A stretch of DNA of 58,177 nt from a virus. Under the pieces are notes generated by a model. The model searched no databases, had not been told where the DNA came from, and saw nothing but the letters and a program-made list of their open reading frames with translations. The translations under genes were made by a program, and so were the position numbers. Below are positions 1 to 58,177 of this stretch, one piece after another (positions within the stretch are counted from its first letter, which is position 1; each line of letters starts with the position of its first letter). The stretch lies in the IMG/VR virus record IMGVR_UViG_3300033987_000092, positions 1 to 58,177 of that record, one strand, 5' to 3'.

Positions 1-7
1 TGGGAAT
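1..7. other. possible left attachment-site remnant (attL core)
   Basis: The first seven bases, TGGGAAT, recur at 58052-58058, exactly where a foreign tape-measure-like reading frame begins. The window starts inside this sequence, so the full core length cannot be seen. Seven bases alone could match by chance. The placement just outside the integrase terminator on the left and just outside the last prophage gene on the right is what makes it a candidate. Confidence 0.35.
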
Positions 8-12
8 GATGA

Positions 13-57
13 ATAAAAACCCCGAAAACCCCTATTCTTCAAGGGATTTCGGGGTTT
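13..57 (-). terminator. rho-independent terminator of the integrase gene
   Basis: Bases 17-27 and 47-57 form a perfect 11-bp inverted repeat (AAACCCCGAAA / TTTCGGGGTTT), with three more C-G pairs at 29-31/43-45. Read on the minus strand it is followed by TTTTTATTC, a classic U-tract. The stem overlaps the integrase stop codon at 32-34. Confidence 0.85.
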
Positions 58-1150
58 CGTTTTCACTTGTGGCATTATTTTGGCATTGGGATTCTACATT
101 TCTTAATTTTTGTAATTCCTCAGCTAACTGGATTCCTTTATTAGGATAAAGATGTGCATATGTTTCCATAGTAGTCTGCACACTTTCATGTCCTAGGCGT
201 TCTGAAATAAGAAGTATTGGCTGGCCCATTTCTATCAGTAATGAAGCGTGAGAATGGCGCAAGTCATGAACCCTTATCCTTTTTACGCAGGCTATCTTTG
301 CAAAGCTATCTAAATTCTTGTTGAGAGTAGTTTTAGTAAAATAGAAAACTTTATCAGTATCTTTGATTTCATACAATGAATTAAGATACTCCTGAATTTC
401 ATTATAAAGGAAATCCGGTATCGGTACTTTACGGGCACTCTTTGTGGTTTTAGGATCATAAATGCGGTCCTCACCATTTTTGCGAGATGCAGTTTTATTC
501 ACATCTATAATCTTAGTATCCCAAATATCTTTAGGTGTGAGGGCTATTGTTTCTCCGACTCGCAATCCTGTCCAAAACATTATTTCGAAAGCTAGCTTTA
601 TGGCTGGTTTATCAACTACTTTAATAAATTGCTCAAATTCATTAACGGTCCAAATCTCCATTTCATCTGCTTTTTTCTTTCCTATACTGCCAGCTTTACG
701 AACAGGATTTTCGGGTAGCTTATAGTATTTTACTGCATAGTTAAAAATGGCACTTAATTGATTATTTATCGTTTTGAGATAAGTAGGTGAATAATCATTT
801 TCATTTGTTATAAGCTTGTTTTGCCATTTTCTAACATGAGTTGCCTCAATCTTATTCAAAGGCAACTTTTTGAAAAAGGGGAGGATATGGGTATCAATAA
901 TATTTTTCTTTGTATCCATAGTGCTTCCTTTTAAACGGGCAGATACATCTTCTAAATAAAGTTGCACAAGGCTTTCAAATGACATATCGCAGCTTTGTTT
1001 GGATTTATTAAGGAATTCTCGCTCATAATCCTTAGCATCTTTTTGCTTGGTAAATCCTCTTTTCTTTTTAAGTTTACGTGTACCGGTCCAGTCTGTATAA
1101 TAAAAACTTGCATACCAAGTGCCACGTTTTTCATCTTTATATACAGGCAT
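32..1150 (-). CDS. int: phage tyrosine integrase
   Basis: Site-specific recombinase of 372 aa that integrates and excises the prophage. The N-terminus (about 1-50) is a short basic arm-site-binding domain. Residues about 55-145 form a SAM-like core-binding domain. The C-terminal catalytic domain shows the expected residues: R197 in TGLRVGE, H295 and R298 in HDLRH, H321 in LGHES and the nucleophile Y331 in METYAHL. The minus-strand start at 1150 has a GGGGTG ribosome site. It is the outermost gene on the left, next to the presumed attachment site, and has its own terminator. The C-terminal coding sequence contains a putative arm-type site at 68-87. No truncation is seen. Confidence 0.95.
   Translation of the reverse strand: MPVYKDEKRGTWYASFYYTDWTGTRKLKKKRGFTKQKDAKDYEREFLNKSKQSCDMSFESLVQLYLEDVSARLKGSTMDTKKNIIDTHILPFFKKLPLNKIEATHVRKWQNKLITNENDYSPTYLKTINNQLSAIFNYAVKYYKLPENPVRKAGSIGKKKADEMEIWTVNEFEQFIKVVDKPAIKLAFEIMFWTGLRVGETIALTPKDIWDTKIIDVNKTASRKNGEDRIYDPKTTKSARKVPIPDFLYNEIQEYLNSLYEIKDTDKVFYFTKTTLNKNLDSFAKIACVKRIRVHDLRHSHASLLIEMGQPILLISERLGHESVQTTMETYAHLYPNKGIQLAEELQKLRNVESQCQNNATSENETPKSLEE
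68..87 (+). repeat. putative integrase arm-type site, left copy
   Basis: A 20-bp element at 68-87 contains two TGGCATT units with an 11-bp period (70-76 and 81-87). The same element, with one mismatch, lies at 57926-57945 near the other prophage end in the same orientation. Short direct repeats flanking the core on both sides are typical of arm sites for tyrosine integrases with an N-terminal arm-binding domain. Confidence 0.45.
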
Positions 1151-1173
1151 AATAACACCCCATTTTGCAGAAT

Positions 1174-1200
1174 AACCCCACCCCTATATAGGGCGGGGTT
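1174..1200. other. intergenic hairpin between integrase and the upstream gene
   Basis: An AACCCC / GGGGTT stem (1174-1179 with 1195-1200) continues as CCC/GGG after one mismatch, around an AT-rich loop. It lies between the start of int and the end of the gene at 1205-1783, so it could end or attenuate the upstream minus-strand transcript. No strong U-tract follows on the minus strand. On the plus strand it is followed by TTTTGG. Confidence 0.5.
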
Positions 1201-1204
1201 TTGG

Positions 1205-1783
1205 TTATTTATCATTCTGACTTCTACGTAAATACATATCAAGTCGAGCGAATATTGATTCAATCCTTTCTTGTAGTTCAGTATCAGAAAGTCTGTCCTG
1301 CTGGTGACGCTTCAAATGTTCTACATTTTTTCCATTAAGCCATTTATTAAATTTCCTTTTGATGATTTCATATCTATGGCTTACTGCATAAAGGAAATGA
1401 ACATACTTATACCTTTCATCTTCATAGACAACATATTTGTTGAAATCAGGATCGTTTCTGCTTTTGTCATATGTAAGCAGGTAATTCTTTGTTGAGAGAA
1501 TATTTTCATAGTATGATATGTATTCTCCCCAACGGTTAAGGTAGTCGAGCATAGAAAGCCTTAATGTTATTAAAAGTTTGTCAAATTGCTCAAATTCTTT
1601 ATCGGTAAGCTTGTCTTTGTTAATTTCTAAAATGCTATAGCAGTAATCAGCAAAATCTAATCCGGACTCATAATTTCTTGTGTAAGTAAAAAATTCATGG
1701 ACAAAATTACACAAAGGATAACTTAAAAGCTCTTTAAGAGCGATTAAAGGATCTATATACTTTTTTAAGTACCCTTGAAGCAT
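1205..1783 (-). CDS. hypothetical protein in lysogeny module
   Basis: A 192-aa protein of unknown function. It is rich in Tyr, Lys, Leu and Asp/Glu and looks largely alpha-helical. It has no signal peptide, membrane segment, cysteine cluster or catalytic motif that I recognise. It is separated by 3 bases from the membrane-protein gene at 1787-2185, so it is probably co-transcribed with the repressor and ImmA genes upstream. Its ribosome site is weak (AAGATAAGC), which suggests translational coupling. Genes in this position between integrase and repressor are often expressed in the lysogen and can include exclusion factors, but nothing in the sequence proves such a role. Confidence 0.7.
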   Translation of the reverse strand: MLQGYLKKYIDPLIALKELLSYPLCNFVHEFFTYTRNYESGLDFADYCYSILEINKDKLTDKEFEQFDKLLITLRLSMLDYLNRWGEYISYYENILSTKNYLLTYDKSRNDPDFNKYVVYEDERYKYVHFLYAVSHRYEIIKRKFNKWLNGKNVEHLKRHQQDRLSDTELQERIESIFARLDMYLRRSQNDK

Positions 1784-1786
1784 GGC

Positions 1787-2185
1787 TTATCTTGTTATTG
1801 TTGGGTAGGCTGTCCCTTTTCTCTCGACCATTGCCACATCATATACTCCATTTTCTATAGACGATTTGCTCTTATAAAACCATATTGTAACTTCTTCATA
1901 TTTACTATTATTTAACTGAGAATATACCCAGAGAAGTTGTTCATCTGTAGCTTTTTCATCAACAATTACCCTAAAAGAATGATTTTTTAATCCTACACCA
2001 TAATCTTCGCTGGTGACCACTTCGTAAGCAATGGTGTTATCCGATGGTTCATCTATTTGTGTAGTTAAAATTTCTTTAACGGGTGTGCCTTTGTCATACA
2101 AACCTAAAATATTTCCCAATGCTGCAAAAACAACTACAACAAGAACTACCCAAAACCACTTGTTTTTTGTAATAGATGTTTTCAT
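1787..2185 (-). CDS. single-pass membrane or secreted protein expressed from the lysogeny operon
   Basis: A 132-aa protein starting with a positively charged stretch and a hydrophobic helix (about residues 10-30: WFWVVLVVVVFAALGNILG), followed by a soluble domain of about 95 residues. The helix could be an uncleaved signal anchor. There is no lipobox cysteine. The start at 2185 has a strong AAGGAGGG ribosome site. It follows the ImmA gene directly (2 bases between them). Membrane proteins in this position are common in Firmicute prophages and are sometimes superinfection-exclusion factors. That role is inferred from position only. Confidence 0.75.
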   Translation of the reverse strand: MKTSITKNKWFWVVLVVVVFAALGNILGLYDKGTPVKEILTTQIDEPSDNTIAYEVVTSEDYGVGLKNHSFRVIVDEKATDEQLLWVYSQLNNSKYEEVTIWFYKSKSSIENGVYDVAMVERKGTAYPTITR

Positions 2186-2187
2186 TT

Positions 2188-2634
2188 TTAACCCTCCTTA
2201 TCAAGCAAATATTTCACCTTATATTCCATCATTTTTTCAGATACCTCCAAACACGAGGCTACCTGGCTAAGGCAATATCCTTCATAGTGTTTAGGATCAA
2301 TATCACCTATAAGTAACTCAGCGGCAAATATATTGGCTTCTATTTCGACTTTTTCTACTGGCAAATATGTAAAGGCATCAAGGAATACGGTATTGGTTTT
2401 TCGATGTAATACGGCATGGCCTAATTCGTGGGCACACACTTGGCGTTTAAGGTATGAGTCAAGATTGCAGTTTATATGGATCATTCGTTTTTTATATTTA
2501 TACTGATATATTCCGCGTATACTTCCAAGGTCGCTGTATAATACCGTGATTCCCATTAAACTGCACAACTCAAAAGGCTCAGATGTTTTATATTTCCTTT
2601 TAATCTTTTCAACAACACTTTTAATATCCTGCAT
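2188..2634 (-). CDS. ImmA/IrrE-family metallopeptidase
   Basis: A 148-aa zinc protease with the signature HELGH at residues 69-73 and a downstream acidic segment (EANIFAAELL, about 98-107) that supplies the third zinc ligand in this family. ImmA-type enzymes cleave the phage or ICE repressor after DNA damage and so trigger induction. Here it lies directly downstream of the XRE repressor in the same minus-strand operon, the usual arrangement. The start at 2634 has an AGGAG ribosome site. Family assignment is firm. The identity of the substrate as the neighbouring repressor is inference. Confidence 0.88.
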   Translation of the reverse strand: MQDIKSVVEKIKRKYKTSEPFELCSLMGITVLYSDLGSIRGIYQYKYKKRMIHINCNLDSYLKRQVCAHELGHAVLHRKTNTVFLDAFTYLPVEKVEIEANIFAAELLIGDIDPKHYEGYCLSQVASCLEVSEKMMEYKVKYLLDKEG

Positions 2635-2648
2635 AGTGGAAATAGCTC

Positions 2649-3071
2649 CTATTTCCTATGTTTTTTTGGAGTGTATTTTTCCTTTGCTTCTTTTTTTGCC
2701 AACATCATACCCTCCTCTAGTGCAGCCATAACCTTCGCCAAGGTTTCCTCATCATCGATTTCGCCATCAAAAGCCATCCCTAAGGATGTCAACATAAGGG
2801 CTTTAATTCGGTTAGATTCCTCTTTTATCTTTGCAATATCTTTTTCAGTGAGTTTTGCCGTATATTTCTTATCCTTTCTGACATTACTAAGACCAAGTAT
2901 ATAGTCGGCACTCTCATCAAATATTTCTACAAGTTTCTTTATAGTCTCATCTGTTAAAGGAACTCTACCTGTTTCATATTTTGACACTGCTGATTTTTGA
3001 ACCTTTAATCTATGACCTAAATCCTCTTGTGTCCAACCTTTTTCCTCTCTTAATTGCTTAATTCTATTCAT
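2649..3071 (-). CDS. XRE-family phage repressor (CI-like)
   Basis: A 140-aa DNA-binding protein with an N-terminal helix-turn-helix of the XRE type (residues 1-60; WTQEDLGHRLKVQKSAVSKYETG is the core) and a helical C-terminal half without a LexA-type peptidase domain. This fits cleavage by the separate ImmA protease. The reading frame is open further upstream, but the start at 3071 is preferred because GAGGTGG lies just in front of it and the protein then begins MNRIKQLREEKG, normal for the family. It diverges from the Cro-like gene at 3228 and should bind the repeats in 3096-3206. Confidence 0.88.
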   Translation of the reverse strand: MNRIKQLREEKGWTQEDLGHRLKVQKSAVSKYETGRVPLTDETIKKLVEIFDESADYILGLSNVRKDKKYTAKLTEKDIAKIKEESNRIKALMLTSLGMAFDGEIDDEETLAKVMAALEEGMMLAKKEAKEKYTPKKHRK

Positions 3072-3090
3072 ATTCACCACCTCAAGCAGA

Positions 3091-3206
3091 ATTATATAGT
3101 ATCTGATTAGGAAATTATACAATTGTGTCCTAATCAGATACTATTTATAAAAAAACTATTGACATATTCCTAATAGGATACTATAATTAAAGTATCCCAA
3201 TAAGAC
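3091..3206. promoter_or_regulatory. divergent immunity control region: early promoter and operators
   Basis: The rightward promoter is textbook: TTGACA at 3159-3164, a 17-base spacer and TATAAT at 3182-3187. The spacer contains the 11-bp palindrome TCCTAATAGGA (3168-3178). Related sites lie at 3096-3112 and 3128-3144, which form a perfect 17-bp inverted repeat separated by 15 bases, and a diverged copy is at 3191-3205. A minus-strand TATAAT lies at 3091-3096, suitable as the -10 of the repressor promoter, but no good -35 is visible. This layout predicts repressor occupation of the early promoter and autoregulation. Confidence 0.85.
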
Positions 3207-3227
3207 ACTGTTAAAGGAGGCTATGTA

Positions 3228-3434
3228 ATGTTTGAAAAGCTAAGAAACCTCAGAAACCAAAAAGGTATATCTGCAGAAACAATGGCTGAAATTCTTGGCC
3301 TAGAAACAAAAGCTGCATACTACAAAAAAGAAGTAGGGAGCGTAAAGTTTACATTAGCTGAAGCAAAGAAAATAGCTGATTACTTTAAGCTTCCTATTGA
3401 AGAAATTTTTTTTGCAGATGAAGTATCTCAATAG
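3228..3434 (+). CDS. Cro-like XRE regulator
   Basis: A 68-aa protein that is almost entirely one helix-turn-helix domain (ISAETMAEILGLETKAAYYKKE core), ending in LPIEEIFFADE, which is typical of small XRE proteins of Gram-positive phages. It is the first gene of the rightward early operon, transcribed from the promoter at 3159-3187, with an AAAGGAGG ribosome site 5-12 bases upstream of its ATG. By position it is the Cro counterpart of the repressor at 2649-3071. It could equally act as an activator of early genes. Confidence 0.85.
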   Translation: MFEKLRNLRNQKGISAETMAEILGLETKAAYYKKEVGSVKFTLAEAKKIADYFKLPIEEIFFADEVSQ

Positions 3435-3481
3435 GAATATGTTCTTGTGAAATATTCTAAATCAAAAGGCAGGTGAGATAA

Positions 3482-3964
3482 ATGGGAACCAACCCTACAA
3501 AAGCATTGGATAATATCTACTGTCGCTGTAGAAAAGAGGCAGCAAAATATAATGACAAGCTAAACAGCAGAGAAGGTGCGGCAGAACTACTTGGAGTATC
3601 GGTTTCTTCACTTGCAGATTATGAGCTTGGGAACACAAAGGTTGTACCTGTGGATAAGGTAGTTTTAATGGCAGATCTCTATAATGCACCGGAGATAAAA
3701 AACCATTATTGTACCAATGAATGTCCGATCGGAAAAGACACAGTTCCCAAACTAGAGATTGCAGAACTCGACCGATTGACCATAAAAGTTTTATCAGCAT
3801 TTCGCTCTATTGATGAAATAAAGAACAAGCTTATTGATATAGCTGCTGATGGGGTTATATCAGAACATGAGAAACCTGAGCTTGAAGAGGTACTTCAGGC
3901 ATTGGAACAAATAACTGTGTATAGTCAAGAACTGCGATTATGGGCAGAAAAAAATCTGAAGTAA
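3482..3964 (+). CDS. XRE-type helix-turn-helix regulator
   Basis: A 160-aa protein with an HTH in its first half (residues about 28-60, SREGAAELLGVSVSSLADYELG), a cysteine pair (HYCTNECPIG, about 79-88), and a long helical C-terminal half likely used for oligomerisation. It is the second gene of the early operon, with AGGTGAG upstream. Proteins of this build occur next to Cro and excisionase genes in clostridial prophages and are annotated only as regulators. The DNA-binding role is supported by the HTH. The target is unknown. Confidence 0.8.
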   Translation: MGTNPTKALDNIYCRCRKEAAKYNDKLNSREGAAELLGVSVSSLADYELGNTKVVPVDKVVLMADLYNAPEIKNHYCTNECPIGKDTVPKLEIAELDRLTIKVLSAFRSIDEIKNKLIDIAADGVISEHEKPELEEVLQALEQITVYSQELRLWAEKNLK

Positions 3965-3977
3965 GGAGGCGAAGAAC

Positions 3978-4190
3978 ATGGCATTTTACCGGGTTGAAGA
4001 TATTATGGCACTGCTTGGCGTGTCTAAATCAAAAGCTTATAAAATCATTCAGGACCTCAACAAGGAGCTTAGCAAAAAGGGATATATCACAGTAGCCGGG
4101 AAAGTGCCCAAAAAGTACTTTTGCGAGAAGTTCTATTGCGACATGAATGAGATTAACGCTCATGAGCAAGCAATGGCTGTTTCTAAATAG
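3978..4190 (+). CDS. excisionase-like small DNA-binding protein
   Basis: A 70-aa protein with a winged-helix/MerR-like N-terminus (FYRVEDIMALLGVSKSKAYKIIQDLNKEL) followed by a short basic wing (KVPKKYF). This is the build of Gram-positive excisionases and of related phage regulators. It lies 13 bases after the XRE regulator and has an AAGGAGG ribosome site. An excisionase would direct the integrase towards excision on induction. A general transcriptional role cannot be excluded because the two families overlap in sequence. Confidence 0.7.
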   Translation: MAFYRVEDIMALLGVSKSKAYKIIQDLNKELSKKGYITVAGKVPKKYFCEKFYCDMNEINAHEQAMAVSK

Positions 4191-4221
4191 GACAGGCCTT
4201 TATATAGGGGAGGTGAAATAA

Positions 4222-4383
4222 ATGCAATGTGGCAGGTGCGGTAGAACATTGAAAAACCCGAAGTATCAGAAATTAGGCTTTGGAAGAGTTTGTTATAGTA
4301 AGCACCTTCAAGAAGCTTCCAAGGATAAAGAGAAAGGAGCTGAAACTGATGCTAAGGAGACTCAATGCAAAGATCGAGCTTGA
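4222..4383 (+). CDS. small zinc-ribbon protein (DUF6011-like)
   Basis: A 53-aa protein beginning MQCGRCGRTLKNP and continuing KLGFGRVCYSKH: a CxxC pair, the 'CGR.L..P' pattern and a later 'GFG..C' are the signature of a small zinc-ribbon family common in phage early operons. It has a GGGGAGGTG ribosome site. Its 3' end overlaps the next gene's start at 4349 in another frame. The role is unknown; such proteins are thought to bind nucleic acid or protein partners. Confidence 0.75.
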   Translation: MQCGRCGRTLKNPKYQKLGFGRVCYSKHLQEASKDKEKGAETDAKETQCKDRA

Positions 4384-4636
4384 CATCGACGTGGATCCTG
4401 AGTTTTATGACTACATTTTTGAAAACACACAAACAGAACTTGAACTTTGTGAAAACCGGGGTAAGTTGGTCCTTTATGTAGAGTATGAAATGGATCTTCC
4501 ACATATCCAAAAGGATATAGAGAAAATTTTGAATGTAGTTGATAGGATTAACCAGGTTTACAAGACAGTAGGCTACCCATGGGAGGCACTGGAGATTTTA
4601 GAAAAGGAAAAAGAGAGGGGGCTAAAAGTTGGATAA
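4349..4636 (+). CDS. hypothetical early protein
   Basis: A 95-aa protein, unrecognised. The frame is open back to 4280, but the start at 4349 is preferred because GAAAGGAG lies 9 bases upstream and the longer version would overlap most of the zinc-ribbon gene. It is acidic and helical (DIDVDPEFYDYIFENTQTE, then a coiled C-terminus). It overlaps the previous gene by 35 bases and the next by 8, indicating translational coupling. Confidence 0.65.
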   Translation: MLRRLNAKIELDIDVDPEFYDYIFENTQTELELCENRGKLVLYVEYEMDLPHIQKDIEKILNVVDRINQVYKTVGYPWEALEILEKEKERGLKVG

Positions 4637-4790
4637 CAATACGGCCATTAACTATGCAGTTATTGCATACAGGAAAGCAATTAATCAAGGACTTGATGAA
4701 AATGAATTTGCAGCTCTTATTTATGCACTGATGGATGAGTATACAGAAGAAGAAATACGCCAAATGGCATCAAAGGGGGAGAGAAAATGA
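4629..4790 (+). CDS. small hypothetical early protein
   Basis: A 53-aa protein starting with TTG at 4629 after GAGAGGGGG. It is helical, acidic at the end, with the segment NYAVIAYRKAINQGLDENEF resembling a small two-helix protein. It overlaps the previous gene by 8 bases and the next possible ATG (4787) by the sequence ATGA. No function recognised. Conservation of the tight packing suggests it is real. Confidence 0.6.
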   Translation: MDNNTAINYAVIAYRKAINQGLDENEFAALIYALMDEYTEEEIRQMASKGERK

Positions 4791-4958
4791 ATGGTTGCAA
4801 GGTGTATCAAATGCCAACGGACATGGCAAGTCAGTATTCAAAAAGTAATTCCAAAGGAAGGTTACATATGCCCAAGGTGTACTCCACGAAAATACATCAA
4901 CTCAAGAAAGCAGTTGCCAGGACAGCGGCATTTCTTGTCACAGTATCAATCAAGATAG
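4791..4958 (+). CDS. small zinc-ribbon protein
   Basis: A 55-aa protein with two CxxC knuckles (RCIKCQR near residue 5 and CPRCTPRK near residue 27), that is, a complete four-cysteine zinc ribbon, followed by a basic tail. It begins directly after the preceding stop codon, with GGGGGAGAG upstream. It overlaps the membrane-protein gene at 4868 by 91 bases in a different frame. Such ribbons are frequent in phage early operons. Function unknown. Confidence 0.65.
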   Translation: MVARCIKCQRTWQVSIQKVIPKEGYICPRCTPRKYINSRKQLPGQRHFLSQYQSR

Positions 4959-5164
4959 GTATATCAATATTTTCAGCGTGGCTTGTGTCATTGTGGGCAT
5001 TACCTGCAGCTTATGCCCAAAGAGGATACTTTGCTGTAGGAGGTGAGTGGATTCTGATTATAGCCGCTTTTGGGGCTACATATTGGGCAATTACAGTTCA
5101 GTTTAGGAAGTTAAAAAGCAAAGGAGGTGTGAAATACATTGACAAAATGCAGTATATGCGGTAG
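4868..5164 (+). CDS. two-helix membrane protein
   Basis: A 98-aa protein with two hydrophobic segments (about residues 18-45, TAAFLVTVSIKIGISIFSAWLVSLWALPAA; and about 58-75, WILIIAAFGATYWAITVQF), and basic ends. The start at 4868 has AAGGAAGG upstream. The frame extends to 4787, but that longer version would cover the zinc-ribbon gene in full. It overlaps the next gene by 26 bases. Role unknown. Confidence 0.6.
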   Translation: MPKVYSTKIHQLKKAVARTAAFLVTVSIKIGISIFSAWLVSLWALPAAYAQRGYFAVGGEWILIIAAFGATYWAITVQFRKLKSKGGVKYIDKMQYMR

Positions 5165-5342
5165 AGCAATACGCTTCGTTAAAAGAAAAGGGAAAAAGGC
5201 TCTGATAGTAAATGTTCATCCGGTATTTTTTATCCCTGATAACACCAGTGATAAGGAGTATGTCCTGACAAATGGAGATATCCGCAGAGGAAGGACTGCT
5301 GAAGATGGGTTAAGAGGATTTATATTACACAGGTGCTCATGA
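5139..5342 (+). CDS. small cysteine-containing phage protein
   Basis: A 67-aa protein with an N-terminal knuckle (KCSICGRAIRFV) and a terminal HRC, likely binding one zinc. It starts with TTG at 5139 after AAAGGAGGTG, an ideal ribosome site that decides the start. The central part (IVNVHPVFFIPD) matches a small phage family without known function. It belongs to the same early operon of overlapping small genes. Confidence 0.7.
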   Translation: MTKCSICGRAIRFVKRKGKKALIVNVHPVFFIPDNTSDKEYVLTNGDIRRGRTAEDGLRGFILHRCS

Positions 5343-5358
5343 GAGGAGGGCATAACAG

Positions 5359-5592
5359 TTGCCGGAACAGATGGATATACATTGGAGTGAAGTAATGAAG
5401 CTGGCGGAAAAATACGGATTTATTATTCAAGCTTATGGTGGCACTGCTATTTTAGCAACACATGAAAACCAGCTAAAACATTATGGAGAAGATAAGTACA
5501 AATCAATTCAGAAGATGAACGGAAAATGCTTAAAAGAGTTGGGATATCCTGAATGCGAATCAGGGTGTCAAAGATGCTATTTAACCAAATAA
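5359..5592 (+). CDS. hypothetical early protein
   Basis: A 77-aa protein starting with TTG at 5359 after GAGGAGGG. The N-terminal half resembles a small alpha/beta unit (KYGFIIQAYGGTAILATHENQ). The C-terminus has a cysteine group (CESGCQRCYL) that may bind a metal. No function recognised. It lies in line with its neighbours, 16 bases on each side. Confidence 0.65.
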   Translation: MPEQMDIHWSEVMKLAEKYGFIIQAYGGTAILATHENQLKHYGEDKYKSIQKMNGKCLKELGYPECESGCQRCYLTK

Positions 5593-5608
5593 GGAAGGGG
5601 GAACCAGA

Positions 5609-5860
5609 ATGGATTTAATTAAGGGAAAACATCTCGGGGCATTTGCTCTCATGCCGGCAGCTCCAGGAACTTGTCCTGAATGTGCAGTTGCACATGAACC
5701 AGAGCAGCCTCACAACCAGCAAAGTCTGTTTTATCAGTATAAATTCTTTAATGACCATGGCAGATGGCCCACATGGAAAGATGCCATGTCGCACTGCTCA
5801 GACGAAATTAAGGCTTTTTGGATTGATGAGCTGAAGAAAAGGGGTGTTAAGATTGAGTAA
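5609..5860 (+). CDS. hypothetical early protein with CxxC
   Basis: An 83-aa protein with one CxxC (TCPECAVAHEPEQPH, residues about 21-35) and a helical C-terminal half (FNDHGRWPTWKDAM, then ELKKRGVKIE). AAGGAAGGGGG lies upstream of the ATG. It overlaps the next gene by 8 bases. This pattern occurs in clostridial phage early regions, without known function. Confidence 0.65.
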   Translation: MDLIKGKHLGAFALMPAAPGTCPECAVAHEPEQPHNQQSLFYQYKFFNDHGRWPTWKDAMSHCSDEIKAFWIDELKKRGVKIE

Positions 5861-6110
5861 CCTGAAAGCACTTGCTGAAATTGAACTTGGCGACAGTATT
5901 TCTGATGATGAAATGAAAAAAGCCGAGCAATACGCAAGGCGCAAACTCGACTGGATAATCAGCAGGGAAGGTGATGCACAAGGGGAAAGGCGTCAGCCAT
6001 GGTATCTGGCAATGCTTATATCGGAAACAGTTTATCAGAACCGATTTTCTGAGGCTTGCAGGATCCACAATGAGCTTATGAACATAGAAAAAGATTGCGC
6101 CGCCCGCTAA
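5853..6110 (+). CDS. hypothetical early protein
   Basis: An 85-aa helical protein (SNLKALAEIELGDSISDDEMKKAEQYARRKLDW...), unrecognised. TTG at 5853 is chosen because AAAAGGGG sits 8 bases upstream. A GTG at 5844 in the same frame is possible. It is the last gene of the early operon before a 73-base gap containing two inverted repeats. Its stop codon lies inside the first of these hairpins. Confidence 0.6.
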   Translation: MSNLKALAEIELGDSISDDEMKKAEQYARRKLDWIISREGDAQGERRQPWYLAMLISETVYQNRFSEACRIHNELMNIEKDCAAR

Positions 6111-6171
6111 GCTAACGCAATCGCCCTATGTTCATATTGTAGCATGATTTAATACTTAAATCAACAATATG
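6080..6171 (+). promoter_or_regulatory. two nested inverted repeats between early operon and DNA-metabolism genes
   Basis: First hairpin: GAACATAG (6080-6087) with CTATGTTC (6126-6133), and inside it GATTGCG (6093-6099) with CGCAATC (6116-6122). Second: CATATTGT (6133-6140) with ACAATATG (6164-6171), and inside it GATTTAA (6146-6152) with TTAAATC (6156-6162). The second ends at the GGAGG ribosome site of the next gene (6171-6175), so it could mask translation or bind a regulator. No U-tract follows, so a simple terminator is unlikely. Confidence 0.6.
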
Positions 6172-6183
6172 GAGGTATGAAAA

Positions 6184-7335
6184 ATGGCAAATACAAGTAA
6201 TTCTTTAGTTGAAATTCAAAAAAAATATAGTGGCCAGAATGTAAACTTACTGATGCCGGTATCTAATGAGGCACAGATTAATCCATTCTATAAATTCACC
6301 GTTATGGAAGTACAGGCTGATATATCTGAGAATTCCGGAGACATATTTAAGGTTGGAAGCGTGAAAACAGGAACTGATCCCAAGACTGGGAAAGACATCT
6401 ATTCCGATGTATATTCCCCTGCTAAACCGCTACTTATGAAACTTGCAGCTGCAGCTGGCATCCAATTTGATCCGAACAACACATATGGCGCCTATATCTC
6501 AAAAAACTGTTATAAGGCAAAGGCATACGGTGCTATGAGGCTTCCGGATGGTACCGGCAAAACACACTGTGATGAAAAAGTAATAAACCTGGATGATGAA
6601 GAGGATCGTTTCAGACTTGAATTTATGGATAAATCCCTGCATGGAATTACTGACAAGAAGGCAGCAGAGGAAGCAGCAAAACTGTTTAAAGGTGAGTGGA
6701 TTAACACCACTGACAAATGGGGGAAACCCTGCAAAGCTTACAAAATAGCTGATGAAGATAGGCAGAAATATATCGAAAGGGCTGTGCTTGTTAATATGAC
6801 ATTGCTCAGAAAGACTTTCGCAGAAAAGGCTATGACCGGAGCAATTCTGAGAGTTATCAGAGCACTTATCGGCATAAAAGGCACTTATACACTTGATGAA
6901 TTGAAAAAGCCTTTTGTGGTTCCTAGAGTTACATTTAGCCCTGACTACAGTAATCCGGAAGTAAGAAGAGCAATGCTTGAACAAGGGATGTCTTCTATGA
7001 GTAATATGTTTGGAACAAGCAAGGTACTGACTGCAGCTCCCTCATATATAGAACAGTCAAGCCAAGATGACTTTAATCCGGAAGAATTTGTAGATAATTC
7101 CGCATTTACTTCTGATCTACCTCAAGATGATAGTCCTTTTGATGAATCACAAGAGCAAGAGGATGAACAATCTCCGTTCCCTCCAGATGAGGAACCGATG
7201 GAACCTGACGAAGATTTTGACCCCAATATATGTACAGTCTGTAGTGCAACAATCAGCGATAAGGTGTCTGCCTATGCAGTAAGGAATTTTGGTAGACCTC
7301 TCTGCATGAAGTGCCAGAAAGGCGGTGCCAACTGA
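6184..7335 (+). CDS. phage protein with C-terminal zinc ribbon, possible recombination protein
   Basis: A 383-aa protein. Residues 1-260 form a globular domain with segments such as KPLLMKLAAAAGIQFDP and LLRKTFAEKAMTGAILRVIRALIG. About 290-345 is a highly acidic linker. The end (CTVCSATISDKV...CMKCQK) is a four-cysteine zinc ribbon. It opens the operon that also holds the SbcD-SbcC fusion, and its position and the 'MKLAAAAGI' helix recall single-strand annealing proteins, which bring substrate to such nucleases. I do not recognise the family with certainty. The acidic tail could also be a partner-binding or single-strand-DNA-mimic tail. Confidence 0.6.
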   Translation: MANTSNSLVEIQKKYSGQNVNLLMPVSNEAQINPFYKFTVMEVQADISENSGDIFKVGSVKTGTDPKTGKDIYSDVYSPAKPLLMKLAAAAGIQFDPNNTYGAYISKNCYKAKAYGAMRLPDGTGKTHCDEKVINLDDEEDRFRLEFMDKSLHGITDKKAAEEAAKLFKGEWINTTDKWGKPCKAYKIADEDRQKYIERAVLVNMTLLRKTFAEKAMTGAILRVIRALIGIKGTYTLDELKKPFVVPRVTFSPDYSNPEVRRAMLEQGMSSMSNMFGTSKVLTAAPSYIEQSSQDDFNPEEFVDNSAFTSDLPQDDSPFDESQEQEDEQSPFPPDEEPMEPDEDFDPNICTVCSATISDKVSAYAVRNFGRPLCMKCQKGGAN

Positions 7336-7724
7336 TGTTAGCCTTAAAAATTACCACTAATTCTGAGGTTGAAACAATAGATGTTAAGGAACCTTTACAC
7401 AAAACAATCCGAGAAGCTCTCGGCGGTTACTTGGAAGTAGTGCATCCCAAGAGGCTTCCCAAGCCTTACTGCATGATAGTCGATGAGGAAGGCCTCCTCA
7501 AGGAATTAGAACTTAATCCGTTAGGATGCTACTTGTATGAAACTGATATTCATAGACAACCGATAGTAGGGGACATCATCATAATGCGTGAGAAATTTAC
7601 CCTTGATGGCATAGCTCTTGATGGACTTCATGAGTCTGACATCGATTCAATTATGAGAGAAATTGGTGGCATTTTAGAACGATTTAAGCAGTATTACAAA
7701 TGCATGAAAGAAGGTGCAAACTGA
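7335..7724 (+). CDS. DUF3846-like protein
   Basis: A 129-aa protein. The start at 7335 overlaps the previous stop (TGATG), with AAAGGCGG upstream. The pattern 'TIREALGGYLEVVHPKRL...CMIVDEEGLLKELELNP...IVGDIIIM' is that of the DUF3846 family, small proteins carried by phages and plasmids and often encoded beside DNA-processing genes. Function unknown. It ends with another TGATG overlap to the SbcD-SbcC gene, so the three proteins are translationally coupled. Confidence 0.75.
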   Translation: MLALKITTNSEVETIDVKEPLHKTIREALGGYLEVVHPKRLPKPYCMIVDEEGLLKELELNPLGCYLYETDIHRQPIVGDIIIMREKFTLDGIALDGLHESDIDSIMREIGGILERFKQYYKCMKEGAN

Positions 7725-10700
7725 TGAAAATTCTTCATACATCCGACTGGCATATAGGGAATTATCCAGGACCCGAAGAAAACGGAGTCAACCTTCGAGG
7801 CAAGGATATATACGATTGCTTGCGTTTCATGACTGAAAAGGCTAAAGATGAACAACCAGATTTAATTGTTGTATCAGGTGATATATTCCATGCAGCTAAG
7901 GTATGGGCAGACAGAGGCCTGAATGAAACCTATAATGCCATCAACATTATAAAAGGCCTATCGGAAATTGCTCCTGTATGTGTGCTTCGTGGCACACCTA
8001 ACCATGATGGAGAGGAACAGTTCAAGATGTTGCAGGAGGTTTTTAAAGAGGAGCCAGCTATTACTATTTTCGATACCCCCCGAGCCGAGGTAATAAGTAC
8101 AAAAAGCGGTAACATTAATGTTGCCGCTCTCCCCGGCTTTGATAGAGGTGTATTCAGAGCTAAATTCCCGGGACTGTCAAAGGAAGAAGAAAACCAGGTA
8201 TTCACCGAGGAACTCGGAAAAATCGTACTTAGCCTAAAGGCAATGTGTCACCCAGCTTATAATTCAATCCTCTTGACACATTATACAGTACCTGGTTGCA
8301 ATACAGAAAGCGGACAGACACAATTCCTTGCACAGTTTGAACCCGTACTTCTTCCAGAGGCGTTGGATGCGGCTGGCTTTGATTTGGTAGCATTAGGCCA
8401 TATTCATAGACCACAGCAGGTAACCAGCTGTCTTAATACTTACTATGCTGGAGCTATAAATGCTTTGAATTTCAACGATGAAGGACAGGAACGCGGATTC
8501 TGGATACATGACTTTGAATATGGAACCCATGATTTCATAAAAACACCGCATAGAGAATTCAAAACCATCCGCATGTCCAACGAAGATATTGCTGCATTCA
8601 ACCTTGGCAGTATAGATGATGTTGCCACTAAATTATGGCGAGGTGAAATTGAAGGCAAAATTGTAAGGGTTCTTTATAACTGCACTGATGAATTAAATAA
8701 AGCCTTAAATAAAGCAATCCTTGAAAAAGAGTTATATTCAGACGGTGCATTTTGGGTACAGGAAATCACTCCTGAAAAAATCTTAATTACTGCAAACAGG
8801 AATGACCTTTCTGAAAGGAATTCCCCGGAGAACAATCTGAGAGAGTACCTGATAGAGAAGGCAATACCTGATGATAAGATAGTTGACATCATAGAAGCTG
8901 CACGGCCTATTATCGCCGAAGCTTCAGCAAACAGTATTACTGCATCTCTTACCGGTTTATTCGTACCGGTTGAAATTGAAGTGAAAAATTACAGAAATTA
9001 TCCGGAAGAGACCTTCAACTTTGATGATATTACTTTCTGTACCATAAACGGTCCTAATGGCGTAGGTAAAAGCTCACTGTTTATGGATGCCATCCTTGAC
9101 TGCCTCTATGAGGAACCAAGAGAAGGGGACATCACCGGGTGGATCAGCAACAACGAGAAAGCCCGTTCCGGAAGTATAAAATTTACCTTTAAGATAGGTG
9201 AAAGGACTTTCCGGGTTACAAGAACCAGGGCAAAAAGCGGTAAAGCAACGCTTAACCTGTCTGAGCTCGTAGACGGTGAATGGATAAACAGATCCAAGGA
9301 ACGCATGAACGATACCCAGGCTGAAATTATTAACATTCTCGGCATGGACAGCCTTACCCTGAGGAGCTGCGCCCTCATCATGCAGGACCAATACGGTTTA
9401 TTCCTCCAGGCTGATAAGGAAAGCAGAATGAGCATCCTCGGCAATATTCTTGGCCTTGGGATTTATGAAGACATGGAAAACATAGCAAGGGATAAGGTGA
9501 CAGAGCTTAACCGCCAGATTAGGCAAAACAACGATCAGATAGACAAACTCTCATTAACTCTTCCTGATGAGGAAGAAATTCATAGGAATATTGAAGCAGC
9601 TGAAATATCTATTGAGGCAAATAACCAAAAGATTAAGACATTCACTGATGAAGCTGACAAGCTTAAGCTTCGGTTAAATTCAAAGCTGGAGGCTGCTACA
9701 CGGGCCTTAAAGCTTAGCGAAGGTATTAACACCTTAAATAAGAAAAAGGCTGATGTAGAAGCCAACAGGAGCGCTCAGGTTGATATCCTGAACAACTCCA
9801 ACATCATTCTTTCACAGGAAAGTACCATTGTTGCCGGAGTTGCCAAGTATAATTCCTTACTGGCTCAGGAAAAGGAACTCATTACCGGCAAGGCTTTATA
9901 TGATGCGAAGAAAGCCGAATATCAAAAGCTTGTTGCCGATATTGAGGCTACCCAGGCAGAGATTGCAAGGCTGAACACTGAAAAGACCTCACTGGTAAGT
10001 AAGAAAAAGCCTTATGAAGATAAGGTTTCTATGGAAAGCCAGCTCAAGGCAAAGCATGAGCAATATACCACCGAAAAAGCAGCTCTCTCCATTCTCGAGG
10101 AGAAAGCAGGGGAATATATACGGGTCAGTAATGAGATATCTGCAGCTGAAAGACAGAAAGCCGTACTGCAGTCCCAATATGATACTGAGTACACCAGGCG
10201 CATTACTGAATATAGAAGCCTTAAGGAAAAGGCAGCTTTACTTGATAACAGCGGTTGTATTGATAAAGCAAATGCCAGATGCCGTTTCCTTGCGGATGCT
10301 CAGGATGCTAAATCAAAGCTGCTCCCATATAAAGATGACTGCCAAAAGTGGCAGGCAGAACAAAAGGTAAAGCTGGAAGAGGCTCAGAAGTACATTGATA
10401 CTCTTATTGATAGGCGTAACGCTTTAGGCTACAACCAGGAGACCATCAACAGCAAACGTGCTCTCATTTCAAGCCTTGAAAAAGCCTCAAAAGAGTATGA
10501 AGCAATACTGGGATACAAGGAGCAAATAAAGCTTATAAATGAACGCATACAAGCCATTGACAGTAAGGTTAACGAGCTGCAGGACAAGCTTAATGGTTAC
10601 ATCAAAGAAAAAAAGGTTGCCGGACAACAGCTAACAGAAATGAAAGTTGCAGCTGACAAGTATAACTCCCTTGTATTGGAGATTGAAGCTGCTAAGTCAT

Positions 10701-11557
10701 GGTTGGATAAAGAGAAGCTCCTTCCGGTAGCAAGGGAGAAAAAAGCTATAGCTGAAAACCGTATTGCTGAGCTGGATAAAGAGCTTACGGAAATTGTGGC
10801 AGAGATAATGACTAAGCAGCAGGATCTTGAAGCCGAGAACCAGACAGCATCCGGAAGTGATGAACTCAAATCACAGCTTACAGTACTGGAAACATCCATA
10901 TCCGACCTCCAGACCGAAATACAAAGGTTGTCAATGGATATCGGAGCTTACAACAAGCAGCTTGAAAATCTTCAGGAAGCAAAGGATGAAATATCAAGTC
11001 TTCAGCAGCTTGTAAAGGATTTAGCTGATAAAGTAACCATTTATGAGGAATTAAAAAAAGCATTCAGTCAAGATGGTGTTCCTCATAATATCATCCGGTC
11101 CATTGTACCAATGCTTGAAGCTACAGCAAATAACATACTCGGCCAAATGAGTGGCGGGAAAATGAGCGTAGAGTTTGTTACTGAAAAGCTGCTTAAAAGC
11201 AATAACAAAAAGGAAGTCGTTACTCTGGACATCTTTATTAACGACAATGGCAGGCTCCCGTACTTATCGAAGTCCGGCGGTGAGAGAGTGAAGTCTTCAC
11301 TATCAGTAATATTAGCTCTGGCAGAAATCAAGAGCAGCAGAGCCGGAATACAGCTTGGAATGCTGTTTATAGATGAACCTCCTTTCTTAGACAGTGATGG
11401 AATACAGGCTTACTGTGATGCCCTGGAGACAATCCAGAACAGGTATTCAGGATTAAAGATAATGGCCATCACGCATGATCCGACAATGAAGGCACGGTTC
11501 CCTCAGAGTATAGATATAGAGAAAACTGAGGAAGGAAGCAGGGTTATTTATGGGTAG
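7724..11557 (+). CDS. single-chain SbcD-SbcC (Mre11-Rad50-like) nuclease/ATPase
   Basis: A 1277-aa protein that joins both halves of the SbcCD complex, normally two proteins. Residues 1 to about 410 are the Mre11/SbcD nuclease: D8 and H10 (TSDWH), G52-D53 (SGDIFH), N93-H94-D95, and H226/H228 (GHIH). Residues about 415-1277 are the SbcC/Rad50 ATPase: Walker A GPNGVGKS at 443-450, a long coiled coil, a hook with C845 and C853, signature SGGE at 1184-1187, Walker B FIDE with D1217/E1218 and a TH(D) switch. All catalytic residues are present. It should trim DNA ends for phage recombination or late DNA processing. The hook spacing (C-x7-C) differs from the usual CxxC. Confidence 0.93.
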   Translation: MKILHTSDWHIGNYPGPEENGVNLRGKDIYDCLRFMTEKAKDEQPDLIVVSGDIFHAAKVWADRGLNETYNAINIIKGLSEIAPVCVLRGTPNHDGEEQFKMLQEVFKEEPAITIFDTPRAEVISTKSGNINVAALPGFDRGVFRAKFPGLSKEEENQVFTEELGKIVLSLKAMCHPAYNSILLTHYTVPGCNTESGQTQFLAQFEPVLLPEALDAAGFDLVALGHIHRPQQVTSCLNTYYAGAINALNFNDEGQERGFWIHDFEYGTHDFIKTPHREFKTIRMSNEDIAAFNLGSIDDVATKLWRGEIEGKIVRVLYNCTDELNKALNKAILEKELYSDGAFWVQEITPEKILITANRNDLSERNSPENNLREYLIEKAIPDDKIVDIIEAARPIIAEASANSITASLTGLFVPVEIEVKNYRNYPEETFNFDDITFCTINGPNGVGKSSLFMDAILDCLYEEPREGDITGWISNNEKARSGSIKFTFKIGERTFRVTRTRAKSGKATLNLSELVDGEWINRSKERMNDTQAEIINILGMDSLTLRSCALIMQDQYGLFLQADKESRMSILGNILGLGIYEDMENIARDKVTELNRQIRQNNDQIDKLSLTLPDEEEIHRNIEAAEISIEANNQKIKTFTDEADKLKLRLNSKLEAATRALKLSEGINTLNKKKADVEANRSAQVDILNNSNIILSQESTIVAGVAKYNSLLAQEKELITGKALYDAKKAEYQKLVADIEATQAEIARLNTEKTSLVSKKKPYEDKVSMESQLKAKHEQYTTEKAALSILEEKAGEYIRVSNEISAAERQKAVLQSQYDTEYTRRITEYRSLKEKAALLDNSGCIDKANARCRFLADAQDAKSKLLPYKDDCQKWQAEQKVKLEEAQKYIDTLIDRRNALGYNQETINSKRALISSLEKASKEYEAILGYKEQIKLINERIQAIDSKVNELQDKLNGYIKEKKVAGQQLTEMKVAADKYNSLVLEIEAAKSWLDKEKLLPVAREKKAIAENRIAELDKELTEIVAEIMTKQQDLEAENQTASGSDELKSQLTVLETSISDLQTEIQRLSMDIGAYNKQLENLQEAKDEISSLQQLVKDLADKVTIYEELKKAFSQDGVPHNIIRSIVPMLEATANNILGQMSGGKMSVEFVTEKLLKSNNKKEVVTLDIFINDNGRLPYLSKSGGERVKSSLSVILALAEIKSSRAGIQLGMLFIDEPPFLDSDGIQAYCDALETIQNRYSGLKIMAITHDPTMKARFPQSIDIEKTEEGSRVIYG

Positions 11558-11579
11558 GCAGGGGTCTAAACTCCCCTGC
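11558..11579 (+). other. short GC-rich hairpin after the SbcD-SbcC gene
   Basis: GCAGGGG (11558-11564) pairs with CCCCTGC (11573-11579) across an 8-base loop, directly after the stop codon. No T-run follows, so it is more likely an RNA stabiliser or a weak pause site than a terminator. Confidence 0.45.
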
Positions 11580-11607
11580 AAATCCCTTTGAGATGGGAGG
11601 TGGTATT

Positions 11608-12537
11608 TTGGCGAGGCCTACAAAGCAAACAGTAGATTATTTTCCCCACTTCGTTACTGAAAGCAAGACGAAGTTTATGCTGGAAAATCGATACGGAAAT
11701 GATGGCTATGCATTCTGGTTTAAGCTTCTGGAGCTTCTTTGTAGAAGTGATGGACATTTTTATGATTGCAGCAGTGTTTCAGACTGGGAATATCTACTGG
11801 CATTAACTAAAGTTCCAGAAGAAACCGCTTTAGAGATATTAGAGAAATTGTCAGACATGGGGAAGATTGATAGCAGTTTATGGAGCAAACATAAAGTAAT
11901 TTGGTGTGAATCTTTGGTGAACAATTTAGCACCAGTTTACTCAAAAAGGACAGTTTCTGCACCGAAAAAACCAGAATATGATGAGTTTCCGAACCGAAAA
12001 CCCCACGAAAACGATGTTACTGGCACCGATAATCCACAAAGTAAAGTAGAGGAAAGTATAGGAGATAAAAGTATAACTCCCCCTATATCCCCCTCAAGGG
12101 GGAATGAAAAAGCGAAGGATAACTCCGGCGAGAGCCTATTGGTTGAAACGGCCACAGGTGATCCATCTCAGGTTAGCCCCTCCAAGACCCGGAAATCTCG
12201 TAAAAAAGCTGAGTTAACAGCAAGCCAAAGAGCATCGTTTGATAGATTTTGGGAGTTGTGGCCAAACAAAGTGAGCAAGGGTCAGGCAGAAATTACATGG
12301 GCCAAAATGGATCCGGATGAAGAATTGTTTAAGGCGATTTTAGCAGGTGTAGAAAGAGCAAAAAAATACGATAAGCGATTTCTGGACGGATACATGCCTC
12401 ATGCTTCAACCTGGTTAAATGCTAAAGGATGGCTTGATGAGTTTAACAATGAAGGGGGTGTGGCAATTGGAACAAATAAGCAAATTACTGTACAGTCCGG
12501 TTTTAGACCAAGCACAGGATTCAGAAAAAAGGTCTAA
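11608..12537 (+). CDS. replication initiator / replisome organiser (DUF4373-type)
   Basis: A 309-aa protein. The N-terminal domain (1-110; TVDYFPHFVTESKTKFMLENRYGNDGYAFWFKLLELL) is the winged-helix DUF4373-type domain of Gram-positive phage replication initiators. A charged low-complexity linker follows (about 115-205). The C-terminal segment (FWELWPNKVSKGQAEITWAKM...YMPHASTWLNAKGWLDEF) is the helical domain that recruits the helicase loader. TTG at 11608 is chosen because GGGAGGT lies 6 bases upstream. It overlaps the DnaC-like loader gene. The phage origin often lies in or near the linker-coding part of such genes; no clear iterons were seen here. Confidence 0.85.
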   Translation: MARPTKQTVDYFPHFVTESKTKFMLENRYGNDGYAFWFKLLELLCRSDGHFYDCSSVSDWEYLLALTKVPEETALEILEKLSDMGKIDSSLWSKHKVIWCESLVNNLAPVYSKRTVSAPKKPEYDEFPNRKPHENDVTGTDNPQSKVEESIGDKSITPPISPSRGNEKAKDNSGESLLVETATGDPSQVSPSKTRKSRKKAELTASQRASFDRFWELWPNKVSKGQAEITWAKMDPDEELFKAILAGVERAKKYDKRFLDGYMPHASTWLNAKGWLDEFNNEGGVAIGTNKQITVQSGFRPSTGFRKKV

Positions 12538-13405
12538 TGTGGTTACATCTTTGGAAGCAGAGCAATATGGCATAAAATGCAAAAAGAAACCACCAGAACC
12601 AAAGGAGTGCGAGTTTTGCGGAAAGACATTATACCATGAGGGGGTTATCCTGTTTGATCAGGTAGCTTTCTGGTCACCAGCTCCCCAGCGTTGCACCTGT
12701 GAGGCAGCGGTAAAGTATTGGACTGATTATGAGGGAAAACAGCGTCAAGCCAAGGAGCAGGAGGAATTAGCAAGAAAAAGGGCAGCAATGCAGGAAAAGA
12801 TAAAGAAGTTGCTTGGACAAAGCGGCCTCAAAAAAAGGTTTCTTAACAGGACATTTGGAAACTACAGAGCAAGAACACCGGAGCAGAGAAAGGCTTACGC
12901 TGTGGCAAAGGCATATGCTGACAGGTTTTCGGAGTTTTATGAGAGAGGGGAAGGCCTATACATAGAGGGGACAAATGGCACCGGGAAAACTCATTTAGCA
13001 GCTGCTATAGCACTGCAGCTCATTCATCAGGGCATACCGGTAATTTGCAAGACATCAATAGATCTGCTGGATGATATCAAGAAAGCTTTTGATGATAACC
13101 AGGTGAGCGAATATGAAGTGCTAAAAGTCTACAAGCAAGTGGATTTGCTGATAATTGATGACCTGGGCAAGGAGCAATGTACTGATTGGTCCATGTCAAC
13201 CCTTTATTCCATCCTCAATGACCGGTACGAGGATATGAAGCCGACAATCATAACCACTAATTTCAATGAGGATGACCTCATAAGGAACCTAACTCCAAAA
13301 GGTTATGAAAATAAAAAAATTGTGGCAATTATAAGCCGCCTGCGTGAGGTATCAACGGTTATTACCATGGCCTGGGAGGATTATAGGAGTGGTGGCTATG
13401 AGTAA
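12467..13405 (+). CDS. dnaC: DnaC-like helicase loader ATPase
   Basis: A 312-aa AAA+ ATPase. It has an N-terminal zinc motif (CEFCGKTL ... RCTCEAA), then a P-loop (GTNGTGKTHLAAA), Walker B (LLIIDDLGKE), sensor 1 (TIITTNFN) and an arginine-finger region (IISRLRE). It loads the replicative helicase at the phage origin with help from the initiator encoded just upstream. The true start is TTG at 12467, preceded by GAAGGGGGTG; the frame extends upstream into the initiator gene. The two genes overlap by 71 bases in different frames. Confidence 0.92.
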   Translation: MEQISKLLYSPVLDQAQDSEKRSNVVTSLEAEQYGIKCKKKPPEPKECEFCGKTLYHEGVILFDQVAFWSPAPQRCTCEAAVKYWTDYEGKQRQAKEQEELARKRAAMQEKIKKLLGQSGLKKRFLNRTFGNYRARTPEQRKAYAVAKAYADRFSEFYERGEGLYIEGTNGTGKTHLAAAIALQLIHQGIPVICKTSIDLLDDIKKAFDDNQVSEYEVLKVYKQVDLLIIDDLGKEQCTDWSMSTLYSILNDRYEDMKPTIITTNFNEDDLIRNLTPKGYENKKIVAIISRLREVSTVITMAWEDYRSGGYE

Positions 13406-14387
13406 AAATCAAGCTATTTCAGATTACCGGAAAGAGATTGTAAAGACAATAAGCGATTTGGGTTATAGGCACTCAACCTGGCAGGTGCCTTCGGACTTCG
13501 TTGAAATGTCAGCTATAGCACTGAGTAATACGGTTGACTGGATCCACAGAGAAGAAAGGGAGAAACGGTACCTTGAAATTATAAATACTTACAGCAAGAG
13601 TGAGCAGGAAAGGTTCCCTGAAATGCTTGCATACCTGACAAACGCCATGGAAGATAGCTTGGTTCTTAATGGAGGACCTACTGATATTCTCGGTCAGGTA
13701 TTCCACGAGTTAGAACTCCACAACAAGTGGAAAGGGCAATTTTTTACACCAGTGCATATTTGTGAAGCTATGGGAATGATTACAGTTTCCGATAAAGCAC
13801 AAATGGTTAAAGAAAAAGGTTTTATAACAGTATGTGAGCCATGTGTCGGAAGTGGTGCTATGGTATTGGGCTTTGCAAAAGCTATGAAAGCAAATGGGAT
13901 GAATTATTGCTCACAAATGGTGGTTACTGCTCAGGATATAGATTTGAAATGTGTTCATATGGCATATCTGCAGCTTTCATTGTATGGAATACCGGCAGTG
14001 GTTATCCATGGTAACACCTTAACTGTAGAAGAATGGTCCAGGTGGTACACCCCGGTATACATGCTTGATGGCTGGATATGGAGGCAGCAATGCGGGATGA
14101 CAGATGCCAGAAATGCTGAAGATGAAGTTATCAAAAGAAGCATGGATCCCATGTATGATAAGCTCCGCAGAGTACTCGGGTATGAGAAAAATGTTACCGA
14201 AACTGCAGAAAACGCTATTGAAGAGCCTGAAATTGTTGCTGAACCTACTCAAATTGTTATTGAAAGCGCTGTACCTGTGAAAGGTATCAGTGAAATTTCT
14301 GGCCAGTCAAGACAGATTAAAGGCAAGAAGAAAGGGCGGGTAAAGGAAGAGTTTGACCAGTTGTCACTCTTTGATATAGCCAAATGA
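13398..14387 (+). CDS. N6-adenine-methylase-like protein with C-terminal clamp-binding motif
   Basis: A 329-aa protein of the N-6 DNA methylase (HsdM-like) family. GQFFTPVHICEAM (114-126) and the SAM-binding loop CEPCVGSGAM (146-155) are clear. The catalytic (N/D)PP(Y/F) motif expected about 50-70 residues later is not visible (the region reads AVVIHGNTLTVEEW), so activity is doubtful or non-canonical. The last residues are QLSLFDIAK; QLSLF (321-325) is a consensus sliding-clamp-binding motif. The start at 13398 overlaps the DnaC stop and has an AGGAG upstream. It may act as a clamp-tethered modification or regulatory factor. Confidence 0.8.
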   Translation: MSKNQAISDYRKEIVKTISDLGYRHSTWQVPSDFVEMSAIALSNTVDWIHREEREKRYLEIINTYSKSEQERFPEMLAYLTNAMEDSLVLNGGPTDILGQVFHELELHNKWKGQFFTPVHICEAMGMITVSDKAQMVKEKGFITVCEPCVGSGAMVLGFAKAMKANGMNYCSQMVVTAQDIDLKCVHMAYLQLSLYGIPAVVIHGNTLTVEEWSRWYTPVYMLDGWIWRQQCGMTDARNAEDEVIKRSMDPMYDKLRRVLGYEKNVTETAENAIEEPEIVAEPTQIVIESAVPVKGISEISGQSRQIKGKKKGRVKEEFDQLSLFDIAK

Positions 14388-14400
14388 AAGGAGAGTATAC

Positions 14401-15222
14401 ATGAGTAAGATATTCGGAGATTTTAATAATCTATATGACCTTAATGAAACAGCAAGAAATTTAAGGGGAGCAGGGGAGTATGATGATCTGCTGGTTTTAG
14501 GCTTGGAGAACGGGCTGGATGAGGACACAGTAAAAAAGTTTTATGAAGGAGATAGCCAGTTCCTTATTGAGGAGCAGGAGAAAGTTCAGAAGTGCCGTGT
14601 ATGTGGCTGCAGCTGGAATAATCCTTGTGAAGGTGGTTGTTATTGGGTAGAGCCGGATCTGTGCAGCAAATGTGCGGAGGAAATGAAAAAAGCAACTACT
14701 TACACTGAAGAAAAACAGGAACCGCAAACAGAAACAGCTGAAGAAAAGCTCAAAAATGAAGCTGGTACGGCCAAGAATGATACGGTACCTACTCAGCCTA
14801 TATCGAAGCATCTTATAGCAAAGTGCAAAGAGGATGCCGAGTTTGCAAAGCTGGTACTCCAGCCTCATAAGACGCTTGAAAAATGCTTTAATCATGTGGA
14901 AAGTGAAGCTCGGAAGAAACTGAATAACCGCACCGGGTGGATTAATGATAATGAAGTCTATGCTTGGGCAGAGGATTATTACAGGTTGGATGACGCCGAA
15001 CTGGAGCGGATTAAAGCTGAAAATAAAAAGAAAGAGGAAGAGAAGAGGAAAAAGGAAGCTGAAAAGGCAAAGAGCGCTCCAGCAGTGGAAAAGTCAACCC
15101 CGACCAAAGAGGCACCAAAGAAGGTTGAAGCTGCACCTTCAAGAGATAAAGCGAAGAAATCTAAGCATGAACCGGAAGGACAGTTATCATTGTTTGATTT
15201 TGGGGGTGCAGGTGTTGAATAA
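14401..15222 (+). CDS. PcfK-like protein with zinc cluster and clamp-binding motif
   Basis: A 273-aa protein with three parts. Residues 65-91 hold a seven-cysteine cluster (CRVCGC...CEGGC...CSKC). About 128-205 is a PcfK-like domain (ISKHLIAKCKEDAEFAKLVLQP...). A long charged helix and a Lys/Ala/Pro-rich linker follow. The end contains QLSLF (261-265), matching the sliding-clamp consensus. It overlaps the PcfJ gene by 8 bases; PcfK and PcfJ are a conserved pair on conjugative elements and phages. The role is unknown. The motif suggests docking on the DnaN encoded at 20974-22026. Confidence 0.82.
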   Translation: MSKIFGDFNNLYDLNETARNLRGAGEYDDLLVLGLENGLDEDTVKKFYEGDSQFLIEEQEKVQKCRVCGCSWNNPCEGGCYWVEPDLCSKCAEEMKKATTYTEEKQEPQTETAEEKLKNEAGTAKNDTVPTQPISKHLIAKCKEDAEFAKLVLQPHKTLEKCFNHVESEARKKLNNRTGWINDNEVYAWAEDYYRLDDAELERIKAENKKKEEEKRKKEAEKAKSAPAVEKSTPTKEAPKKVEAAPSRDKAKKSKHEPEGQLSLFDFGGAGVE

Positions 15223-17212
15223 AAGAGCACTAGCAAAATTGCCGGAAAAGGCGGCAAAAGAGGAATATATAAGTCTTGCAAAGAGAGTTGAAAATGCTAA
15301 ATACTTTGTTGCTGCAATAATTACAGAGGTTGAGAATGAAAAAATACTGCTCTTGAATTTCTATTCCCAATGCGACCTGAGAGAAGAAAAAACAAGAGCA
15401 GCCTTCAGGGTATTCCTGAATCAAGATGATTATATCACACAGGACCTAAGAACTGTCAAATCAAAGTGGAAAACAGCTTCATTAAAAAGCTTGGTAGACG
15501 CATGGCAATGGCCGAAATGGTGTGTCTGTGTGGATGATCAATCTGAAAAAGCAATTAGAAGCTTTATTAAATGCGGTAAAACTGTATTTGCAGGGCTTGA
15601 GGATTTTCAAGAAGCCATTATGAAGAAACGCCTTGCCCAAAAGCACAAAAAAATTACTGACAAGATTGATAAACAGATGGAGATGGTACCGGAGCTCCCG
15701 GGGGATTTTAACAAATGGATAGAGGAAACGGTCTTGTTTAAGAGCAGATATATTTATTATGAGTATAAATCCTCCAGGAAGCTCATGAAAGGCTACTGCA
15801 CCTACTGTAAAACGGATGTTTTGGTAGAAAAGCCAAGGCATAACCAGGAGGGGATATGTCCCAACTGCAAGAGCCCAATAACATATAAGGCACTTGGAAA
15901 ATCAAAAAAAGTGCATGATTATGCTGAAGCTGCTCTGTTTCAGAAATTTGATAAAGGCTTTATCATCAGGTATTTCAAAGTGGGCAGAGAATTTAATGAG
16001 CATTACAGAAAGCCTAAAACTCATTGGTTTGAAGCAACAAGAGATTTCTACTATATAAGTAGCGATAGAATAAAGTCTTATGAATGGGCTAATTTTAAAC
16101 AGACAGGAAATGTAAGGTGGTGTGATTATAGAGGTAAATGGTATTTTCATAATACAGCTGTGTATGATGCCAACCTTGATGATGTTTTGAAAGATACAAA
16201 GTGGAAGTATTCAGCGCTTAAAGAGTTTGCTACTCATAAGCCAGGGATAGGATTTAATGTTGACAGATATCTATCAGCTTATAAGGACTATCCGTTTATT
16301 GAGTATTTTGTTAAGTTAAAGCTCTACAGGCTTACCTATGAGGTAGTGCAAGGGCATATGGTAACAAACTGGATTAACGCAAAAGGTAAAAACATGCAGG
16401 AAATATTAAAGATTTCTAAAAAATCATTGCCTTTGCTACAGAAGATAGATGCTTCCTTAGAAGAATTAAGGCTTGTCCAAGTGATGGAGAGAGAAGGGCT
16501 GAACTTGTCACCGGAGCAGATAAGGTATATATGTGATAATCTTGGCTGTGCAACCGGACTCCTTGAACTGTCAAGATATACCACTGTGAATAAGGCTCTT
16601 AATTATCTTTCTGTTCAAGCTGAAAAAATCAAGAAAAATCAAGATCAGCGGAATTATATGCATTTAGAAAGGGATACCAAGCTATCAATTGCTTATCGTG
16701 ACTGGATGGACTATATAGGGTTTTGCAAGGAACTGAGATATGACCTAAAAAATGAATTTATACTTTACCCCAAAAACCTAAAACAGGAACACGATAGAGC
16801 TGCCAAGTTGGTACAGGCCAAACGTGATAAGGAAGAAGCCCGAAGGCAGAGAAAGATGAAAAATAAAATAAAGGTCATGGCCAAAGAACTCACTGAAAAG
16901 TATGGGATGGAATATAAGGGACTTGTAGTAAGAGCTCCTCAAAATGCAGATGAGTTGATTAAAGAAGGACAAATTCTACACCATTGCGTTGGTACCTATA
17001 TAAAACAAATTGCAGAGGGCATAACAGTAGTTTTATTTATCCGAAAGGTTGAAACTCTGGATGAGCCGTACTGCACTATGGAAGTTAAAGATGGAAAGAT
17101 AGTCCAATGCAGAGGTAAGAACAATACAGATATGACAGATAAACTTAAAAGCTTCTTAAATAAATTTGAGAAAACAAAGCTGGTTCCGCAATTACAAAAA
17201 AAGGCAATGTAG
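15215..17212 (+). CDS. PcfJ-like protein
   Basis: A 665-aa protein. The start is TTG at 15215 after GGGGGTG; an open frame further upstream is only a shadow of the PcfK gene. A zinc ribbon (YCTYC ... CPNC) lies near residue 200. The conserved PcfJ region is in the last 150 residues (AELTEKYG..., ADELIKEGQILHHCVGTY, then PYCTMEVKDGKIVQCRGKNN), with the His-His-Cys centre typical of the family. It forms a pair with PcfK just upstream. PcfJ is required for some plasmid transfer systems and is common in phages, but its biochemical role is not established. Confidence 0.85.
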   Translation: MNKRALAKLPEKAAKEEYISLAKRVENAKYFVAAIITEVENEKILLLNFYSQCDLREEKTRAAFRVFLNQDDYITQDLRTVKSKWKTASLKSLVDAWQWPKWCVCVDDQSEKAIRSFIKCGKTVFAGLEDFQEAIMKKRLAQKHKKITDKIDKQMEMVPELPGDFNKWIEETVLFKSRYIYYEYKSSRKLMKGYCTYCKTDVLVEKPRHNQEGICPNCKSPITYKALGKSKKVHDYAEAALFQKFDKGFIIRYFKVGREFNEHYRKPKTHWFEATRDFYYISSDRIKSYEWANFKQTGNVRWCDYRGKWYFHNTAVYDANLDDVLKDTKWKYSALKEFATHKPGIGFNVDRYLSAYKDYPFIEYFVKLKLYRLTYEVVQGHMVTNWINAKGKNMQEILKISKKSLPLLQKIDASLEELRLVQVMEREGLNLSPEQIRYICDNLGCATGLLELSRYTTVNKALNYLSVQAEKIKKNQDQRNYMHLERDTKLSIAYRDWMDYIGFCKELRYDLKNEFILYPKNLKQEHDRAAKLVQAKRDKEEARRQRKMKNKIKVMAKELTEKYGMEYKGLVVRAPQNADELIKEGQILHHCVGTYIKQIAEGITVVLFIRKVETLDEPYCTMEVKDGKIVQCRGKNNTDMTDKLKSFLNKFEKTKLVPQLQKKAM

Positions 17213-17227
17213 ACAGGGGGTTATATT

Positions 17228-17455
17228 ATGTGGATAAGAAGCCAGGATAGACGTTCATTTGGTGATTACAAAGAAGTTTATATTGTTGAAGCCTCAATAA
17301 TGGGAGTTTCAGGAGCTGCAGATGATACTAAGCTGGGAGACTATGATACACCAGAAAGAGCTTTGGAAGTGATAGATAAATTAGAGAACCATATTCGTGA
17401 CAATAGAACGATTTTTTATATGCCCAAGGAGAAGGGGGGAAGTAATAATGAATAA
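17228..17455 (+). CDS. hypothetical phage protein
   Basis: A 75-aa protein, unrecognised. It has a beta-rich first half (WIRSQDRRSFGDYKEVYIVEA) and a helix (TPERALEVIDKLENHIRDN). This pattern of strand followed by 'D.....A..VL..I' helix is common in small phage proteins. AGGGGG lies upstream of the ATG and it overlaps the next gene by 8 bases. Confidence 0.65.
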   Translation: MWIRSQDRRSFGDYKEVYIVEASIMGVSGAADDTKLGDYDTPERALEVIDKLENHIRDNRTIFYMPKEKGGSNNE

Positions 17456-18461
17456 GAGCAAAATAGACTGGACTGACTACTCATGGAATCCCATAACCGG
17501 GTGCAAACACGATTGCCCATACTGCTATGCAAGGAAGCAGTCCGCAAGATTCTCAGGAGACATCAGGTTAAATAAGGCATCTAATGACTGCCAGTATGAT
17601 AATGAAAGAGGATTATATGTGTTAGATAAGCCATTTATTACCCGGGAGAACAGGGCATTGAATTATCCTTATGGATTTGAACCTACGCTGCACATGTACC
17701 GCATGGATTGGCCCGGGAAAGTGAAAAATGGCAGAAATATATTTGTTGGGTCGATGGCTGATGTTTTTGGAGATTGGATACCTGATGAATGGATCTCTAT
17801 GATATTTGAAGCCTGTAAGAAATACCCGCAGCACAATTATATGTTTCTTACAAAAAATCCAAAGCGTTATGAAGAACTGCTTAAAAGAGATATTCTCCCT
17901 ACAGCTGATAATTTTTGGTATGGCACAACTGTACCTACTCCGGATATGGAATTTTTCTGGAATGAAAAAGTGAATGTATTTATAAGCATTGAACCTATTC
18001 TTGCACCATGGTCCGATGAAGCAGCTGATGAATTAGTTGAAAAAGTGGATTGGGTAATTATCGGAGCTGAAACAGGAAATCGGCGGGATAAAGTTATTCC
18101 GGAGAGGGATTGGATTCTTAGACTTATTAAGAAGTGCAAAGAGAAAATTGTCCCGGTATTTTTGAAAGATAATCTGCTAGATATTATGGGCAAAGGTATC
18201 GATTTAAAAGCATTGCAGGAGTTTCCGGAGATCCTTAAACGGCAAGTAAGTGTGGAACAGCAAACAGAGAGTGCCTGGTATAAAAAGATGTACGGTCAAT
18301 GTGCTTTATGTAAAGAGGAAAAGCTGAAGAAGGAAATGATTGCATTGCTGGCCAGAGCTAAACGGGGAACCGGTGCAAAGCAATTAGCATATGTCTGCAG
18401 AGGTTGTTACGAAAAGCTTTGTGATAATTTGGGGGTTACTCCCCCTGAACTGGACGTTTAG
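17448..18461 (+). CDS. Gp37/Gp68-family radical-SAM-like protein (DUF5131)
   Basis: A 337-aa protein with an iron-sulfur motif TGCKHDCPYCYAR near the N-terminus (C19, C23, C26; CxxxCxxC), the hallmark of radical SAM enzymes, followed by family patterns FVGSMADVFGDWIP, MFLTKNPKRY, ISIEPIL and WVIIGAETGNR. The C-terminus adds four cysteines (CALC...CRGCYEKLC) as a second metal site. These proteins are widespread in phages and have no proven reaction. The start at 17448 has GAAGGGGGG upstream. A role in DNA or nucleotide modification is plausible but not shown. Confidence 0.88.
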   Translation: MNKSKIDWTDYSWNPITGCKHDCPYCYARKQSARFSGDIRLNKASNDCQYDNERGLYVLDKPFITRENRALNYPYGFEPTLHMYRMDWPGKVKNGRNIFVGSMADVFGDWIPDEWISMIFEACKKYPQHNYMFLTKNPKRYEELLKRDILPTADNFWYGTTVPTPDMEFFWNEKVNVFISIEPILAPWSDEAADELVEKVDWVIIGAETGNRRDKVIPERDWILRLIKKCKEKIVPVFLKDNLLDIMGKGIDLKALQEFPEILKRQVSVEQQTESAWYKKMYGQCALCKEEKLKKEMIALLARAKRGTGAKQLAYVCRGCYEKLCDNLGVTPPELDV

Positions 18462-18473
18462 GAGGGATCACAG

Positions 18474-18818
18474 ATGAAATCATTAGATGAAATAAAACAA
18501 GATAAAAGGATTATTATTCAGGAAATAGGAGCTGATGGTGGATGGGCAATTGGTTATCTCCGGGGCAGCAGAAAACCAGTTATGATTATCTTCAGTTGGG
18601 GTGGTGGCTGGGATCATGTATCAGTCAGTTATAAAAATCATTGCTGTTCATGGGAAGAAATGTGTGAGGTAAAAGATATATTTTTCAGGGAAGATGAATG
18701 TGTTGTCCAGTACCATCCGCCAAAATCTGAATATGTCAATGTGCATCCATTCTGTTTGCATTTATGGAAACCACAAGGGCAGATTATACCGATGCCACCT
18801 AAATCATTTGTTGGATAG
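18474..18818 (+). CDS. DUF7694-like phage protein
   Basis: A 114-aa protein with the conserved blocks GWAIGYLRGSRKPVMIIFSWGGGWDHVSVS and FFREDECVVQYHPPKSEYVNVHP. These are strongly conserved among small phage proteins with a predicted beta fold. Function unknown. GGAGGGATCAC lies upstream of the ATG. Confidence 0.72.
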   Translation: MKSLDEIKQDKRIIIQEIGADGGWAIGYLRGSRKPVMIIFSWGGGWDHVSVSYKNHCCSWEEMCEVKDIFFREDECVVQYHPPKSEYVNVHPFCLHLWKPQGQIIPMPPKSFVG

Positions 18819-18830
18819 GAGGGGTTATTT

Positions 18831-19145
18831 GTGAAAAAACGCAACTGCAGAAAGAATGAAGAGGAAAAAAGAATGCATGAAAGAGCGGTTAAAATACGCA
18901 AAATGACCGATTATCAGCTTTGTATGTACATAAATGCCCTAAAGGATGATGCCTACGAAGAGGGCTTTAGAGATGGAAAAAACCAGGCAGAACCTACTAC
19001 AGGGAATAAAGTTTCGGAGTTTATACAGCACCTTGATGTTATGAGCGGAACTGGGAACGGTATCGGAAAATCTACGGTGTATAAGCTCCGCAAATTTGCT
19101 GAAAAGGAGGGATACCTTGAGTCAAGGAAAGAAGTTGGAGCTTAA
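18831..19145 (+). CDS. hypothetical phage protein
   Basis: A 104-aa protein starting with GTG at 18831 after AGGAGGGG. It is basic and helical at the N-terminus (KKRNCRKNEEEKRMHERAVKIRK). The second half (GNGIGKSTVYKLRKFAEKEGYL) could be a helix-turn-helix, suggesting a DNA-binding role. It overlaps the HNH gene by 29 bases. Confidence 0.65.
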   Translation: MKKRNCRKNEEEKRMHERAVKIRKMTDYQLCMYINALKDDAYEEGFRDGKNQAEPTTGNKVSEFIQHLDVMSGTGNGIGKSTVYKLRKFAEKEGYLESRKEVGA

Positions 19146-19746
19146 AGGCCAAAAGTTTGGAAGATGGACTGTTGTTGAAGAAGTTTCGGATGAAAGAAAA
19201 GGTACCTATTGGAAATGCCAATGTGAGTGTGGTAATACATCTGTGGTATCAGGAAGCATGCTACGATTTGGCAAATCTCAAAGCTGTGGATGTTTAACTG
19301 ATGAAAACAAGATAAAAGCAAGAAAAACACATGGAGAAACAAAAAGCAGATTATATCGCATTTGGCGAGGAATGAGAGGTCGTTGCCAATATGAGAAAAA
19401 AGACAATTATCATAATTATGGCGGCAGAGGAATTAAGGTTTGTGATGAGTGGAATAGCAGCTTTGAAAAGTTTAGAGATTGGGCTTTAGCCAATGGGTAT
19501 AGAGATGAACTTACAATAGACAGAATTAATCCTGATGGAGATTATGAGCCTTCAAACTGCAGGTGGATAAGCCAAAAGGATCAACAGAATAATAAACGAA
19601 GCAATCAATTGTTTACAGTAAAAGGTGTTACCAGAACTATTAAAGAATGGTCTGAGATTACAGGAATAGGCTTGCATGCTCTTTATAAAAGAGTGAAGAA
19701 TGGATGTACTGAAGAAGAATTCCTGAGACCGTCCAAAAGGGGGTAG
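19117..19746 (+). CDS. HNH endonuclease-like protein
   Basis: A 209-aa protein in three parts. The N-terminus is a DNA-binding/zinc module (GQKFGRWTVVEEV...CQCECGNTSVV...SCGCL). The centre is an HNH region (NYGGRGIKVCDEWNSSFEKFRDW..., then TIDRINPDGDYEPSNCRW). The C-terminus is an HTH-like segment (TRTIKEWSEITGIGLHALYKRVKNG). This is the build of phage-encoded homing-type endonucleases that insert as free-standing genes. TTG at 19117 follows AAAAGGAGGG. It may be a selfish gene or act in phage DNA processing. Confidence 0.8.
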   Translation: MSQGKKLELKGQKFGRWTVVEEVSDERKGTYWKCQCECGNTSVVSGSMLRFGKSQSCGCLTDENKIKARKTHGETKSRLYRIWRGMRGRCQYEKKDNYHNYGGRGIKVCDEWNSSFEKFRDWALANGYRDELTIDRINPDGDYEPSNCRWISQKDQQNNKRSNQLFTVKGVTRTIKEWSEITGIGLHALYKRVKNGCTEEEFLRPSKRG

Positions 19747-19751
19747 AAAAG

Positions 19752-20300
19752 TTGAGGGTAAATACTGCTACAAGCCAAAAAAAGCATAAAAGATATATGG
19801 GGAACCTCGGTCAAGCATTTGAGCAAGAGGTTATATATGCAAATGAGGCTTATAGACGTAGGGGCATAGCCTTAGTACAAAAAATAAGCACTCCATGGAA
19901 AGTAGTTAGGAGAGGCAACCAGATCGTATCAGCATTCCCAGAAGGAAAGAGTACATTAGACTTTCGGGGAACTGTTAAAAATGGGATATCAATATCATTT
20001 GATTGCAAGGAATCAGAAGACAAAAGAGGGCTGCCTCTTAAGTATATTGAGCCTCATCAAATAGACTATATACGGGAAGCTTTGGACATAGGAGAAATTT
20101 CATTTATTTTGTGCTATATGAAGATTTTTAACAAAAGGTATCTTATACCAGGCAATAAGGTGATAGATAGTTGGGATTATTGGCAGAAAAACAAGGGAAA
20201 GAGAAACTGCAATTACATTGCAGTAGAAGACATGATTGAGGTCAGTTCCAGAGATGGTATTATCCTGGACTACCTTTCAGGATTGGAGGCGTTAAAATGA
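19752..20300 (+). CDS. recU: RecU-like Holliday junction resolvase
   Basis: A 182-aa nuclease of the RecU family. It shows GQAFEQEVIYANEAYRRRGIALVQKISTPWKVV near the N-terminus, catalytic residues in STLDFRG and ISFDCKESE (the D...E/DxK core of the fold), and the helix LKYIEPHQIDYIREA. It resolves recombination intermediates before packaging, matching the SbcD-SbcC and other recombination genes upstream. It starts with TTG at 19752 and overlaps the next gene by 4 bases. Confidence 0.88.
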   Translation: MRVNTATSQKKHKRYMGNLGQAFEQEVIYANEAYRRRGIALVQKISTPWKVVRRGNQIVSAFPEGKSTLDFRGTVKNGISISFDCKESEDKRGLPLKYIEPHQIDYIREALDIGEISFILCYMKIFNKRYLIPGNKVIDSWDYWQKNKGKRNCNYIAVEDMIEVSSRDGIILDYLSGLEALK

Positions 20301-20974
20301 GTAAGATTATCAAAGTATTTGACACTTACACTGGAGAGGTCATTCTTGATAGGGAAATTGATGGCGAATTTCAGCTTCAATTTACACAGAACAGCGACAG
20401 TGGCCGGATACATAGGGTTGGAATGATTGATAATGGCAAGTTTGGGGACAAGCACTGGATAAAGAACTACTACTTCAGACCGATAGCGCAGAAACTCATT
20501 GATAAATTTGATGAGATTAGCCATATTCATCCGCAGCGGATCCTGTTCCTTGAAAATACAGCCTGGTCACCTGGAAAGGGAACTTCAAAGAAAACATGGA
20601 TAGCGAGAATATGTAAGGCTAATCAATGGCTGGAGGAAACCTGGGGTTATCATTACGTTATGGAACTCAAAAGCTTCTTTATGGAGAAGATGAGCAAGGA
20701 ACAGGTTATTGCAACAGTATACCATGAGCTTAGACACATAGATGTTGATGGGGAAATCAAGCCACATGATATTGAAGATTGGGATAACATGGTGGCTACA
20801 CTCGGCAAAAATTGGGCTGAGACCAAATCTTCCATAATCAATCTGCTTGATGATGAGTTCCCAGGCTGGAATGAGCTTCGGAAAGCTGGGCAGCAGATTA
20901 ATATATTTGAAACTGCTGAGAATGTTATATCAATAAATAGAGCAAGTAAAGTTGTGAATGGAGAGGTGAGATAA
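20297..20974 (+). CDS. putative phage metallopeptidase
   Basis: A 225-aa protein with a zinc-protease motif HELRH at residues 143-147 (ATVYHELRHIDVDG), the HExxH type, in a family of phage metallopeptidases. The rest (KLIDKFDEISHIHPQRILFLEN...) matches the same family. It sits between RecU and the sliding clamp and overlaps both by 1-4 bases. The substrate is unknown. Cleavage of a host regulatory protein or processing of a phage protein are both possible. Confidence 0.82.
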   Translation: MSKIIKVFDTYTGEVILDREIDGEFQLQFTQNSDSGRIHRVGMIDNGKFGDKHWIKNYYFRPIAQKLIDKFDEISHIHPQRILFLENTAWSPGKGTSKKTWIARICKANQWLEETWGYHYVMELKSFFMEKMSKEQVIATVYHELRHIDVDGEIKPHDIEDWDNMVATLGKNWAETKSSIINLLDDEFPGWNELRKAGQQINIFETAENVISINRASKVVNGEVR

Positions 20975-22026
20975 TGATTATTGAAAAATCTGTCATAGCA
21001 CCCAAATTAGCAAAGTTGAAAATGGTGCTTCCGAGCAAATTACAGGAAAATGCCATCCAAGGAGTGTTGTTTAAAGAGAATAGCCTGTCAGCTACAAACC
21101 TTGAAATGGGAGTAAAAACTCCGTTGGATGTAAATACAGATGAAGTATTCATTATTCCGGCCAGAGCGATTGAACTAATTGATAGCCTGCCTGATGGCTC
21201 TATAGAGATTATTCCGGAGGATAATCATTCAATTACAATTAAAGCACAAAATATAAAGAACAAGTTTCAGAGTTTCGATCCGGAGGTTTTTCCGGAAGTA
21301 AATACTCTCATATCAGATGTTAATGTTTGCAGTATCAGCAGTGTTAACTTTGAAAGAGCAGTTAAATCTGTTATCTATGCAGTTGATGCTAACAATACAA
21401 GAACTATTATGACCGGTATATACTTCGATTCTTCAGGAGGCAATCTCAATATTATAGGTTGTGACGGATATAGAATAGCCTGGTATAAGATGCCCTATAA
21501 TAAAGACTTTACTTTTGTAATACCAAAGATGGCTATTCAAAAACTATTGAGCATTGGCCTTCAGGGAGACATAGAAATATCGTATGGTATTAAAAGTGCA
21601 ATATTCAAAACGGATGAATACACCGTATATACAAGGCTGCTGGATGGCTCATATATCGAATATAAAAGGATGTTCACCAAACAGGACAACTCAGCGATAA
21701 TAAATCGTATGGCCTTTATAGAAGGTTTAAGGCGCTGTATGATATGCATGGATGAAAAGAACAGAGGGGTTGTGAAGCTGCAGTTTGAAGATGAAACATT
21801 AAATATTACTTTAAACTCTGCTATATCTGAATATTCGGAACAGATAAAGCTTGAAGCTCCTGTAGATAAGCCTATTACCATTGGATTTAATGGAACTTAT
21901 ATCATAGAATGCCTGAAATCTTTTGACTGTGAGAATGTGGAGCTGTCTTTCGGGTCCTCCGTTAATCCAATGATTGTTGATGATGGTGAGCAGTCGGCAC
22001 TGGTTCTGCCGGTGAGGTTGAATTGA
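20974..22026 (+). CDS. dnaN: phage-encoded DNA polymerase sliding clamp (beta subunit)
   Basis: A 350-aa DnaN homologue, slightly shorter than the usual 365-380 aa. It has the three-domain pattern: IIEKSVIAPKLAKLKMVLP at the N-terminus, VNTLISDVNVCSISSVNFERAVKSVIYAVD in domain 2 with GIYFDSSGGNLNIIGCDGYRIAWY, and the conserved C-terminus ALVLPVRLN. The clamp holds polymerase and partner proteins on DNA. Two proteins of the same operon (13398-14387 and 14401-15222) end in the clamp-binding motif QLSLF. The ATG overlaps the previous stop (TAATG). Confidence 0.93.
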   Translation: MIIEKSVIAPKLAKLKMVLPSKLQENAIQGVLFKENSLSATNLEMGVKTPLDVNTDEVFIIPARAIELIDSLPDGSIEIIPEDNHSITIKAQNIKNKFQSFDPEVFPEVNTLISDVNVCSISSVNFERAVKSVIYAVDANNTRTIMTGIYFDSSGGNLNIIGCDGYRIAWYKMPYNKDFTFVIPKMAIQKLLSIGLQGDIEISYGIKSAIFKTDEYTVYTRLLDGSYIEYKRMFTKQDNSAIINRMAFIEGLRRCMICMDEKNRGVVKLQFEDETLNITLNSAISEYSEQIKLEAPVDKPITIGFNGTYIIECLKSFDCENVELSFGSSVNPMIVDDGEQSALVLPVRLN

Positions 22027-22211
22027 TGATGGCCAAAGATATACCGACACATTTCATTTGCAAAATATGCGGCAATGAATGGTATTATGCACCCAAAAAA
22101 CGAGAGCTTTATAAATGCAAATGTGGGCAAGTTTATGAATTAGTTAAAACAAGATATGGTTGGTGCCAAGTGATAGTGGGAGGGAAACGGAGTAAAAAGG
22201 AGGGTGTTTAA
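22026..22211 (+). CDS. small zinc-ribbon protein
   Basis: A 61-aa protein with a first knuckle CKICGNEW and a second CKCGQVYELV, forming a compact zinc ribbon. It overlaps the DnaN stop (TGATGATG), so it is translationally coupled. A TTG at 22023 and an ATG at 22029 are alternative starts. Role unknown. Confidence 0.72.
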   Translation: MMAKDIPTHFICKICGNEWYYAPKKRELYKCKCGQVYELVKTRYGWCQVIVGGKRSKKEGV

Positions 22212-22832
22212 ATGGAGAAACCGATATTATTTTCTACTCAAATGATACAGGCAATCATTGATGGGAGAAAGACTCAAACGAGAAGAATTATGAAGCCGCA
22301 ACCTGTTTTGAACAATGGTTTTTGGCAATGGCATGGAGCAGGATGGTGTGACAATATAAAAAGGGTTACGCCGATGCCCTGCCATTCAATGTATAACAAT
22401 GCACCTTATCAACCTGGAGATATTCTCTGGGTTAGGGAAACTGTTTGGCAAAGGTTATATCGTTATCCTGAATCTGAAGAAACGTTCTATTGGGGTTCTG
22501 AATTTAAGTATGCGGCTACAGATGAAGAACCAAAAGTAGGTAACTGGGTTAAACGGCCATCTATACATATGCCACATAAAGCCGCAAGAATATTCCTGAT
22601 GGTAAAAGCTATTAGGGCCGAGAAGTTACAGGATATCTCGGAAACGGATGCTATTGCTGAAGGCGTAAAGCATCAATGGGGGATTAATCATAATGGAGAA
22701 AAGACCCTTGAAAAAGTCTGCACAACAGTATTTAAAGAATTATGGGACAGCATAAATGCCAAGCGTGGCTATGCATGGGATGTTAACCCATGGGTATGGG
22801 TAATTGAGTTTGAGAGGGTGAATAATATATGA
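22212..22832 (+). CDS. ASCH-like domain protein
   Basis: A 206-aa protein with the start MEKPILFSTQMIQAIIDGRKTQTRRIMKPQP and later YQPGDILWVRETV, ARIFLMVKAIRAEKLQDISETDAIAEGV and ELWDSINAKRGYAWDVNPWVWVIEF. These are the characteristic blocks of phage proteins of the ASCH/PUA-like fold that recognise modified nucleotides or RNA. AAGGAGGGTG lies upstream. Function in phages is not established. Confidence 0.82.
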   Translation: MEKPILFSTQMIQAIIDGRKTQTRRIMKPQPVLNNGFWQWHGAGWCDNIKRVTPMPCHSMYNNAPYQPGDILWVRETVWQRLYRYPESEETFYWGSEFKYAATDEEPKVGNWVKRPSIHMPHKAARIFLMVKAIRAEKLQDISETDAIAEGVKHQWGINHNGEKTLEKVCTTVFKELWDSINAKRGYAWDVNPWVWVIEFERVNNI

Positions 22833-23014
22833 TAATTAGGATTTTTGATAAGAACATCAATAAGCTTCAGAGAAGCGCAGATAAAAACCCTATCGTTTGG
22901 AGATGTGTAATATTTATACTCGAAGCAATAGCTTTTGTAGGAAAAGTTTATCTTTCATTATTAACTATTAAGATAATAGCAATAGTTTTTAAGAATATAG
23001 TCTCAGTGAGATGA
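22829..23014 (+). CDS. small membrane protein
   Basis: A 61-aa protein with one or two hydrophobic helices in its second half (WRCVIFILEAIAFVGKVYLSLLTIKIIAIVF). It overlaps the preceding stop codon by 4 bases (ATGA). No recognised family. The location before the late region is compatible with any host-takeover role. Confidence 0.55.
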   Translation: MIIRIFDKNINKLQRSADKNPIVWRCVIFILEAIAFVGKVYLSLLTIKIIAIVFKNIVSVR

Positions 23015-23022
23015 TATGACAT

Positions 23023-23436
23023 ATGAGAAAATTGAAATTTAAAGTGTGGGATAAAAAGAATAAAAAGTGGGTTGAGAATGATAAATCTTTACTATGTCAG
23101 TTAGTAATATGGAAAACAGCTACAACCTTTGAATTGTCATCTGGAGAGGATTTTGAAATAGTACAATTTACTGGTATAGAGGATAAAAAAGGTAATGATG
23201 TGTACGAGAGAGATATTATAAGGGTAAAGTATCGTAATCCAGATAGTGAAGATGGTCTTCCTATATGGTATGAAAATCATGAAGTAGGACCATTAGAAGT
23301 GCTAATATTTTTTGAAGATTTTATCAGAGAAGGGGAAGTAATAGGCAATGTATTCGAAACTCCAGAATTATTAAAAAAAGTAAGCGATCTTAAATGGAAC
23401 AGTAAAATATTTCACAAAAAAATGAGGAGGAAATGA
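23023..23436 (+). CDS. YopX-family protein
   Basis: A 137-aa protein with the YopX pattern: RKLKFKVWDKKNKKWVE at the start, VQFTGIEDKKGNDVYERDIIRV in the middle and VIGNVFETPELLKK near the end. YopX proteins are common in Gram-positive phages, form a beta-rich fold and have no established role. No strong ribosome site is visible in front of the ATG (GATATGACAT). Confidence 0.85.
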   Translation: MRKLKFKVWDKKNKKWVENDKSLLCQLVIWKTATTFELSSGEDFEIVQFTGIEDKKGNDVYERDIIRVKYRNPDSEDGLPIWYENHEVGPLEVLIFFEDFIREGEVIGNVFETPELLKKVSDLKWNSKIFHKKMRRK

Positions 23437-23439
23437 GAC

Positions 23440-23571
23440 ATGAATCCTGTTACTGCAATAGTGATATTTTTAATTGTAATTTTAATAATTTTAGGATTTA
23501 TTATTTGGGCTTGGTTTTTTCCTGATTACCCAAAGACTGATAATAGTTGGAGGACAAGGACTGGAAGATAG
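23440..23571 (+). CDS. small single-pass membrane protein
   Basis: A 43-aa protein. Residues about 5-28 are a continuous hydrophobic helix (AIVIFLIVILIILGFIIWAW), followed by a short polar tail. GAGGAGG lies 8 bases upstream. It resembles the tiny membrane proteins of many phages. Role unknown. Confidence 0.6.
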   Translation: MNPVTAIVIFLIVILIILGFIIWAWFFPDYPKTDNSWRTRTGR

Positions 23572-23609
23572 ATAAAAAAGAGAGAGCTTTCGCTCCCCTA
23601 CAATACCCT

Positions 23610-23635
23610 AATACCATTATATAAGAAATGGTATT
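23610..23635. promoter_or_regulatory. inverted repeat upstream of the late-regulator candidate
   Basis: AATACCAT at 23610-23617 and ATGGTATT at 23628-23635 form a perfect 8-bp inverted repeat with a 10-base AT-rich spacer, 35 bases before the start at 23670. It may be an operator or RNA hairpin. No clear promoter boxes accompany it. Confidence 0.4.
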
Positions 23636-23669
23636 TATTATCAATACAATACAAGGAGGGGCGCAAGCT

Positions 23670-24227
23670 ATGGGAAAAAGCACATTGGCACAAGCTGAAA
23701 TCATTAAATTGGCAGCTGAAGCAGGAGCCAAGGCCGCACTTGAAGCCTTGGAAAAGGAGAAAAAGAAGGCCCATAAGTCCCGGCATGACCGAAGACTTAG
23801 AAACACGAAGCTATTACTGAGGAATTTCCGCATGTTTAAAGAGCATACCGAAAATGCAGTATTTGAAGTTTCTCAGTTGGATGAGAATGCGATAGATATA
23901 CTTGATATGATGTGGGAATACTCAAACGACAGTGAATTGTTCGTTGAAAGTATCAAAAAGAGTGTAGCCAGGACTAAAATTATCATGACCCATGTAATAG
24001 ACATGCTTGCATTGTATGAGGCCTATTGCATGAAATCTACTAAACCAGAGGACAGCAGGCGTTATCGGGTTATAAATAAACTCTACATATCGGAGCAGCC
24101 TATGACAGTAAGGGAAATTGCAACTATGGAGGGGATAGATGAACGGACAGTCTACAAGGATGTAGATGCAGCATGTGAGAGGTTATCGGCACTTATATTT
24201 GGCATTGACGGATTGAAGAAAGATTGA
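23670..24227 (+). CDS. phage transcription regulator, late-gene activator candidate (ArpU/sigma-like)
   Basis: A 185-aa protein with a helical, basic N-terminus (residues 1-60) and a C-terminal helix-turn-helix (YRVINKLYISEQPMTVREIATMEGIDERTVYKDVDAACERL). This is the build of ArpU-like and sigma-factor-like late regulators of Firmicute phages. It lies directly in front of the promoter-terminator leader at 24251-24350 and the whole late operon, the usual place for such a regulator. The start at 23670 has AAGGAGGGG. The frame extends upstream, but without a ribosome site. Confidence 0.78.
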   Translation: MGKSTLAQAEIIKLAAEAGAKAALEALEKEKKKAHKSRHDRRLRNTKLLLRNFRMFKEHTENAVFEVSQLDENAIDILDMMWEYSNDSELFVESIKKSVARTKIIMTHVIDMLALYEAYCMKSTKPEDSRRYRVINKLYISEQPMTVREIATMEGIDERTVYKDVDAACERLSALIFGIDGLKKD

Positions 24228-24250
24228 AAACCGAAGGCAAAAAGAGGGCA

Positions 24251-24280
24251 TTGACTGGGCAGTTTATCATATGCTACGAT
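24251..24280 (+). promoter_or_regulatory. putative late promoter
   Basis: TTGACT at 24251-24256 and TACGAT at 24275-24280 with an 18-base spacer. The -35 is good and the -10 is weak, as expected for a promoter that needs the activator encoded just upstream. No other comparable promoter is seen before the terminase and structural genes. Confidence 0.6.
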
Positions 24281-24314
24281 GTAGGTGTAAAATTCTATAA
24301 TCGCAAAACGCCTT

Positions 24315-24350
24315 AAACCGTCATTCAAGGAAGAGTGGCGGTTTTTTTAT
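24315..24350 (+). terminator. intrinsic terminator in the late leader
   Basis: AAACCGTCA (24315-24323) pairs with TGGCGGTTT (24336-24344), including one G-U pair, and is followed by a run of T to 24348. It lies only about 35 bases downstream of the putative late promoter's start region and before the late genes, so full-length late RNA must read through it. Confidence 0.8.
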
Positions 24351-24363
24351 TGGAGATGATTCT

Positions 24364-24534
24364 ATGAAGGAGGGAAATTGCAAAAAGTGCGTTTGGAAAA
24401 CAACGCCCGGTGGAAACATTGTGGTCTGCTCCTTTCCTCAATGTTTTTACCGCTCCGAAAACAAAGCTAAATCGCCAATTAGCAGAGTTTCCGGGGATAA
24501 TCGGGGAGAAAACCCAAAGAAAAAGGAGGATTGA
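24364..24534 (+). CDS. small cysteine-rich protein
   Basis: A 56-aa protein beginning MKEGNCKKCVWKT and continuing VVCSFPQCFY, that is, a C-x2-C ... C-x4-C group able to bind zinc. The basic C-terminal tail is low in complexity. A TTGGAGATG site precedes the ATG. It lies between the leader terminator and the symporter gene. Small 'CKKCVW' proteins are typical of clostridial phage late leaders. Role unknown. Confidence 0.65.
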   Translation: MKEGNCKKCVWKTTPGGNIVVCSFPQCFYRSENKAKSPISRVSGDNRGENPKKKED

Positions 24535-24538
24535 AAAA

Positions 24539-25918
24539 ATGTATGGGATGATCGTACTACTTGCCTATTTTCTATTGATGATAGGCGCAACAGTAATTTT
24601 GACAAAAAGAGAGTGCAGCATTGAAGGGTTTTATGTCGGCAACAGGAACATGGGAACTGTAAGCTCCGCAATGAGTATAGCAGCAACATGGATATGGGCG
24701 CCGGCATTATTTGTGTCGGCAGAGAAAGCATATGTGAACGGGATACCGGGACTATTTTGGTTTTTAATACCTAATATAGCCTGCTTATTAATATTTATCC
24801 CGTTCGCAAAGAAAATCCGGAAGGTGATGCCAAGAGGAATTACCTTATCCGGATTTATGGAGGAGAGATACAACTCCACAAAAGTAAAGAAAGTCTATTT
24901 GTTTCAGCTTGCAAGCTTAACAATACTGTCTACAGGTGTACAGCTGCTTGCAGGTGGAAAAATCCTGAGCAATATTACAAACCTACCATTCAGTATAATT
25001 ACCATCATACTGGCTGTAATAGCTTATTCATACTCGCAGTTTTCCGGTATAAAGGCTTCAGTAATAACGGATGCGATTCAAATGGTTCTTATACTGGCAG
25101 CATGTCTGATATTTGTACCTTGGGCAATCAATATGGATGATGGAATAACTCATCTGATAAAAGGATTGTCCGGAGTATCGGGACAGTATACAGGATTATT
25201 CAACGCCAAAGGTATTGAGATATTCTTTGGTTTTGGCTTGCCTACTGCAATAGGTTTGATAGCTGGACCATTCGGGGACCAATGCTTTTGGCAAAGGGCT
25301 TTTTCGATTAAAGAAAGCAAAATCGGGAAGGCGTTTTTTATAGGCACATTATTATTTGCAGTTGTTCCACTTTCTATGGGAATACTCGGTTTTATTGCGG
25401 CCGGCTCAGGATTTATTGCAGCTGACAAAGGGGTAGTCAACTTCGAATTGATTACACATCTGTTCCCTGAATGGGTTATGCTGCCGTTCCTGTTCATGGT
25501 TATATCCGGGTTAATTTCTACTGTAGACAGCAACCTTTGCGCTGCAGCTTCCCTTACAACAGACTTTGTTAAAGATGAGAGCCTAAAAGTTTCAAAAGGT
25601 GCTATGATACTGCTACTTGCCTTTGGTATAGGTATAGCAAATATCCCAGGATTAAGCATTACTCATCTATTTCTGATTTACGGGACTGTAAGAGCATCTA
25701 CGCTTTTACCGACTGTAATGACACTGAAAAACATTAAACTTTCAGCAAAAGGAGTTTATACAGGAGTAATAACTGCATTGCTTCTGGGGCTTCCTGTGTT
25801 TGCCTACGGCACTATTTATAACCTGTCACTATATAAAACCATTGGGAGTTTAACAACGGTGCTGACAGCGGGAATAATTGCCATCTTGATGGCTAAACGG
25901 GAGGTGTACAAAGCATGA
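24539..25918 (+). CDS. sodium:solute symporter (SSS family)
   Basis: A 459-aa membrane protein with about 12-13 hydrophobic helices. It has the SSS-family features GFYVGNRNMGTVSSAMSIAATWIWAPAL (helix 1-2 region), FSGIKASVITDAIQMVLI and GLISTVDSNLCAAASLTTDF. It is not a phage structural protein. It starts at 24539 after AAAGGAGG and overlaps the PAPS-reductase-like gene by 4 bases, so it belongs to the same cassette. The family imports small organic solutes with sodium. The substrate cannot be read from the sequence. Confidence 0.88.
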   Translation: MYGMIVLLAYFLLMIGATVILTKRECSIEGFYVGNRNMGTVSSAMSIAATWIWAPALFVSAEKAYVNGIPGLFWFLIPNIACLLIFIPFAKKIRKVMPRGITLSGFMEERYNSTKVKKVYLFQLASLTILSTGVQLLAGGKILSNITNLPFSIITIILAVIAYSYSQFSGIKASVITDAIQMVLILAACLIFVPWAINMDDGITHLIKGLSGVSGQYTGLFNAKGIEIFFGFGLPTAIGLIAGPFGDQCFWQRAFSIKESKIGKAFFIGTLLFAVVPLSMGILGFIAAGSGFIAADKGVVNFELITHLFPEWVMLPFLFMVISGLISTVDSNLCAAASLTTDFVKDESLKVSKGAMILLLAFGIGIANIPGLSITHLFLIYGTVRASTLLPTVMTLKNIKLSAKGVYTGVITALLLGLPVFAYGTIYNLSLYKTIGSLTTVLTAGIIAILMAKREVYKA

Positions 25919-26703
25919 AAACGGTTCTTAGCAAAAAACAAAGTATAAGTAATGAAGACTGGATCCAGGCCATGAGTCATATTGAAGAATATGTGACAAA
26001 GGAAGAGCTGGATCTTCTGACAGCCATTACCGTAGATGAAATAAAAAAAACCGTTGCCGGCAAAAAGGCAGCCTATGCATGGAGCGCAGGAAAGGATAGC
26101 TTAGTCCTCGGTCATATATGCGAAAAGGCAGGAATTAAGGATTGCATGCTTGGTATATGTAACCTTGAATATCCTGCTTTTTTAGATTGGATAGAAAAGA
26201 ACAAACCGGATAAGCTTGAAATTATCAACACAGGACAAGATCTGGACTGGTTAGCCAAGCATCAGGATATGTTATTCCCTCAGGACAGCTCAAAGGCCGC
26301 AAGGTGGTTTTCAATCGTGCAGCATGCAGCGCAAAGGAAGTATTACAAAGAGCATGGGCTTGATATACTCATCCTCGGAAGGCGCAGAGCTGACGGAAAT
26401 TATGTGGGCAGAGGCGGTAATATTTACATTGATGGGAAAGGGGTAACCAGGTACAGTCCTTTAGCAAACTGGAAGCATGAGTGCATACTTGCATATATCC
26501 ATTATCACAAATTGCCTGTTCCGCCTATATACAATTGGCCTAACGGTTATAAATGCGGCACTCATCCCTGGCCTGCAAGACAATGGACCAAAGATGTAAT
26601 GCATGGATGGGAAGAGATATACACAATCGATCCAAGTATTGTGGATAAAGCTGCTGAAAAAATTGAGAGTGCCAGAAGATTTAAGGAGGGGATGGGCAAA
26701 TGA
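25915..26703 (+). CDS. PAPS-reductase-like ATP pyrophosphatase, first copy
   Basis: A 262-aa protein with an ATP-binding PP-loop in a variant form, WSAGKDSLVLGH (S57-A-G-K-D-S62, normally SGGKDS), and later ILGRRRADG and RYSPLANWKHECILAYI, the family features for substrate orientation. Such enzymes adenylate a substrate in sulfur transfer or nucleotide modification; PAPS reductase, QueC and DndC share this fold. The reductase's own C-terminal redox cysteine is not obvious. It forms a coupled pair with the ParB-like gene (overlap ATGA). Confidence 0.85.
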   Translation: MKTVLSKKQSISNEDWIQAMSHIEEYVTKEELDLLTAITVDEIKKTVAGKKAAYAWSAGKDSLVLGHICEKAGIKDCMLGICNLEYPAFLDWIEKNKPDKLEIINTGQDLDWLAKHQDMLFPQDSSKAARWFSIVQHAAQRKYYKEHGLDILILGRRRADGNYVGRGGNIYIDGKGVTRYSPLANWKHECILAYIHYHKLPVPPIYNWPNGYKCGTHPWPARQWTKDVMHGWEEIYTIDPSIVDKAAEKIESARRFKEGMGK

Positions 26704-27305
26704 AAATAACAAAGATGAACATTGAGGACCTTCGTACCCCTGAGCGGAATATACGTATTCATACAGAAAAACAGATTGAGGAATTTGTAAGAAGTATTAA
26801 AATGTTTGGACAGATCCGGCCAGTAGTTATTGATGAGAACAATACGATACTGGCGGGAAATGGCTTGGTTATGGCACTGAAAAAGGCAGGACTAAAACAG
26901 GTTGATGTTTACCAGATGGATGGGCTGACAGAGAACCAGAAGAAAAAACTTATGATTGCGGATAATAAAATATTCAGCTTGGGGATTGAAAACCTTGATA
27001 CACTAAATGCTTTTTTAGAAGAGCTCGGAAACGATTTGGATATTCCCGGCTTTGATGAGGAAATCTTAAAATCAATGGTAGCGGAGGCAGAGGAAGTAAC
27101 AGAGAAGCTTTCTCAATACGGTACCCTTGATGAAAAAGAGATTGAAAGCATAAGGAGTAATTCAGCTAAAAAAGAAGCTCTTATTGAAAATGCCGGCAAC
27201 ACGGACAATAATTCTATATCAGATATACAGGAGGATGAGGTAGAAACGGCAGATATAAAAAGGTATGTTATCTGTCCAAAGTGTGGTGAGCAGATTTGGC
27301 TATAA
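26700..27305 (+). CDS. ParB-like protein, first copy
   Basis: A 201-aa protein with an N-terminal ParB/Srx-fold domain (MNIEDLRTPERNIRIHTEKQIEEFVRSIKMFGQIRPVVID, then ILAGNGLVMALKKAGL), a helical middle and a C-terminal zinc half-ribbon (CPKCGEQIWL). The ParB fold binds nucleotides (CTP in ParB; kinase-like in others). It is coupled with the PAPS-reductase-like gene before it and overlaps the second such gene. Pairs of this type (IbrA/IbrB-like) are known from phages, with unclear function. Confidence 0.83.
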   Translation: MKITKMNIEDLRTPERNIRIHTEKQIEEFVRSIKMFGQIRPVVIDENNTILAGNGLVMALKKAGLKQVDVYQMDGLTENQKKKLMIADNKIFSLGIENLDTLNAFLEELGNDLDIPGFDEEILKSMVAEAEEVTEKLSQYGTLDEKEIESIRSNSAKKEALIENAGNTDNNSISDIQEDEVETADIKRYVICPKCGEQIWL

Positions 27306-28450
27306 AAAGATGTGAAGCCAGCATTAACGTAGTAAAGGCAGCCGAAATCCGGATTAAAAATGTATTCGGAAATGGGCTGCCTGTTTATATGTCATTCTCC
27401 GGAGGGAAAGACAGCCTGTGCATGGGACAACTGGTGCTTAACCTGATCCAGCAGGGGCAGATAGATCCAAAGCAGCTGACCGTACAGTATATAGATGAGG
27501 AAGCTATATTCCCCTGCATTGAAAAAACAGTGATGAACTGGAGAAAGAAGTTTATGCTCGTGGGAGCCAAGTTTGAATGGTTCTGCTTAGAGGTAAAACA
27601 TTTCAACTGCTTTAATGAACTGTCCAATGATGAAACCTTTATATGCTGGGATAGTGAAAAGCAGGATGTATGGGTAAGGCAGCCACCTTCTTTTGCCATT
27701 AGAAGCCACCCGCTATTATTCCCCAGAAAAGACGCATACCAAGACTTCCTGCCGCGTGTATGCTCTGATGGCATTACAATAACCGGTATCAGGACAGCAG
27801 AATCAGTGCAAAGACTTCAAAACATTGCATCCATGACAAAAGCGGGCAGAAACATTACAAACAAGAAGCAGATATTCCCGATTTATGACTGGACCAATAA
27901 TGATGTGTGGCTATACCTTAAAGAGCAGCAGGTAGATATCCCGGACATTTACCTTTACCTATGGCAATCAGGAACACCGAAAGGACAATTACGGGTATCA
28001 CAGTTCTTTTCTGTAGATACTGCAAAAAGCCTGGTTAAGATGAATGAGTATTACCCGGACCTCATGGAAAGGGTTATACGCCGGGAGCCGAATGCATACC
28101 TTGCAGCTTTATATTGGGATAGTGAAATGTTTGGCCGGAGAACAAAAAAGAGGAAGCAGCTGGAGAAGGATGAGAAAACCAGGGATTATAAAGCAGAGCT
28201 TCTTAAGCTTTTTGGCAACATGGAAGAGTATTTTACCACAAAGCACAAACTGTATGTTGCAACCAGGTATCGCAACTTCTTTCTGCAGGTTCACACCATA
28301 GTCAATCAAAATGACTGCCGGGAGATATATGAAGGCTTAATATCAGGGGATCCCAAATTGCGTACATTCAGAGCACTTTATCAGCGTATTTTCGGTAGAT
28401 ACATTACCGAAGCAAAGAAAGCAGAGAAGGGAGGAATGGCTGTTGATTAA
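27296..28450 (+). CDS. PAPS-reductase-like protein, second copy (IbrA/DUF3440-like)
   Basis: A 384-aa protein with a perfect PP-loop FSGGKDSLCMGQ (S35-G-G-K-D-S40), and later GIRTAESVQRL and FPIYDWTNNDVWLYL, the substrate-side patterns of the family. The C-terminal 120 residues form an added helical domain typical of the IbrA group. TTG at 27296 overlaps the preceding gene by 10 bases. It differs enough from the first copy to be a paralogue, not a recent duplication. Substrate unknown. Confidence 0.85.
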   Translation: MAIKRCEASINVVKAAEIRIKNVFGNGLPVYMSFSGGKDSLCMGQLVLNLIQQGQIDPKQLTVQYIDEEAIFPCIEKTVMNWRKKFMLVGAKFEWFCLEVKHFNCFNELSNDETFICWDSEKQDVWVRQPPSFAIRSHPLLFPRKDAYQDFLPRVCSDGITITGIRTAESVQRLQNIASMTKAGRNITNKKQIFPIYDWTNNDVWLYLKEQQVDIPDIYLYLWQSGTPKGQLRVSQFFSVDTAKSLVKMNEYYPDLMERVIRREPNAYLAALYWDSEMFGRRTKKRKQLEKDEKTRDYKAELLKLFGNMEEYFTTKHKLYVATRYRNFFLQVHTIVNQNDCREIYEGLISGDPKLRTFRALYQRIFGRYITEAKKAEKGGMAVD

Positions 28451-28967
28451 CGAAAGATTGTTTTCTCCGCTTAAGACCCTGCAGTGGGTAGATCGGAATA
28501 AAATAAAGCCTAATGATTACAACCCGAACAAGGTATCCAAGGAAAACTTGAAGCTTCTTACCCAGTCTATACTTGTAAACGGATGGACACTGCCGATAGT
28601 GGTAAGGCCTGACATGACAATTATTGACGGATATCATCGGTGGACGGTAGCAGGGGAAGAGCCTCTCCTTTCTGCCCTCGGAGGTAAAGTCCCAATTGTC
28701 ATTGTTGAGCATGAGGATGAGAGCGGCAATATTTACGGTACTGTAACCCATAACAGGGCAAGAGGTACTCACCTGCTGGAGCCTATGAAGGCAATAGTGC
28801 AGCGGTTATTAGCGTCAGGCAAGTCCATTCAGGAAGTAGGGAAGCAGCTCGGCATGAAGCCAGAGGAGATATTCAGGTTATCAAACTTCTCCAAAGAAGA
28901 TTTTTTGCAGATGATGACAAAAAATGTAAAATCCTATAGCAACGCAGAGTTCATCACAAAGATGTAA
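28443..28967 (+). CDS. ParB-like protein, second copy (IbrB-like)
   Basis: A 174-aa protein with the ParB-type domain (WVDRNKIKPNDYNPNKVSKENLKLLTQSILVNGWTLPIVV, then IIDGYHRWTVA) and VTHNRARGTHLLEPM, followed by an HTH (GKSIQEVGKQLGMKPEEIFRL). In IbrB-like proteins the GYHRW motif lies in the nucleotide pocket. It starts with TTG at 28443 inside the end of the IbrA-like gene. It completes the second pair of the cassette, just before terminase. Confidence 0.84.
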   Translation: MINERLFSPLKTLQWVDRNKIKPNDYNPNKVSKENLKLLTQSILVNGWTLPIVVRPDMTIIDGYHRWTVAGEEPLLSALGGKVPIVIVEHEDESGNIYGTVTHNRARGTHLLEPMKAIVQRLLASGKSIQEVGKQLGMKPEEIFRLSNFSKEDFLQMMTKNVKSYSNAEFITKM

Positions 28968-29015
28968 GCGTTTTTTCAGATTCAAGCGAATATTGAAGTG
29001 AGATGAGGTGGTGAT

Positions 29016-29762
29016 GTGCCAAGAGCAAGAAGTCCTAACAGAGAAAAAGCTCGTGAGCTGTGGCTTGCCTCGGGGAAAAAACGCTTGCTCAAGGACATAG
29101 CCTCAGAACTCGGAGTATCAGAAACACAAGTACGGAAATGGAAAAGTCAGGACGGGTGGGAAAAGGTAACGTTACCAAAAGAGGAAGAAAAAAAGAAAAG
29201 TAACGTTACCAAAAGAAAGCGTGGTGGACAACCGGGTAATAAAAACGGTGTCGGCCACGGAGCTCCTAAAGGAAATAAGAACAATTACAAGCATGGCCTG
29301 TATGAAAGAATCTATTGGGATACTCTTGATGAGGAAGAACAACAGATGATACAGGCCATGAATTATGAAGAGGAGAAACTGCTTCAGGAGCAGATAGCTT
29401 TGTTAACAGTCAGGGAGCGCCGATTACTTAAGACTATAGCAGAGTATAAAGAGAAGAAAGGCGGTCTGGCTTTAGAGAGCGTTATCCAGAGAAAGCTTGA
29501 AATTGACGGTAATATCATTCAGGATGATTACCAGACTCAGACCGAAACTACCACCCGTACCATTTCCACATTTGAGGTTATACAAAAACTTGAAGCGGAG
29601 CTGACACGAGTACAGGCCAAGAAGACCAGGTGTATTGAGGCTTTAAATAAGCTGAGGATTGAAAGACAGAGAATAGATGACGAACAAAAGGGTAATGACC
29701 TGGTTAACGACTGGATACACGGCGTAATGGATGGTGATGATTATGAAGAAGAAGAGGAATAA
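29016..29762 (+). CDS. terS: terminase small subunit
   Basis: A 248-aa protein with an N-terminal HTH (REKARELWLASGKKRLLKDIASELGVSETQVRKWKSQDGWEKV), a basic linker (GGQPGNKNGVGHGAPKGNKNNYKHG) and a long coiled coil (100-240) for oligomerisation. This is the PBSX XtmA-like family that recognises the packaging site. GTG at 29016 follows GAGGTGG. Its coding sequence holds two copies of a palindromic element at 29165-29176 and 29200-29210 that may be the packaging site itself. It overlaps the large-subunit gene. Confidence 0.88.
   Translation: MPRARSPNREKARELWLASGKKRLLKDIASELGVSETQVRKWKSQDGWEKVTLPKEEEKKKSNVTKRKRGGQPGNKNGVGHGAPKGNKNNYKHGLYERIYWDTLDEEEQQMIQAMNYEEEKLLQEQIALLTVRERRLLKTIAEYKEKKGGLALESVIQRKLEIDGNIIQDDYQTQTETTTRTISTFEVIQKLEAELTRVQAKKTRCIEALNKLRIERQRIDDEQKGNDLVNDWIHGVMDGDDYEEEEE
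29165..29216. promoter_or_regulatory. candidate packaging (pac) site inside terS: repeated palindrome
   Basis: GGTAACGTTACC (29165-29176) is a 12-bp palindrome. The 17-base string GTAACGTTACCAAAAGA is present at 29166-29182 and again at 29200-29216, 34 bases later. The two copies are read in different codon frames (V-T-L-P-K versus S-N-V-T-K-R), so the repeat is conserved as DNA rather than as protein. Confidence 0.55.
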
Positions 29763-31179
29763 GCCAACATCACGCCGGGAATTCTTCAAGATGCGCATTC
29801 CTGAATACCGCAAAGACATTGAGTTGTTTGCAAAAGAGGTTTTGGATTTTACTCCTGATGACTGGCAGAGGGCGGTGTTCAAAGATGTAGTTGAGCATAA
29901 CCGTATAACCGTAAAGTCTGGCCAAGGTGTAGGAAAGACCAGTGCTGAAGCGGTTATTTTATTATGGTTTTTGTGCTGCTTCCCATTTCCAAGAGTAGTA
30001 GCAACTGCACCTACTAAGCAGCAGCTCCATGATGTGCTTTGGTCGGAGGTTGCAAAGTGGCAATCGAAAAGCCCGCTGCTCACTCATATACTCAAATGGA
30101 CCAAGACATATATCTATATGATTGGGTATGAAAAAAGGTGGTTTGCAGTAGCAAGGACAGCAACCAAACCCGAAAACATGCAGGGATTTCATGAAGACAA
30201 TATGCTTTTTATCGTGGATGAGGCCTCCGGTGTTGCTGATCCAATCCTGGAAGCAATACTTGGTACTCTTTCTGGTAAAAATAATAAGCTTCTGATGTGC
30301 GGAAATCCCACTAAAACATCAGGTATTTTTTATGACAGCCATACTGTAGACCGGGCAATATACCGTTGCCATACTGTTTCATCTGCAGACAGTCCAAGGA
30401 CAAATAAAGAGAATATTGAAGCGCTGATCCGCAAGTATGGAGCCGAAAGCAATGTAGTAAGGGTGAGGGTATACGGAGAGTTTCCCCTTCAGGAGGATGA
30501 TGTATATATTCCTCTATCTCTCATCGAAGCCAGTATAATGAGTGAGCCTGAAGAAAAACCTGTAGAATCCATTGACATTGGGTGCGATGTTGCCAGGTTT
30601 GGAGATGACAAGACTGTTATAGGCTTCAAGGTGAATGAAAAGGTTGAGTTTTATAAAAAGCTCAATGGACAGGACACAATGCGGACAGCTGCAGATATTG
30701 TATTACTCGGGCAGATACTAATTGATAAGCATAAGTATAAATACAAGATTCCTATAAAGGTTGATGATGGCGGTGTTGGAGGTGGAGTGGTAGACAGGCT
30801 GAGACAGATAAAACGGAGCAATCCTGCACAGTATTGGTGGATGGAAATAGTTCCGGTCAAATTTGGTGTCAGAATAAAGCACAAATATTTCTATGATTCT
30901 ACTACCTACATGATGAATGTGGTTAAGAGCTTGCTGAGCAAAAAGGATGATGAAGGGAATCCAAAGCCGGTGGAGCTTATATTACCCAACGATAACGATC
31001 TGGTCGGACAGCTGTCATGTCGTAAATACACTATGACAGATAACAGTAAAATCAAGATAGAAAGCAAGGAAGATATGAAAAAACGCGGTTTATCCAGTCC
31101 TGATGAGGCTGACTGCGTTCTTTTATTGTGCTTGCCTGTATCTATGAAAGACCGAAAGAAAGGAGATGATAAGGCTTGA
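29743..31179 (+). CDS. terL: terminase large subunit
   Basis: A 478-aa motor and nuclease. The ATPase has Walker A SGQGVGKTSAEA and Walker B MLFIVDEASG, followed by coupling motif C (LLMCGNPTKT). The RNase-H-like nuclease begins with GCDVARFGDDKT and has the later acidic residues (KVDDGGVGGGV..., SSPDEADCVLL). It cuts and pumps phage DNA into the prohead through the portal. The start at 29743 lies inside the end of terS. ATG at 29731 is an alternative. Confidence 0.94.
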   Translation: MKKKRNKPTSRREFFKMRIPEYRKDIELFAKEVLDFTPDDWQRAVFKDVVEHNRITVKSGQGVGKTSAEAVILLWFLCCFPFPRVVATAPTKQQLHDVLWSEVAKWQSKSPLLTHILKWTKTYIYMIGYEKRWFAVARTATKPENMQGFHEDNMLFIVDEASGVADPILEAILGTLSGKNNKLLMCGNPTKTSGIFYDSHTVDRAIYRCHTVSSADSPRTNKENIEALIRKYGAESNVVRVRVYGEFPLQEDDVYIPLSLIEASIMSEPEEKPVESIDIGCDVARFGDDKTVIGFKVNEKVEFYKKLNGQDTMRTAADIVLLGQILIDKHKYKYKIPIKVDDGGVGGGVVDRLRQIKRSNPAQYWWMEIVPVKFGVRIKHKYFYDSTTYMMNVVKSLLSKKDDEGNPKPVELILPNDNDLVGQLSCRKYTMTDNSKIKIESKEDMKKRGLSSPDEADCVLLLCLPVSMKDRKKGDDKA

Positions 31180-32747
31180 GTGATACGAAACATAGACATA
31201 CTATTTCAGCAAAAATTATAAAGGCTGCAGAGCCAGATAAACCTATTGAGAAAGCTGAGGGATCCAATGTCATAAATGATAATAATGCATTGATATGGCT
31301 CCAACCTTCAGTTGACTTACAGGGATTAAAAGAGATGGTGGATCATTCAACTATCCTGCCGCAATGTATCAGAGCTTATAAGGATAACATTGCCGGCTTC
31401 GGTATTGGAATAAAATACAAGGATGATATCGAAGAAACAGAAGAAATGGCAGCTGAATATGTCAAAGCTGAAAGTATTGTAGACCTACTTAATATGGACA
31501 TGGATACCAAGGAAGTTTTTGAGGATGTCATAGAGGCAAGAGAAACATATGGAATAGCTTATCTTGAGGTAATGCGGAATATTAAAGGTGAAGTTAATCA
31601 GATAGAATTTATCAAAGATACTCCATCTATACGCAAGACCGCAGCTTTGGATCCTGCCATTGAGATTGAATACTTTTATAAAGGCATGACAATAAAGCGT
31701 TTAAAGAAGTTCTGCAAATATAAGCAGGAGAAAGGCGGCAAGGTTGTTTATTTCAAGGAAATTGGTGATCCCCGGATAATGGATAAGCGTAATGGTGAGT
31801 ATGTTGATGAGCTTGAGATTGAATACCAGGCAAATGAAATTCTTGAGTTTACTATAGGCACCAGCGATTATGGTACAGTCCGTTGGATAGGACAAGTACT
31901 CAGCGTAGATGGAGCAAGAAAAGCTGAAAACCTGAATAACAATTACTTCACTGAGGGCAGGCATACTCCTTTAATGATTATTGTTAAGGGAGGCACTTTG
32001 TCAGATGAAAGCTTCACAAAACTTCAGCAATACATGAATGGCATAAAAGGTGAAGCTGGACAGCATGCTTTTCTGGTATTGGAAGTTGAAGAGGAAGAAA
32101 ACAGGGTGGACTTCGAAACAGAAAAGACACCTACAGTAGAAGTGAAAGATATGGCTTCCATACTGCAAAAAGATGAGTTGTTCCAGGACTACCTTGAAAA
32201 CTCCCGTAAGAAAGTTCAATCTGCATTTCGGCTGCCGGACCTTTATACAGGTTACACCACAGATTTCAACAGAGCGACAGCACAAACGGCAATGGAAGTG
32301 ACGGAAAAACAGGTGTTCATTCCTGAGCGTAAAAGCCTTGCATGGACTATTAATAACAAGCTCCTTAACTGTTACCAGTTTAAGTATGTAGAGGTTTACT
32401 TCAAGGATCCTGACATTACAAATCCGGATGACATCTTCAAAATCTTAAATGTAACAGAGCGTGCCGGCGGTTTGACTCCAAATACAGCAAAGGAAATAAC
32501 CCTTGAAACCCTCGGAAAGGTTGCAGAGCCATATGATGAAGAATGGGGAGAAATTCCGCTTGCTGTTTCCAGAACTCAAATGTATGGTTTAGCTTCAGGT
32601 ACTACTGGTAATAGCCAGAGTATAGGTGAGCAGATAGACAAGGCTATTAAAAAGGCTATGGATGCCAAGGATGATGATATTGTAGTAATCATGAAAGAGG
32701 TAAAGAAGCTGCTCCAAAAGATGAGCCGGGAGAAGGTGTCAGGATGA
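31176..32747 (+). CDS. portal protein (PBSX family)
   Basis: A 523-aa portal of the PBSX type: N-terminal NALIWLQPSVDLQGLKEMVDHSTILPQCIRAYKDNIAGFG, central VEVKDMASILQKDELFQDYLENSRKKVQSAFRLPDLYTG, and a helical C-terminus. It forms the ring through which DNA enters and to which the tail joins. It starts with TTG at 31176 and overlaps terL by 4 bases and the next gene by 4. Confidence 0.92.
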   Translation: MSDTKHRHTISAKIIKAAEPDKPIEKAEGSNVINDNNALIWLQPSVDLQGLKEMVDHSTILPQCIRAYKDNIAGFGIGIKYKDDIEETEEMAAEYVKAESIVDLLNMDMDTKEVFEDVIEARETYGIAYLEVMRNIKGEVNQIEFIKDTPSIRKTAALDPAIEIEYFYKGMTIKRLKKFCKYKQEKGGKVVYFKEIGDPRIMDKRNGEYVDELEIEYQANEILEFTIGTSDYGTVRWIGQVLSVDGARKAENLNNNYFTEGRHTPLMIIVKGGTLSDESFTKLQQYMNGIKGEAGQHAFLVLEVEEEENRVDFETEKTPTVEVKDMASILQKDELFQDYLENSRKKVQSAFRLPDLYTGYTTDFNRATAQTAMEVTEKQVFIPERKSLAWTINNKLLNCYQFKYVEVYFKDPDITNPDDIFKILNVTERAGGLTPNTAKEITLETLGKVAEPYDEEWGEIPLAVSRTQMYGLASGTTGNSQSIGEQIDKAIKKAMDAKDDDIVVIMKEVKKLLQKMSREKVSG

Positions 32748-33697
32748 ATGAATTTGAGGATTTGATAAAAGCTCTTGACGCATATATAAGCAAAGCGGAT
32801 GATGATTTAACCGATAAGCTCAATGAAGAAGGTTACGCCAAAGCGGCTGAAACCGTGGAGAATATAAACGCCCTGGAGGATGCTATAGCAGAAATCCTTG
32901 AAGAGGAATTGGAGTATTACCTTGGGGAGTTGGAGGGAGTAGACCTCGAAAATGCAGTAAACAATATCTTGCCTAATCTTTTAGCAGGGGACATTACAGA
33001 TGAGAAGTTGGCTGAGGTATTTAAGGACATATTTGATAAAGCTCTCCGGAGCCTTACTGATGCATACATCAAGGACATAGATAAGGACCTGGCATTTTCC
33101 ATGTTCAGTGAAAGGACATCCGACTGGATAAAGAGCTGGAGCGAAGAACTTGGAAAGCTAATGAAGCTTGGCTCATATGAAGAACTGCAGCGTATTCTTT
33201 CTAAGGGCTTGGAAGATGGCGAGAGTGTTCAACAGGTAATGGAAAATCTCATGGATAGTTACGGCTTTAGCAGGAAGCGGGCAAGAGCTACTGCTATTAC
33301 AGAAATGCTGACAGCTCATAGTGTTTCTTCTCAAGAAGCATACCGTCAAAGTCCAGCTGTTGAAAAGAAAATGTGGCGTCATACAGGAGCCCATAAGAAT
33401 AAACCAAGACAGAATCATGTGAATATGGATGGTAAGAAAGTGGATAAGAATGAACCATTTGAACTACTTGGTGCCGATGGCGAAACCTATCATCCTGATT
33501 ATCCGCGCGATCCAATTTTGCCACCTTCAGAAAGAGTAAACTGCCATTGCATATCTCAGCCTATTGTTTCAGAGTCTATACTTGGTCTTTCTTTGGAAGA
33601 ACGCCGCAAGCTCCAGCAGCAGGCTATTGATGATGACAATGCACTGTGGGAAGCGGAACTTGATGCAAAGAATAAGGCGAAAGCCGGAATAGAATAG
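32744..33697 (+). CDS. head morphogenesis (minor head) protein
   Basis: A 317-aa protein of the SPP1 gp7 / Mu gpF type. The N-terminal half is acidic and helical. The C-terminal domain has the family signature RARATAITEMLTAHSVSSQEAYRQS, then KMWRHTGAHKNKPRQNHVNMDGKKV and PPSERVNCHCIS. A few copies are incorporated in the head and are thought to affect DNA delivery. It overlaps the portal gene by 4 bases. Confidence 0.9.
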   Translation: MNEFEDLIKALDAYISKADDDLTDKLNEEGYAKAAETVENINALEDAIAEILEEELEYYLGELEGVDLENAVNNILPNLLAGDITDEKLAEVFKDIFDKALRSLTDAYIKDIDKDLAFSMFSERTSDWIKSWSEELGKLMKLGSYEELQRILSKGLEDGESVQQVMENLMDSYGFSRKRARATAITEMLTAHSVSSQEAYRQSPAVEKKMWRHTGAHKNKPRQNHVNMDGKKVDKNEPFELLGADGETYHPDYPRDPILPPSERVNCHCISQPIVSESILGLSLEERRKLQQQAIDDDNALWEAELDAKNKAKAGIE

Positions 33698-33791
33698 GAG
33701 ATCCTGCTTCGCATTACTCGTTGAGAAATTGGTGTGTTTTATAGCATGCCATTTTTTATTGCCTATCGACCAATGAAAGGAGGTGAGAACT

Positions 33792-35138
33792 TTGGGGAAA
33801 GTGGTTAAGTCCTATGAAATTACGGATGCCAAAATCTCCTTCGTGTCGCTTGTAGATAAAGCGGCAAACAAGAAACAGTTCCTTATTACCAAAGCTGAAA
33901 AGGGTAAGGCAAACTTTACTACCTACGGCCGGATTCTGAAAGTGGACAGCGACCATCATTATGTCACAGGGATAGTATATGAACCCTTGGTAGAGGATGC
34001 TCACGGTAACTTTATGACCGAGGAGGAAATCATTAAGGCAGCTTATTGGTTCGCCAAAAACGGTGATAAGGTTGATATTCAGCACAGCTTTGAAGAGTTA
34101 TCCGATGCAGCTGTAGTTGAAAATTGGGTCACCAAGTCTGATACGACCATTGAGGGGCAAGAAATTAAAAAAGGTACCTGGTTGCTGACGGTTGAAATCT
34201 CTGATCCTGATATTTGGGATAAAATCCAAAAGGGTGAGATTACAGGCTTTTCAATGGGTGGTGTCGGGAAATACAGTGAGGAGGATGTGGACCTTGATAG
34301 CATACAAAAGGAATCCGGGAAAGGAGATGATAACAGCATGAATACCGACACTGAGAAGAAAGGTATTTTTAAAAAGCTTGCTGAAGCTCTCGGTTTCGAT
34401 GTAGTCGAGAAAGGGGCTATGACAGACAGATATAATGCAAGTATCAAGAGCACTCGCTTCTGGACAGCATTCTATACTTTAGAAGATTTGCTCTATAAGT
34501 ATAATTGGAATACTGACAAATGGGAGTATGAGACTGATGAAACCGCAATCAAGAATGCTCTGGAAGAATTTTCGGCCATCATTACTGAGGTATTGACTGA
34601 ACAAAGTGTAGTAAAAGCACTTCTTACCGATAAGCCTATTAAAAAGGCTGGCAAGAAAATGAGTACCTCAAACAAAGCGAAGCTGGATGAGATAGTTCAG
34701 TCGCTGAGTGAATTTGCTTCACAGTTTGAGGACAAAGAGGAAGAACCGGTTGCCAAAAATAATTCTGGTGAAGAAAAGGAGGATGATATCGTGAAGGCTG
34801 ATGATATCAGAAAAATGATTCAGGAAGAAATCAAAAAAGCCATGGGAGCAGGCACCGAAAAGAAGCAGGAAGTTGAAAAGTCTGAGTCAAAGGAAGAGGT
34901 TATAACCAAAGCCGACATCCAGGAAATCATTGCTTCAGAAATCAAAAAGGCTCTCGGCGAGGAAGAGGAAGAAGTAGTCGAGAAAGAGGAAGAGAAGCTG
35001 ACCAAGGATAGCATTGCTGAGGTTGTCAGGAAAGAACTTGCGGCAGTTTTGAAAGCCAAGGGTGTTGCTACGAACCTGAACGGTGAAACCGGCCAGATTA
35101 AAAAGAGCGAACCCCACTATCTTACTGGAATTCTTTAA
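33792..35138 (+). CDS. XkdF-like prohead protease / scaffold protein
   Basis: A 448-aa protein. Residues 1 to about 180 match the XkdF-type protease (ISFVSLVDKAANKKQFLITK, HGNFMTEEEI, GDKVDIQHSFEEL, GTWLLTVEISD, ITGFSMGGVG; the His and Ser are the likely catalytic pair). Residues about 180-300 are a linker, and the end is highly charged and helical, as expected for a scaffold. TTG at 33792 follows AAAGGAGGTG. Two in-frame internal starts with ribosome sites (34338 and especially 34791) could make separate scaffold products. Confidence 0.85.
   Translation: MGKVVKSYEITDAKISFVSLVDKAANKKQFLITKAEKGKANFTTYGRILKVDSDHHYVTGIVYEPLVEDAHGNFMTEEEIIKAAYWFAKNGDKVDIQHSFEELSDAAVVENWVTKSDTTIEGQEIKKGTWLLTVEISDPDIWDKIQKGEITGFSMGGVGKYSEEDVDLDSIQKESGKGDDNSMNTDTEKKGIFKKLAEALGFDVVEKGAMTDRYNASIKSTRFWTAFYTLEDLLYKYNWNTDKWEYETDETAIKNALEEFSAIITEVLTEQSVVKALLTDKPIKKAGKKMSTSNKAKLDEIVQSLSEFASQFEDKEEEPVAKNNSGEEKEDDIVKADDIRKMIQEEIKKAMGAGTEKKQEVEKSESKEEVITKADIQEIIASEIKKALGEEEEEVVEKEEEKLTKDSIAEVVRKELAAVLKAKGVATNLNGETGQIKKSEPHYLTGIL
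34791..35138 (+). CDS. possible internally initiated scaffold product
   Basis: GTG at 34791 is in frame with the XkdF-like gene and is preceded 8 bases upstream by AAAAGGAGG (34774-34782), a near-perfect ribosome site in the middle of a coding region. It would give 115 aa (KADDIRKMIQEEIKKAM..., all helical and charged), matching the scaffold part alone. In phage lambda the scaffold Nu3 is made this way from within the protease gene C. Here it is inference from the site. Confidence 0.5.
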   Translation: MKADDIRKMIQEEIKKAMGAGTEKKQEVEKSESKEEVITKADIQEIIASEIKKALGEEEEEVVEKEEEKLTKDSIAEVVRKELAAVLKAKGVATNLNGETGQIKKSEPHYLTGIL

Positions 35139-35159
35139 TTAAAGGGAGGATGAGAGAAC

Positions 35160-36092
35160 ATGAAAACTAACAGCAATATCATTGCTAAGGCAGCATTGAG
35201 TACCACTGATCTTACTGCTGGATTGCTTAGTCCTGAACAGTCCAGAACATTTTTAAGACAGACATTTGAAGCCACTCCGCTTGGAAATCTCATAAGACAT
35301 GAGATGAGAAGGGCAAATGCCGGTGAAATTGATAAAATCGGTATTGCATCCCGTATCTTGAGAAAGAAAACCGAGGATACAGATGACGGTTACAGAGCAA
35401 AACCTACCTTCGGGAAGGTTGAATACTCCTGTACTCCTGTCAGACTTCCTTGGGAAATCACTGAGGAAACACTGAGAGAAAACATTGAAGGACAGGGCCT
35501 GGAAGCAACCATAACCGACCTGATGACCAGACAGCTTGGCGTTGACCTTGAAGACCTTTATCTCAATGGTGATACTGCTACTCTCGAGACAGATCCTGAT
35601 TATGATTTCCTCAAAATCAATGACGGTTGGATTAAGCAGATTGAAGCAGGCGGCCATGTAGAGGATAGGTCAGCTATCAATGGCGGTGCTATGAGCGTTG
35701 ATGTTTATTATGACGCTTTGAACCAGATGCCCAATAAGTACAATAACGGAACTTTGAGATGGCTCATGAGCCCTCGCAGAAAGCAGGAATGGGAAAGATA
35801 CCTGATAGACAAGCTTATCACTGTTGGCGGCGGTATCACTGATAGCCTCATTAACAATCCTGCTGCTATTCCGGCTGTGCCGGTTCCTGCTCTACCTGAT
35901 GATAAGATTATCCTTACCAATCCTAAAAACCTTGTTGTGGTTAACAGCTACAATGTTATTATCAGAAAGACCACAGAAGGTAAGGAAGCTATCATGCAGG
36001 ATAAGCGCTTCTATGTAATTCACCTTGATTTTGACCCGATCATTGAGGAACTGGATGCTACAGTAATCGTAAAAGGCCTTGCTGCTATATAA
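35160..36092 (+). CDS. major capsid protein
   Basis: A 310-aa capsid protein. It follows the protease/scaffold gene and has a long N-terminal arm, then TPLGNLIRHEMRRANAGEIDKIGIASRILRKKTED (extended arm and spine) and VNSYNVIIRKTTEGKEAIMQDKRFYVIHLDFDPIIEELDATVIVKGLAAI at the end, the late beta region typical of HK97-fold capsids in PBSX-like phages. GGGAGGATGAG precedes the ATG. It is the most abundant virion protein. Confidence 0.9.
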   Translation: MKTNSNIIAKAALSTTDLTAGLLSPEQSRTFLRQTFEATPLGNLIRHEMRRANAGEIDKIGIASRILRKKTEDTDDGYRAKPTFGKVEYSCTPVRLPWEITEETLRENIEGQGLEATITDLMTRQLGVDLEDLYLNGDTATLETDPDYDFLKINDGWIKQIEAGGHVEDRSAINGGAMSVDVYYDALNQMPNKYNNGTLRWLMSPRRKQEWERYLIDKLITVGGGITDSLINNPAAIPAVPVPALPDDKIILTNPKNLVVVNSYNVIIRKTTEGKEAIMQDKRFYVIHLDFDPIIEELDATVIVKGLAAI

Positions 36093-36106
36093 GGAGGTGC
36101 GGAATC

Positions 36107-36472
36107 GTGTCTGTAAAAATTAAATTGATAAAAGGCTTGTCTTATCGTGGAGGTAAGGATGGAACCCTGAGAGCCACAAAAGATAAGCCTTTTTGTATTG
36201 TTAAAACTATGGAAGAGGCCCGGGCAGCTATTGCCACGGGCCATTTCAAATTCGTTGAGGAAATAAAGGATAAAGAGCCGGAGAAAACCATTGGCAAAAT
36301 GACAAAGGATGAGCTTGAGGATTATGCAGCTGAATTAGGTGTCGATATTTCAGACTGCAAAAATAATGACGAAAGAAAAGAAGCAATAAAAAAGGCACTT
36401 GAAGAGGCTGGAAGCGCTAAGGAAGCTAATGGCAAGGGTGAAGAGTCAAAAATACCTTTCGAGGAAGAATAG
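36107..36472 (+). CDS. capsid-associated protein with a SAP/HeH-like end
   Basis: A 121-aa protein. The first half is a small beta domain (KIKLIKGLSYRGGKDGTLRATKDKPFCIVKTMEEARAAIATGHFKFVEE). The second half (KMTKDELEDYAAELGVDISDCKNNDERKEAIKKALEEA) matches the helix-extended-helix pattern, which binds nucleic acid in some proteins. GTG at 36107 follows AAGGAGGTG. It may be a head-decoration or completion protein. Confidence 0.72.
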   Translation: MSVKIKLIKGLSYRGGKDGTLRATKDKPFCIVKTMEEARAAIATGHFKFVEEIKDKEPEKTIGKMTKDELEDYAAELGVDISDCKNNDERKEAIKKALEEAGSAKEANGKGEESKIPFEEE

Positions 36473-36484
36473 GAGGACGGCTTT

Positions 36485-36868
36485 ATGGCTACAAGACCTT
36501 GGATAACTCCAGCGGATGTCAAAGATTACACCGAGTTCCCAAAGGTTAAGGAAAGACCAGATCCAAAGCTGCAGCTCGATATCGTGAGGGCGGAGCAGTA
36601 CATCATCAGCAAGACGAATAATAAATTTGATGATGACGCTTACCCCACAATACCTGAGCCTGTTAAGCTTGCTACCATCCTTGTTGCTGAATTTTATGCC
36701 AATGCAGCTGCAGATGATGCTTCAAAGTTTGAGTCCGAAACCTTTGATGATTACTCATATACCAGGAGTGATATTAAGGTTGAGGACTTAGACTTGGAGC
36801 CACTTCTGAAAGACTATGTTATTGTTGCTTCAAAGAATCAGGTGTCAATGAATCTACGGAAGCTTTGA
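36485..36868 (+). CDS. head-tail connector, YqbG-like (DUF3199)
   Basis: A 127-aa protein with the pattern ATRPWITPADVKDYTEFPKVKERPDPKLQLDIVRAEQYII... and ILVAEFYANAAADDASKFESETFDDYSY, the DUF3199 (YqbG) head-completion family of PBSX and skin. It sits between capsid and the next connector and has a GGAGGACGG site before ATG. Members form the ring under the portal. Confidence 0.82.
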   Translation: MATRPWITPADVKDYTEFPKVKERPDPKLQLDIVRAEQYIISKTNNKFDDDAYPTIPEPVKLATILVAEFYANAAADDASKFESETFDDYSYTRSDIKVEDLDLEPLLKDYVIVASKNQVSMNLRKL

Positions 36869-36883
36869 GAGGCAGGTGACGGT

Positions 36884-37249
36884 ATGAGTATAGAAAACTT
36901 ATTAGATCATAAATGTGATATCTACCACGCAATCAAGAATACTGCTGCTGCCTCCTATGGCTTGCCAGGTGAAGTAACCTTTGAATATCCTGAAACTCCT
37001 GACACTGCAAATGTACCGTGCCATTTTAGCGTACAAACGAACAATGAAGGCGTAAGCCAGACGGATCCTAAAAACATTTTAACAAGCAATCCCATGCTGA
37101 CGTTCCCCATCGGTACTGATATCCGAATAAATGATAAGGTAATCGATAAGGGCAGCGGCCTTGAATACACTGCAGGAGTGCCACGGAACATAAGAAACCA
37201 TCATATCAAGGTTCAGTTATACAGGACCAGTGTTCAGGAGGCTTTATAA
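36884..37249 (+). CDS. head-tail joining protein, YqbH-like (DUF3599)
   Basis: A 121-aa protein with MSIENLLDHKCDIYHAIKN..., VPCHFSVQTNN and SNPMLTFPIGTDIRINDKVIDKGSGLEYTAGVPRNIRNHHIKVQLYR. This is the DUF3599 (YqbH/XkdH) family, with a beta-barrel resembling stopper proteins that close the head after packaging. Its stop overlaps the next start (TAATG). Confidence 0.82.
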   Translation: MSIENLLDHKCDIYHAIKNTAAASYGLPGEVTFEYPETPDTANVPCHFSVQTNNEGVSQTDPKNILTSNPMLTFPIGTDIRINDKVIDKGSGLEYTAGVPRNIRNHHIKVQLYRTSVQEAL

Positions 37250-37767
37250 TGAGCAAACCAGTAGAAGTAGATTTGAGGGATTTTCAAAAGTTCTTCGATA
37301 AGCTTAGCAGAGCTGCAAAGAAGGATTTCAAGAAGCAGATAGCCGTATGGTTTGAAGCCTGCGGCTTTGAGTTTTTACGCATTGTTCAGGATGAGATTAT
37401 CCGGAAACAGGTTGTAGATACTCGACTGCTTCTTAATAGCTTTGAGAAAGGCAGCAAGGATAATGTATGGGAAGTTTCAGATGGAGGCCTTACCCTGGAG
37501 GTAGGAACCAATGTCAGTTATGCCGAGTATGTAAATGATGGCCACTGGACCAATAAGAAGGGACAGAAAAGCAGGTTTGTTCCCGGACGTTGGCAAGGGG
37601 ATAGATTTGTTTATGAAAGAGGGGCCAAAACAGGCATGGTATTAAAGCAGAAATGGATTGAAGGTTCTCATTACTGGGAGAGTGCTATTCGGATATTTGA
37701 GAGGATATTTGAAAAATCGCTCGACCGTAAAATTCAGGAGTGGATGGATAGATATTTCAGAGTGTGA
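37249..37767 (+). CDS. HK97 gp10-like tail-completion protein (YqbI-like)
   Basis: A 172-aa protein. It has LRDFQKFFDKLSRAAKKDFKKQIAVWFEACGFEFLRIVQDEIIRKQVVDTRLLLNSF at the N-terminus, TLEVGTNVSYAEYVNDGHWT in the middle and a helical end. This pattern, including 'YA.YVN.GH', is that of HK97 gp10/YqbI-type minor tail proteins, which act at the head-tail junction. It follows the stopper gene directly. Confidence 0.87.
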   Translation: MSKPVEVDLRDFQKFFDKLSRAAKKDFKKQIAVWFEACGFEFLRIVQDEIIRKQVVDTRLLLNSFEKGSKDNVWEVSDGGLTLEVGTNVSYAEYVNDGHWTNKKGQKSRFVPGRWQGDRFVYERGAKTGMVLKQKWIEGSHYWESAIRIFERIFEKSLDRKIQEWMDRYFRV

Positions 37768-37776
37768 GGTGGTTAG

Positions 37777-38325
37777 ATGCTGGAGCAGGAACTGGCAAGT
37801 ATAGCAAGGTTTATTTTTGACAATACCGGCATCCAGGCTGTTTATTACAATGAAATGCCGGAGAGCTTTCAAACTCCTTCACTCTACTTTCCTGTGCCAG
37901 AAGTCATGACCCGCGGAGACACAATGAATAGCTATGCATTGGTGTACTCATGGTATGTGAAAGTGTTTGATAAAAGGAGCAATACAGCTTATAACAAGGC
38001 ATTTAATGCCTTAAATGCAATTAAGCGAAAGAGAAATCTTATACCGCTTATCAATCCGGATGGTACTCCTCAACAGAAAGGAATCCGAATAAGGGATCCT
38101 ATGCTTACTAAGCTGGATACTGGGGTTGTGCAACTGAAGATTGATTGGGATAGTGTGAGAGAGTTTGAAAAATCAACGGTTGAAAAGGTACAGTCGATTG
38201 TCATAGAAGGTTGGAGCAATCCTGATGTATATCTTACACGGGCGGTAGAAGTAGCCTTTGAAACAGCTATAAATAGTGCATTGTTCAATTATCCATTAGC
38301 CGGTACGAAAGTAACCGGGGAATAA
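37777..38325 (+). CDS. tail terminator / tail-completion protein (YqbJ-like)
   Basis: A 182-aa protein in the place of YqbJ/XkdJ. FQTPSLYFPVPEVMTRGDTMNSYALVYSWYVKVFDKRSNTAYNKAFNALNAIK is typical of tail-terminator-like proteins that cap the tube at its head end. The C-terminal extension (WSNPDVYLTRAVEVAFETAINSAL) is helical. GAGGTGG precedes the ATG at 37777. Confidence 0.75.
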   Translation: MLEQELASIARFIFDNTGIQAVYYNEMPESFQTPSLYFPVPEVMTRGDTMNSYALVYSWYVKVFDKRSNTAYNKAFNALNAIKRKRNLIPLINPDGTPQQKGIRIRDPMLTKLDTGVVQLKIDWDSVREFEKSTVEKVQSIVIEGWSNPDVYLTRAVEVAFETAINSALFNYPLAGTKVTGE

Positions 38326-38338
38326 AGGAGGCGATTTA

Positions 38339-38527
38339 GTGGCTAAAAATGAGGCTGAAAAAGCAGCAAAATTTACAGTTGAGCGCTTGCGTATGGCTTG
38401 TACTTCACTGTTTGGAGTGAGCACAAGCACTTATGATGGCGCCACACATGGACTTAAAGGTGAATACACCGTAGAGGAAATGAAATCTATCATTCAGAAA
38501 TGGATGAAAAAGGAGGTTAAAGCGTAA
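38339..38527 (+). CDS. small protein between terminator and sheath genes
   Basis: A 62-aa protein starting with GTG at 38339 after AAGGAGGCG. It contains FTVERLRMACTSLFGVSTSTYDGATHGLKGEYTVEEMKSIIQKWMKKE, a pattern conserved in PBSX-like tail operons before the sheath gene. It ends one base into the sheath start. The role is unknown, probably tail assembly. Confidence 0.75.
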   Translation: MAKNEAEKAAKFTVERLRMACTSLFGVSTSTYDGATHGLKGEYTVEEMKSIIQKWMKKEVKA

Positions 38528-39849
38528 TGGCTGGAGGAACTTTTGACCCTTTGGTTGGAAAGGTTAGACCGGGAACCTATATCAACTTCCGGTCAATCAA
38601 GCAAGAAAGTAAACCCTTAAGTGAAAGAGGAATTGTCCTTATTCCGCTGCTCAATGCCGACTGGGGTCCACACAAGGAGTTTATTACGATTACTCAGGAT
38701 GCACCTGATGCGAATTTCGCAAAGTTGGGTCATTCTGTGTATGACATCAATGACAATATGCTCTTAATCAGAGAAGCTCTGAAAAGGGCAAGAATGGTAA
38801 TTGTGTACAGGCCTACTGACGGAGTGAAAGCTACAGCTACAGCTGCTCCACTGACCGTTACAGCAAAATACTCTGGTGAGAGAGGAAATGATCTTAGGTT
38901 TGTGATTGCTACAAACCCTGTATCGGGAAAAGATTTTGTGCTCTATCTTGGAACGGAAAAGTTGTTTGAGGTTAATGGGATCACCAATGTTGAAGATTTA
39001 CCTGCAAATGATTGGGTGACATTCTCCGGGACAGGAGCACTTGCGACAACGGCAGGAACAAACCTTGCCGGAGGTAGTAACGGAGTTCAGGTAAATGGTG
39101 ATATTACTGATTTTCTTGATGATTCCGAAATTGTGAAGTGGAATAGCCTTGCATTCCCTATTACTGATGCAACCCTACAGGCTGCTCTAAAAACCAAAAT
39201 AAAGTATTTCAGAGAGTCGGTAGGAAAGTATGTAAAGGCCGTTGCACCTGATTTCCCTGCAGACTATGAAGGAATTATCAATGTTACCAATTCGGTTAAG
39301 CTTGCAGACGGTACAGAATTGACTAAGGCCCAAGCGACTGCATATGTAGCTGCACTGGATGCAGCCGCACCGAATAATAAGTCAAATACCTATGAGAGAT
39401 ATGACGGAGCTGTGGATGTTATTGGCAAGAAGAATCATGAGCAGGCAGTTGCTGCTATTAACAACGGTGAATTCTTCTTCTCCATGAATGAGGACAAGGT
39501 TGTTGTTGAGTACGATATCAACTCCCTTGTAACCATAGTTGCTCCTAAGGGTAGCGATTACAAGAAGAATCGTGTCCTAAGGGTATTTGACACCTTCGCA
39601 GAGGCTCTGCAGAACAATTTCCCGCCGAATAAGTATGATAACAGTCCGGATGGATGGGACATCATGGAGGGAGTCGGTAAAATCCTGCTTCAGGAATTTG
39701 CAGATAACCATGCAATAAAGAATGTTGATATGGATAACGACTTCCTTGTGGACAGAGTTAAGTCTACCGGCGACAAGACTTTCTTTAAAGTCGGCCTTGA
39801 ACCTGTAGACAGTGCTGAGAAGTTGTATTTTGATATAAAAACAAGGTAA
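38527..39849 (+). CDS. tail sheath protein (XkdK-like)
   Basis: A 440-aa contractile sheath protein. It starts GGTFDPLVGKVRPGTYINFRS, has LSERGIVLIPLLNADWGPHKEFITI and the C-terminal assembly domain (RVLRVFDTFAEALQNNFPPNKYDNSPDGWDIMEGVGKILLQEFADNHAIKN). Together with the tube gene this shows the phage is a myovirus with a contractile tail. GGAGG precedes the ATG at 38527, which overlaps the previous stop. Confidence 0.94.
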   Translation: MAGGTFDPLVGKVRPGTYINFRSIKQESKPLSERGIVLIPLLNADWGPHKEFITITQDAPDANFAKLGHSVYDINDNMLLIREALKRARMVIVYRPTDGVKATATAAPLTVTAKYSGERGNDLRFVIATNPVSGKDFVLYLGTEKLFEVNGITNVEDLPANDWVTFSGTGALATTAGTNLAGGSNGVQVNGDITDFLDDSEIVKWNSLAFPITDATLQAALKTKIKYFRESVGKYVKAVAPDFPADYEGIINVTNSVKLADGTELTKAQATAYVAALDAAAPNNKSNTYERYDGAVDVIGKKNHEQAVAAINNGEFFFSMNEDKVVVEYDINSLVTIVAPKGSDYKKNRVLRVFDTFAEALQNNFPPNKYDNSPDGWDIMEGVGKILLQEFADNHAIKNVDMDNDFLVDRVKSTGDKTFFKVGLEPVDSAEKLYFDIKTR

Positions 39850-39866
39850 AAAAGGAGGGATGACAG

Positions 39867-40292
39867 TTGGATAGAGATCGTATGAGCTTGAGAGAAGGGA
39901 AAGCCTTTATTGATGGTGTAGAGATATTGGACCTCATGAAACTGGAGCTCTACTTTACACCTGAGGTTGTAGAAAGCCGCTCTGTTGGCCAAAAAGGTGT
40001 GTCCAGGCGTTATATCGGCCACGATATTACTGGTAACATCACTGAATATAAGAGCACACCTTGGATCAAAGACATCATCAAGAGATACAAGGCCACAGGT
40101 GAGACACCGAAGCTCACCATACAGGGTATTCAGGACGATCCAAACTCTGACTATGGCAGAACCTATGGCAGAGATAAGGTAACTGTAGTCGGCGTAGTGC
40201 TGACGGGAGATTTGCCCCTTTTAATGCTGGACAGTGAAGGGGAACTCGTTCAAAACGAAGTGGAATTCGGAGCGTATGATGTAATGTTCTAA
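39867..40292 (+). CDS. tail tube protein (XkdM-like)
   Basis: A 141-aa protein of the XkdM/DUF2001 family: LREGKAFIDGVEILDLMKLELYFTPEVVESRSVGQKGVSRRYIGHDITGNITEYK, then GETPKLTIQGIQDDPNSDYGRTYGRDKVTVVGVVLTGDLPLLML. It polymerises inside the sheath. It starts with TTG at 39867 after AAAGGAGGGATG. A hairpin follows its stop codon. Confidence 0.92.
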   Translation: MDRDRMSLREGKAFIDGVEILDLMKLELYFTPEVVESRSVGQKGVSRRYIGHDITGNITEYKSTPWIKDIIKRYKATGETPKLTIQGIQDDPNSDYGRTYGRDKVTVVGVVLTGDLPLLMLDSEGELVQNEVEFGAYDVMF

Positions 40293-40299
40293 TAAGGTT

Positions 40300-40323
40300 G
40301 CTCCCTCTGGTATCAGGGGGAGC
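40300..40323 (+). other. hairpin after the tail tube gene
   Basis: GCTCCCTCTG (40300-40309) pairs with CAGGGGGAGC (40314-40323) through ten pairs, one of them G-U, with loop GTAT. The following TTCACTTTT is only moderately T-rich. It could be a partial terminator or RNA-stability element that keeps sheath and tube mRNA more abundant than the downstream genes. Confidence 0.6.
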
Positions 40324-40349
40324 TTCACTTTTGATTGGAGGTATAAGAA

Positions 40350-40832
40350 ATGTCAAATCTCAGTTTGAAGTATTTCATGGTTGATAGCCTTAAGAAGGAT
40401 GAAATTGTTGAGGTGCCTGGTGTTGAAACATTCAAAGATGATGAGGGTAAGCCGGTACCTTTTCAGATCGTGAAGCTCGGTACCGCAAGGCTTAATGAAA
40501 TCAGAAAGGCCTTTACGGTTAAAAAGCTTGTTAAGGATGCAAAGGGTAAGCAGGTTTATTCAAAGACCGGGGAACCGTTGTTCCAGGTTGATTATGATAG
40601 CGCAAAGGCGACTAACAAAATCATTGTTGAGAGCCTAAAGTTCCCGAACCTTGCTGACCCGGAACTTATGAAGTTTTATGACTGCGTAGATGTGTTGGAA
40701 ATGCCAATGAAGCTGTTTAAGAATCCAAATGATTTTAAGTATGTCTCCCAGCAGGTGCTGATTGTTAACGGTATGGCTGACGGGGATGAAGAAGTGGATG
40801 AGGAGCTTATTGATGAAGTAAAAAACTCATAA
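40350..40832 (+). CDS. tail assembly chaperone, short form (XkdN-like)
   Basis: A 160-aa chaperone for the tape measure. It has FKDDEGKPVPFQIVKLGTARLNEIRKAFTVKK and IIVESLKFPNLADPELMKFYDCVDVLEMPMKLF, the XkdN pattern. It ends with the slippery sequence A-AAA-AAC at 40820-40826, two codons before the stop, from which a -1 shift gives the long form. GGAGG precedes the ATG at 40350. Confidence 0.9.
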   Translation: MSNLSLKYFMVDSLKKDEIVEVPGVETFKDDEGKPVPFQIVKLGTARLNEIRKAFTVKKLVKDAKGKQVYSKTGEPLFQVDYDSAKATNKIIVESLKFPNLADPELMKFYDCVDVLEMPMKLFKNPNDFKYVSQQVLIVNGMADGDEEVDEELIDEVKNS

Positions 40833-41044
40833 GCGGTGGGGATGATCCAGAAGCTAAATGGGCCCACATCTTATGGCAGAGAAAAAGGCTAAGGCCTGAA
40901 GAATTTGAAAGTATGCCATATAAGAGAAAGCTATTTTATATCGGCTCAGAGCTCTTAGAAATGGAGAAACCCATCGACCCGCTTAACATAATCGTAAAAG
41001 CTCTATCTGAAGTAAAACGCAGAAAACATAGGGGAAGGAGGTAA
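40826..41044 (+). CDS. -1 frameshift extension of the tail assembly chaperone (long form)
   Basis: Reading in the -1 frame from 40826 gives LISGGDDPEAKWAHILWQRKRL... to a stop at 41042-41044, 72 residues. Joined to the short form (40350-40826) it makes a 231-aa protein. The frame has no start codon of its own with a ribosome site and opens only at 40817, just before the slippery site, exactly what is expected for a gpG/gpGT-type frameshift. The stop lies three bases before the tape-measure ATG. Confidence 0.85.
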   Translation, partial: LISGGDDPEAKWAHILWQRKRLRPEEFESMPYKRKLFYIGSELLEMEKPIDPLNIIVKALSEVKRRKHRGRR

Positions 41045-41047
41045 GTG

Positions 41048-43903
41048 ATGTCTGCTACATTATCAGCAATATTTAAAGCCCAGGACAATGTAAGCCGTGC
41101 TCTCAGCAATATGGACAAGCAGGGCAATGTCGTTATGGGCACTTTTAAGAAGCTTGCAGGGGTAATGAGCGGCGTGTTTGCCGGGTACAAAGTGGCTGAG
41201 TTTGCAAAGGACAGCACCCAAGCTTTTGTAGATTTTGAAAACGGAATGAACGAAGTATTTACCCTGCTTCCTGATATCACAGAGCAGGCCATGGGAGAGA
41301 TGACAGCGCAAGTAAAGCAGTTTAGCAAGGCTGCCGGAGTGCTTCCTGAAAAGACGGTTCCTGCTCTTTATCAGGCACTATCTGCCGGAGTTCCAAATGA
41401 TAATGTTTTTGCATTTTTGGAAACAGCAAATAAAGCAGCTGTTGGTGGGGTAACGCAGCTTGAGACTGCAGTTGATGGCTTATCCTCAGTTGTTAACGCA
41501 TACGGCGCCGATGTAATAGACGTTAATAAGACATCTGATCTGATGTTTACAACTGTAAGGCTTGGTAAAACAAATTTCGAGCAATTGAGTCAATCACTAT
41601 TTAATGTTTTGCCTTCTGCATCAGCTGCTGGTGTGAAATTTGAAGATGTTTCTGCTTCCCTTGCTGCTTTGACTGCTCAAGGTGTGCCGACTTCAGTAGC
41701 CACAACGAGGGTTCGTGCTGCCATAGATGAACTTTCAAAGGCAGGTACGAAGACGGACCAGGTATTCCGGGAGGTAGCCGGTAAAAGCTTCAAAGACTTT
41801 ATTGCTCAAGGTGGGAACCTTCAGCAGGCCTTGCAGTTACTGGAGAAGGAGGCTAAGCGAAACAATTTAGGCATCAATGACCTGTTTAGCAGTATAGAGG
41901 CTGGTGGTGCAGCGCTTGCATTAACCGGCAAGGGTACGGAAACATTCACAAAAGCTATGGAAGAGATGTCTAAAGCGACCGGAGCCACTGATGCTGCATT
42001 TGACAAGATGGAAAAGGGCTTAAAAAGAAAAATAGACAAGATGAAAGCAAACTTTGAAGTCTTTAAGTTAGAAGTAGGTGGCCGTTTAGCAGGAGCCTTT
42101 AACATTGCTTTTGATGCCGGTACAAAGTTTATTGGTTTCCTGAATAGTAAATTCGGAGCAACCTTAAACAAAGTATCGTCAAAACTCAAATCATTTTCCG
42201 ACCTTGCAAGCGAGCTGGGAAGCTCATTTGTAGAAGGTGTCAAAGAGGCATTCTCAGGCGGCGATATCATGAGTATATTTGACCGCACCTTTGGCAGCGT
42301 AGAGAAACTTCTTAAAGCTGTATTCGGTGAAAAGGCCGGCGGGACAATCAGCTCATGGGTTGCAAAAGTAATAAGCATTATAGAGAAGCTGCAGCCTACA
42401 TTCACAAGCATTAGAAACTGGGTAATAGATGCAATCCCGACTGTTCAATTTATCTTTGAAGATGTGTTTGGGACCGTTGGAAAGGTAGTGCAGGATGCGT
42501 ATGATATATTCACTGATACCCTTTTACCGGTAATCGATTCGATCAGAAAAAAGATAGATGAGAATATGCCGGCAATCAGACAGGTTACCCAGGAAGCGTT
42601 CGACAAGATTACGGATGTGGTTGAGTTTGCGTCAGGGAAAATAAAAGACTTTACCAACTGGGTATCTGAATGGCTTCCTCTTGAACCTATAATAATCGGG
42701 ATAGGAGCTACCTTTGCAGCGTGGAAAGTAGGTAGCATTGTTTATGATGCCACCAGGGCAGTAGTTTTGTTTGGAATCGAATTGGTTAAGCTGCCAGGTA
42801 AACTTATTGCGGCCACAGTTGCTCAATGGAACCTGGTTACAGCAAAAATCGCAGACAAGGTTGAAACACTGGCAATCATAGGTCTTTATGCAAAAGATTT
42901 CGTGGTGGCTCTGTGGAATACCGTATCTGCAATCGGTGCTCAAACAGCTGCATGGATAGCAAACAAGGTTCAGGTAGCAGCTCAGGCAGTAGGCCTTTTG
43001 GCATTGAAAGCTGCACAGATAGTAAATACCGGTATAACCTGGGCAATGACAGCTGCTCAGTGGGCTTTAAATGCAGCCTTTATCGCAAGTCCTATCGGTT
43101 GGGTTGTGCTCAGTATAGGTGCATTGATAGCTGCAGGTGTATTGCTCTACAAGAACTGGGATGTCATCAAGGCTAAAGCTGTTGAGCTGTGGAATAAACT
43201 GATGGAAGTCTTTAGACCTATAGTTGACTATATAAAGAATACATTCATTACTGCCTTTGAAGGTTTGAAAACAGTGTTTAACGGTATAATCCAGTTTATT
43301 ACCGGAGTGTTCACGGGGAATTGGCAAAAAGCCTGGGAAGGAGTAAGGAACATATTCTCCGGCATATTCCAGTATCTTGGAGCAATATTCAAGACGCCAA
43401 TCAATGCAGTGATAACCTTGATAAACAAAGCTATCCAGGGGATTAACAAGCTTGATATAAAAATACCTGACTGGGTACCGTTACTTGGTGGTAAGGGGTT
43501 TGAGATAAATATTCCTGAAATACCGATGTTGGCCAAAGGTTCTATAGATGCACCTGATATGTTTATAGCTGGTGAAAAGGGGCCTGAGCTGATTGTCGGT
43601 GCAGCTGGCAGTACTGTTTTTCCTGAACGAGAGACCAATAAAATCCTTGAAGGCCTTAGCAGACCAGTAAATGTAGCTGTTCCAAAGTCTGAGGTTCTTA
43701 ACCCAATAGAACAGCAAGAAAGTACCATAGTTGAAGAAAAGCATATTACACTGGATATCAACGGTAGCGGCGAACTCAGGTTTGACATTGCTGCTTCAAA
43801 GGAATCTATCCTGGAGCTGCTCCTTGAATACCTGAAGCCAATACTCATGAAAATCCTGAAGGAAGAAATCTTTGAGGAAGGGGAGATGAGCTATGAGTTC
43901 TAA
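41048..43903 (+). CDS. tail tape measure protein
   Basis: A 951-aa protein that sets tail length. It starts with coiled coil (SATLSAIFKAQDNVSRALSNMDKQG) and the TMP core (VDFENGMNEVFTLLPDITEQAMGEMTAQVKQFSKAAGVLPEKTVPALYQALSAGVPNDNVFAFLETANKAAVGGVTQLETAVDGL). It has hydrophobic helices around residues 570-710 (IIGIGATFAAWKVGSIVYDATRAVVLF; NTGITWAMTAAQWALNAAFIASPIGWVVLSIGALIAAG) and a helical end. It follows GGAAGGAGGTAA. GTG at 41045 is an alternative start. Confidence 0.93.
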   Translation: MSATLSAIFKAQDNVSRALSNMDKQGNVVMGTFKKLAGVMSGVFAGYKVAEFAKDSTQAFVDFENGMNEVFTLLPDITEQAMGEMTAQVKQFSKAAGVLPEKTVPALYQALSAGVPNDNVFAFLETANKAAVGGVTQLETAVDGLSSVVNAYGADVIDVNKTSDLMFTTVRLGKTNFEQLSQSLFNVLPSASAAGVKFEDVSASLAALTAQGVPTSVATTRVRAAIDELSKAGTKTDQVFREVAGKSFKDFIAQGGNLQQALQLLEKEAKRNNLGINDLFSSIEAGGAALALTGKGTETFTKAMEEMSKATGATDAAFDKMEKGLKRKIDKMKANFEVFKLEVGGRLAGAFNIAFDAGTKFIGFLNSKFGATLNKVSSKLKSFSDLASELGSSFVEGVKEAFSGGDIMSIFDRTFGSVEKLLKAVFGEKAGGTISSWVAKVISIIEKLQPTFTSIRNWVIDAIPTVQFIFEDVFGTVGKVVQDAYDIFTDTLLPVIDSIRKKIDENMPAIRQVTQEAFDKITDVVEFASGKIKDFTNWVSEWLPLEPIIIGIGATFAAWKVGSIVYDATRAVVLFGIELVKLPGKLIAATVAQWNLVTAKIADKVETLAIIGLYAKDFVVALWNTVSAIGAQTAAWIANKVQVAAQAVGLLALKAAQIVNTGITWAMTAAQWALNAAFIASPIGWVVLSIGALIAAGVLLYKNWDVIKAKAVELWNKLMEVFRPIVDYIKNTFITAFEGLKTVFNGIIQFITGVFTGNWQKAWEGVRNIFSGIFQYLGAIFKTPINAVITLINKAIQGINKLDIKIPDWVPLLGGKGFEINIPEIPMLAKGSIDAPDMFIAGEKGPELIVGAAGSTVFPERETNKILEGLSRPVNVAVPKSEVLNPIEQQESTIVEEKHITLDINGSGELRFDIAASKESILELLLEYLKPILMKILKEEIFEEGEMSYEF

Positions 43904-44546
43904 ATATCAGTACTGGCTGACATTCAATAACGAAAAAGAACGGCTTAGGCTCCCCGTTCTTCCGGAAAGTTTTAAAGTAGTGAATGGCAGCAAGAATGAG
44001 AGCGTTGATATCTCTGGACTTGGAGAGATAACTGTTAAGCAGGACAGGCCTGCCATGGTGTTCTCTTTCAGTTCTTTCTTTCCAAGTGCGAGTTTTCCGG
44101 GAATTGAATATTCCAATTTTCCTAATCCTGAAACCTGCAGAGCTACAATTGAGCAGTGGAAAGAAGCGGACCAGCCTATTCACTTTATCATCACAGGATC
44201 CAGAATAAATATATTCGCCACAATTGAAAATTTCGAGTATGAGGAAAGAGGCGGAGATATTGGAACCTTGCATTATTCAATCACATTGAAAGAATTCAGA
44301 CCGGTTCAGATAAGACAGGTAAAGGTGAATGTCAGTACAGGAGCTGCCAGCATCAGCAAGGAAAAGCAAAGGCTTGACAACCGTGTACAGCCTTCCGTTT
44401 ATATAGTAAAGGCAGGAGATTACCTATATAAGATTTCAAAGAATGTGCTTGGAAATGCTAACAGGTGGAAAGAGATTGCCCAAATGAACAGCATAAATGC
44501 TCCTTATACCATATACCCAAACCAGAAGTTGAAAATGCCGGGGTGA
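43893..44546 (+). CDS. LysM-containing baseplate protein (XkdP-like)
   Basis: A 217-aa protein. The first part (LTFNNEKERLRLPVLPESFKVVNGSKNESVDISGLGEITVKQ) is the XkdP-type domain, and the C-terminus (VQPSVYIVKAGDYLYKISKNVLGNANRWKEIAQMNSINAPYTIYPNQKLKMPG) is a LysM motif. It likely anchors the tape measure end or contacts peptidoglycan. It overlaps the tape-measure gene by 11 bases. Confidence 0.9.
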   Translation: MSSKYQYWLTFNNEKERLRLPVLPESFKVVNGSKNESVDISGLGEITVKQDRPAMVFSFSSFFPSASFPGIEYSNFPNPETCRATIEQWKEADQPIHFIITGSRINIFATIENFEYEERGGDIGTLHYSITLKEFRPVQIRQVKVNVSTGAASISKEKQRLDNRVQPSVYIVKAGDYLYKISKNVLGNANRWKEIAQMNSINAPYTIYPNQKLKMPG

Positions 44547-44550
44547 TTGA

Positions 44551-45519
44551 ATGATTGGATTGATACTCTTAAAGAATGGCAAGGCATTCGACATAAGCAA
44601 CCTTGTTGAAACAGTAACATGGAGCGGTAGGAAAGGAGCTGCAGGGCGTTCTATTTCAGTAACGCTTATTGATAGCGGGGATTACGGATATAAGCGATCA
44701 GGGATAGATGTCGAAGATGGAGACCATTGTCTGTTTACATGGAAGAATGAAGAGTTGTTTCAGGGGTTAATTGTGGATCAGGGACAAAACAAGAGCAAGA
44801 AGTTGACCTTCAAAGCCAGGGATAACCTGATTTACTTCGCAAACAATTCTGATACCTTCAATTACAAGGATAAAAAGGCAAGTGAAATCTTCGTTGATTG
44901 CTGCCAGAGATTTAAAATATCCTACGGTGAAGTGGCCGATACCGAACATAGAATCCCAACGCTGCCTAAGCCTGATGCTACTATTTTTGATGTGATATGT
45001 GACGCTCTAAGCATTACTTATAAGGCTACAGGGGTTAGATATTACCCTGAATCAAAAAAGGGCAAGGCGAGGCTAATAAGGCGAAGGGACAATGTAAAGC
45101 AGTGGGTGATTGAAACCGGGCAGAACCTTATCGATTATGATTTTTCAAAGTCCATTGAAGACATAGCAACAAGAATAAAGCTTATGAGTGATAAAGGTAC
45201 TGTCATAGCTGAAAGTGTTAATGATGCCCTGGAGAAGAAAATCGGAATATTCCAAAAGACAGAAAAACCAGACGACAAAATGAATACTGCCCAGCTCCAG
45301 CAGATGGTAGATAGCATGCTGAAAGAAAAAGGTGCGGTTAAGACCAGTTTAAGTATTTCAGGCCTGGGAATACCGGATGTAATCAGCGGGGTTGGCGTAT
45401 ATGTAATCATCAAGGAACTGGGAATAAAGCGCAGCTTCTATGTGGATGAGGACAGTCATACTTTTAAAGGCAACTACCATTCCATGAATCTGCAGCTTAA
45501 TATGACAAATGAGTTTTAG
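44551..45519 (+). CDS. baseplate hub protein (XkdQ-like)
   Basis: A 322-aa protein of the XkdQ/YqbQ hub family: VETVTWSGRKGAAGRSISVTLIDSG, VEDGDHCLFTWKNEELFQGLIVDQGQNKSKKLTFKARDNLIYFANN, and DASEIFVDCCQRF-like segments. It corresponds to the gpD/gp27 hub that carries the spike. The start ATG at 44551 lies 5 bases after the LysM gene. Confidence 0.9.
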   Translation: MIGLILLKNGKAFDISNLVETVTWSGRKGAAGRSISVTLIDSGDYGYKRSGIDVEDGDHCLFTWKNEELFQGLIVDQGQNKSKKLTFKARDNLIYFANNSDTFNYKDKKASEIFVDCCQRFKISYGEVADTEHRIPTLPKPDATIFDVICDALSITYKATGVRYYPESKKGKARLIRRRDNVKQWVIETGQNLIDYDFSKSIEDIATRIKLMSDKGTVIAESVNDALEKKIGIFQKTEKPDDKMNTAQLQQMVDSMLKEKGAVKTSLSISGLGIPDVISGVGVYVIIKELGIKRSFYVDEDSHTFKGNYHSMNLQLNMTNEF

Positions 45520-45533
45520 GAGGTGGTGGGACC

Positions 45534-45959
45534 ATGGCAGAGGCAACAAGCATTAAACAGTTAATACAGGGAATGCAGGTTAAGGACATGGATATTGTTG
45601 AAGGTGAGGTTATTTCGGCAGATCCTTTGAAGATTAAGCTTGTAAACAATGAAAAGATGGTTCTTGACAAGGACATCATGGTAATTCCGAAGCACCTTAC
45701 GGACTACACTGCCAGCGTTGATATTGCCCTTTCTGCTGAAGCTATTTTAACTTCTAAGACGAAAGAAGCCGGTGACCATTCTCATACCACTTCGGAAGGA
45801 TCCACAAGTACAGACGGAAACCATACACATGACCTTGATACTTTTAGTATTCAAGGAGCACAGATGACGGTACACAACAGCCTGAAAAAAGGCGAGCGTG
45901 TATATATATTAAGTTTTAACCGAGGTAAGCAATATTACGTTATGGATAGGGTGATGTAA
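45534..45959 (+). CDS. DUF2577 baseplate protein (XkdR-like)
   Basis: A 141-aa protein with SIKQLIQGMQVKDMDIVEGEVISADPLKIKLVNNEKMVLDKDIMVIPKHLTDYT and, at the end, LKKGERVYILSFNRGKQYYVMDRVM. These are the DUF2577 patterns. A histidine-rich loop (GDHSHTTSEGSTSTDGNHTHD) lies in between and may bind metal in a spike-like OB fold. GGAGGTGGTGG precedes the ATG. Confidence 0.88.
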   Translation: MAEATSIKQLIQGMQVKDMDIVEGEVISADPLKIKLVNNEKMVLDKDIMVIPKHLTDYTASVDIALSAEAILTSKTKEAGDHSHTTSEGSTSTDGNHTHDLDTFSIQGAQMTVHNSLKKGERVYILSFNRGKQYYVMDRVM

Positions 45960-45960
45960 A

Positions 45961-46362
45961 ATGCCTCTTGATATACCTATTGGAATTACTCAAGTGATAG
46001 ATGAGCCGTATCTGCCGAGTAAAACATATAAGCTGGACCTTGATAACGGACGGATTATCGGCAAAGTGGATGAGCTGGAGGCCATGAATCAATTCATCAG
46101 GAAAGCACTCATCACTCCCCGGTTTAAATGCCTGATTTACGATTCTCAATACGGCAGTGAAATCAGAGAGATTACCACTACAGATGCTACAAGAGAGTTC
46201 ATTGAAAGTGAAATGCCAAGGCTTGTTGAAGATGCACTGACATATGATCCAAGGATACTCAAGGTTTATGATTTTTCATTCAGCTTTAAGGATGACAGTG
46301 TTTTCTTAAAATTCAGCGTTGATACCATATTCGGGACTACCGAGTTTGAGGGGGTGATATAG
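45961..46362 (+). CDS. DUF2634 baseplate protein (XkdS-like, gp25-type)
   Basis: A 133-aa baseplate wedge protein with SKTYKLDLDNGRIIGKVDELEAMNQFIRKALITPRFKCLIYDSQYGSEI. This is the DUF2634 pattern, the PBSX counterpart of gp25, which initiates the sheath. One base separates it from the previous stop. Confidence 0.88.
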   Translation: MPLDIPIGITQVIDEPYLPSKTYKLDLDNGRIIGKVDELEAMNQFIRKALITPRFKCLIYDSQYGSEIREITTTDATREFIESEMPRLVEDALTYDPRILKVYDFSFSFKDDSVFLKFSVDTIFGTTEFEGVI

Positions 46363-46364
46363 AG

Positions 46365-47429
46365 ATGTTTGAGGATAGAACCTATGAAAATATACTTGCA
46401 GAAATGTTGGCTATGGCACCTGTCGGCATAGATACAAGGCAAGGCAGTATATTCTATGATGCAGTAGCTCCACAGGCTTTTAAGCTGTCGAAGTTTTATC
46501 AGGACCTAAATATGGTGTTTGAACTTATCTTTATTGACACAGCTACAAATGAATACCTGGATAAAAAGGCAAGTGAACATGGTGTTACGAGGCTTGCTGC
46601 TAAGGCCTGTAAAAGGCAATTCTCATATGTTGGCACAACACCTTCCTCAGGAGAGCGGTTTTTTGCCGGTGGCATTTATTTTGTACTTAAGCTGGATGAG
46701 AACGGTGAGCTGTTTGTAGAAGCTGAAGAACCCGGGGAAAATGCAAACAATATTCCCTCAGGCGAAAGGCTGGTTCCGCTCAACAATATCCTTGGCCTTG
46801 ATGAAGCTACCCTTGGAGATATCATAGAGCCTGGTACAGAAAAGGAATCTGATGAAGACCTTAGGCGAAGAATACGGGAGAAGATTGCCGGGCCTGCAGA
46901 GAATGGAAACAAGCAGCATTATAAAACATGGTGTGAAGAGGTTGCCGGTGTTGGCAGGGCAAGGATATTTCCTTTATGGAATGGCCCGAATACTGTCAAG
47001 GGAGTTTTAATTGACACAGAGGGACAGCCTGCATCTGGAGCAGTTGTAGCAAATGTCCAGGAATATATAGACCCGGGAGGACTTGGACTTGGTGAAGGAG
47101 TGGCCAATCTCGGAGCAAAATTCACAGCTGCAGCTGCCAACCCCATAGTAATTGACATATCGTATACAGCGGTGCTGAAAGCAGGCTCAACCGCTCAGAT
47201 GGCGCAGGAACAGACACAGACAGCTTTGACTGATTATCTAAAGGATATTGCGTTAAATACTCCTGAAGGTGAGGATATAGTAATTAGGCTTACCTCTATT
47301 GGTGCTATCATCAATGGGCTGGATGCAATTCTGGACTACTCTAACCTGACTTTAAACGGCGGTACTGCCAATATACCTATTGATATCGAATCAGTTGCTG
47401 TCCTGGGGGTGGTGACGGTGAATGTATAA
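46365..47429 (+). CDS. baseplate protein J-like (XkdT-like)
   Basis: A 354-aa baseplate wedge protein with MFEDRTYENILAEMLAMAPVGIDTRQGSIFYDAVAPQAFKLSKFY, then GENANNIPSGERLVPL, EKESDEDLRRRIREKIAGPAENGNKQHYKTWCEEVAGVGRARIFPLWNGPNTVKGVLID. The family is gpJ/XkdT. It overlaps the next gene by 8 bases. Very clear match. Confidence 0.93.
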   Translation: MFEDRTYENILAEMLAMAPVGIDTRQGSIFYDAVAPQAFKLSKFYQDLNMVFELIFIDTATNEYLDKKASEHGVTRLAAKACKRQFSYVGTTPSSGERFFAGGIYFVLKLDENGELFVEAEEPGENANNIPSGERLVPLNNILGLDEATLGDIIEPGTEKESDEDLRRRIREKIAGPAENGNKQHYKTWCEEVAGVGRARIFPLWNGPNTVKGVLIDTEGQPASGAVVANVQEYIDPGGLGLGEGVANLGAKFTAAAANPIVIDISYTAVLKAGSTAQMAQEQTQTALTDYLKDIALNTPEGEDIVIRLTSIGAIINGLDAILDYSNLTLNGGTANIPIDIESVAVLGVVTVNV

Positions 47430-48183
47430 CAACAATTATGAAGAACTGAAGACCTTCCTTCCAGTGTTTTATGATAATGTCCTGGAGATGCAGGCTATAT
47501 TGCAAGTGAGCGGAGATAAACTTGACCAGGCGGAGAACGGACTTAACCAGGTACTTCTGAATAACTTCATTATGGATGCCGATGAACCGACAATAGCACG
47601 GATTGAGCGGTTTTTATATCTGCAGGTTGACAAGACAAGGTCATTGGATGAGAGGAAACGTTTAGTAGCCTCTTTTTTTATTGGCTTTGGAAAGATGAGT
47701 GCAAGCAAAATAAAAGAAATGGTGTACGCATTTACTAATGCAACTTCTGATGTGTTTTTCAATGATAGTACTATTTCCATTGAAATTGAAAGAGGTACTT
47801 CACCGAGCTTATACCTGATTGACCTTGACACCATTCTTTCCAGGAGAATACCGGCACACCTTCCGTTTGTATTGGTTATCAAGTACACCATAGAAACTAC
47901 AGTAAGTGTAAAGAAAAAGACATATATGTTTGAATACACACTTACAAACATGCTGAAGTGCGGAACTCATCCTGATAGTGCTACGCTCGGTAAGGTGGAA
48001 AATGCAGAAGTTAATGTATTGGCAAATGTTAATGAGTATATGTTTGATTACAAACTATGCGGTACTACGCCGGACATTGCCACTCTTGGACAAATATCCG
48101 GCAGTGATATAAATACTGGACTTGAATTGGAACAGTACACATTTAATTATGTGCTGTGCGGCACAAGACGGTGTGGTGAATAA
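47422..48183 (+). CDS. DUF2313-type tail protein (XkdU-like) with three C-terminal repeats
   Basis: A 253-aa protein. Residues 1-150 are the DUF2313/YmfQ pattern (FLPVFYDNVLEMQAILQVSGDKLDQAENGLNQVLLNNFIMDADEPTIARIERFL...). The last 90 residues contain three imperfect repeats: YMFEYTLTNMLKCGTHPDSATLG, YMFDYKLCGTTPDIATLG and YTFNYVLCGTRRCGE. Each has a conserved aromatic-x-aromatic start and a CGT. The repeats may be a fibre-attachment scaffold with possible disulfide or metal links. Confidence 0.88.
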   Translation: MYNNNYEELKTFLPVFYDNVLEMQAILQVSGDKLDQAENGLNQVLLNNFIMDADEPTIARIERFLYLQVDKTRSLDERKRLVASFFIGFGKMSASKIKEMVYAFTNATSDVFFNDSTISIEIERGTSPSLYLIDLDTILSRRIPAHLPFVLVIKYTIETTVSVKKKTYMFEYTLTNMLKCGTHPDSATLGKVENAEVNVLANVNEYMFDYKLCGTTPDIATLGQISGSDINTGLELEQYTFNYVLCGTRRCGE

Positions 48184-48200
48184 AAAAAGGGGTGATGTAT

Positions 48201-48509
48201 TTGGCAAACTTTTGGACTGCAAATTATCTACAAAAAAGGAGGAATGAATGGTTAAAGAGCTTAGTTAAGGCTCAGTACCGTATTGGTAGCACCTTTTATG
48301 ATGCTGTGATTACGGAAAAAAAGATTGAAGGTGATACCCTGATTGTTTACATGGTGATTGATCATACTGTCAGCGGTACAGCGACAATCAACTATGTAAG
48401 GCTTATTGATGAGGGCGGGGAGGTCGCCGGTGAAAGAGCGGAAAACATCACAAAGAGCGGTACGCAGGGTGTACTCATGAAATTCGAATTTCCTTTGAAG
48501 GAGGTGTAA
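48201..48509 (+). CDS. tail protein, likely fibre-associated
   Basis: A 102-aa protein in the position of small fibre-attachment proteins. TTG at 48201 is chosen because AAGGGGTG lies 6 bases upstream. ATG at 48195 is an alternative. It is beta-rich (RIGSTFYDAVITEKKIEGDTLIVYMVIDHTVSGTATINYVRLID). No precise family recognised. Confidence 0.7.
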   Translation: MANFWTANYLQKRRNEWLKSLVKAQYRIGSTFYDAVITEKKIEGDTLIVYMVIDHTVSGTATINYVRLIDEGGEVAGERAENITKSGTQGVLMKFEFPLKEV

Positions 48510-48515
48510 CAGCGT

Positions 48516-48962
48516 ATGAAACCATATAACCGTACCACATGGAAGGACCATGTTGTGGATCCTGGAACCGGTGCAGTCATCCAGCAGGGTACCCCACAGT
48601 CGGCTACAAACTTCAACAATATGGAAGAAGGCATATTTGCCGGAGATGCTGGAATGTCGGTATTATCACAGCAGGTTCTGCAGCATAAACGTGTTCTGTC
48701 AGATCTGGAGGGGGAAACGGGGCAGGCGTCAATGACAAACAGCCAGTCGTACCCTTTTAATAATTCCAGCGTGACAGTTAACCTGCAGAAATCAAGGGAT
48801 ACATTGAACTACAGGGTATTGGTTGAAGTCGTTTCTTCTAATGGCCCAGTAGGAGAGGTTGTTGTATATGACAAGCAGCTCAACGGCTTCAAGATTAAGT
48901 TTACAGGCAGCGCAACTGCTGTGACTGTAAAATATTACGTTACAGGAGGTATGTATCAATGA
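48516..48962 (+). CDS. tail fibre-type protein
   Basis: A 148-aa protein. The first 40 residues (PYNRTTWKDHVVDPGTGAVIQQGTPQSATNFNNMEEGIFAGD) are a common N-terminus of phage tail appendage proteins that docks on the baseplate. The rest is a beta-rich domain. It overlaps the next gene by 4 bases. It probably forms part of the platform for the DGR-diversified protein. Confidence 0.8.
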   Translation: MKPYNRTTWKDHVVDPGTGAVIQQGTPQSATNFNNMEEGIFAGDAGMSVLSQQVLQHKRVLSDLEGETGQASMTNSQSYPFNNSSVTVNLQKSRDTLNYRVLVEVVSSNGPVGEVVVYDKQLNGFKIKFTGSATAVTVKYYVTGGMYQ

Positions 48963-49294
48963 TAGTCATTGAAAAGAATGTAGGACCAAAGATTGATTAC
49001 ACCGTTACAGGTACAAAAATCAACTTTGCTGGTGAAATCACATTGGATTTGAGCAAGTATGAGCGTGATTTTGCAGTGCATCTTGACATATGCCAGGATA
49101 AGTTTGGCTTTTTTACTATGGGGCTTTCAGACAGATATGTTGCTCAGATAGATATTCCGGAAAGGCAGTACAATATGGAGGAAAATGGAACTGATGAAGA
49201 GGGAAATCCAGTTATGCAGCCTGTTCCGATTCCTTTTAACATGGATAATGTAACGCTCACACTTTGGAGAATGGAGGGGTTGAATAATGCCTAA
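48959..49294 (+). CDS. tail protein upstream of the DGR target
   Basis: A 111-aa protein, beta-rich at the start (VGPKIDYTVTGTKINFAGEITLDLSKYERDFAVHLDI), with a segment RYVAQIDIPERQYNMEEN. It overlaps the target gene by 8 bases, so the two are translated together. It may be the adapter between the baseplate and the variable protein. No family recognised with confidence. Confidence 0.7.
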   Translation: MIVIEKNVGPKIDYTVTGTKINFAGEITLDLSKYERDFAVHLDICQDKFGFFTMGLSDRYVAQIDIPERQYNMEENGTDEEGNPVMQPVPIPFNMDNVTLTLWRMEGLNNA

Positions 49295-50390
49295 TTTTGA
49301 TGATTTGAAACTTACTGTTGAGGCTCTTTCAGGCGGCAAAAATACTGTGCTGCTTGATGACCTTGGGATGCCTTCTATCATGGTGAAAATCCCTAAATTT
49401 AAAATATCTGATGTTATCACAGGCGGACCTGATACAACGCATCCTGCCTTTATTGTTAATGGAGTTGAAAAAGATGCAATATACATTAGCAAATATCAGA
49501 ATATAGTTATGAATGGCAGAGCCTACAGTCTCCCTCATAAAGACCCTGCAGTCTATACGAACTTTGATCAGGCTAAATCTTATTGTGAGGCAAAAGGCTT
49601 AGGGTGGCATCTTATGACCAATGCAGAATGGGCAGCTATCGCTTTGTGGTGTAAGAAGAATGGATTCATGCCTCGTGGGAATAACAACTATGGCGCAGAT
49701 ACATCTGCTGCTCATGAAAAGGGTGTAATGACATGGATGTATGATGCAACGAGGATAGGGCGTGTTGCAACTGGTTCCGGACCTGCGTCATGGGCGCACG
49801 ACAATACCAATGACGGGATATTTGATATGAACGGCAATGTGTGGGAATGGGTTGGAGGATTGAGATTGAAAAACGGAGAAATCCAAATCATTCCGAATAA
49901 TGATGCAGCTCAGGCTATTAACCAGAGCGACACAAGTACTTACTGGAAAGCAATGCTTCAGGATGGTAGTCTTGTCGATCTAGGTACGGCAAACACACTC
50001 AAAATAGATAATACTACAGCCGGAAGTTCTGCTCAGGATGGTAACGATGTTGGTGGAGATCCTATACTGAATACAACAAGAGATAATCCGATGTATACCG
50101 GCGGTGATGTTAATGATAATTACAGGTATAGCGCTTGTAGCTTTGAAACGTTTGCAGCAAAATCAGGGGTAACCGCTCCTACATTGTTAAAGGCTTTGGG
50201 GCTTTTCCCTATTGATGCAAGCCATGGTGGAGATGTTTTATATGTTAGAAACTATGGAGAGAGACTCCCGCTGCGCGGCGGCAATTTCGCTGATGGTGGT
50301 TCCGCCGGGGTTTTCGCCCTCTTTTTGATCAATGATCGTACTTCTAGCGACAACTCTGTCGGGTTCCGCTCCGCTTTTGTAAATCTGTAA
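49287..50390 (+). CDS. DGR target protein: tail receptor-binding protein with C-type lectin fold
   Basis: A 367-aa protein. The N-terminal ~45 residues link it to the tail. The remainder is a formylglycine-generating-enzyme-like C-type lectin fold (YCEAKGLGWHLMTNAEWAAIALWCKKNG, DGIFDMNGNVWEWVGGLRL). The end (from L329: LRGGNFADGGSAGVFAL...VGFRSAF) is encoded by the variable repeat at 50269-50375. Eight residues differ from those specified by the template (335, 336, 346, 348, 350, 353, 355, 357), and all changes come from adenines. It is the most likely receptor-binding element of the virion. It overlaps the previous gene. Confidence 0.93.
   Translation: MPNFDDLKLTVEALSGGKNTVLLDDLGMPSIMVKIPKFKISDVITGGPDTTHPAFIVNGVEKDAIYISKYQNIVMNGRAYSLPHKDPAVYTNFDQAKSYCEAKGLGWHLMTNAEWAAIALWCKKNGFMPRGNNNYGADTSAAHEKGVMTWMYDATRIGRVATGSGPASWAHDNTNDGIFDMNGNVWEWVGGLRLKNGEIQIIPNNDAAQAINQSDTSTYWKAMLQDGSLVDLGTANTLKIDNTTAGSSAQDGNDVGGDPILNTTRDNPMYTGGDVNDNYRYSACSFETFAAKSGVTAPTLLKALGLFPIDASHGGDVLYVRNYGERLPLRGGNFADGGSAGVFALFLINDRTSSDNSVGFRSAFVNL
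50269..50375 (+). repeat. DGR variable repeat (VR)
   Basis: A 107-bp segment at the 3' end of the target gene that aligns without gaps to 50896-51002. There are 12 differences, all at adenines of the template (A to T 7, A to G 3, A to C 2). The last 18 bases (GTCGGGTTCCGCTCCGCT) are identical in both and GC-rich, the expected place of the IMH element where mutagenic homing starts. The stop codon follows at 50388-50390. Confidence 0.95.
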
Positions 50391-50409
50391 TCTGGTGCAC
50401 TGTAATCTG

Positions 50410-50435
50410 TTTCTCCCGCCGATAGGCGGGAGAAA
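50410..50435. promoter_or_regulatory. DGR target-site hairpin (cruciform) downstream of VR
   Basis: TTTCTCCCGCC (50410-50420) and GGCGGGAGAAA (50425-50435) form a perfect 11-bp inverted repeat with the 4-base loop GATA. Target-site hairpins of DGRs have this form, with a 4-base loop of the GRNA type, and raise homing efficiency. The 10-base string CTGTAATCTG is also repeated at 50385-50394 and 50400-50409, between VR and the hairpin. The trailing AAATTTTT run means it might also act as a terminator. Confidence 0.7.
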
Positions 50436-50531
50436 AATTTTTAAATCTAAAATAACGCATTGGGTTATAATTTAACAATTATCCAAAAATGAAATATTTC
50501 CTGCTAAAATTTATGAGATGGGGGGAGATGC

Positions 50532-50870
50532 GTGGGTGAAGAATTAAAAATACTTCAAAAAGTATACGATATGATAAAGTATGGATATCAAGCTCTTGCA
50601 CAATTTCCCAAAAGTGAAAAGTTTGCATTAGCAGCAGATATAAAAAGATGCATGCATTTGATCCTTGAAAGGGTTATTGAAGCGAATAAAAAATACTATA
50701 AAAAAACAACTCTTCAGGAATTAGATGTAGAAATTATGAAACTCAAAGCATATCTGCGGTTATCTCAGGAGTTAGGTTTTTTGCCATTTAAAAAGTATGA
50801 GATATGGTCAGAAAAAGTAGTAGAGATAGGTAAGATGCTTGGAGGATGGATTAAGTCAACAAATAAATAA
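50532..50870 (+). CDS. avd: DGR accessory variability determinant (Avd)
   Basis: A 112-aa, highly basic, all-helical protein with the Avd pattern: LQKVYDMIKYGYQALAQFPKSEKFALAADIKRCMHLILERVIEANKKYY, then LQELDVEIMKLKAYLRLSQELGFLPFKKYEIWSEKVVEIGKMLGGW. Avd forms a five-fold barrel of four-helix bundles that binds the reverse transcriptase and the template RNA and is needed for homing. GTG at 50532 follows GGGGGAG. Its position between VR and TR fits known DGR orders. Confidence 0.93.
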   Translation: MGEELKILQKVYDMIKYGYQALAQFPKSEKFALAADIKRCMHLILERVIEANKKYYKKTTLQELDVEIMKLKAYLRLSQELGFLPFKKYEIWSEKVVEIGKMLGGWIKSTNK

Positions 50871-50895
50871 TAAAATATTGGGAACAGGATGTCAG

Positions 50896-51002
50896 CGCTG
50901 CGCGGCGGCAATTTCACTAATGGTGGTTCCGCCGGGGTTTTCGCCCTCAATTTGAACAATGAACGAACTAATAGCAACAACAATGTCGGGTTCCGCTCCG
51001 CT
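50896..51002 (+). repeat. DGR template repeat (TR)
   Basis: The 107-bp invariant template, with 24 adenines, 12 of which are changed in VR. Nearly all lie in AAT/AAC codons (N in the template frame), which allow many replacements but never a TAA/TAG/TGA-type stop from AAC or AAT. It lies in the 298-base gap between avd and the reverse transcriptase gene. An open frame at 50889-51107 is a by-product of its similarity to the target gene, not a gene. Confidence 0.95.
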
Positions 51003-51168
51003 CTACTCTCGCAGTCAGATGTAGTATACTCATGGGTATACTTCCAGTACGGAGAGATTAAAGGATCCTGTTTCCATGCCGAAAGGCAAAAAACTGAAAT
51101 GTTATGAATGCCGAAAGTAGCCATAGTGCAAAATCCGCAACGCATAACATTTTTTTACGGGAGGAAAT
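51003..51168 (+). ncRNA. 3' part of the DGR template RNA (spacer region)
   Basis: The 166 bases between TR and the reverse transcriptase start are the position of the structured spacer that, with Avd and RT, primes cDNA synthesis. Visible structure includes GTATAC-TCATGG-GTATAC, a GCC-GAAA-GGC tetraloop stem, and ATGTTATG (51099-51106) pairing with CATAACAT (51143-51150), followed by a run of seven T. The boundaries of the RNA are not determined. Confidence 0.6.
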
Positions 51169-52281
51169 ATGAAATACATAAAGAATCTCTACGATGATAT
51201 ATGTACCTTTGAAAACCTATATTTAGCATATAAAAACGCAAGAAAAAATAAGAGGTTTAGGGATGAAGTACTGGAATTTTCATCAAATGTGGAAGAATAT
51301 TTAATGGATATACGCAAAGAACTTATCGAACAGACTTATAAAGTTGGTAAATACCGAGAATTCTTTGTATATGAGCCTAAAAAAAGGCTGATAATGGCTT
51401 TGCCTTTTAAAGACCGGGTTGTTCAATGGGCAATATATCAAAAACTTAATCCATACTTTACAAAAGGTTATATATCTGACAGTTTTGCTTGTATAGAAGG
51501 CAGAGGAGCTCATCAAGCTGTCCAAAGATTGCATTACTGGCTAAGGCAGATAGGTAGAAAACCAGGTAAATATTATTATCTAAAGCTTGATATTTCAAAA
51601 TATTATTACAGAATTGACCATGACGTTTTAGTAGAAATTCTCTCAAGAAAGATAAAAGACACCAAATTGATGAAGCTTCTTGAGGGAATTATCCGGTGTG
51701 AAGATCATAGCTTTGGCCTCCCTCTCGATGCAAGCCTTGAGGAAACAGATGTTAGGATAAACAATAAAGGAATGCCTATCGGTAACTTAACCTCACAGAT
51801 GTTTGCCAATATCTATTTAAATGAACTGGACCAGTATGTAAAAAGAAAACTCAGGATTCATTATTATGTTCGATACATGGATGATGTAATTATTCTGCAT
51901 GAGAGCAAACAGGAACTACACAAAATAAAGAAAGTGATTGAGACTTTCCTTGATGAGAAGCTGAAGCTTAATCTCAACAACAAAACTGCCATAAGACCGG
52001 TTACCCTGGGGATTGAATTCGTCGGATACAAGGTATGGAATACCCATATAAAGCTGCGAAAAAGCACAGCTCTTAAGATGAAACGAAGGTTAAAACATCT
52101 TAAGAAACAGTATGAACGGGGAGAAATTGAGATTGAGGATGTAAGAGCAACAATGGCAAGTTATAATGGACTGATGAAGCATTGCAATAGCTTCAGGCTC
52201 CGAAGTAAACTGTATGACACATTGGTTTTTACAAGAAAAAGTGAACCAGATAATGATGATGAGAATGGTGGATGTGAATAA
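51169..52281 (+). CDS. DGR reverse transcriptase
   Basis: A 370-aa reverse transcriptase of the DGR group. The catalytic centre is YMDD at residues 236-239 (YYVRYMDDVIIL). Motif 4 reads IGNLTSQ (204-210), where the SQ ending separates DGR enzymes from group II intron and retron ones. Other blocks: FKDRVVQWAIYQKLNPYF, YYLKLDISKYYYRID, LNNKTAIRPVTLGIEFVGYK. There is no nuclease or maturase domain. GGGAGGAAAT precedes the ATG. With Avd it makes adenine-mutagenised cDNA from the TR RNA. Confidence 0.96.
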   Translation: MKYIKNLYDDICTFENLYLAYKNARKNKRFRDEVLEFSSNVEEYLMDIRKELIEQTYKVGKYREFFVYEPKKRLIMALPFKDRVVQWAIYQKLNPYFTKGYISDSFACIEGRGAHQAVQRLHYWLRQIGRKPGKYYYLKLDISKYYYRIDHDVLVEILSRKIKDTKLMKLLEGIIRCEDHSFGLPLDASLEETDVRINNKGMPIGNLTSQMFANIYLNELDQYVKRKLRIHYYVRYMDDVIILHESKQELHKIKKVIETFLDEKLKLNLNNKTAIRPVTLGIEFVGYKVWNTHIKLRKSTALKMKRRLKHLKKQYERGEIEIEDVRATMASYNGLMKHCNSFRLRSKLYDTLVFTRKSEPDNDDENGGCE

Positions 52282-52321
52282 CGACATCCACTTTTTTATG
52301 TAAAAGAAAGAGGGTGGTATA

Positions 52322-52627
52322 TTGGACAACAGCACAATTTTTGCCTTGATCGGGGCAGCAGGCACTGTATGCGCTATTATATTCGGGTATCTTGGCTATC
52401 AGAAAGGGTTAAGACAAGACAGTTACAAAGAGGGGAGTGATGATAGTGAACTAAAGGCTGATACCCAGTATATCAAACGCAGAATTGATGATGTCCTTCT
52501 GGAGCAAAAGGAAACAAACAAGTCAATCAATGCTCTATCTGAAAGAGTAACCAGGCTGGAAGAATCGCTTAAGTCAGCTTGGAAAAGGATTGAGTCCATA
52601 GAAAAAGGTGTAAAGAAGGAGGAATGA
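52322..52627 (+). CDS. XhlA-like holin-associated protein
   Basis: A 101-aa protein with one N-terminal membrane helix (TIFALIGAAGTVCAIIFGYLGY, residues 4-25) and a long coiled coil (KADTQYIKRRIDDVLLEQKETNKSINALSERVTRLEESLKSAWKRIESIE). This is the XhlA/hemolysin type found in the lysis cassettes of PBSX-like phages. It starts with TTG at 52322 after AGAGGGTGG and stands before the endolysin. Confidence 0.83.
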   Translation: MDNSTIFALIGAAGTVCAIIFGYLGYQKGLRQDSYKEGSDDSELKADTQYIKRRIDDVLLEQKETNKSINALSERVTRLEESLKSAWKRIESIEKGVKKEE

Positions 52628-52633
52628 TAAAAC

Positions 52634-54076
52634 ATGAAAAAGGTAACTATTGACCCGGGTCATGCACCTGGTAATGCCAATAGAGGTCCTACCGGTTATT
52701 ATGAATACGCCGGCATGTGGAAACTTTCAAATTACCTCAAAAATGCACTTACTCGGTGCGGCATTGAAGCTGTACTCACAAGGACAGAGAATGAAGACCC
52801 CGAACTTGATGTGAGAGGGAAAAGAGCAAAAGGAAGCGATGTCTTTATCAGTGAGCACTCTAACGCAGCTAACGGAAATGCCCGTGGCGTAGAGTGCTTT
52901 TATTCTGTCCGTATACCTGGAGATAAGGCATGGGCTGGAAAGATATCTGCAGCTGGCTCAAAACTTATGGGTAATAATGACCGGGGAGCAAAGACAAGGG
53001 AGTCAGAGACAACTGAAGGGTATGACTATTACGGTGTTATCCGTTCTGCTGTAGCTACAGGTGTTCCTCATGTCTTTTTGGTTGAGAATGGATTTCACGA
53101 CAATGCATCGGATGAAGCATTTTTGAAGGCAGATGCCAACCTTGAAAGTTTAGCAGAGTCTCAAGCAGAGGTCCTGTGTGAGCTGCTTGGTGTAAAGTAT
53201 ATTGCAAAGGGTGAAGCAGTCTCACAGCCAAGCATAGCCTTGTACAGGGTAAGAAAATCATGGAGTGATGCAAAATCACAGGTAGGAGCATACAGAGTTC
53301 TTGATAATGCCAAGGCAGAGTGTGACAAGCATCCTGGATACTCTGTATATGATGAAGAAGGAAACGCCGTTTATGGTGCGGCAATCCCTAAGCCAGAACC
53401 CCCAAAGCAGGAAGAACCTGCAGGTACTCCAATTATATATACTGCCAGGGCGACAGTTGACCAAGCAAAAGCATGGGCCAAAAATAAAGGCACCACTGAA
53501 TTATTCTTAAGTCTTGCCGATATTTTCTGGAAGCTGGCACCTATTATCGGCGTGGATCCTGTCGTAGCATATTGCCAGTCAGCAAAGGAAACCGGGTATG
53601 GCAATTTCAGAGGTGTACTGGATGAAAGCTTCAGGAATCCGTGTGGTATGAAGAAAAAAGAGGGCGGCGGTGACTATGACAAGGAAGCTCACCAAAGGTT
53701 TGCATCATGGGAGGAAGGTATTCAAGCTCAGCTGGATCACCTGGCACTATATGCCGGTGCTTTCGGGTATCCGAAAGCGAATACACCTGACCCAAGGCAT
53801 TTTAGTTTCATCAAAGGTACTGCACCGACTGTTGAATTGCTTGGCGGCAAGTGGGCTCCATCGGCCACCTATGGCAATGACATTGTAAAGATGATGAATG
53901 AGCTTATCGCTACTCCGGAACCGGCTGCTCCAGAAACTGAGCACTGGGCAGAGAAGTATTATCGCTTTTTAACAGAAGAAAAAGGCATGGTTATCCATGA
54001 GAAGAGGTTTGATGATACGGTAACCAGGGGCGAAATATTCTGCCTCATGGCCCGCTTGTTGGGTTATAAAGAATAA
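52634..54076 (+). CDS. endolysin: N-acetylmuramoyl-L-alanine amidase plus glucosaminidase
   Basis: A 480-aa lysin with two enzymes. Residues 1-190 are an amidase_3 zinc enzyme: H10, E24, H75 and E151 (TIDPGHAPG, SEHSNA, VENGFHDN). About 203-245 is a SPOR-like wall-binding part. About 262-405 is a glucosaminidase/lysozyme-like domain (WKLAPIIGVDPVVAYCQSAKETGYGNFRGV...NPCGMKKKEGGGDYDKEAHQRFASWEEGIQAQLDHLALYAG). The end (HWAEKYYRFLTEEKGMVIHEKRFDDTVTRGEIFCLMARLLG) is SLH-like. GAGGAATGATAAAAC precedes the ATG. Confidence 0.92.
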   Translation: MKKVTIDPGHAPGNANRGPTGYYEYAGMWKLSNYLKNALTRCGIEAVLTRTENEDPELDVRGKRAKGSDVFISEHSNAANGNARGVECFYSVRIPGDKAWAGKISAAGSKLMGNNDRGAKTRESETTEGYDYYGVIRSAVATGVPHVFLVENGFHDNASDEAFLKADANLESLAESQAEVLCELLGVKYIAKGEAVSQPSIALYRVRKSWSDAKSQVGAYRVLDNAKAECDKHPGYSVYDEEGNAVYGAAIPKPEPPKQEEPAGTPIIYTARATVDQAKAWAKNKGTTELFLSLADIFWKLAPIIGVDPVVAYCQSAKETGYGNFRGVLDESFRNPCGMKKKEGGGDYDKEAHQRFASWEEGIQAQLDHLALYAGAFGYPKANTPDPRHFSFIKGTAPTVELLGGKWAPSATYGNDIVKMMNELIATPEPAAPETEHWAEKYYRFLTEEKGMVIHEKRFDDTVTRGEIFCLMARLLGYKE

Positions 54077-54102
54077 AAATTAAATGAAAGGATGATGAAA
54101 CA

Positions 54103-54522
54103 ATGAATAACATTTCTTTGGTTTCTCTCATTATTGGACTTGCCGTTGGAGTGATAGCTGCCAGCGGTATTTTATTGCCTGCATTGAAGAAAAAAGGTAT
54201 AGATGCAGGAACCGTATTGGAACAGGCTTCAAACACCATTGGTGTGATTAACAACACCTTTGATTCCTTAAAAGCCATCTTGCCTGATAATCCGGCAGTC
54301 AATATGATTGATAAGATTCTGGACTGGGCCTCTATAGGAGTTGACCAGGCCGAACAGCTCTATTTAGTTGGTAAGATAAAAGGTGATGAAAGAAAGGCTG
54401 CTGCAATAGACTTTATCCATGAGTCACTTAATTTAGCCGGCATAGAAATCACACCATCTATCGAAAAGATAATTGATGGAGCTGTAGAAGCTTCAGTGCT
54501 TGCTTTAGGACATAAACAATAA
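54103..54522 (+). CDS. putative holin
   Basis: A 139-aa protein with one N-terminal membrane helix (residues 4-27, SLVSLIIGLAVGVIAASGILLPAL) and a helical, partly amphipathic remainder. This matches LLH-type holins with a single helix and a long cytoplasmic part. It is the last gene of the late operon, after the endolysin, and is followed by a strong terminator. Holin is the best call by position and shape. Confidence 0.7.
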   Translation: MNNISLVSLIIGLAVGVIAASGILLPALKKKGIDAGTVLEQASNTIGVINNTFDSLKAILPDNPAVNMIDKILDWASIGVDQAEQLYLVGKIKGDERKAAAIDFIHESLNLAGIEITPSIEKIIDGAVEASVLALGHKQ

Positions 54523-54532
54523 AGATATATTC

Positions 54533-54590
54533 AAAAAAATCCCCCATTCTGAGTATGTTATGTCTCAGGGTGGGGGATTTTTTATTTTTC
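54533..54590 (+). terminator. strong terminator of the late operon
   Basis: AAAAAAATCCCCCA...CTGAG (54533-54553) pairs with CTCAGGGTGGGGGATTTTTT (54564 on), giving a long stem followed by TTTTTTATTTTT. It ends the whole late transcription unit. Confidence 0.92.
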
Positions 54591-54682
54591 TGCTCCTTGA
54601 ATAACGGAATACGTGATAATCTAACAAATCGCAGTTTTATGTAACGCTTAGTGTTAAAATATCACGAAAGGAGCAGAGGCGT

Positions 54683-54946
54683 ATGGCGATTAGAATTTTA
54701 CTGTCCAAGAAACTTGGCGAGCTTCGATGGACACAAGCCGATCTTGCACGAAAGACGGGAATACGCCCTACCACAATCAATGAGATGTACCACGAAATCA
54801 TTGAGCGTGTTAACCTTGAACACTTAGACTTGATTTGTGAAGCACTTGATTGTGATCTTTCTGAAATATTGGTGCGTATCCCCAACGAAGTACCCAAACT
54901 GGGTAATCGCTCTCGTGCGGGGGAAACAAAAACTGAAGATGAATGA
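54683..54946 (+). CDS. XRE-family regulator in the cargo region
   Basis: An 87-aa protein with an HTH (RWTQADLARKTGIRPTTINEMYHEIIERVNLEHLDLICEALDCDLSEIL). GAAAGGAGC precedes the ATG. It stands alone after the late terminator, so it is transcribed separately, probably in the lysogen. The basic tail (NRSRAGETKTEDE) is ordinary. It may control the adjacent cargo genes or be a host-type regulator acquired with them. Confidence 0.8.
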   Translation: MAIRILLSKKLGELRWTQADLARKTGIRPTTINEMYHEIIERVNLEHLDLICEALDCDLSEILVRIPNEVPKLGNRSRAGETKTEDE

Positions 54947-54962
54947 AAAGGTGTTGCAGCGC

Positions 54963-55178
54963 CTATTCATCTACCACTGGCGCCTCTCGTGGGGCGCCTT
55001 TCCCTTGCCATAAAAAAGTACCTTCATTGTCAGCCACTCCAAAGTTTATTCCGGGATATTTCTCTGTGAGGCTCTTACCGGTCTGAATAAGGCTCTGGCT
55101 TTCATAGCTTTTTGTTACCTGGAGCCACTTGCCATTTTTGCCTTGCTTCAGTAGGTAGAACTCCTGCAGCTCCGACAT
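54963..55178 (-). CDS. hypothetical cargo protein
   Basis: A 71-aa protein on the minus strand, ATG at 55178 with GGGAGG 8 bases upstream. It is a small beta-rich unit (LQEFYLLKQGKNGKWLQVTKSYESQSLIQTGKSLTEKYPGINFGVADNEGTFLW). No function recognised. Its reverse orientation, opposite to the late operon, marks it as cargo expressed from the prophage. Confidence 0.6.
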   Translation of the reverse strand: MSELQEFYLLKQGKNGKWLQVTKSYESQSLIQTGKSLTEKYPGINFGVADNEGTFLWQGKGAPREAPVVDE

Positions 55179-55283
55179 CCATATCACCTCCCTTCAAGTG
55201 AAGTGGGAGGACCTTTTTATGACTGTTTAAAATGATACCGTTAAACTCAAAATAATTCAATTGTCAACGAACAATCTATGTTA

Positions 55284-55363
55284 AAGGGGCGCCATCTTTT
55301 CCCCTGTAGCGACGGGTGTCCCGCTATCCCCTTTCGGGGATTTCGGCCGGTACCCATCCGGCC
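55284..55363. other. structured non-coding segment with four hairpins
   Basis: Four stems lie in 80 bases: AGGGG...CCCCT (55284-55305), a CGGG-TGT-CCCG stem (about 55313-55323), ATCCCC-TTTC-GGGGAT (55326-55341), and GGCCGG-TACCCAT-CCGGCC (55345-55363). The segment is much more GC-rich than its surroundings and lies in the 211-base gap upstream of the minus-strand gene at 54963-55178. It looks like a structured RNA or a recombination site rather than a promoter. I do not recognise its class. Confidence 0.5.
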
Positions 55364-55389
55364 ATCATCAGGCGGGTTGGTATTTAAAA

Positions 55390-55734
55390 TTATTCTATAT
55401 ACTCAACTTTTGTTGCCAATGTTTTAGAATCTTCATATAGACCGAGTTGAAATACTTTTCCGATATAATATTCGCTTGCTTCAGTCATAGTACCATTAAA
55501 TTTTGTGACTAAATAATCTCCATTTTCAAAATGAACCTTAATAATGATTGGCTTCGGGGATTTCAAATATTCCTCTAGTTTTTTTATACAGTCACGAAAG
55601 CTGTATGCAGACCAGTACCACCCTGTCTTGACATCTATGACATGTTCTATTTCTCCGCTCATTGTTTGCCAGCGTTTAATTTCTCTTTTTTCTCCGTTGC
55701 TTAAAGTAATAATTTCTCTGTATTCCTTTGCCAT
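55390..55734 (-). CDS. hypothetical cargo protein
   Basis: A 114-aa protein on the minus strand. ATG at 55734 has AAAGGGTGG upstream. The first part is beta-rich (KEYREIITLSNGEKREIKRWQTMSGEIEHVIDVKTGWYWSAYSFRDCIKKLEEYL), and the end (SPKPIIIKVHFENGDYLVTKFNGTMTEASEYYIGKVFQLG) is a second beta unit. No function recognised. Confidence 0.6.
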   Translation of the reverse strand: MAKEYREIITLSNGEKREIKRWQTMSGEIEHVIDVKTGWYWSAYSFRDCIKKLEEYLKSPKPIIIKVHFENGDYLVTKFNGTMTEASEYYIGKVFQLGLYEDSKTLATKVEYIE

Positions 55735-55780
55735 AATAACCACCCTTTCTGCCGGGGTTTTCCTCCCTGCTCGGTACTTG

Positions 55781-56062
55781 TTAAATTCTTGGAGTAAGTA
55801 ATTTTTTTATCTCAATTCCATCGATAAACCCCTGTTTATAGACCTCTCTTTCAATAATAATATGCATTTTATCATTTGCTATCACGTACTCATCAAAGAG
55901 TTTTAAAAACTGTTCTTTAATAGTATTTGGAATCATACATTTAATGGCATCGTAAGCCTGATCTACTTTGTTAAATTGTTCTCTGTACCCCTGGTCTTTT
56001 AAATATGACCGAGATTCAGATACCTCCTTTATTCTTTGGTCTATAATGGTAGATTTTAACAT
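55781..56062 (-). CDS. hypothetical cargo protein
   Basis: A 93-aa helical protein on the minus strand (STIIDQRIKEVSESRSYLKDQGYREQFNKVDQAYDAIKCMIPNTIKEQFLKLFDEYVIANDKMHIIIEREVYKQGFIDGIEIKKLL). The pattern 'Y..GF.DGI....L' near the end occurs in small phage-borne proteins of unknown role. AGGAGGTG precedes the ATG at 56062. It is transcribed from a near-consensus promoter at 56112-56140. Confidence 0.65.
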   Translation of the reverse strand: MLKSTIIDQRIKEVSESRSYLKDQGYREQFNKVDQAYDAIKCMIPNTIKEQFLKLFDEYVIANDKMHIIIEREVYKQGFIDGIEIKKLLTPRI

Positions 56063-56111
56063 AATAGCACACCTCCTAAAAAAAGATTATGATTGTATAT
56101 AATTTGATTAC

Positions 56112-56140
56112 ATTATACATTAAAATGATTACATAGTCAA
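56112..56140 (-). promoter_or_regulatory. minus-strand promoter for the cargo gene at 55781-56062
   Basis: Read on the minus strand, TTGACT (56140-56135), a 17-base spacer and TATAAT (56117-56112) form a near-consensus sigma-A promoter. The surrounding 174-base divergent region is rich in repeated TTTATAATC/GATTAT-like words, likely operators for the XRE protein encoded at 56237. Confidence 0.75.
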
Positions 56141-56236
56141 CAACAAAATGTTCTTATTTTGATTATGTTTATAATGTATATATTGATGTTTATAATCAAA
56201 TATGTTACTATAAATTTGTAGAGAGGATGTGTTATA

Positions 56237-56479
56237 ATGGCTATTTCAGATAAGATAAAAGCATTGTTAAGCCTTAAAGGTAAAAAAAGCTACGAGCTGG
56301 CAGAATACCTTGGAATTACACCTCAAGCTATGAGAAATAAGCTGAGCCGTAATAGTTTTTCTGCTTCTGATTTAATTAAGATAGCTAATTTTTTAAATTG
56401 TGATTTAGCATTTGAAATAAATGAAAATCAGAAAATTATATTGGATATGTCTGATATTAAGGGTAAAGATTCTGAGTAA
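56237..56479 (+). CDS. XRE-family regulator
   Basis: An 80-aa protein that is mainly one HTH (KALLSLKGKKSYELAEYLGITPQAMRNKLSRNSFSASDLIKIANFLNCDLAFEINENQKII). GAGAGGATG precedes the ATG. It diverges from the cargo gene at 55781-56062 across a region with repeated TTTATAATC-like words, which suggests it represses both directions. Confidence 0.82.
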   Translation: MAISDKIKALLSLKGKKSYELAEYLGITPQAMRNKLSRNSFSASDLIKIANFLNCDLAFEINENQKIILDMSDIKGKDSE

Positions 56480-56499
56480 CAAAAAATATTATATTGGCA

Positions 56500-56528
56500 T
56501 TTACTTAATATATCATATATGGTATAAT
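56500..56528 (+). promoter_or_regulatory. promoter of the toxin-antitoxin module
   Basis: TTTACT (56500-56505), a 17-base spacer and a perfect TATAAT (56523-56528) lie about 42 bases upstream of the toxin start. AT-rich inverted words around it (ATATCATATATGGTATAAT) could be the operator for the antitoxin. Confidence 0.6.
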
Positions 56529-56569
56529 AAATATTGTTAAGGGAATACTATGAAAGATGAGTAATGCTT

Positions 56570-56917
56570 ATGAGTTGGACGATTGATTTTTACAAAACTG
56601 AAGATGGTAAAGAACCTGTATCTGATTTTCTTGACAGTTTGCCACGAAAGCATAAAGCCAAAGCATTTTGGGAGTTGGATTTATTAGCAGATAAGGGCAT
56701 AGAACTTAAAGAACCATATGCAAAGCATATTGAAGACGAACTTTGGGAGTTAAGGATAAAGTTTGCAAGCAATATTTCAAGAGTGTTTTACTTTATTCCA
56801 ACCGAAACAAAAATTGTTCTTTTGCATGGTTTTATTAAGAAAACAAATAAAGCCCCTGTAAATGAGATTGAAACAGCTAAGAAACGGTTAGAAGATTATA
56901 AAAAGAGGTGTTTGTAA
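56570..56917 (+). CDS. HigB/RelE-like toxin
   Basis: A 115-aa protein of the RelE superfamily (phage Gp49-like HigB): TIDFYKTEDGKEPVSDFLDSLPRKHKAKAFWELDLLADKGIELKEPYAKHIEDELWELRIKFASNISRVFYFIPTETKIVLLHGFIKKTNKAPVNEIETAKKRLEDY. The LWELR and FYF...LLHGFIKKT motifs are those of mRNA-cutting toxins. It is followed immediately by its antitoxin (TAATG overlap), the usual HigB-first order. Confidence 0.9.
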   Translation: MSWTIDFYKTEDGKEPVSDFLDSLPRKHKAKAFWELDLLADKGIELKEPYAKHIEDELWELRIKFASNISRVFYFIPTETKIVLLHGFIKKTNKAPVNEIETAKKRLEDYKKRCL

Positions 56918-57189
56918 TGACTTTTGAAGAGTATAAGAAAAAAGCATTTGCTGAGGACCCAGAGCTTTATAAAGAGTACAAAGCTCTAGAACCTGAATAT
57001 GAAATTATCAGACAAATAATTAAAGCTCGTAATGAGTTGAACCTTACTCAAAAAGAGCTTGCAGAAAAAATAGGCATAAAACAGAGTAATATCAGTAGGC
57101 TTGAGAGCGGAAATTATAACCCTTCACTTGATTTCTTGAAGAAGGTAGCTCAGGGTCTTGGCAAGGAGCTTCATATCGAGTTTAGGTAG
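56917..57189 (+). CDS. HigA-like XRE antitoxin
   Basis: A 90-aa protein. The start at 56917 overlaps the toxin stop, with AAGAGGTG upstream. The N-terminus (TFEEYKKKAFAEDPELYKEYKALEPEYEIIRQIIKARNELNLTQKELAEKIGIKQSNISRLESGNYNPSLDFLKKVAQGLGKELHIEF) is a neutralising helix followed by an XRE domain. It binds the toxin and represses the promoter at 56500-56528. Confidence 0.92.
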   Translation: MTFEEYKKKAFAEDPELYKEYKALEPEYEIIRQIIKARNELNLTQKELAEKIGIKQSNISRLESGNYNPSLDFLKKVAQGLGKELHIEFR

Positions 57190-57207
57190 TATTTAAGGTG
57201 ATAGAAA

Positions 57208-57375
57208 ATGATGAGGAATAGTGAACCAAGAGACATGAAGGAAGTCCATGATATCAGAAAGGCGATAGCAGAAGAAACAAAGAACCTTTCTCCAAAAGAA
57301 AGAGCGGAGCTCACGAATAGGGAAGGTAGAGAAATTGCAGAGAAATATGGACTAAAAATTGTACAGAGGGTATAA
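57208..57375 (+). CDS. small protein downstream of the toxin-antitoxin pair
   Basis: A 55-aa protein (DMKEVHDIRKAIAEETKNLSPKERAELTNREGREIAEKYGLKIV). The pattern 'IR..I.EETK.LSP.E....' is that of short helical proteins found next to type II antitoxins, including some upstream of HicB-type genes. AAGGTGA precedes the ATG at 57208; ATG at 57211 is the alternative. A hairpin terminator follows. Role unknown; possibly a regulator or part of the adjacent HicB-like unit. Confidence 0.65.
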   Translation: MMRNSEPRDMKEVHDIRKAIAEETKNLSPKERAELTNREGREIAEKYGLKIVQRV

Positions 57376-57382
57376 TTGTTTG

Positions 57383-57410
57383 GTAGGCTACCCTGGGTAG
57401 CCTACTGTTT
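57383..57410 (+). terminator. terminator between the cargo operons
   Basis: A 23-base palindrome, GTAGGCTACCC-T-GGGTAGCCTAC (57383-57405), forms a strong hairpin followed by TGTTTACTTTTG. It ends the toxin-antitoxin operon before the HicB-like gene. Confidence 0.75.
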
Positions 57411-57433
57411 ACTTTTGTAAAGGAATGAGTAAT

Positions 57434-57913
57434 ATGGCAGCAAACAAGAGAAAATGTGACGATATTTATAAAAATCTCAATAATCTGACACAAGAAAAGA
57501 GTGAAGTGATAGACTCAAAGATTCAAGCTATCGGCGAGGCATTGATTAAGTTTACTTATTTAGCTGTATTTGAACCGTCAGAAAAAGGCTATCGTGTATA
57601 TTTTCCTGACCTTCCCGGATGTGTGAGTTATGGAGAGAATTTTGAAGAGGCACTGGGGAAAGCTGCAGAAGCTTTATATCTTCATATATCAGGCTTGGAC
57701 AAGGACGGGAATGATATACCGGCTCCATCAGAGAATCCAGAAGTGGATCCAGCTACATCTACAGGCTATATTATTGTTCCTGTGACAATTACTTTTGACT
57801 GGGACAGTGATTTTACAAAATTAACACCTGCTGAAAGGGAAAGCCTGGACAAAGCTAGAAAAGAAATAGAGAACGGTGAGATAGTGGATGATACTGAAAT
57901 AGACTGGAGTTAA
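57434..57913 (+). CDS. HicB-like antitoxin without a partner
   Basis: A 159-aa protein. The central domain (ALIKFTYLAVFEPSEKGYRVYFPDLPGCVSYGENFEEALGKAAEALYLHISGLDKDGNDIPAPSENPEV) is the HicB partial RNase-H fold, preceded by a helical extension, with an acidic end (LTPAERESLDKARKEIENGEIVDDTEIDWS) where HicB proteins often carry their DNA-binding part. No HicA toxin gene is visible on either side. ATG at 57434 has AAAGGA 9 bases upstream. It may neutralise a host HicA. Confidence 0.85.
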   Translation: MAANKRKCDDIYKNLNNLTQEKSEVIDSKIQAIGEALIKFTYLAVFEPSEKGYRVYFPDLPGCVSYGENFEEALGKAAEALYLHISGLDKDGNDIPAPSENPEVDPATSTGYIIVPVTITFDWDSDFTKLTPAERESLDKARKEIENGEIVDDTEIDWS

Positions 57914-57925
57914 TCATAAATAATT

Positions 57926-57945
57926 TGTGGTATTATTTTGGCATT
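57926..57945 (+). repeat. putative integrase arm-type site, right copy
   Basis: A 20-base element identical to 68-87 except for one base (TGTGGTATT instead of TGTGGCATT), in the same orientation, about 105 bases before the presumed right junction. It contains TGGTATT and TGGCATT with the same 11-base period. In the excised circle the two copies would flank the core on each side. Confidence 0.45.
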
Positions 57946-58017
57946 AAAATCTTTTGAGAATAAAAATACAAACTCATTTTTAATGGAATATAGATAATAT
58001 ATACACAAAAAATCAAG

Positions 58018-58177
58018 GTGAAATATGATAAAGCAACCTTCTATAATAGAATGGGAATTACGCTGATTGTTCAGCTTGCGGTCGGCCTGATTAAAGCCAT
58101 TCCTGAGCTTGTGAAGTCATTGCCTCAGATTGTTGCGGCTATCATTGAAGGCTTGGGTAAAGCGGTCGTTTCGGTAG
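58018..58177 (+). pseudogene. partial tape-measure-like gene fragment beyond the prophage end
   Basis: The frame from GTG 58018 through ATG 58051 to the window end encodes a hydrophobic helical segment (GITLIVQLAVGLIKAIPEL, then VKSLPQIVAAIIEGLGKAV) of the kind found in the C-terminal half of many phage tape-measure proteins. It bears no resemblance to the tape measure of this phage (41048-43903). The similarity begins abruptly at GITL, near the presumed junction. It is open at the window end, so its length is unknown. It may be the 3' part of another prophage's gene interrupted by this one. Confidence 0.6.
58052..58058. other. possible right attachment-site core (attR)
   Basis: TGGGAAT at 58052-58058 matches the first seven bases of the window, and the foreign tape-measure-like frame starts in it (ATG-GGA-ATT). 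It is the best candidate for the integration core. The core could be longer because the left end is cut. Confidence 0.35.

Follow-up and report, generated by a model that had tools for sequence, protein, structure and literature searches.

A conserved transporter, PP-loop and ParB-like gene cassette adjoining the terminase genes of phages

Conserved cassette at the head of the late region

Five overlapping genes of a viral genome, coding for a sodium/solute symporter (SSF) family transporter, two PP-loop ATP pyrophosphatases (PP1 and PP2) and two ParB-like proteins (PB1 and PB2), belong to a conserved phage cassette that heads the late region and adjoins the packaging genes. The transporter and both ParB-like genes accompany PP2 in 107 of 108 distinct loci (PP2 identity below 88%, counted only where there was enough room upstream). 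Our tentative interpretation, which falls somewhat short of an even chance, is that the cassette is a late phage system that carries out a nitrogen-type modification of nucleic acid, the most likely target being the phage DNA just before packaging. The window studied is the whole stretch analysed, 58,177 nt of the IMG/VR record IMGVR_UViG_3300033987_000092, and the features of its cassette region are as follows.

23628..24227, + strand: HTH-bearing protein, gene immediately ahead of the late leader (phrog_1558, E 5e-57)
24251..24280, + strand: sigma-70-like promoter, TTGACT-18-TACGAT with a TG extension; the conserved start motif GTAAAATTC comes a short way downstream
24315..24344, + strand: intrinsic-terminator-like hairpin in the leader (fold z -2.97)
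24539..25918, + strand: symporter, SSF family, 459 aa, gene that opens the cassette (PF00474, E 4e-23; phrog_20720, E 2e-187)
25915..26703, + strand: PP1, PP-loop ATP pyrophosphatase, 262 aa, accessory (PF01507, E 4e-11)
26700..27305, + strand: PB1, ParB-like, 201 aa, CxxCG zinc-knuckle-like end (phrog_620, E 3e-51)
27296..28450, + strand: PP2, IbrA-like PP-loop ATP pyrophosphatase, 384 aa, core enzyme, TTG start (PF01507, E 3e-12; phrog_2302, E 4e-94)
28443..28967, + strand: PB2, IbrB-like ParB protein, 174 aa, TTG start (PF02195, E 1e-6, over the cut-off; phrog_2159, E 9e-69)
29016..29762, + strand: terminase small subunit, next gene after the cassette, context (PF10668, E 1e-21)
29731..31179, + strand: terminase large subunit, context (phrog_2, E 7e-47)

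The initial annotation had placed five overlapping genes at 24539-28967, between a late leader and the terminase. All five ORFs are present at that place and on that strand, with successive overlaps of 4, 4, 10 and 8 bases, and the proposed symporter, PP-loop and ParB-like identities agree with Pfam and PHROG matches to SSF, PAPS_reduct and ParB_N. By sequence, they form a single operon with a promoter and terminator leader of its own upstream, and the genes for TerS and TerL follow directly downstream. Of 139 distinct leaders, 106 have a GTAAAAT-like motif and 123 the terminator-like hairpin, compared with 77 of 1550 and 84 of 628 control windows, respectively; anti-SD/SD pairs in the leader are also conserved. 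A comparison of the leader with Rfam gave no riboswitch match of note. The phrog_1558 HTH gene precedes the cassette in most loci and, from its position, likely encodes a late-operon activator or antiterminator; a 'RinA-like' gene occupies the corresponding place in FP_Taranis. A small Cys-rich ORF ahead of the symporter (about 24364-24534) was dropped, as it is confined to the window and its closest relatives (loci L004 and L005/L084).

Conservation across phages

The five-gene neighbourhood was sought in other phages and strongly confirmed: gene order is identical in more than 100 distinct loci, far above chance, and of 273 overlaps between PB1 and PP2, 239 are exactly 10 bases long. Separate and random occurrence of the genes was not seen within this PP2 clade. 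All five genes show dN/dS values of 0.03–0.17 between the window and L005, indicating purifying selection. On the PP2 tree the type of transporter changed at least four times and the type of terminase at least 11 times, with the unit still intact. Searches anchored on the symporter favour symporter-bearing loci, but those anchored on PP2 gave the same picture; for PP2 relatives below about 40% identity, the transporter survey covered four annotated phages.

Doubling of the PP-loop/ParB pair had been proposed as the key feature of the system. This is not supported, because just 77 of 107 distinct cassettes have PP1 (the other 30 are without it), and its presence changed at least 18 times on the PP2 tree. 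PP1 is accessory, and the core is thus transporter-ParB-PP-ParB rather than two equal pairs. A search of genome contigs for PP1 by peptide patterns found none, a result bounded by the limit of that method.

Many viruses of gut bacteria carry the cassette. Isolates with it include Faecalibacterium phage Pioen and FP_Taranis, which both have the minimal form of the transporter described below, and cassette prophages occur in Anaerotruncus colihominis DSM 17241 and Acetatifactor muris DSM 23669. No description of the gene combination was found in the papers searched, in line with the earlier suggestion of an undescribed system. The nearest paper, on C. clostridioforme prophages, places PHROG 424 alongside 2302 under 'host metabolism' in prophage 14 (PMC11318856).

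The transporter slot

The symporter of the window has a full-length SSF domain (PF00474, 82.5 bits against a cut-off of 22.8). A PDB profile search matched DUR3, CHT1 and SGLT, the nearest solved structures being the DUR3 urea symporter (E 1e-22) and the choline transporter (E 1e-18), a likeness to DUR3 and CHT1 that is at superfamily level only. The region around S327/T328 is invariant and, as a sequence feature, would be compatible with Na+-coupled transport.

The slot is held by an SSF protein in 74 of the 107 cassettes and by a 332-aa protein in the other 33 (L208 is an example of the swap). The 332-aa variant, which is not the form in the window, aligns with SSF by hhalign (probability 94, E 1.4e-7), and its AF2 model (pLDDT 85) resembles CHT1 (Z 26.7, rmsd 3.4 over 306 residues) and DUR3 (Z 23.6). 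By profile alignment and predicted structure, it proves to be a minimal, divergent SSF relative with a LeuT/SLC5 fold. One or the other fills the slot in 107 of the 108 loci, so that the transporter is an obligatory part of the cassette in this clade, and the earlier view of it as a dedicated member holds.

PP-loop proteins

Both PP1 and PP2 carry an S-x-G-K-D PP-loop at the first strand, in which S, G, K and D are invariant (alignments of 41 PP1 and 39 PP2 rows). The SAGKDS sequence of PP1 had been singled out as unusual, but it is a common variant, with A at this position in 68/199 PP1 and 32/279 PP2 proteins. The AF2 model of PP2 (pLDDT 81) has the APS/PAPS-reductase superfamily fold, with APS reductase as the best match (Z 14.2). 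Fold does not by itself show chemistry. The C-terminal part of PP2 (about 250-384) is barely covered by structural matches, and for this reason no fold is claimed for it.

The Pfam and PHROG names, the nearest solved fold and a weak, partial match of PP2 to DndC (E 6e-9) would suit sulfur chemistry, either assimilatory PAPS reduction or a Dnd-like phosphorothioation, but this is the least probable of the explanations and very improbable. The CysH motif ECGxH occurs in none of the 483 proteins (0/202 PP1, 0/281 PP2), CxxC in just 2 and 19 of them, respectively, and no invariant Cys was found in either alignment. Judged from their sequences, PP1 and PP2 are without the cysteines of PAPS reductase or thiolases, and their assignment as CysH or phosphorothioation enzymes was rejected because these required residues are missing. 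Genes for DndD and DndE are also absent from the cassette, and SSF transporters are not known as sulfate carriers. A PADLOC search for known defence systems returned only generic partial matches to MTase_II, DndC and BrxP.

The PP2 model also resembles the PAPS domain of FAD synthase and, less closely, NadE and GMP synthetase. Since SSF is a nutrient transporter family, the phage could import and adenylate a nutrient or cofactor, in the manner of NadE or FAD synthase, and so boost host metabolism late in infection. Such a metabolic aid is unlikely: two ParB-like proteins, which have no role in these pathways, are present in all 107 distinct transporter-bearing cassettes, and the cassette lies beside the terminase across unrelated packaging genes.

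ParB-like proteins and kinship with IbrA/IbrB

A ParB N-terminal domain is present in both partners, over the Pfam cut-off in PB2 and by PHROG in PB1 (E 3e-51; Pfam ParB_N E 2e-4, under the cut-off). PB1 has invariant C192, C195 and G196 in the alignment, and its CxxCG is found in 273/283. PB2 is the most conserved member of the cassette, retains the motifs DGFHRW and NRARG in the alignment, and matches solved ParB/Noc proteins at E about 1e-4.

Where there is a gap ahead of PB1, it usually contains a covarying UUGCAG hairpin (62 of 70 distinct gaps). Together with the presence of TilS and NcsA among the fold matches, it would favour RNA (tRNA) modification, with TilS-like PP1/PP2 acting on host or phage RNA and using an imported amine. 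We consider this quite improbable, as no RNA-binding domain was recognised in the cassette, ParB-like proteins are DNA-associated, and the hairpin is absent from the 142 gapless loci and from the window, where PP1 and PB1 overlap; its absence from the window is also why it is kept out of the finding. UUGCAG hairpins within SSF codons 69 and 137 were judged a coding coincidence.

The proposed kinship of PP2 and PB2 with IbrA and IbrB stands: PP2 shares 26% identity (E 3e-21) with IbrA of phage PhiR5_2, where IbrB is adjacent, and the order of PP2 and PB2 fits that of an IbrA-type PP-loop gene followed directly by an IbrB-type ParB gene. IbrA and IbrB are annotated as co-activators of prophage gene expression, and the only role known for the E. 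coli proteins, activation of prophage eib genes (Sandt et al. 2002, cited in PMC10434257), weighs against a modification system. The cassette could be a late regulatory unit of IbrA/IbrB-like transcription co-activators: the ParB-like protein would bind DNA, the PP-loop protein would sense or produce a small signal, and the symporter would supply that signal. Its place at the start of the late operon, after a leader with a terminator, fits. This is nevertheless rather unlikely, given that the catalytic PP-loop residues are invariant and that a pure regulator would have no need of a transporter, nor of the glutamine amidotransferase and glycosyltransferase described below; the IbrAB mechanism could itself be DNA modification. 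The known phage and chromosomal IbrA/IbrB pairs examined are homologous to PP2 and PB2 and have the same order, but they are without a transporter, and those of PhiR5_2, CHPC1230 and chromosomes are not linked to terminase. About 20 of 150 Lachnospiraceae species have such transporter-free chromosomal pairs, which speaks against the modification reading.

Terminase link and neighbouring genes

The terminases beside the cassette belong to several families unrelated to one another (SPP1-like, gpA, a third cluster, a TerL_ATPase/nuclease type and a Terminase_6N/3 type), and a PP-ParB pair also adjoins TerL in Mycobacterium phage Gadjet. Against a functional link to packaging, this position could be an insertion hot spot of late operons.

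Additional enzymes are found in or near some loci. A stand-alone class II glutamine amidotransferase with Cys2 intact lies between PP1 and PB1 in L092/L093, and a member of the phage glucosyltransferase family joins the cassette in L258/L266. Distant SSF relatives lie beside AsnB-like PP-loop enzymes without Cys2 (L147, L148, L150 and L155), and one in a Parasutterella prophage (L161) has a PP1-like/QueC-like protein as its neighbour; in the remaining three of the eight informative distant loci (L151, L156 and L159) no PP-loop neighbour was recognised. Because of the amidotransferase in two cassettes and the AsnB-like neighbours of distant SSF proteins, nitrogen rather than sulfur chemistry is pointed to.

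Comparison with known modification systems

The chromosomal AsnB-SSF pairs place a distantly related SSF beside a PP-loop enzyme, but this is of asparagine-synthetase type, and neither ParB genes nor phage genes were seen nearby. Dpd and phage 7-deazaguanine modification likewise combine a PP-loop enzyme (QueC) with a ParB-like partner, DpdB, which takes part in preQ0 insertion (PMC12839542), and sometimes with the preQ0 transporter YhhQ, carried by phages (PMC6884629). They differ in PP-loop family and transporter fold, and neither TGT/DpdA nor preQ0 pathway proteins are among the five of the cassette. Dnd/Ssp phosphorothioation has a related PP-loop domain (DndC) and a ParB-superfamily partner (DndB), whereas the cassette is without the cysteine pair, DndD and DndE and has an added symporter. 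Databases usually label such proteins PAPS/APS reductase (CysH). The cassette proteins share its PP-loop domain fold, but have ParB partners and are without the catalytic ECGxH cysteine.

Proposed function

DNA modification before packaging would be the best reading of the cassette. The symporter would import a small solute that carries nitrogen (an amine, an amide, or a urea- or choline-like compound), and PP2/PP1 would use ATP to adenylate a carbonyl on a base or on the imported solute. Solute and base would then be linked with release of AMP, as is done by TilS, AsnB and GMP synthetase, and without sulfur transfer. PB1 and PB2 may bring the enzyme to DNA, by analogy with DpdB and DndB, which accompany other DNA-modifying enzymes. 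With the cassette first in the late operon, its product would mark genomes that are due for packaging, for instance to guard them from restriction. The fuller proposal is more doubtful: a phage system of a new category in which PP-loop enzymes drive the covalent attachment of an imported amine or amide to DNA, with a pair of ParB-like proteins as guides and a coupling to packaging.

If true, this would be a DNA modification fed by the phage's own symporter, and would give a biochemical answer to the role of IbrA/IbrB. Pairs of this type occur in many phages and bacteria, where annotation routinely turns them into PAPS reductases or sulfur 'auxiliary metabolic genes'. The obligatory transporter, its replacement by a second LeuT-fold protein, and the amidotransferase and AsnB neighbours provide a concrete chemical hypothesis that is testable on existing isolates, and caution that cysH-like phage genes should not be read as sulfur metabolism.

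Genome organization and the cassette leader

The window is a 58,177-base virus record of a temperate tailed phage, in which SbcCD-like, replication initiator and sliding-clamp-type genes lie to the left of the cassette, and the terminase, followed by a diversity-generating retroelement (DGR) and holin, to the right.

32-1150, integrase, left part
24539-25918, + strand, SSF symporter
25915-26703, + strand, PP1
26700-27305, + strand, PB1
27296-28450, + strand, PP2
28443-28967, + strand, PB2
49287-52281, DGR
50269-50375, DGR variable repeat
50896-51002, DGR template repeat
51006-51147, RT-14 RNA, adjoining the DGR repeats
from 51169, reverse transcriptase, adjoining the DGR repeats

The variable and template repeats differ at 12 sites, all 12 at template adenines.

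The five cassette genes lie where the initial annotation had placed them; all are on the + strand, and successive genes overlap by 4, 4, 10 and 8 bases. By Pfam and PHROG, the first encodes an SSF symporter. Next comes PP1, a PP-loop protein from the PAPS-reductase domain family, followed by the ParB-like PB1, by PP2, a second PP-loop protein, which is IbrA-like, and by PB2, a ParB protein of IbrB-like type. Ahead of the five lie a site resembling a promoter and a strong terminator hairpin; TerS and TerL lie downstream. Among 139 distinct leaders of relatives, a terminator-like hairpin is present in 123 (13% of control windows), a GTAAAAT-like start motif in 106 (5% of controls) and, close to where the symporter gene begins, an anti-SD/SD pair in 73 (2% of controls); the leader is a genuine conserved design. 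In late operons under antitermination, a promoter and then a terminator lie right behind the regulator gene, as established for lambda Q, and by analogy the cassette leader may represent such a layout.

Conservation of the cassette

A symporter-anchored scan returned 85 viral relatives, and a profile scan of cellular genomes 77 loci, mainly in Lachnospiraceae, Oscillospiraceae and other Clostridia, and also in Treponema. Gene order, using gene models built from the window proteins, is nearly always as in the window. PP2-anchored scans were added to lessen the bias of symporter anchoring, and the view that these genes form one unit held in other phages: a transporter, PB1 and PB2 accompany 107 of the 108 distinct PP2 genes (<88% identity) that have 3.2 kb or more of sequence upstream, the sole exception being phage PJN03 (L164). 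Purifying selection acts on each of the five genes in the window (dN/dS 0.03-0.17, reference locus L005).

PP1 is missing in 30 of 107 distinct cassettes, with at least 18 changes on the tree, and the core is transporter-PB1-PP2-PB2. PB1 and PP2 overlap by exactly 10 bases at 239 of 273 loci, the C-terminal CxxCG of PB1 is retained in 273 of 283, and PB2 evolves slowest (14 clusters at 72% identity, versus 44 for PP2 and 101 for PB1). In Eubacterium plexicaudatum ASF492 (L135), about 3.5 kb splits PP1 after its first residues.

The PP1-PB1 gap of other loci (L043, L105, L013 and others) holds a hairpin with an invariant TTGCAG loop and a freely covarying stem. Of the 70 distinct gaps that are 45 nt or longer, 62 carry it ahead of PB1, and in 60-62 of those 62 the stem can form pairs 1-4; it has no Rfam match and is not present in the window. 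Translational control is its likely role, since many loci have an anti-SD/SD pair after it.

On the PP2 tree there are at least 11 changes of terminase type among three large downstream TerL clusters, one of them lambda gpA-like; at other loci the terminase is of the TerL_ATPase/TerL_nuclease or Terminase_6N/Terminase_3 type. The exception is L144, where the cassette adjoins tail genes. A distant PP-loop/ParB set in Mycobacterium phage Gadjet, without a transporter, also abuts TerL. The association with packaging therefore outlasts replacement of the packaging genes themselves. Terminase proximity fits action on DNA just ahead of packaging, though it may instead reflect an insertion hot spot.

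The transporter slot

Relatives of FP_Taranis (Faecalibacterium phage, L163) carry, instead of the symporter, a membrane protein of about 332 residues that has no assigned Pfam family and is joined to SSF by profile comparison (E 1.4e-7). When modelled with AlphaFold (pLDDT 85, pTM 0.83), this protein resembles CHT1, which transports choline (Z 26.7), and DUR3, which transports urea (Z 23.6). CHT1 and DUR3 are of SSF/SLC5 type, and the best solved relatives of the window symporter are likewise DUR3 and a choline transporter. The two families are mutually exclusive among cassettes and were exchanged at least four times on the PP2 tree (a clear swap being L208, a minimal transporter with an SSF-clade PP2), so a transporter of SSF/SLC5 fold is obligatory to the unit within this PP2 clade.

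In five loci (L146, L153, L083, L231 and L200) the phage symporter gene is split at one conserved place (codons ~326-332, CTATCGACGGTTGATAG, ISGLLSTVDSN motif), and in L231 a tyrosine integrase adjoins the gene fragment. It looks as if the prophage symporter gene serves as an integration site for integrative elements.

Chemistry of the PP-loop proteins

The PP-loop is invariant save for its second residue, where A is frequent (68 of 199 PP1, 32 of 279 PP2), and the SAGKDS that the window has in place of SGGKDS is therefore an ordinary variant. In fold, the PP2 model comes closest to the APS/PAPS reductases and to FAD synthase (Z ~12-14), with NadE, TilS, GMP synthetase and LarE at Z ~10. PAPS reduction, thiolation and phosphorothioation are nevertheless unlikely, since no PP1 or PP2 protein has the CysH ECGxH motif and neither family has an invariant cysteine.

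Three hints from gene content point towards nitrogen chemistry. Two loci (L092:12173-12766 and L093:12187-12789) have a stand-alone class II glutamine amidotransferase, Cys2 intact, between PP1 and PB1; in four bacterial genomes (L147, L148, L150 and L155) distant SSF relatives adjoin an AsnB-like PP-loop enzyme that has lost the amidotransferase cysteine; and the SSF gene of L161, a prophage of Parasutterella, shares an overlap with a PP-loop gene akin to PP1 and AsnB/QueC. No such PP-loop neighbor was seen at three other distant SSF loci. In L092 and L093 the TTGCAG hairpin lies within the amidotransferase coding region. The four bacterial loci share a trio conserved on chromosomes of distant bacteria (a zinc-ribbon protein with a weak Spo11/Toprim match, the AsnB-like enzyme and the SSF symporter), and we know of no described system of this kind. 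A phrog_854 (phage glucosyltransferase-family) gene lies between the minimal transporter and PP1 at L258:914-1654 and L266:2154-2930.

Proposed role and relation to IbrA-IbrB

The best-supported model, which we put forward tentatively, combines import, PP-loop ligation and ParB-guided late action on DNA. The transporter would bring in a small nitrogen-bearing solute, PP2, with or without PP1, would adenylate and ligate it using ATP, and the ParB proteins would direct the action to DNA late in infection. The sequences establish the unit, how well it is conserved and where it lies, and we infer the substrate, product and target. There are precedents in phages that carry the preQ0 transporter YhhQ (PMC6884629) and in the ParB-like DpdB, which acts in preQ0 insertion (PMC12839542). 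The strongest competing explanation is regulatory, a role like the one named for IbrA/IbrB.

Among 150 Lachnospiraceae species sampled, about 20 have canonical IbrA-IbrB pairs (IbrA ~443 aa; L321-L338) that come with no transporter and often adjoin ordinary metabolic genes. These chromosomal pairs stand alone, whereas the phage cassette adds a transporter, a form for which no description was found in the literature searched. The cassette is akin to the known IbrA-IbrB type, and its transporter-bearing form appears to be new.

Follow-up and report, generated by a model that had tools for sequence, protein, structure and literature searches.

The window, by which we mean the whole 58,177-nucleotide stretch of the virus record IMGVR_UViG_3300033987_000092, carries what we believe, with a probability of about 95%, to be a complete and recently active diversity-generating retroelement (DGR), belonging to a temperate phage of Clostridia with a contractile tail. 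Replacement of a variable repeat (VR) with sequence copied from a template repeat (TR) alters a lectin-fold protein that is most likely the part of the tail that binds the receptor. Three metagenomic contigs nearly identical to the window differ from it almost exclusively in the VR, and there at sites where the TR has adenine, and the TR stays constant. With more than 30,000 DGRs already catalogued and found to be widely active (PMC8144416), the cassette itself is ordinary, a canonical DGR. The useful addition is the link it offers between the DGR template RNA and an RNA family annotated as RT-14.

Anatomy of the cassette

The VR (50269..50375, plus strand) and the TR (50896..51002, plus strand) align over 107 bases without gaps. 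Their 12 differences all lie at adenines of the TR (seven A>T, three A>G and two A>C), none lies at the 83 non-adenine template bases, and the hypergeometric chance that 12 of 12 differences would fall on the 24 TR adenines is approximately 1e-9. Every number that the original prediction gave for this match checked on realignment. Homology between the repeats stops sharply at either end of the VR, which lies in frame at the 3’ end of the target gene; the GC-rich 3’ end of the VR is presumed to be the IMH, a placement taken from Bordetella phage BPP-1. The predicted spread of the 24 adenines over 14 codons was also confirmed: nine are AAY, two ACT, one AGC, one GAA and one CGA. No adenine substitution in the TR can reach a stop codon, and 13 of the 14 codons are able to alter the protein, so that the codon list (15^9 x 4^3 x 5) gives a reachable repertoire of about 1.2e13 proteins.

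The cassette is ordered target, hairpin, avd, TR and reverse transcriptase (RT). Its target gene (49287..50390, plus strand) encodes a protein of 367 aa, assigned to the FGE-type C-type-lectin DGR variable proteins. Residues 5-365 match residues 11-384 of TaqVP (5vf4_A) with 273 bits, making the two proteins full-length homologues that include the VR region. TaqVP, from Thermus aquaticus, has an FGE-type C-type-lectin fold with the variable region at its extreme C-terminus (PMC6328139). This homology, together with matches to Pfam FGE-sulfatase and phrog_2889, supports the predicted C-type lectin fold of the target.

The accessory variability determinant, avd (50532..50870, plus strand), has a GTG start; its product scores above the curated thresholds for both bAvd (Pfam) and DivGenRetAVD (NCBIfam NF033474) and matches phrog_3206, and a sequence search against solved structures returned no match for it. 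Adjoining the TR, the RT gene (51169..52281, plus strand, 370 aa) matches RVT_1 and phrog_1423 and encodes the motifs IGNLTSQ (51778-51798), of the form IGxxxSQ, and YMDD (51874-51885). The best solved structure for the RT is 8ub7 (1.2e-50), which we take to be the DGR RT of BPP-1, far above the RTs of group II introns (2e-25). Among the NCBIfam models no DGR RT model matched, and the group II intron model fell under its cut-off.

Between the target and avd lies a hairpin with an 11-bp stem and a GATA loop, a form of GRNA (50410..50435, plus strand), starting at base 35 after the VR. Phage DGRs have been described with a GRNA-loop hairpin downstream of the VR, with stems of 7-10 bp at distances of 4-34 bp (PMC3240598); the hairpin in the window is at or just past these ranges. 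Close relatives have hairpins with different stems at bases 34-43 after the VR and with loops of GATA, GAAA or GGTA. The retention of GRNA loops on different stems argues for a target-recognition hairpin, as we presume this one to be. A simple scan of more distant relatives found no such hairpin. After the hairpin comes AATTTTT, a T run that none of the other listed loci has; the hairpin may serve in addition as a terminator. Each of these parts had been foreseen in the original prediction, which named the hairpin after the target, an Avd and a DGR-type RT with YMDD and IGNLTSQ; the profile and structure matches bear these out, and the coordinates confirm the order in which it placed them.

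Natural variation in the variable repeat

Contigs related to the window are metagenome assemblies, in which single variants could be consensus artefacts, and two of them allow a direct comparison across the cassette. L003 differs from the window at 17 positions over 7781 bp, of which 16 lie in the VR at TR-adenine sites and one lies elsewhere; L004, compared over window positions 46605-55408, has 12 differences, all in the VR at TR-adenine sites. In both contigs the TR is identical to that of the window and every VR substitution lies at a TR adenine. The probability that differences would be confined in this way to the adenine columns of the VR is about 1e-39 for L003 and 1e-31 for L004. Different VRs amid unchanged flanks mean that VR replacement is more recent than nearly all other substitutions.

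Variation is also visible within one metagenome. L117 and L003 come from the same metagenome and both end within the VR, where their 40-bp overlap disagrees only at TR-adenine sites, so that one sample holds at least two VRs; L117 does not cover the TR, the constancy of which is seen in L003 and L004. Sites mutated in the VRs of the window, L003 and L004 overlap, pair by pair, in 6, 7 and 7 cases against 4.5, 7.5 and 5.6 expected, about as often as independent copying from the TR predicts.

The same pattern recurs further afield. In a relative of 72% identity, two contigs (L118 and L119) disagree at 16 positions out of 4678; the VR holds 15 of these, 13 at TR adenines, and the TR is identical in the two. 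Most relatives yielded adenine-biased VR/TR pairs on automated pairing, and across 33 pairs of the family, not all independent since a few loci are near-duplicates, TR adenines account for 417 of 425 differences (155 A>T, 154 A>G and 108 A>C). Whereas the original prediction had set against itself VRs identical in all isolates, or changes at non-adenines, the contigs related to the window hold VRs that differ at TR-adenine sites, and the TR is identical wherever it is covered. These comparisons show that adenine-specific replacement of the VR has taken place recently and in nature. They provide a clean natural demonstration of a hypervariable patch amid thousands of unchanged bases, both within one metagenome and between metagenomes.

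The phage and its host

Upstream of the cassette the window encodes a tail sheath (38527-39849, phrog_279), a tape measure protein, baseplate J and a protein like Mu gp48; the cassette is followed by genes for a small unknown protein and an endolysin, and an integrase gene lies at 32-1150 on the minus strand. Judged from these genes, the window, itself a virus record, is a temperate contractile-tailed phage. Its closest RT relatives in bacterial genomes are mostly in Clostridia, and one Clostridiales MAG has 98% DNA identity to about 3 kb of its right end, in keeping with the clostridial myophage that had been proposed. Plasmid records gave no match to the window, and among viral contigs only L003 and L004, both already known, contained an exact match to the VR/TR core.

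Three other features of the window deserve mention. Two phosphoadenosine phosphosulfate reductase-like genes lie upstream of the terminase gene (25915-28450). L004 differs from the window at 33 positions between 45716 and 46604, a recombination patch that ends inside the baseplate J gene. At the right end (58013-58177) the window diverges from L037 at 58012 and from L003 at 58056, beyond which L003 has an apparent gene for a RelE-type toxin. A junction, or a join made in assembly, may account for the final 121 bases of the window.

Mechanism and alternative explanations

By analogy with BPP-1, from which we infer the steps of RNA priming and retrohoming, the TR and the RT-14 spacer that follows it would form a single transcript. 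The RT together with Avd would introduce errors at adenines while copying the TR, and the resulting cDNA would take the place of the VR at the 3’ end of the target gene, the site of replacement being marked by the hairpin with its GRNA loop and by the GC-rich end of the VR. In this way a lectin-fold protein whose gene lies beside the baseplate genes would have as many as 13 residues of its binding face replaced.

It could be argued that the repeats arose by ordinary gene duplication and diverged through selection at exposed residues, without reverse transcription, as the variable residues of a lectin fold are exposed and diversifying selection would concentrate there too. Such selection would have had to act on TR adenines only and in one direction (12 of 12 differences here, 417 of 425 in relatives), to leave the TR unchanged and to avoid every non-adenine column of the VR in L003 and L004. 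We regard this explanation as having a negligible chance of being correct, and plain duplication is ruled out by the adenine specificity itself. It is also very improbable that the DGR is decayed or silent and that its repeats record past activity of a cassette no longer working in this phage. The window is a single sequence, and decayed relatives do exist (L039 is without avd), but all genes of the cassette are intact and near-identical contigs hold different VRs amid thousands of otherwise unchanged bases. A working DGR might, with rather greater though still low probability, diversify something other than a host-cell adhesin: a protein that binds mucus, particles or another ligand, or one expressed by the lysogen. 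Against this, the target gene comes immediately downstream of the baseplate genes, with the lysis genes beyond it, in the usual place of receptor-binding proteins, and it is because the target occupies that place that we call it one. The majority of viral DGR targets, moreover, are tail proteins (PMC8144416). A recently active DGR acting on the receptor-binding part of the tail is therefore the reading we prefer; gene position and homology make this role of the target the most likely one and suggest its placement at the tail tip, with receptor binding itself proposed by analogy with BPP-1.

RT-14 as a probable domain of the template RNA

The account of the cassette in the original prediction did not include an RNA element that a covariance model places between the TR and the RT. 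RT-14 RNA (Rfam RF02921) is matched at full length at 51006..51147 on the plus strand, with 80.3 bits against a gathering threshold of 48.1, starting 4 nt after the TR and ahead of the RT; we presume it to be the structured 3’ spacer domain of the DGR template RNA. It is placed alike in L004-L007, L038, L040 and phage BalMu-1. An alignment of 12 RT-14 sequences has 14 of its 24 predicted pairs changed on both sides with pairing kept.

The search for RF02921 covered two sets of genomes, about 400 in each, one drawn from the class and the other from the phylum to which one relative’s genome belongs; 25 matches that lie outside this relative’s genome were examined in their context. An adenine-mutated TR ends -6 to +24 nt from the start of RT-14 in 19 of these 25 Bacillota loci; the other six comprise short contigs, loci in which no VR could be detected, and one locus (L139) that has RT-14 twice. 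A DGR-like RT is nearby in 23 of the 25. Its position varies: at four loci the RT is upstream on the same strand, with the TR and RT-14 after it, and at three it is on the opposite strand. That RT-14 adjoins the TR even in these arrangements indicates that it travels with the TR and is likely to be the 3’ domain of the template RNA. In BPP-1 the 3’ part of the template RNA recruits RT-Avd and primes the cDNA (PMC12875486).

RT-14 might instead have a regulatory function of its own, for instance as a leader that controls expression of the RT, and be no part of the template RNA. In the window it lies just upstream of the RT, where such a leader would be, and its Rfam name reflects only an association with reverse transcriptases. 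The four loci where RT-14 follows the TR with the RT upstream, and the three with the RT on the opposite strand, make this improbable, since they leave the TR as the constant neighbour. We are thus quite confident that RT-14, tied to the TR and not to the RT gene, serves across Bacillota as the spacer, the structured 3’ domain of the DGR template RNA, and that its counterpart, the BPP-1 spacer, belongs to a separate Rfam family.

The BPP-1 spacer matches that separate family, RF03022 (Phage_DGR), which gave no matches in 391 genomes of one relative’s class, a search in which no positive control matched either. The priming adenine of BPP-1 is, we assume, Sp position 56. In the window, spacer position 56 is U and an invariant AAAGG occupies positions 58-62, so that mapping the BPP-1 priming site onto this spacer is suggestive at most.

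The link between RT-14 and the template RNA supplies an RNA-based marker for DGRs, including rearranged ones with the RT elsewhere, and the RT-14 set offers comparative material on RNA recognition by the RT-Avd complex outside Bordetella. At the two-copy locus (L139, 3759-4636), a single DGR has one RT-14 after an adenine-rich TR-like repeat and another after an adenine-poor repeat; the TR may have been duplicated, or overwritten by VR-like sequence.

Relation to known retroelements

The BPP-1 cassette (mtd-avd-TR-brt) shares with the window the order target-avd-TR-RT, adenine-specific transfer from TR to VR, a GRNA-loop hairpin after the VR and a structured spacer of about 140 nt between the TR and the RT. 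They differ in the target, which is Mtd in BPP-1 and a TaqVP-like lectin protein in the window, in the spacer family (RF03022 and RF02921) and in the host, which for the window is in Clostridia. The Thermus aquaticus prophage DGR (TaqVP, 5vf4) resembles the window in its target, homologous over the full length (273 bits), in having the VR at the extreme C-terminus, in its prophage setting and in having avd before the TR (PMC6328139), although its host is of another phylum and its sequence is well diverged.

The closest annotated phage, Bacillus phage BalMu-1, has an RT 59% identical to that of the window and likewise a lectin target, an Avd, an RT-14 spacer and a holin and endolysin downstream; its host is Bacillus alcalophilus, and its DNA identity to the window is 66.9% in the matching part only. 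Faecalibacterium phages such as FP_Lagaffe share with the window a host in Clostridia; they are prophages with documented adenine-specific VR variation, and their DGRs have Mtd-like or other targets (PMC11792537). Unlike the window, some of them have two VRs, and their RT is 47% identical to that of the window.

Among the relatives, Anaerovorax sp. IOR16 has three related prophage DGRs in a single genome, one of which (L039, 6743-9193) is without avd. There the VR and TR have apparently been fused by recombination, and the target, the hybrid repeat, RT-14 and the RT remain; the loss of avd suggests a route of DGR decay, or the locus could be an assembly collapse. In other loci two VRs share a single TR; they are separated by about 6 kb in L042 (7148-14189) and by about 1.7 kb in L028 and L030, and represent a second target gene or a duplicated target. 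At L046 (12634-13035) two Twister-sister ribozyme matches lie on the minus strand some 3.5 kb downstream of the RT gene. Relatives of the RT also occur with adenine-biased repeat pairs in Archaea, on two Methanomethylophilaceae MAG contigs (L065 and L066), where the TR precedes or overlaps the start of the RT and the VR lies about 2.5 kb further on.
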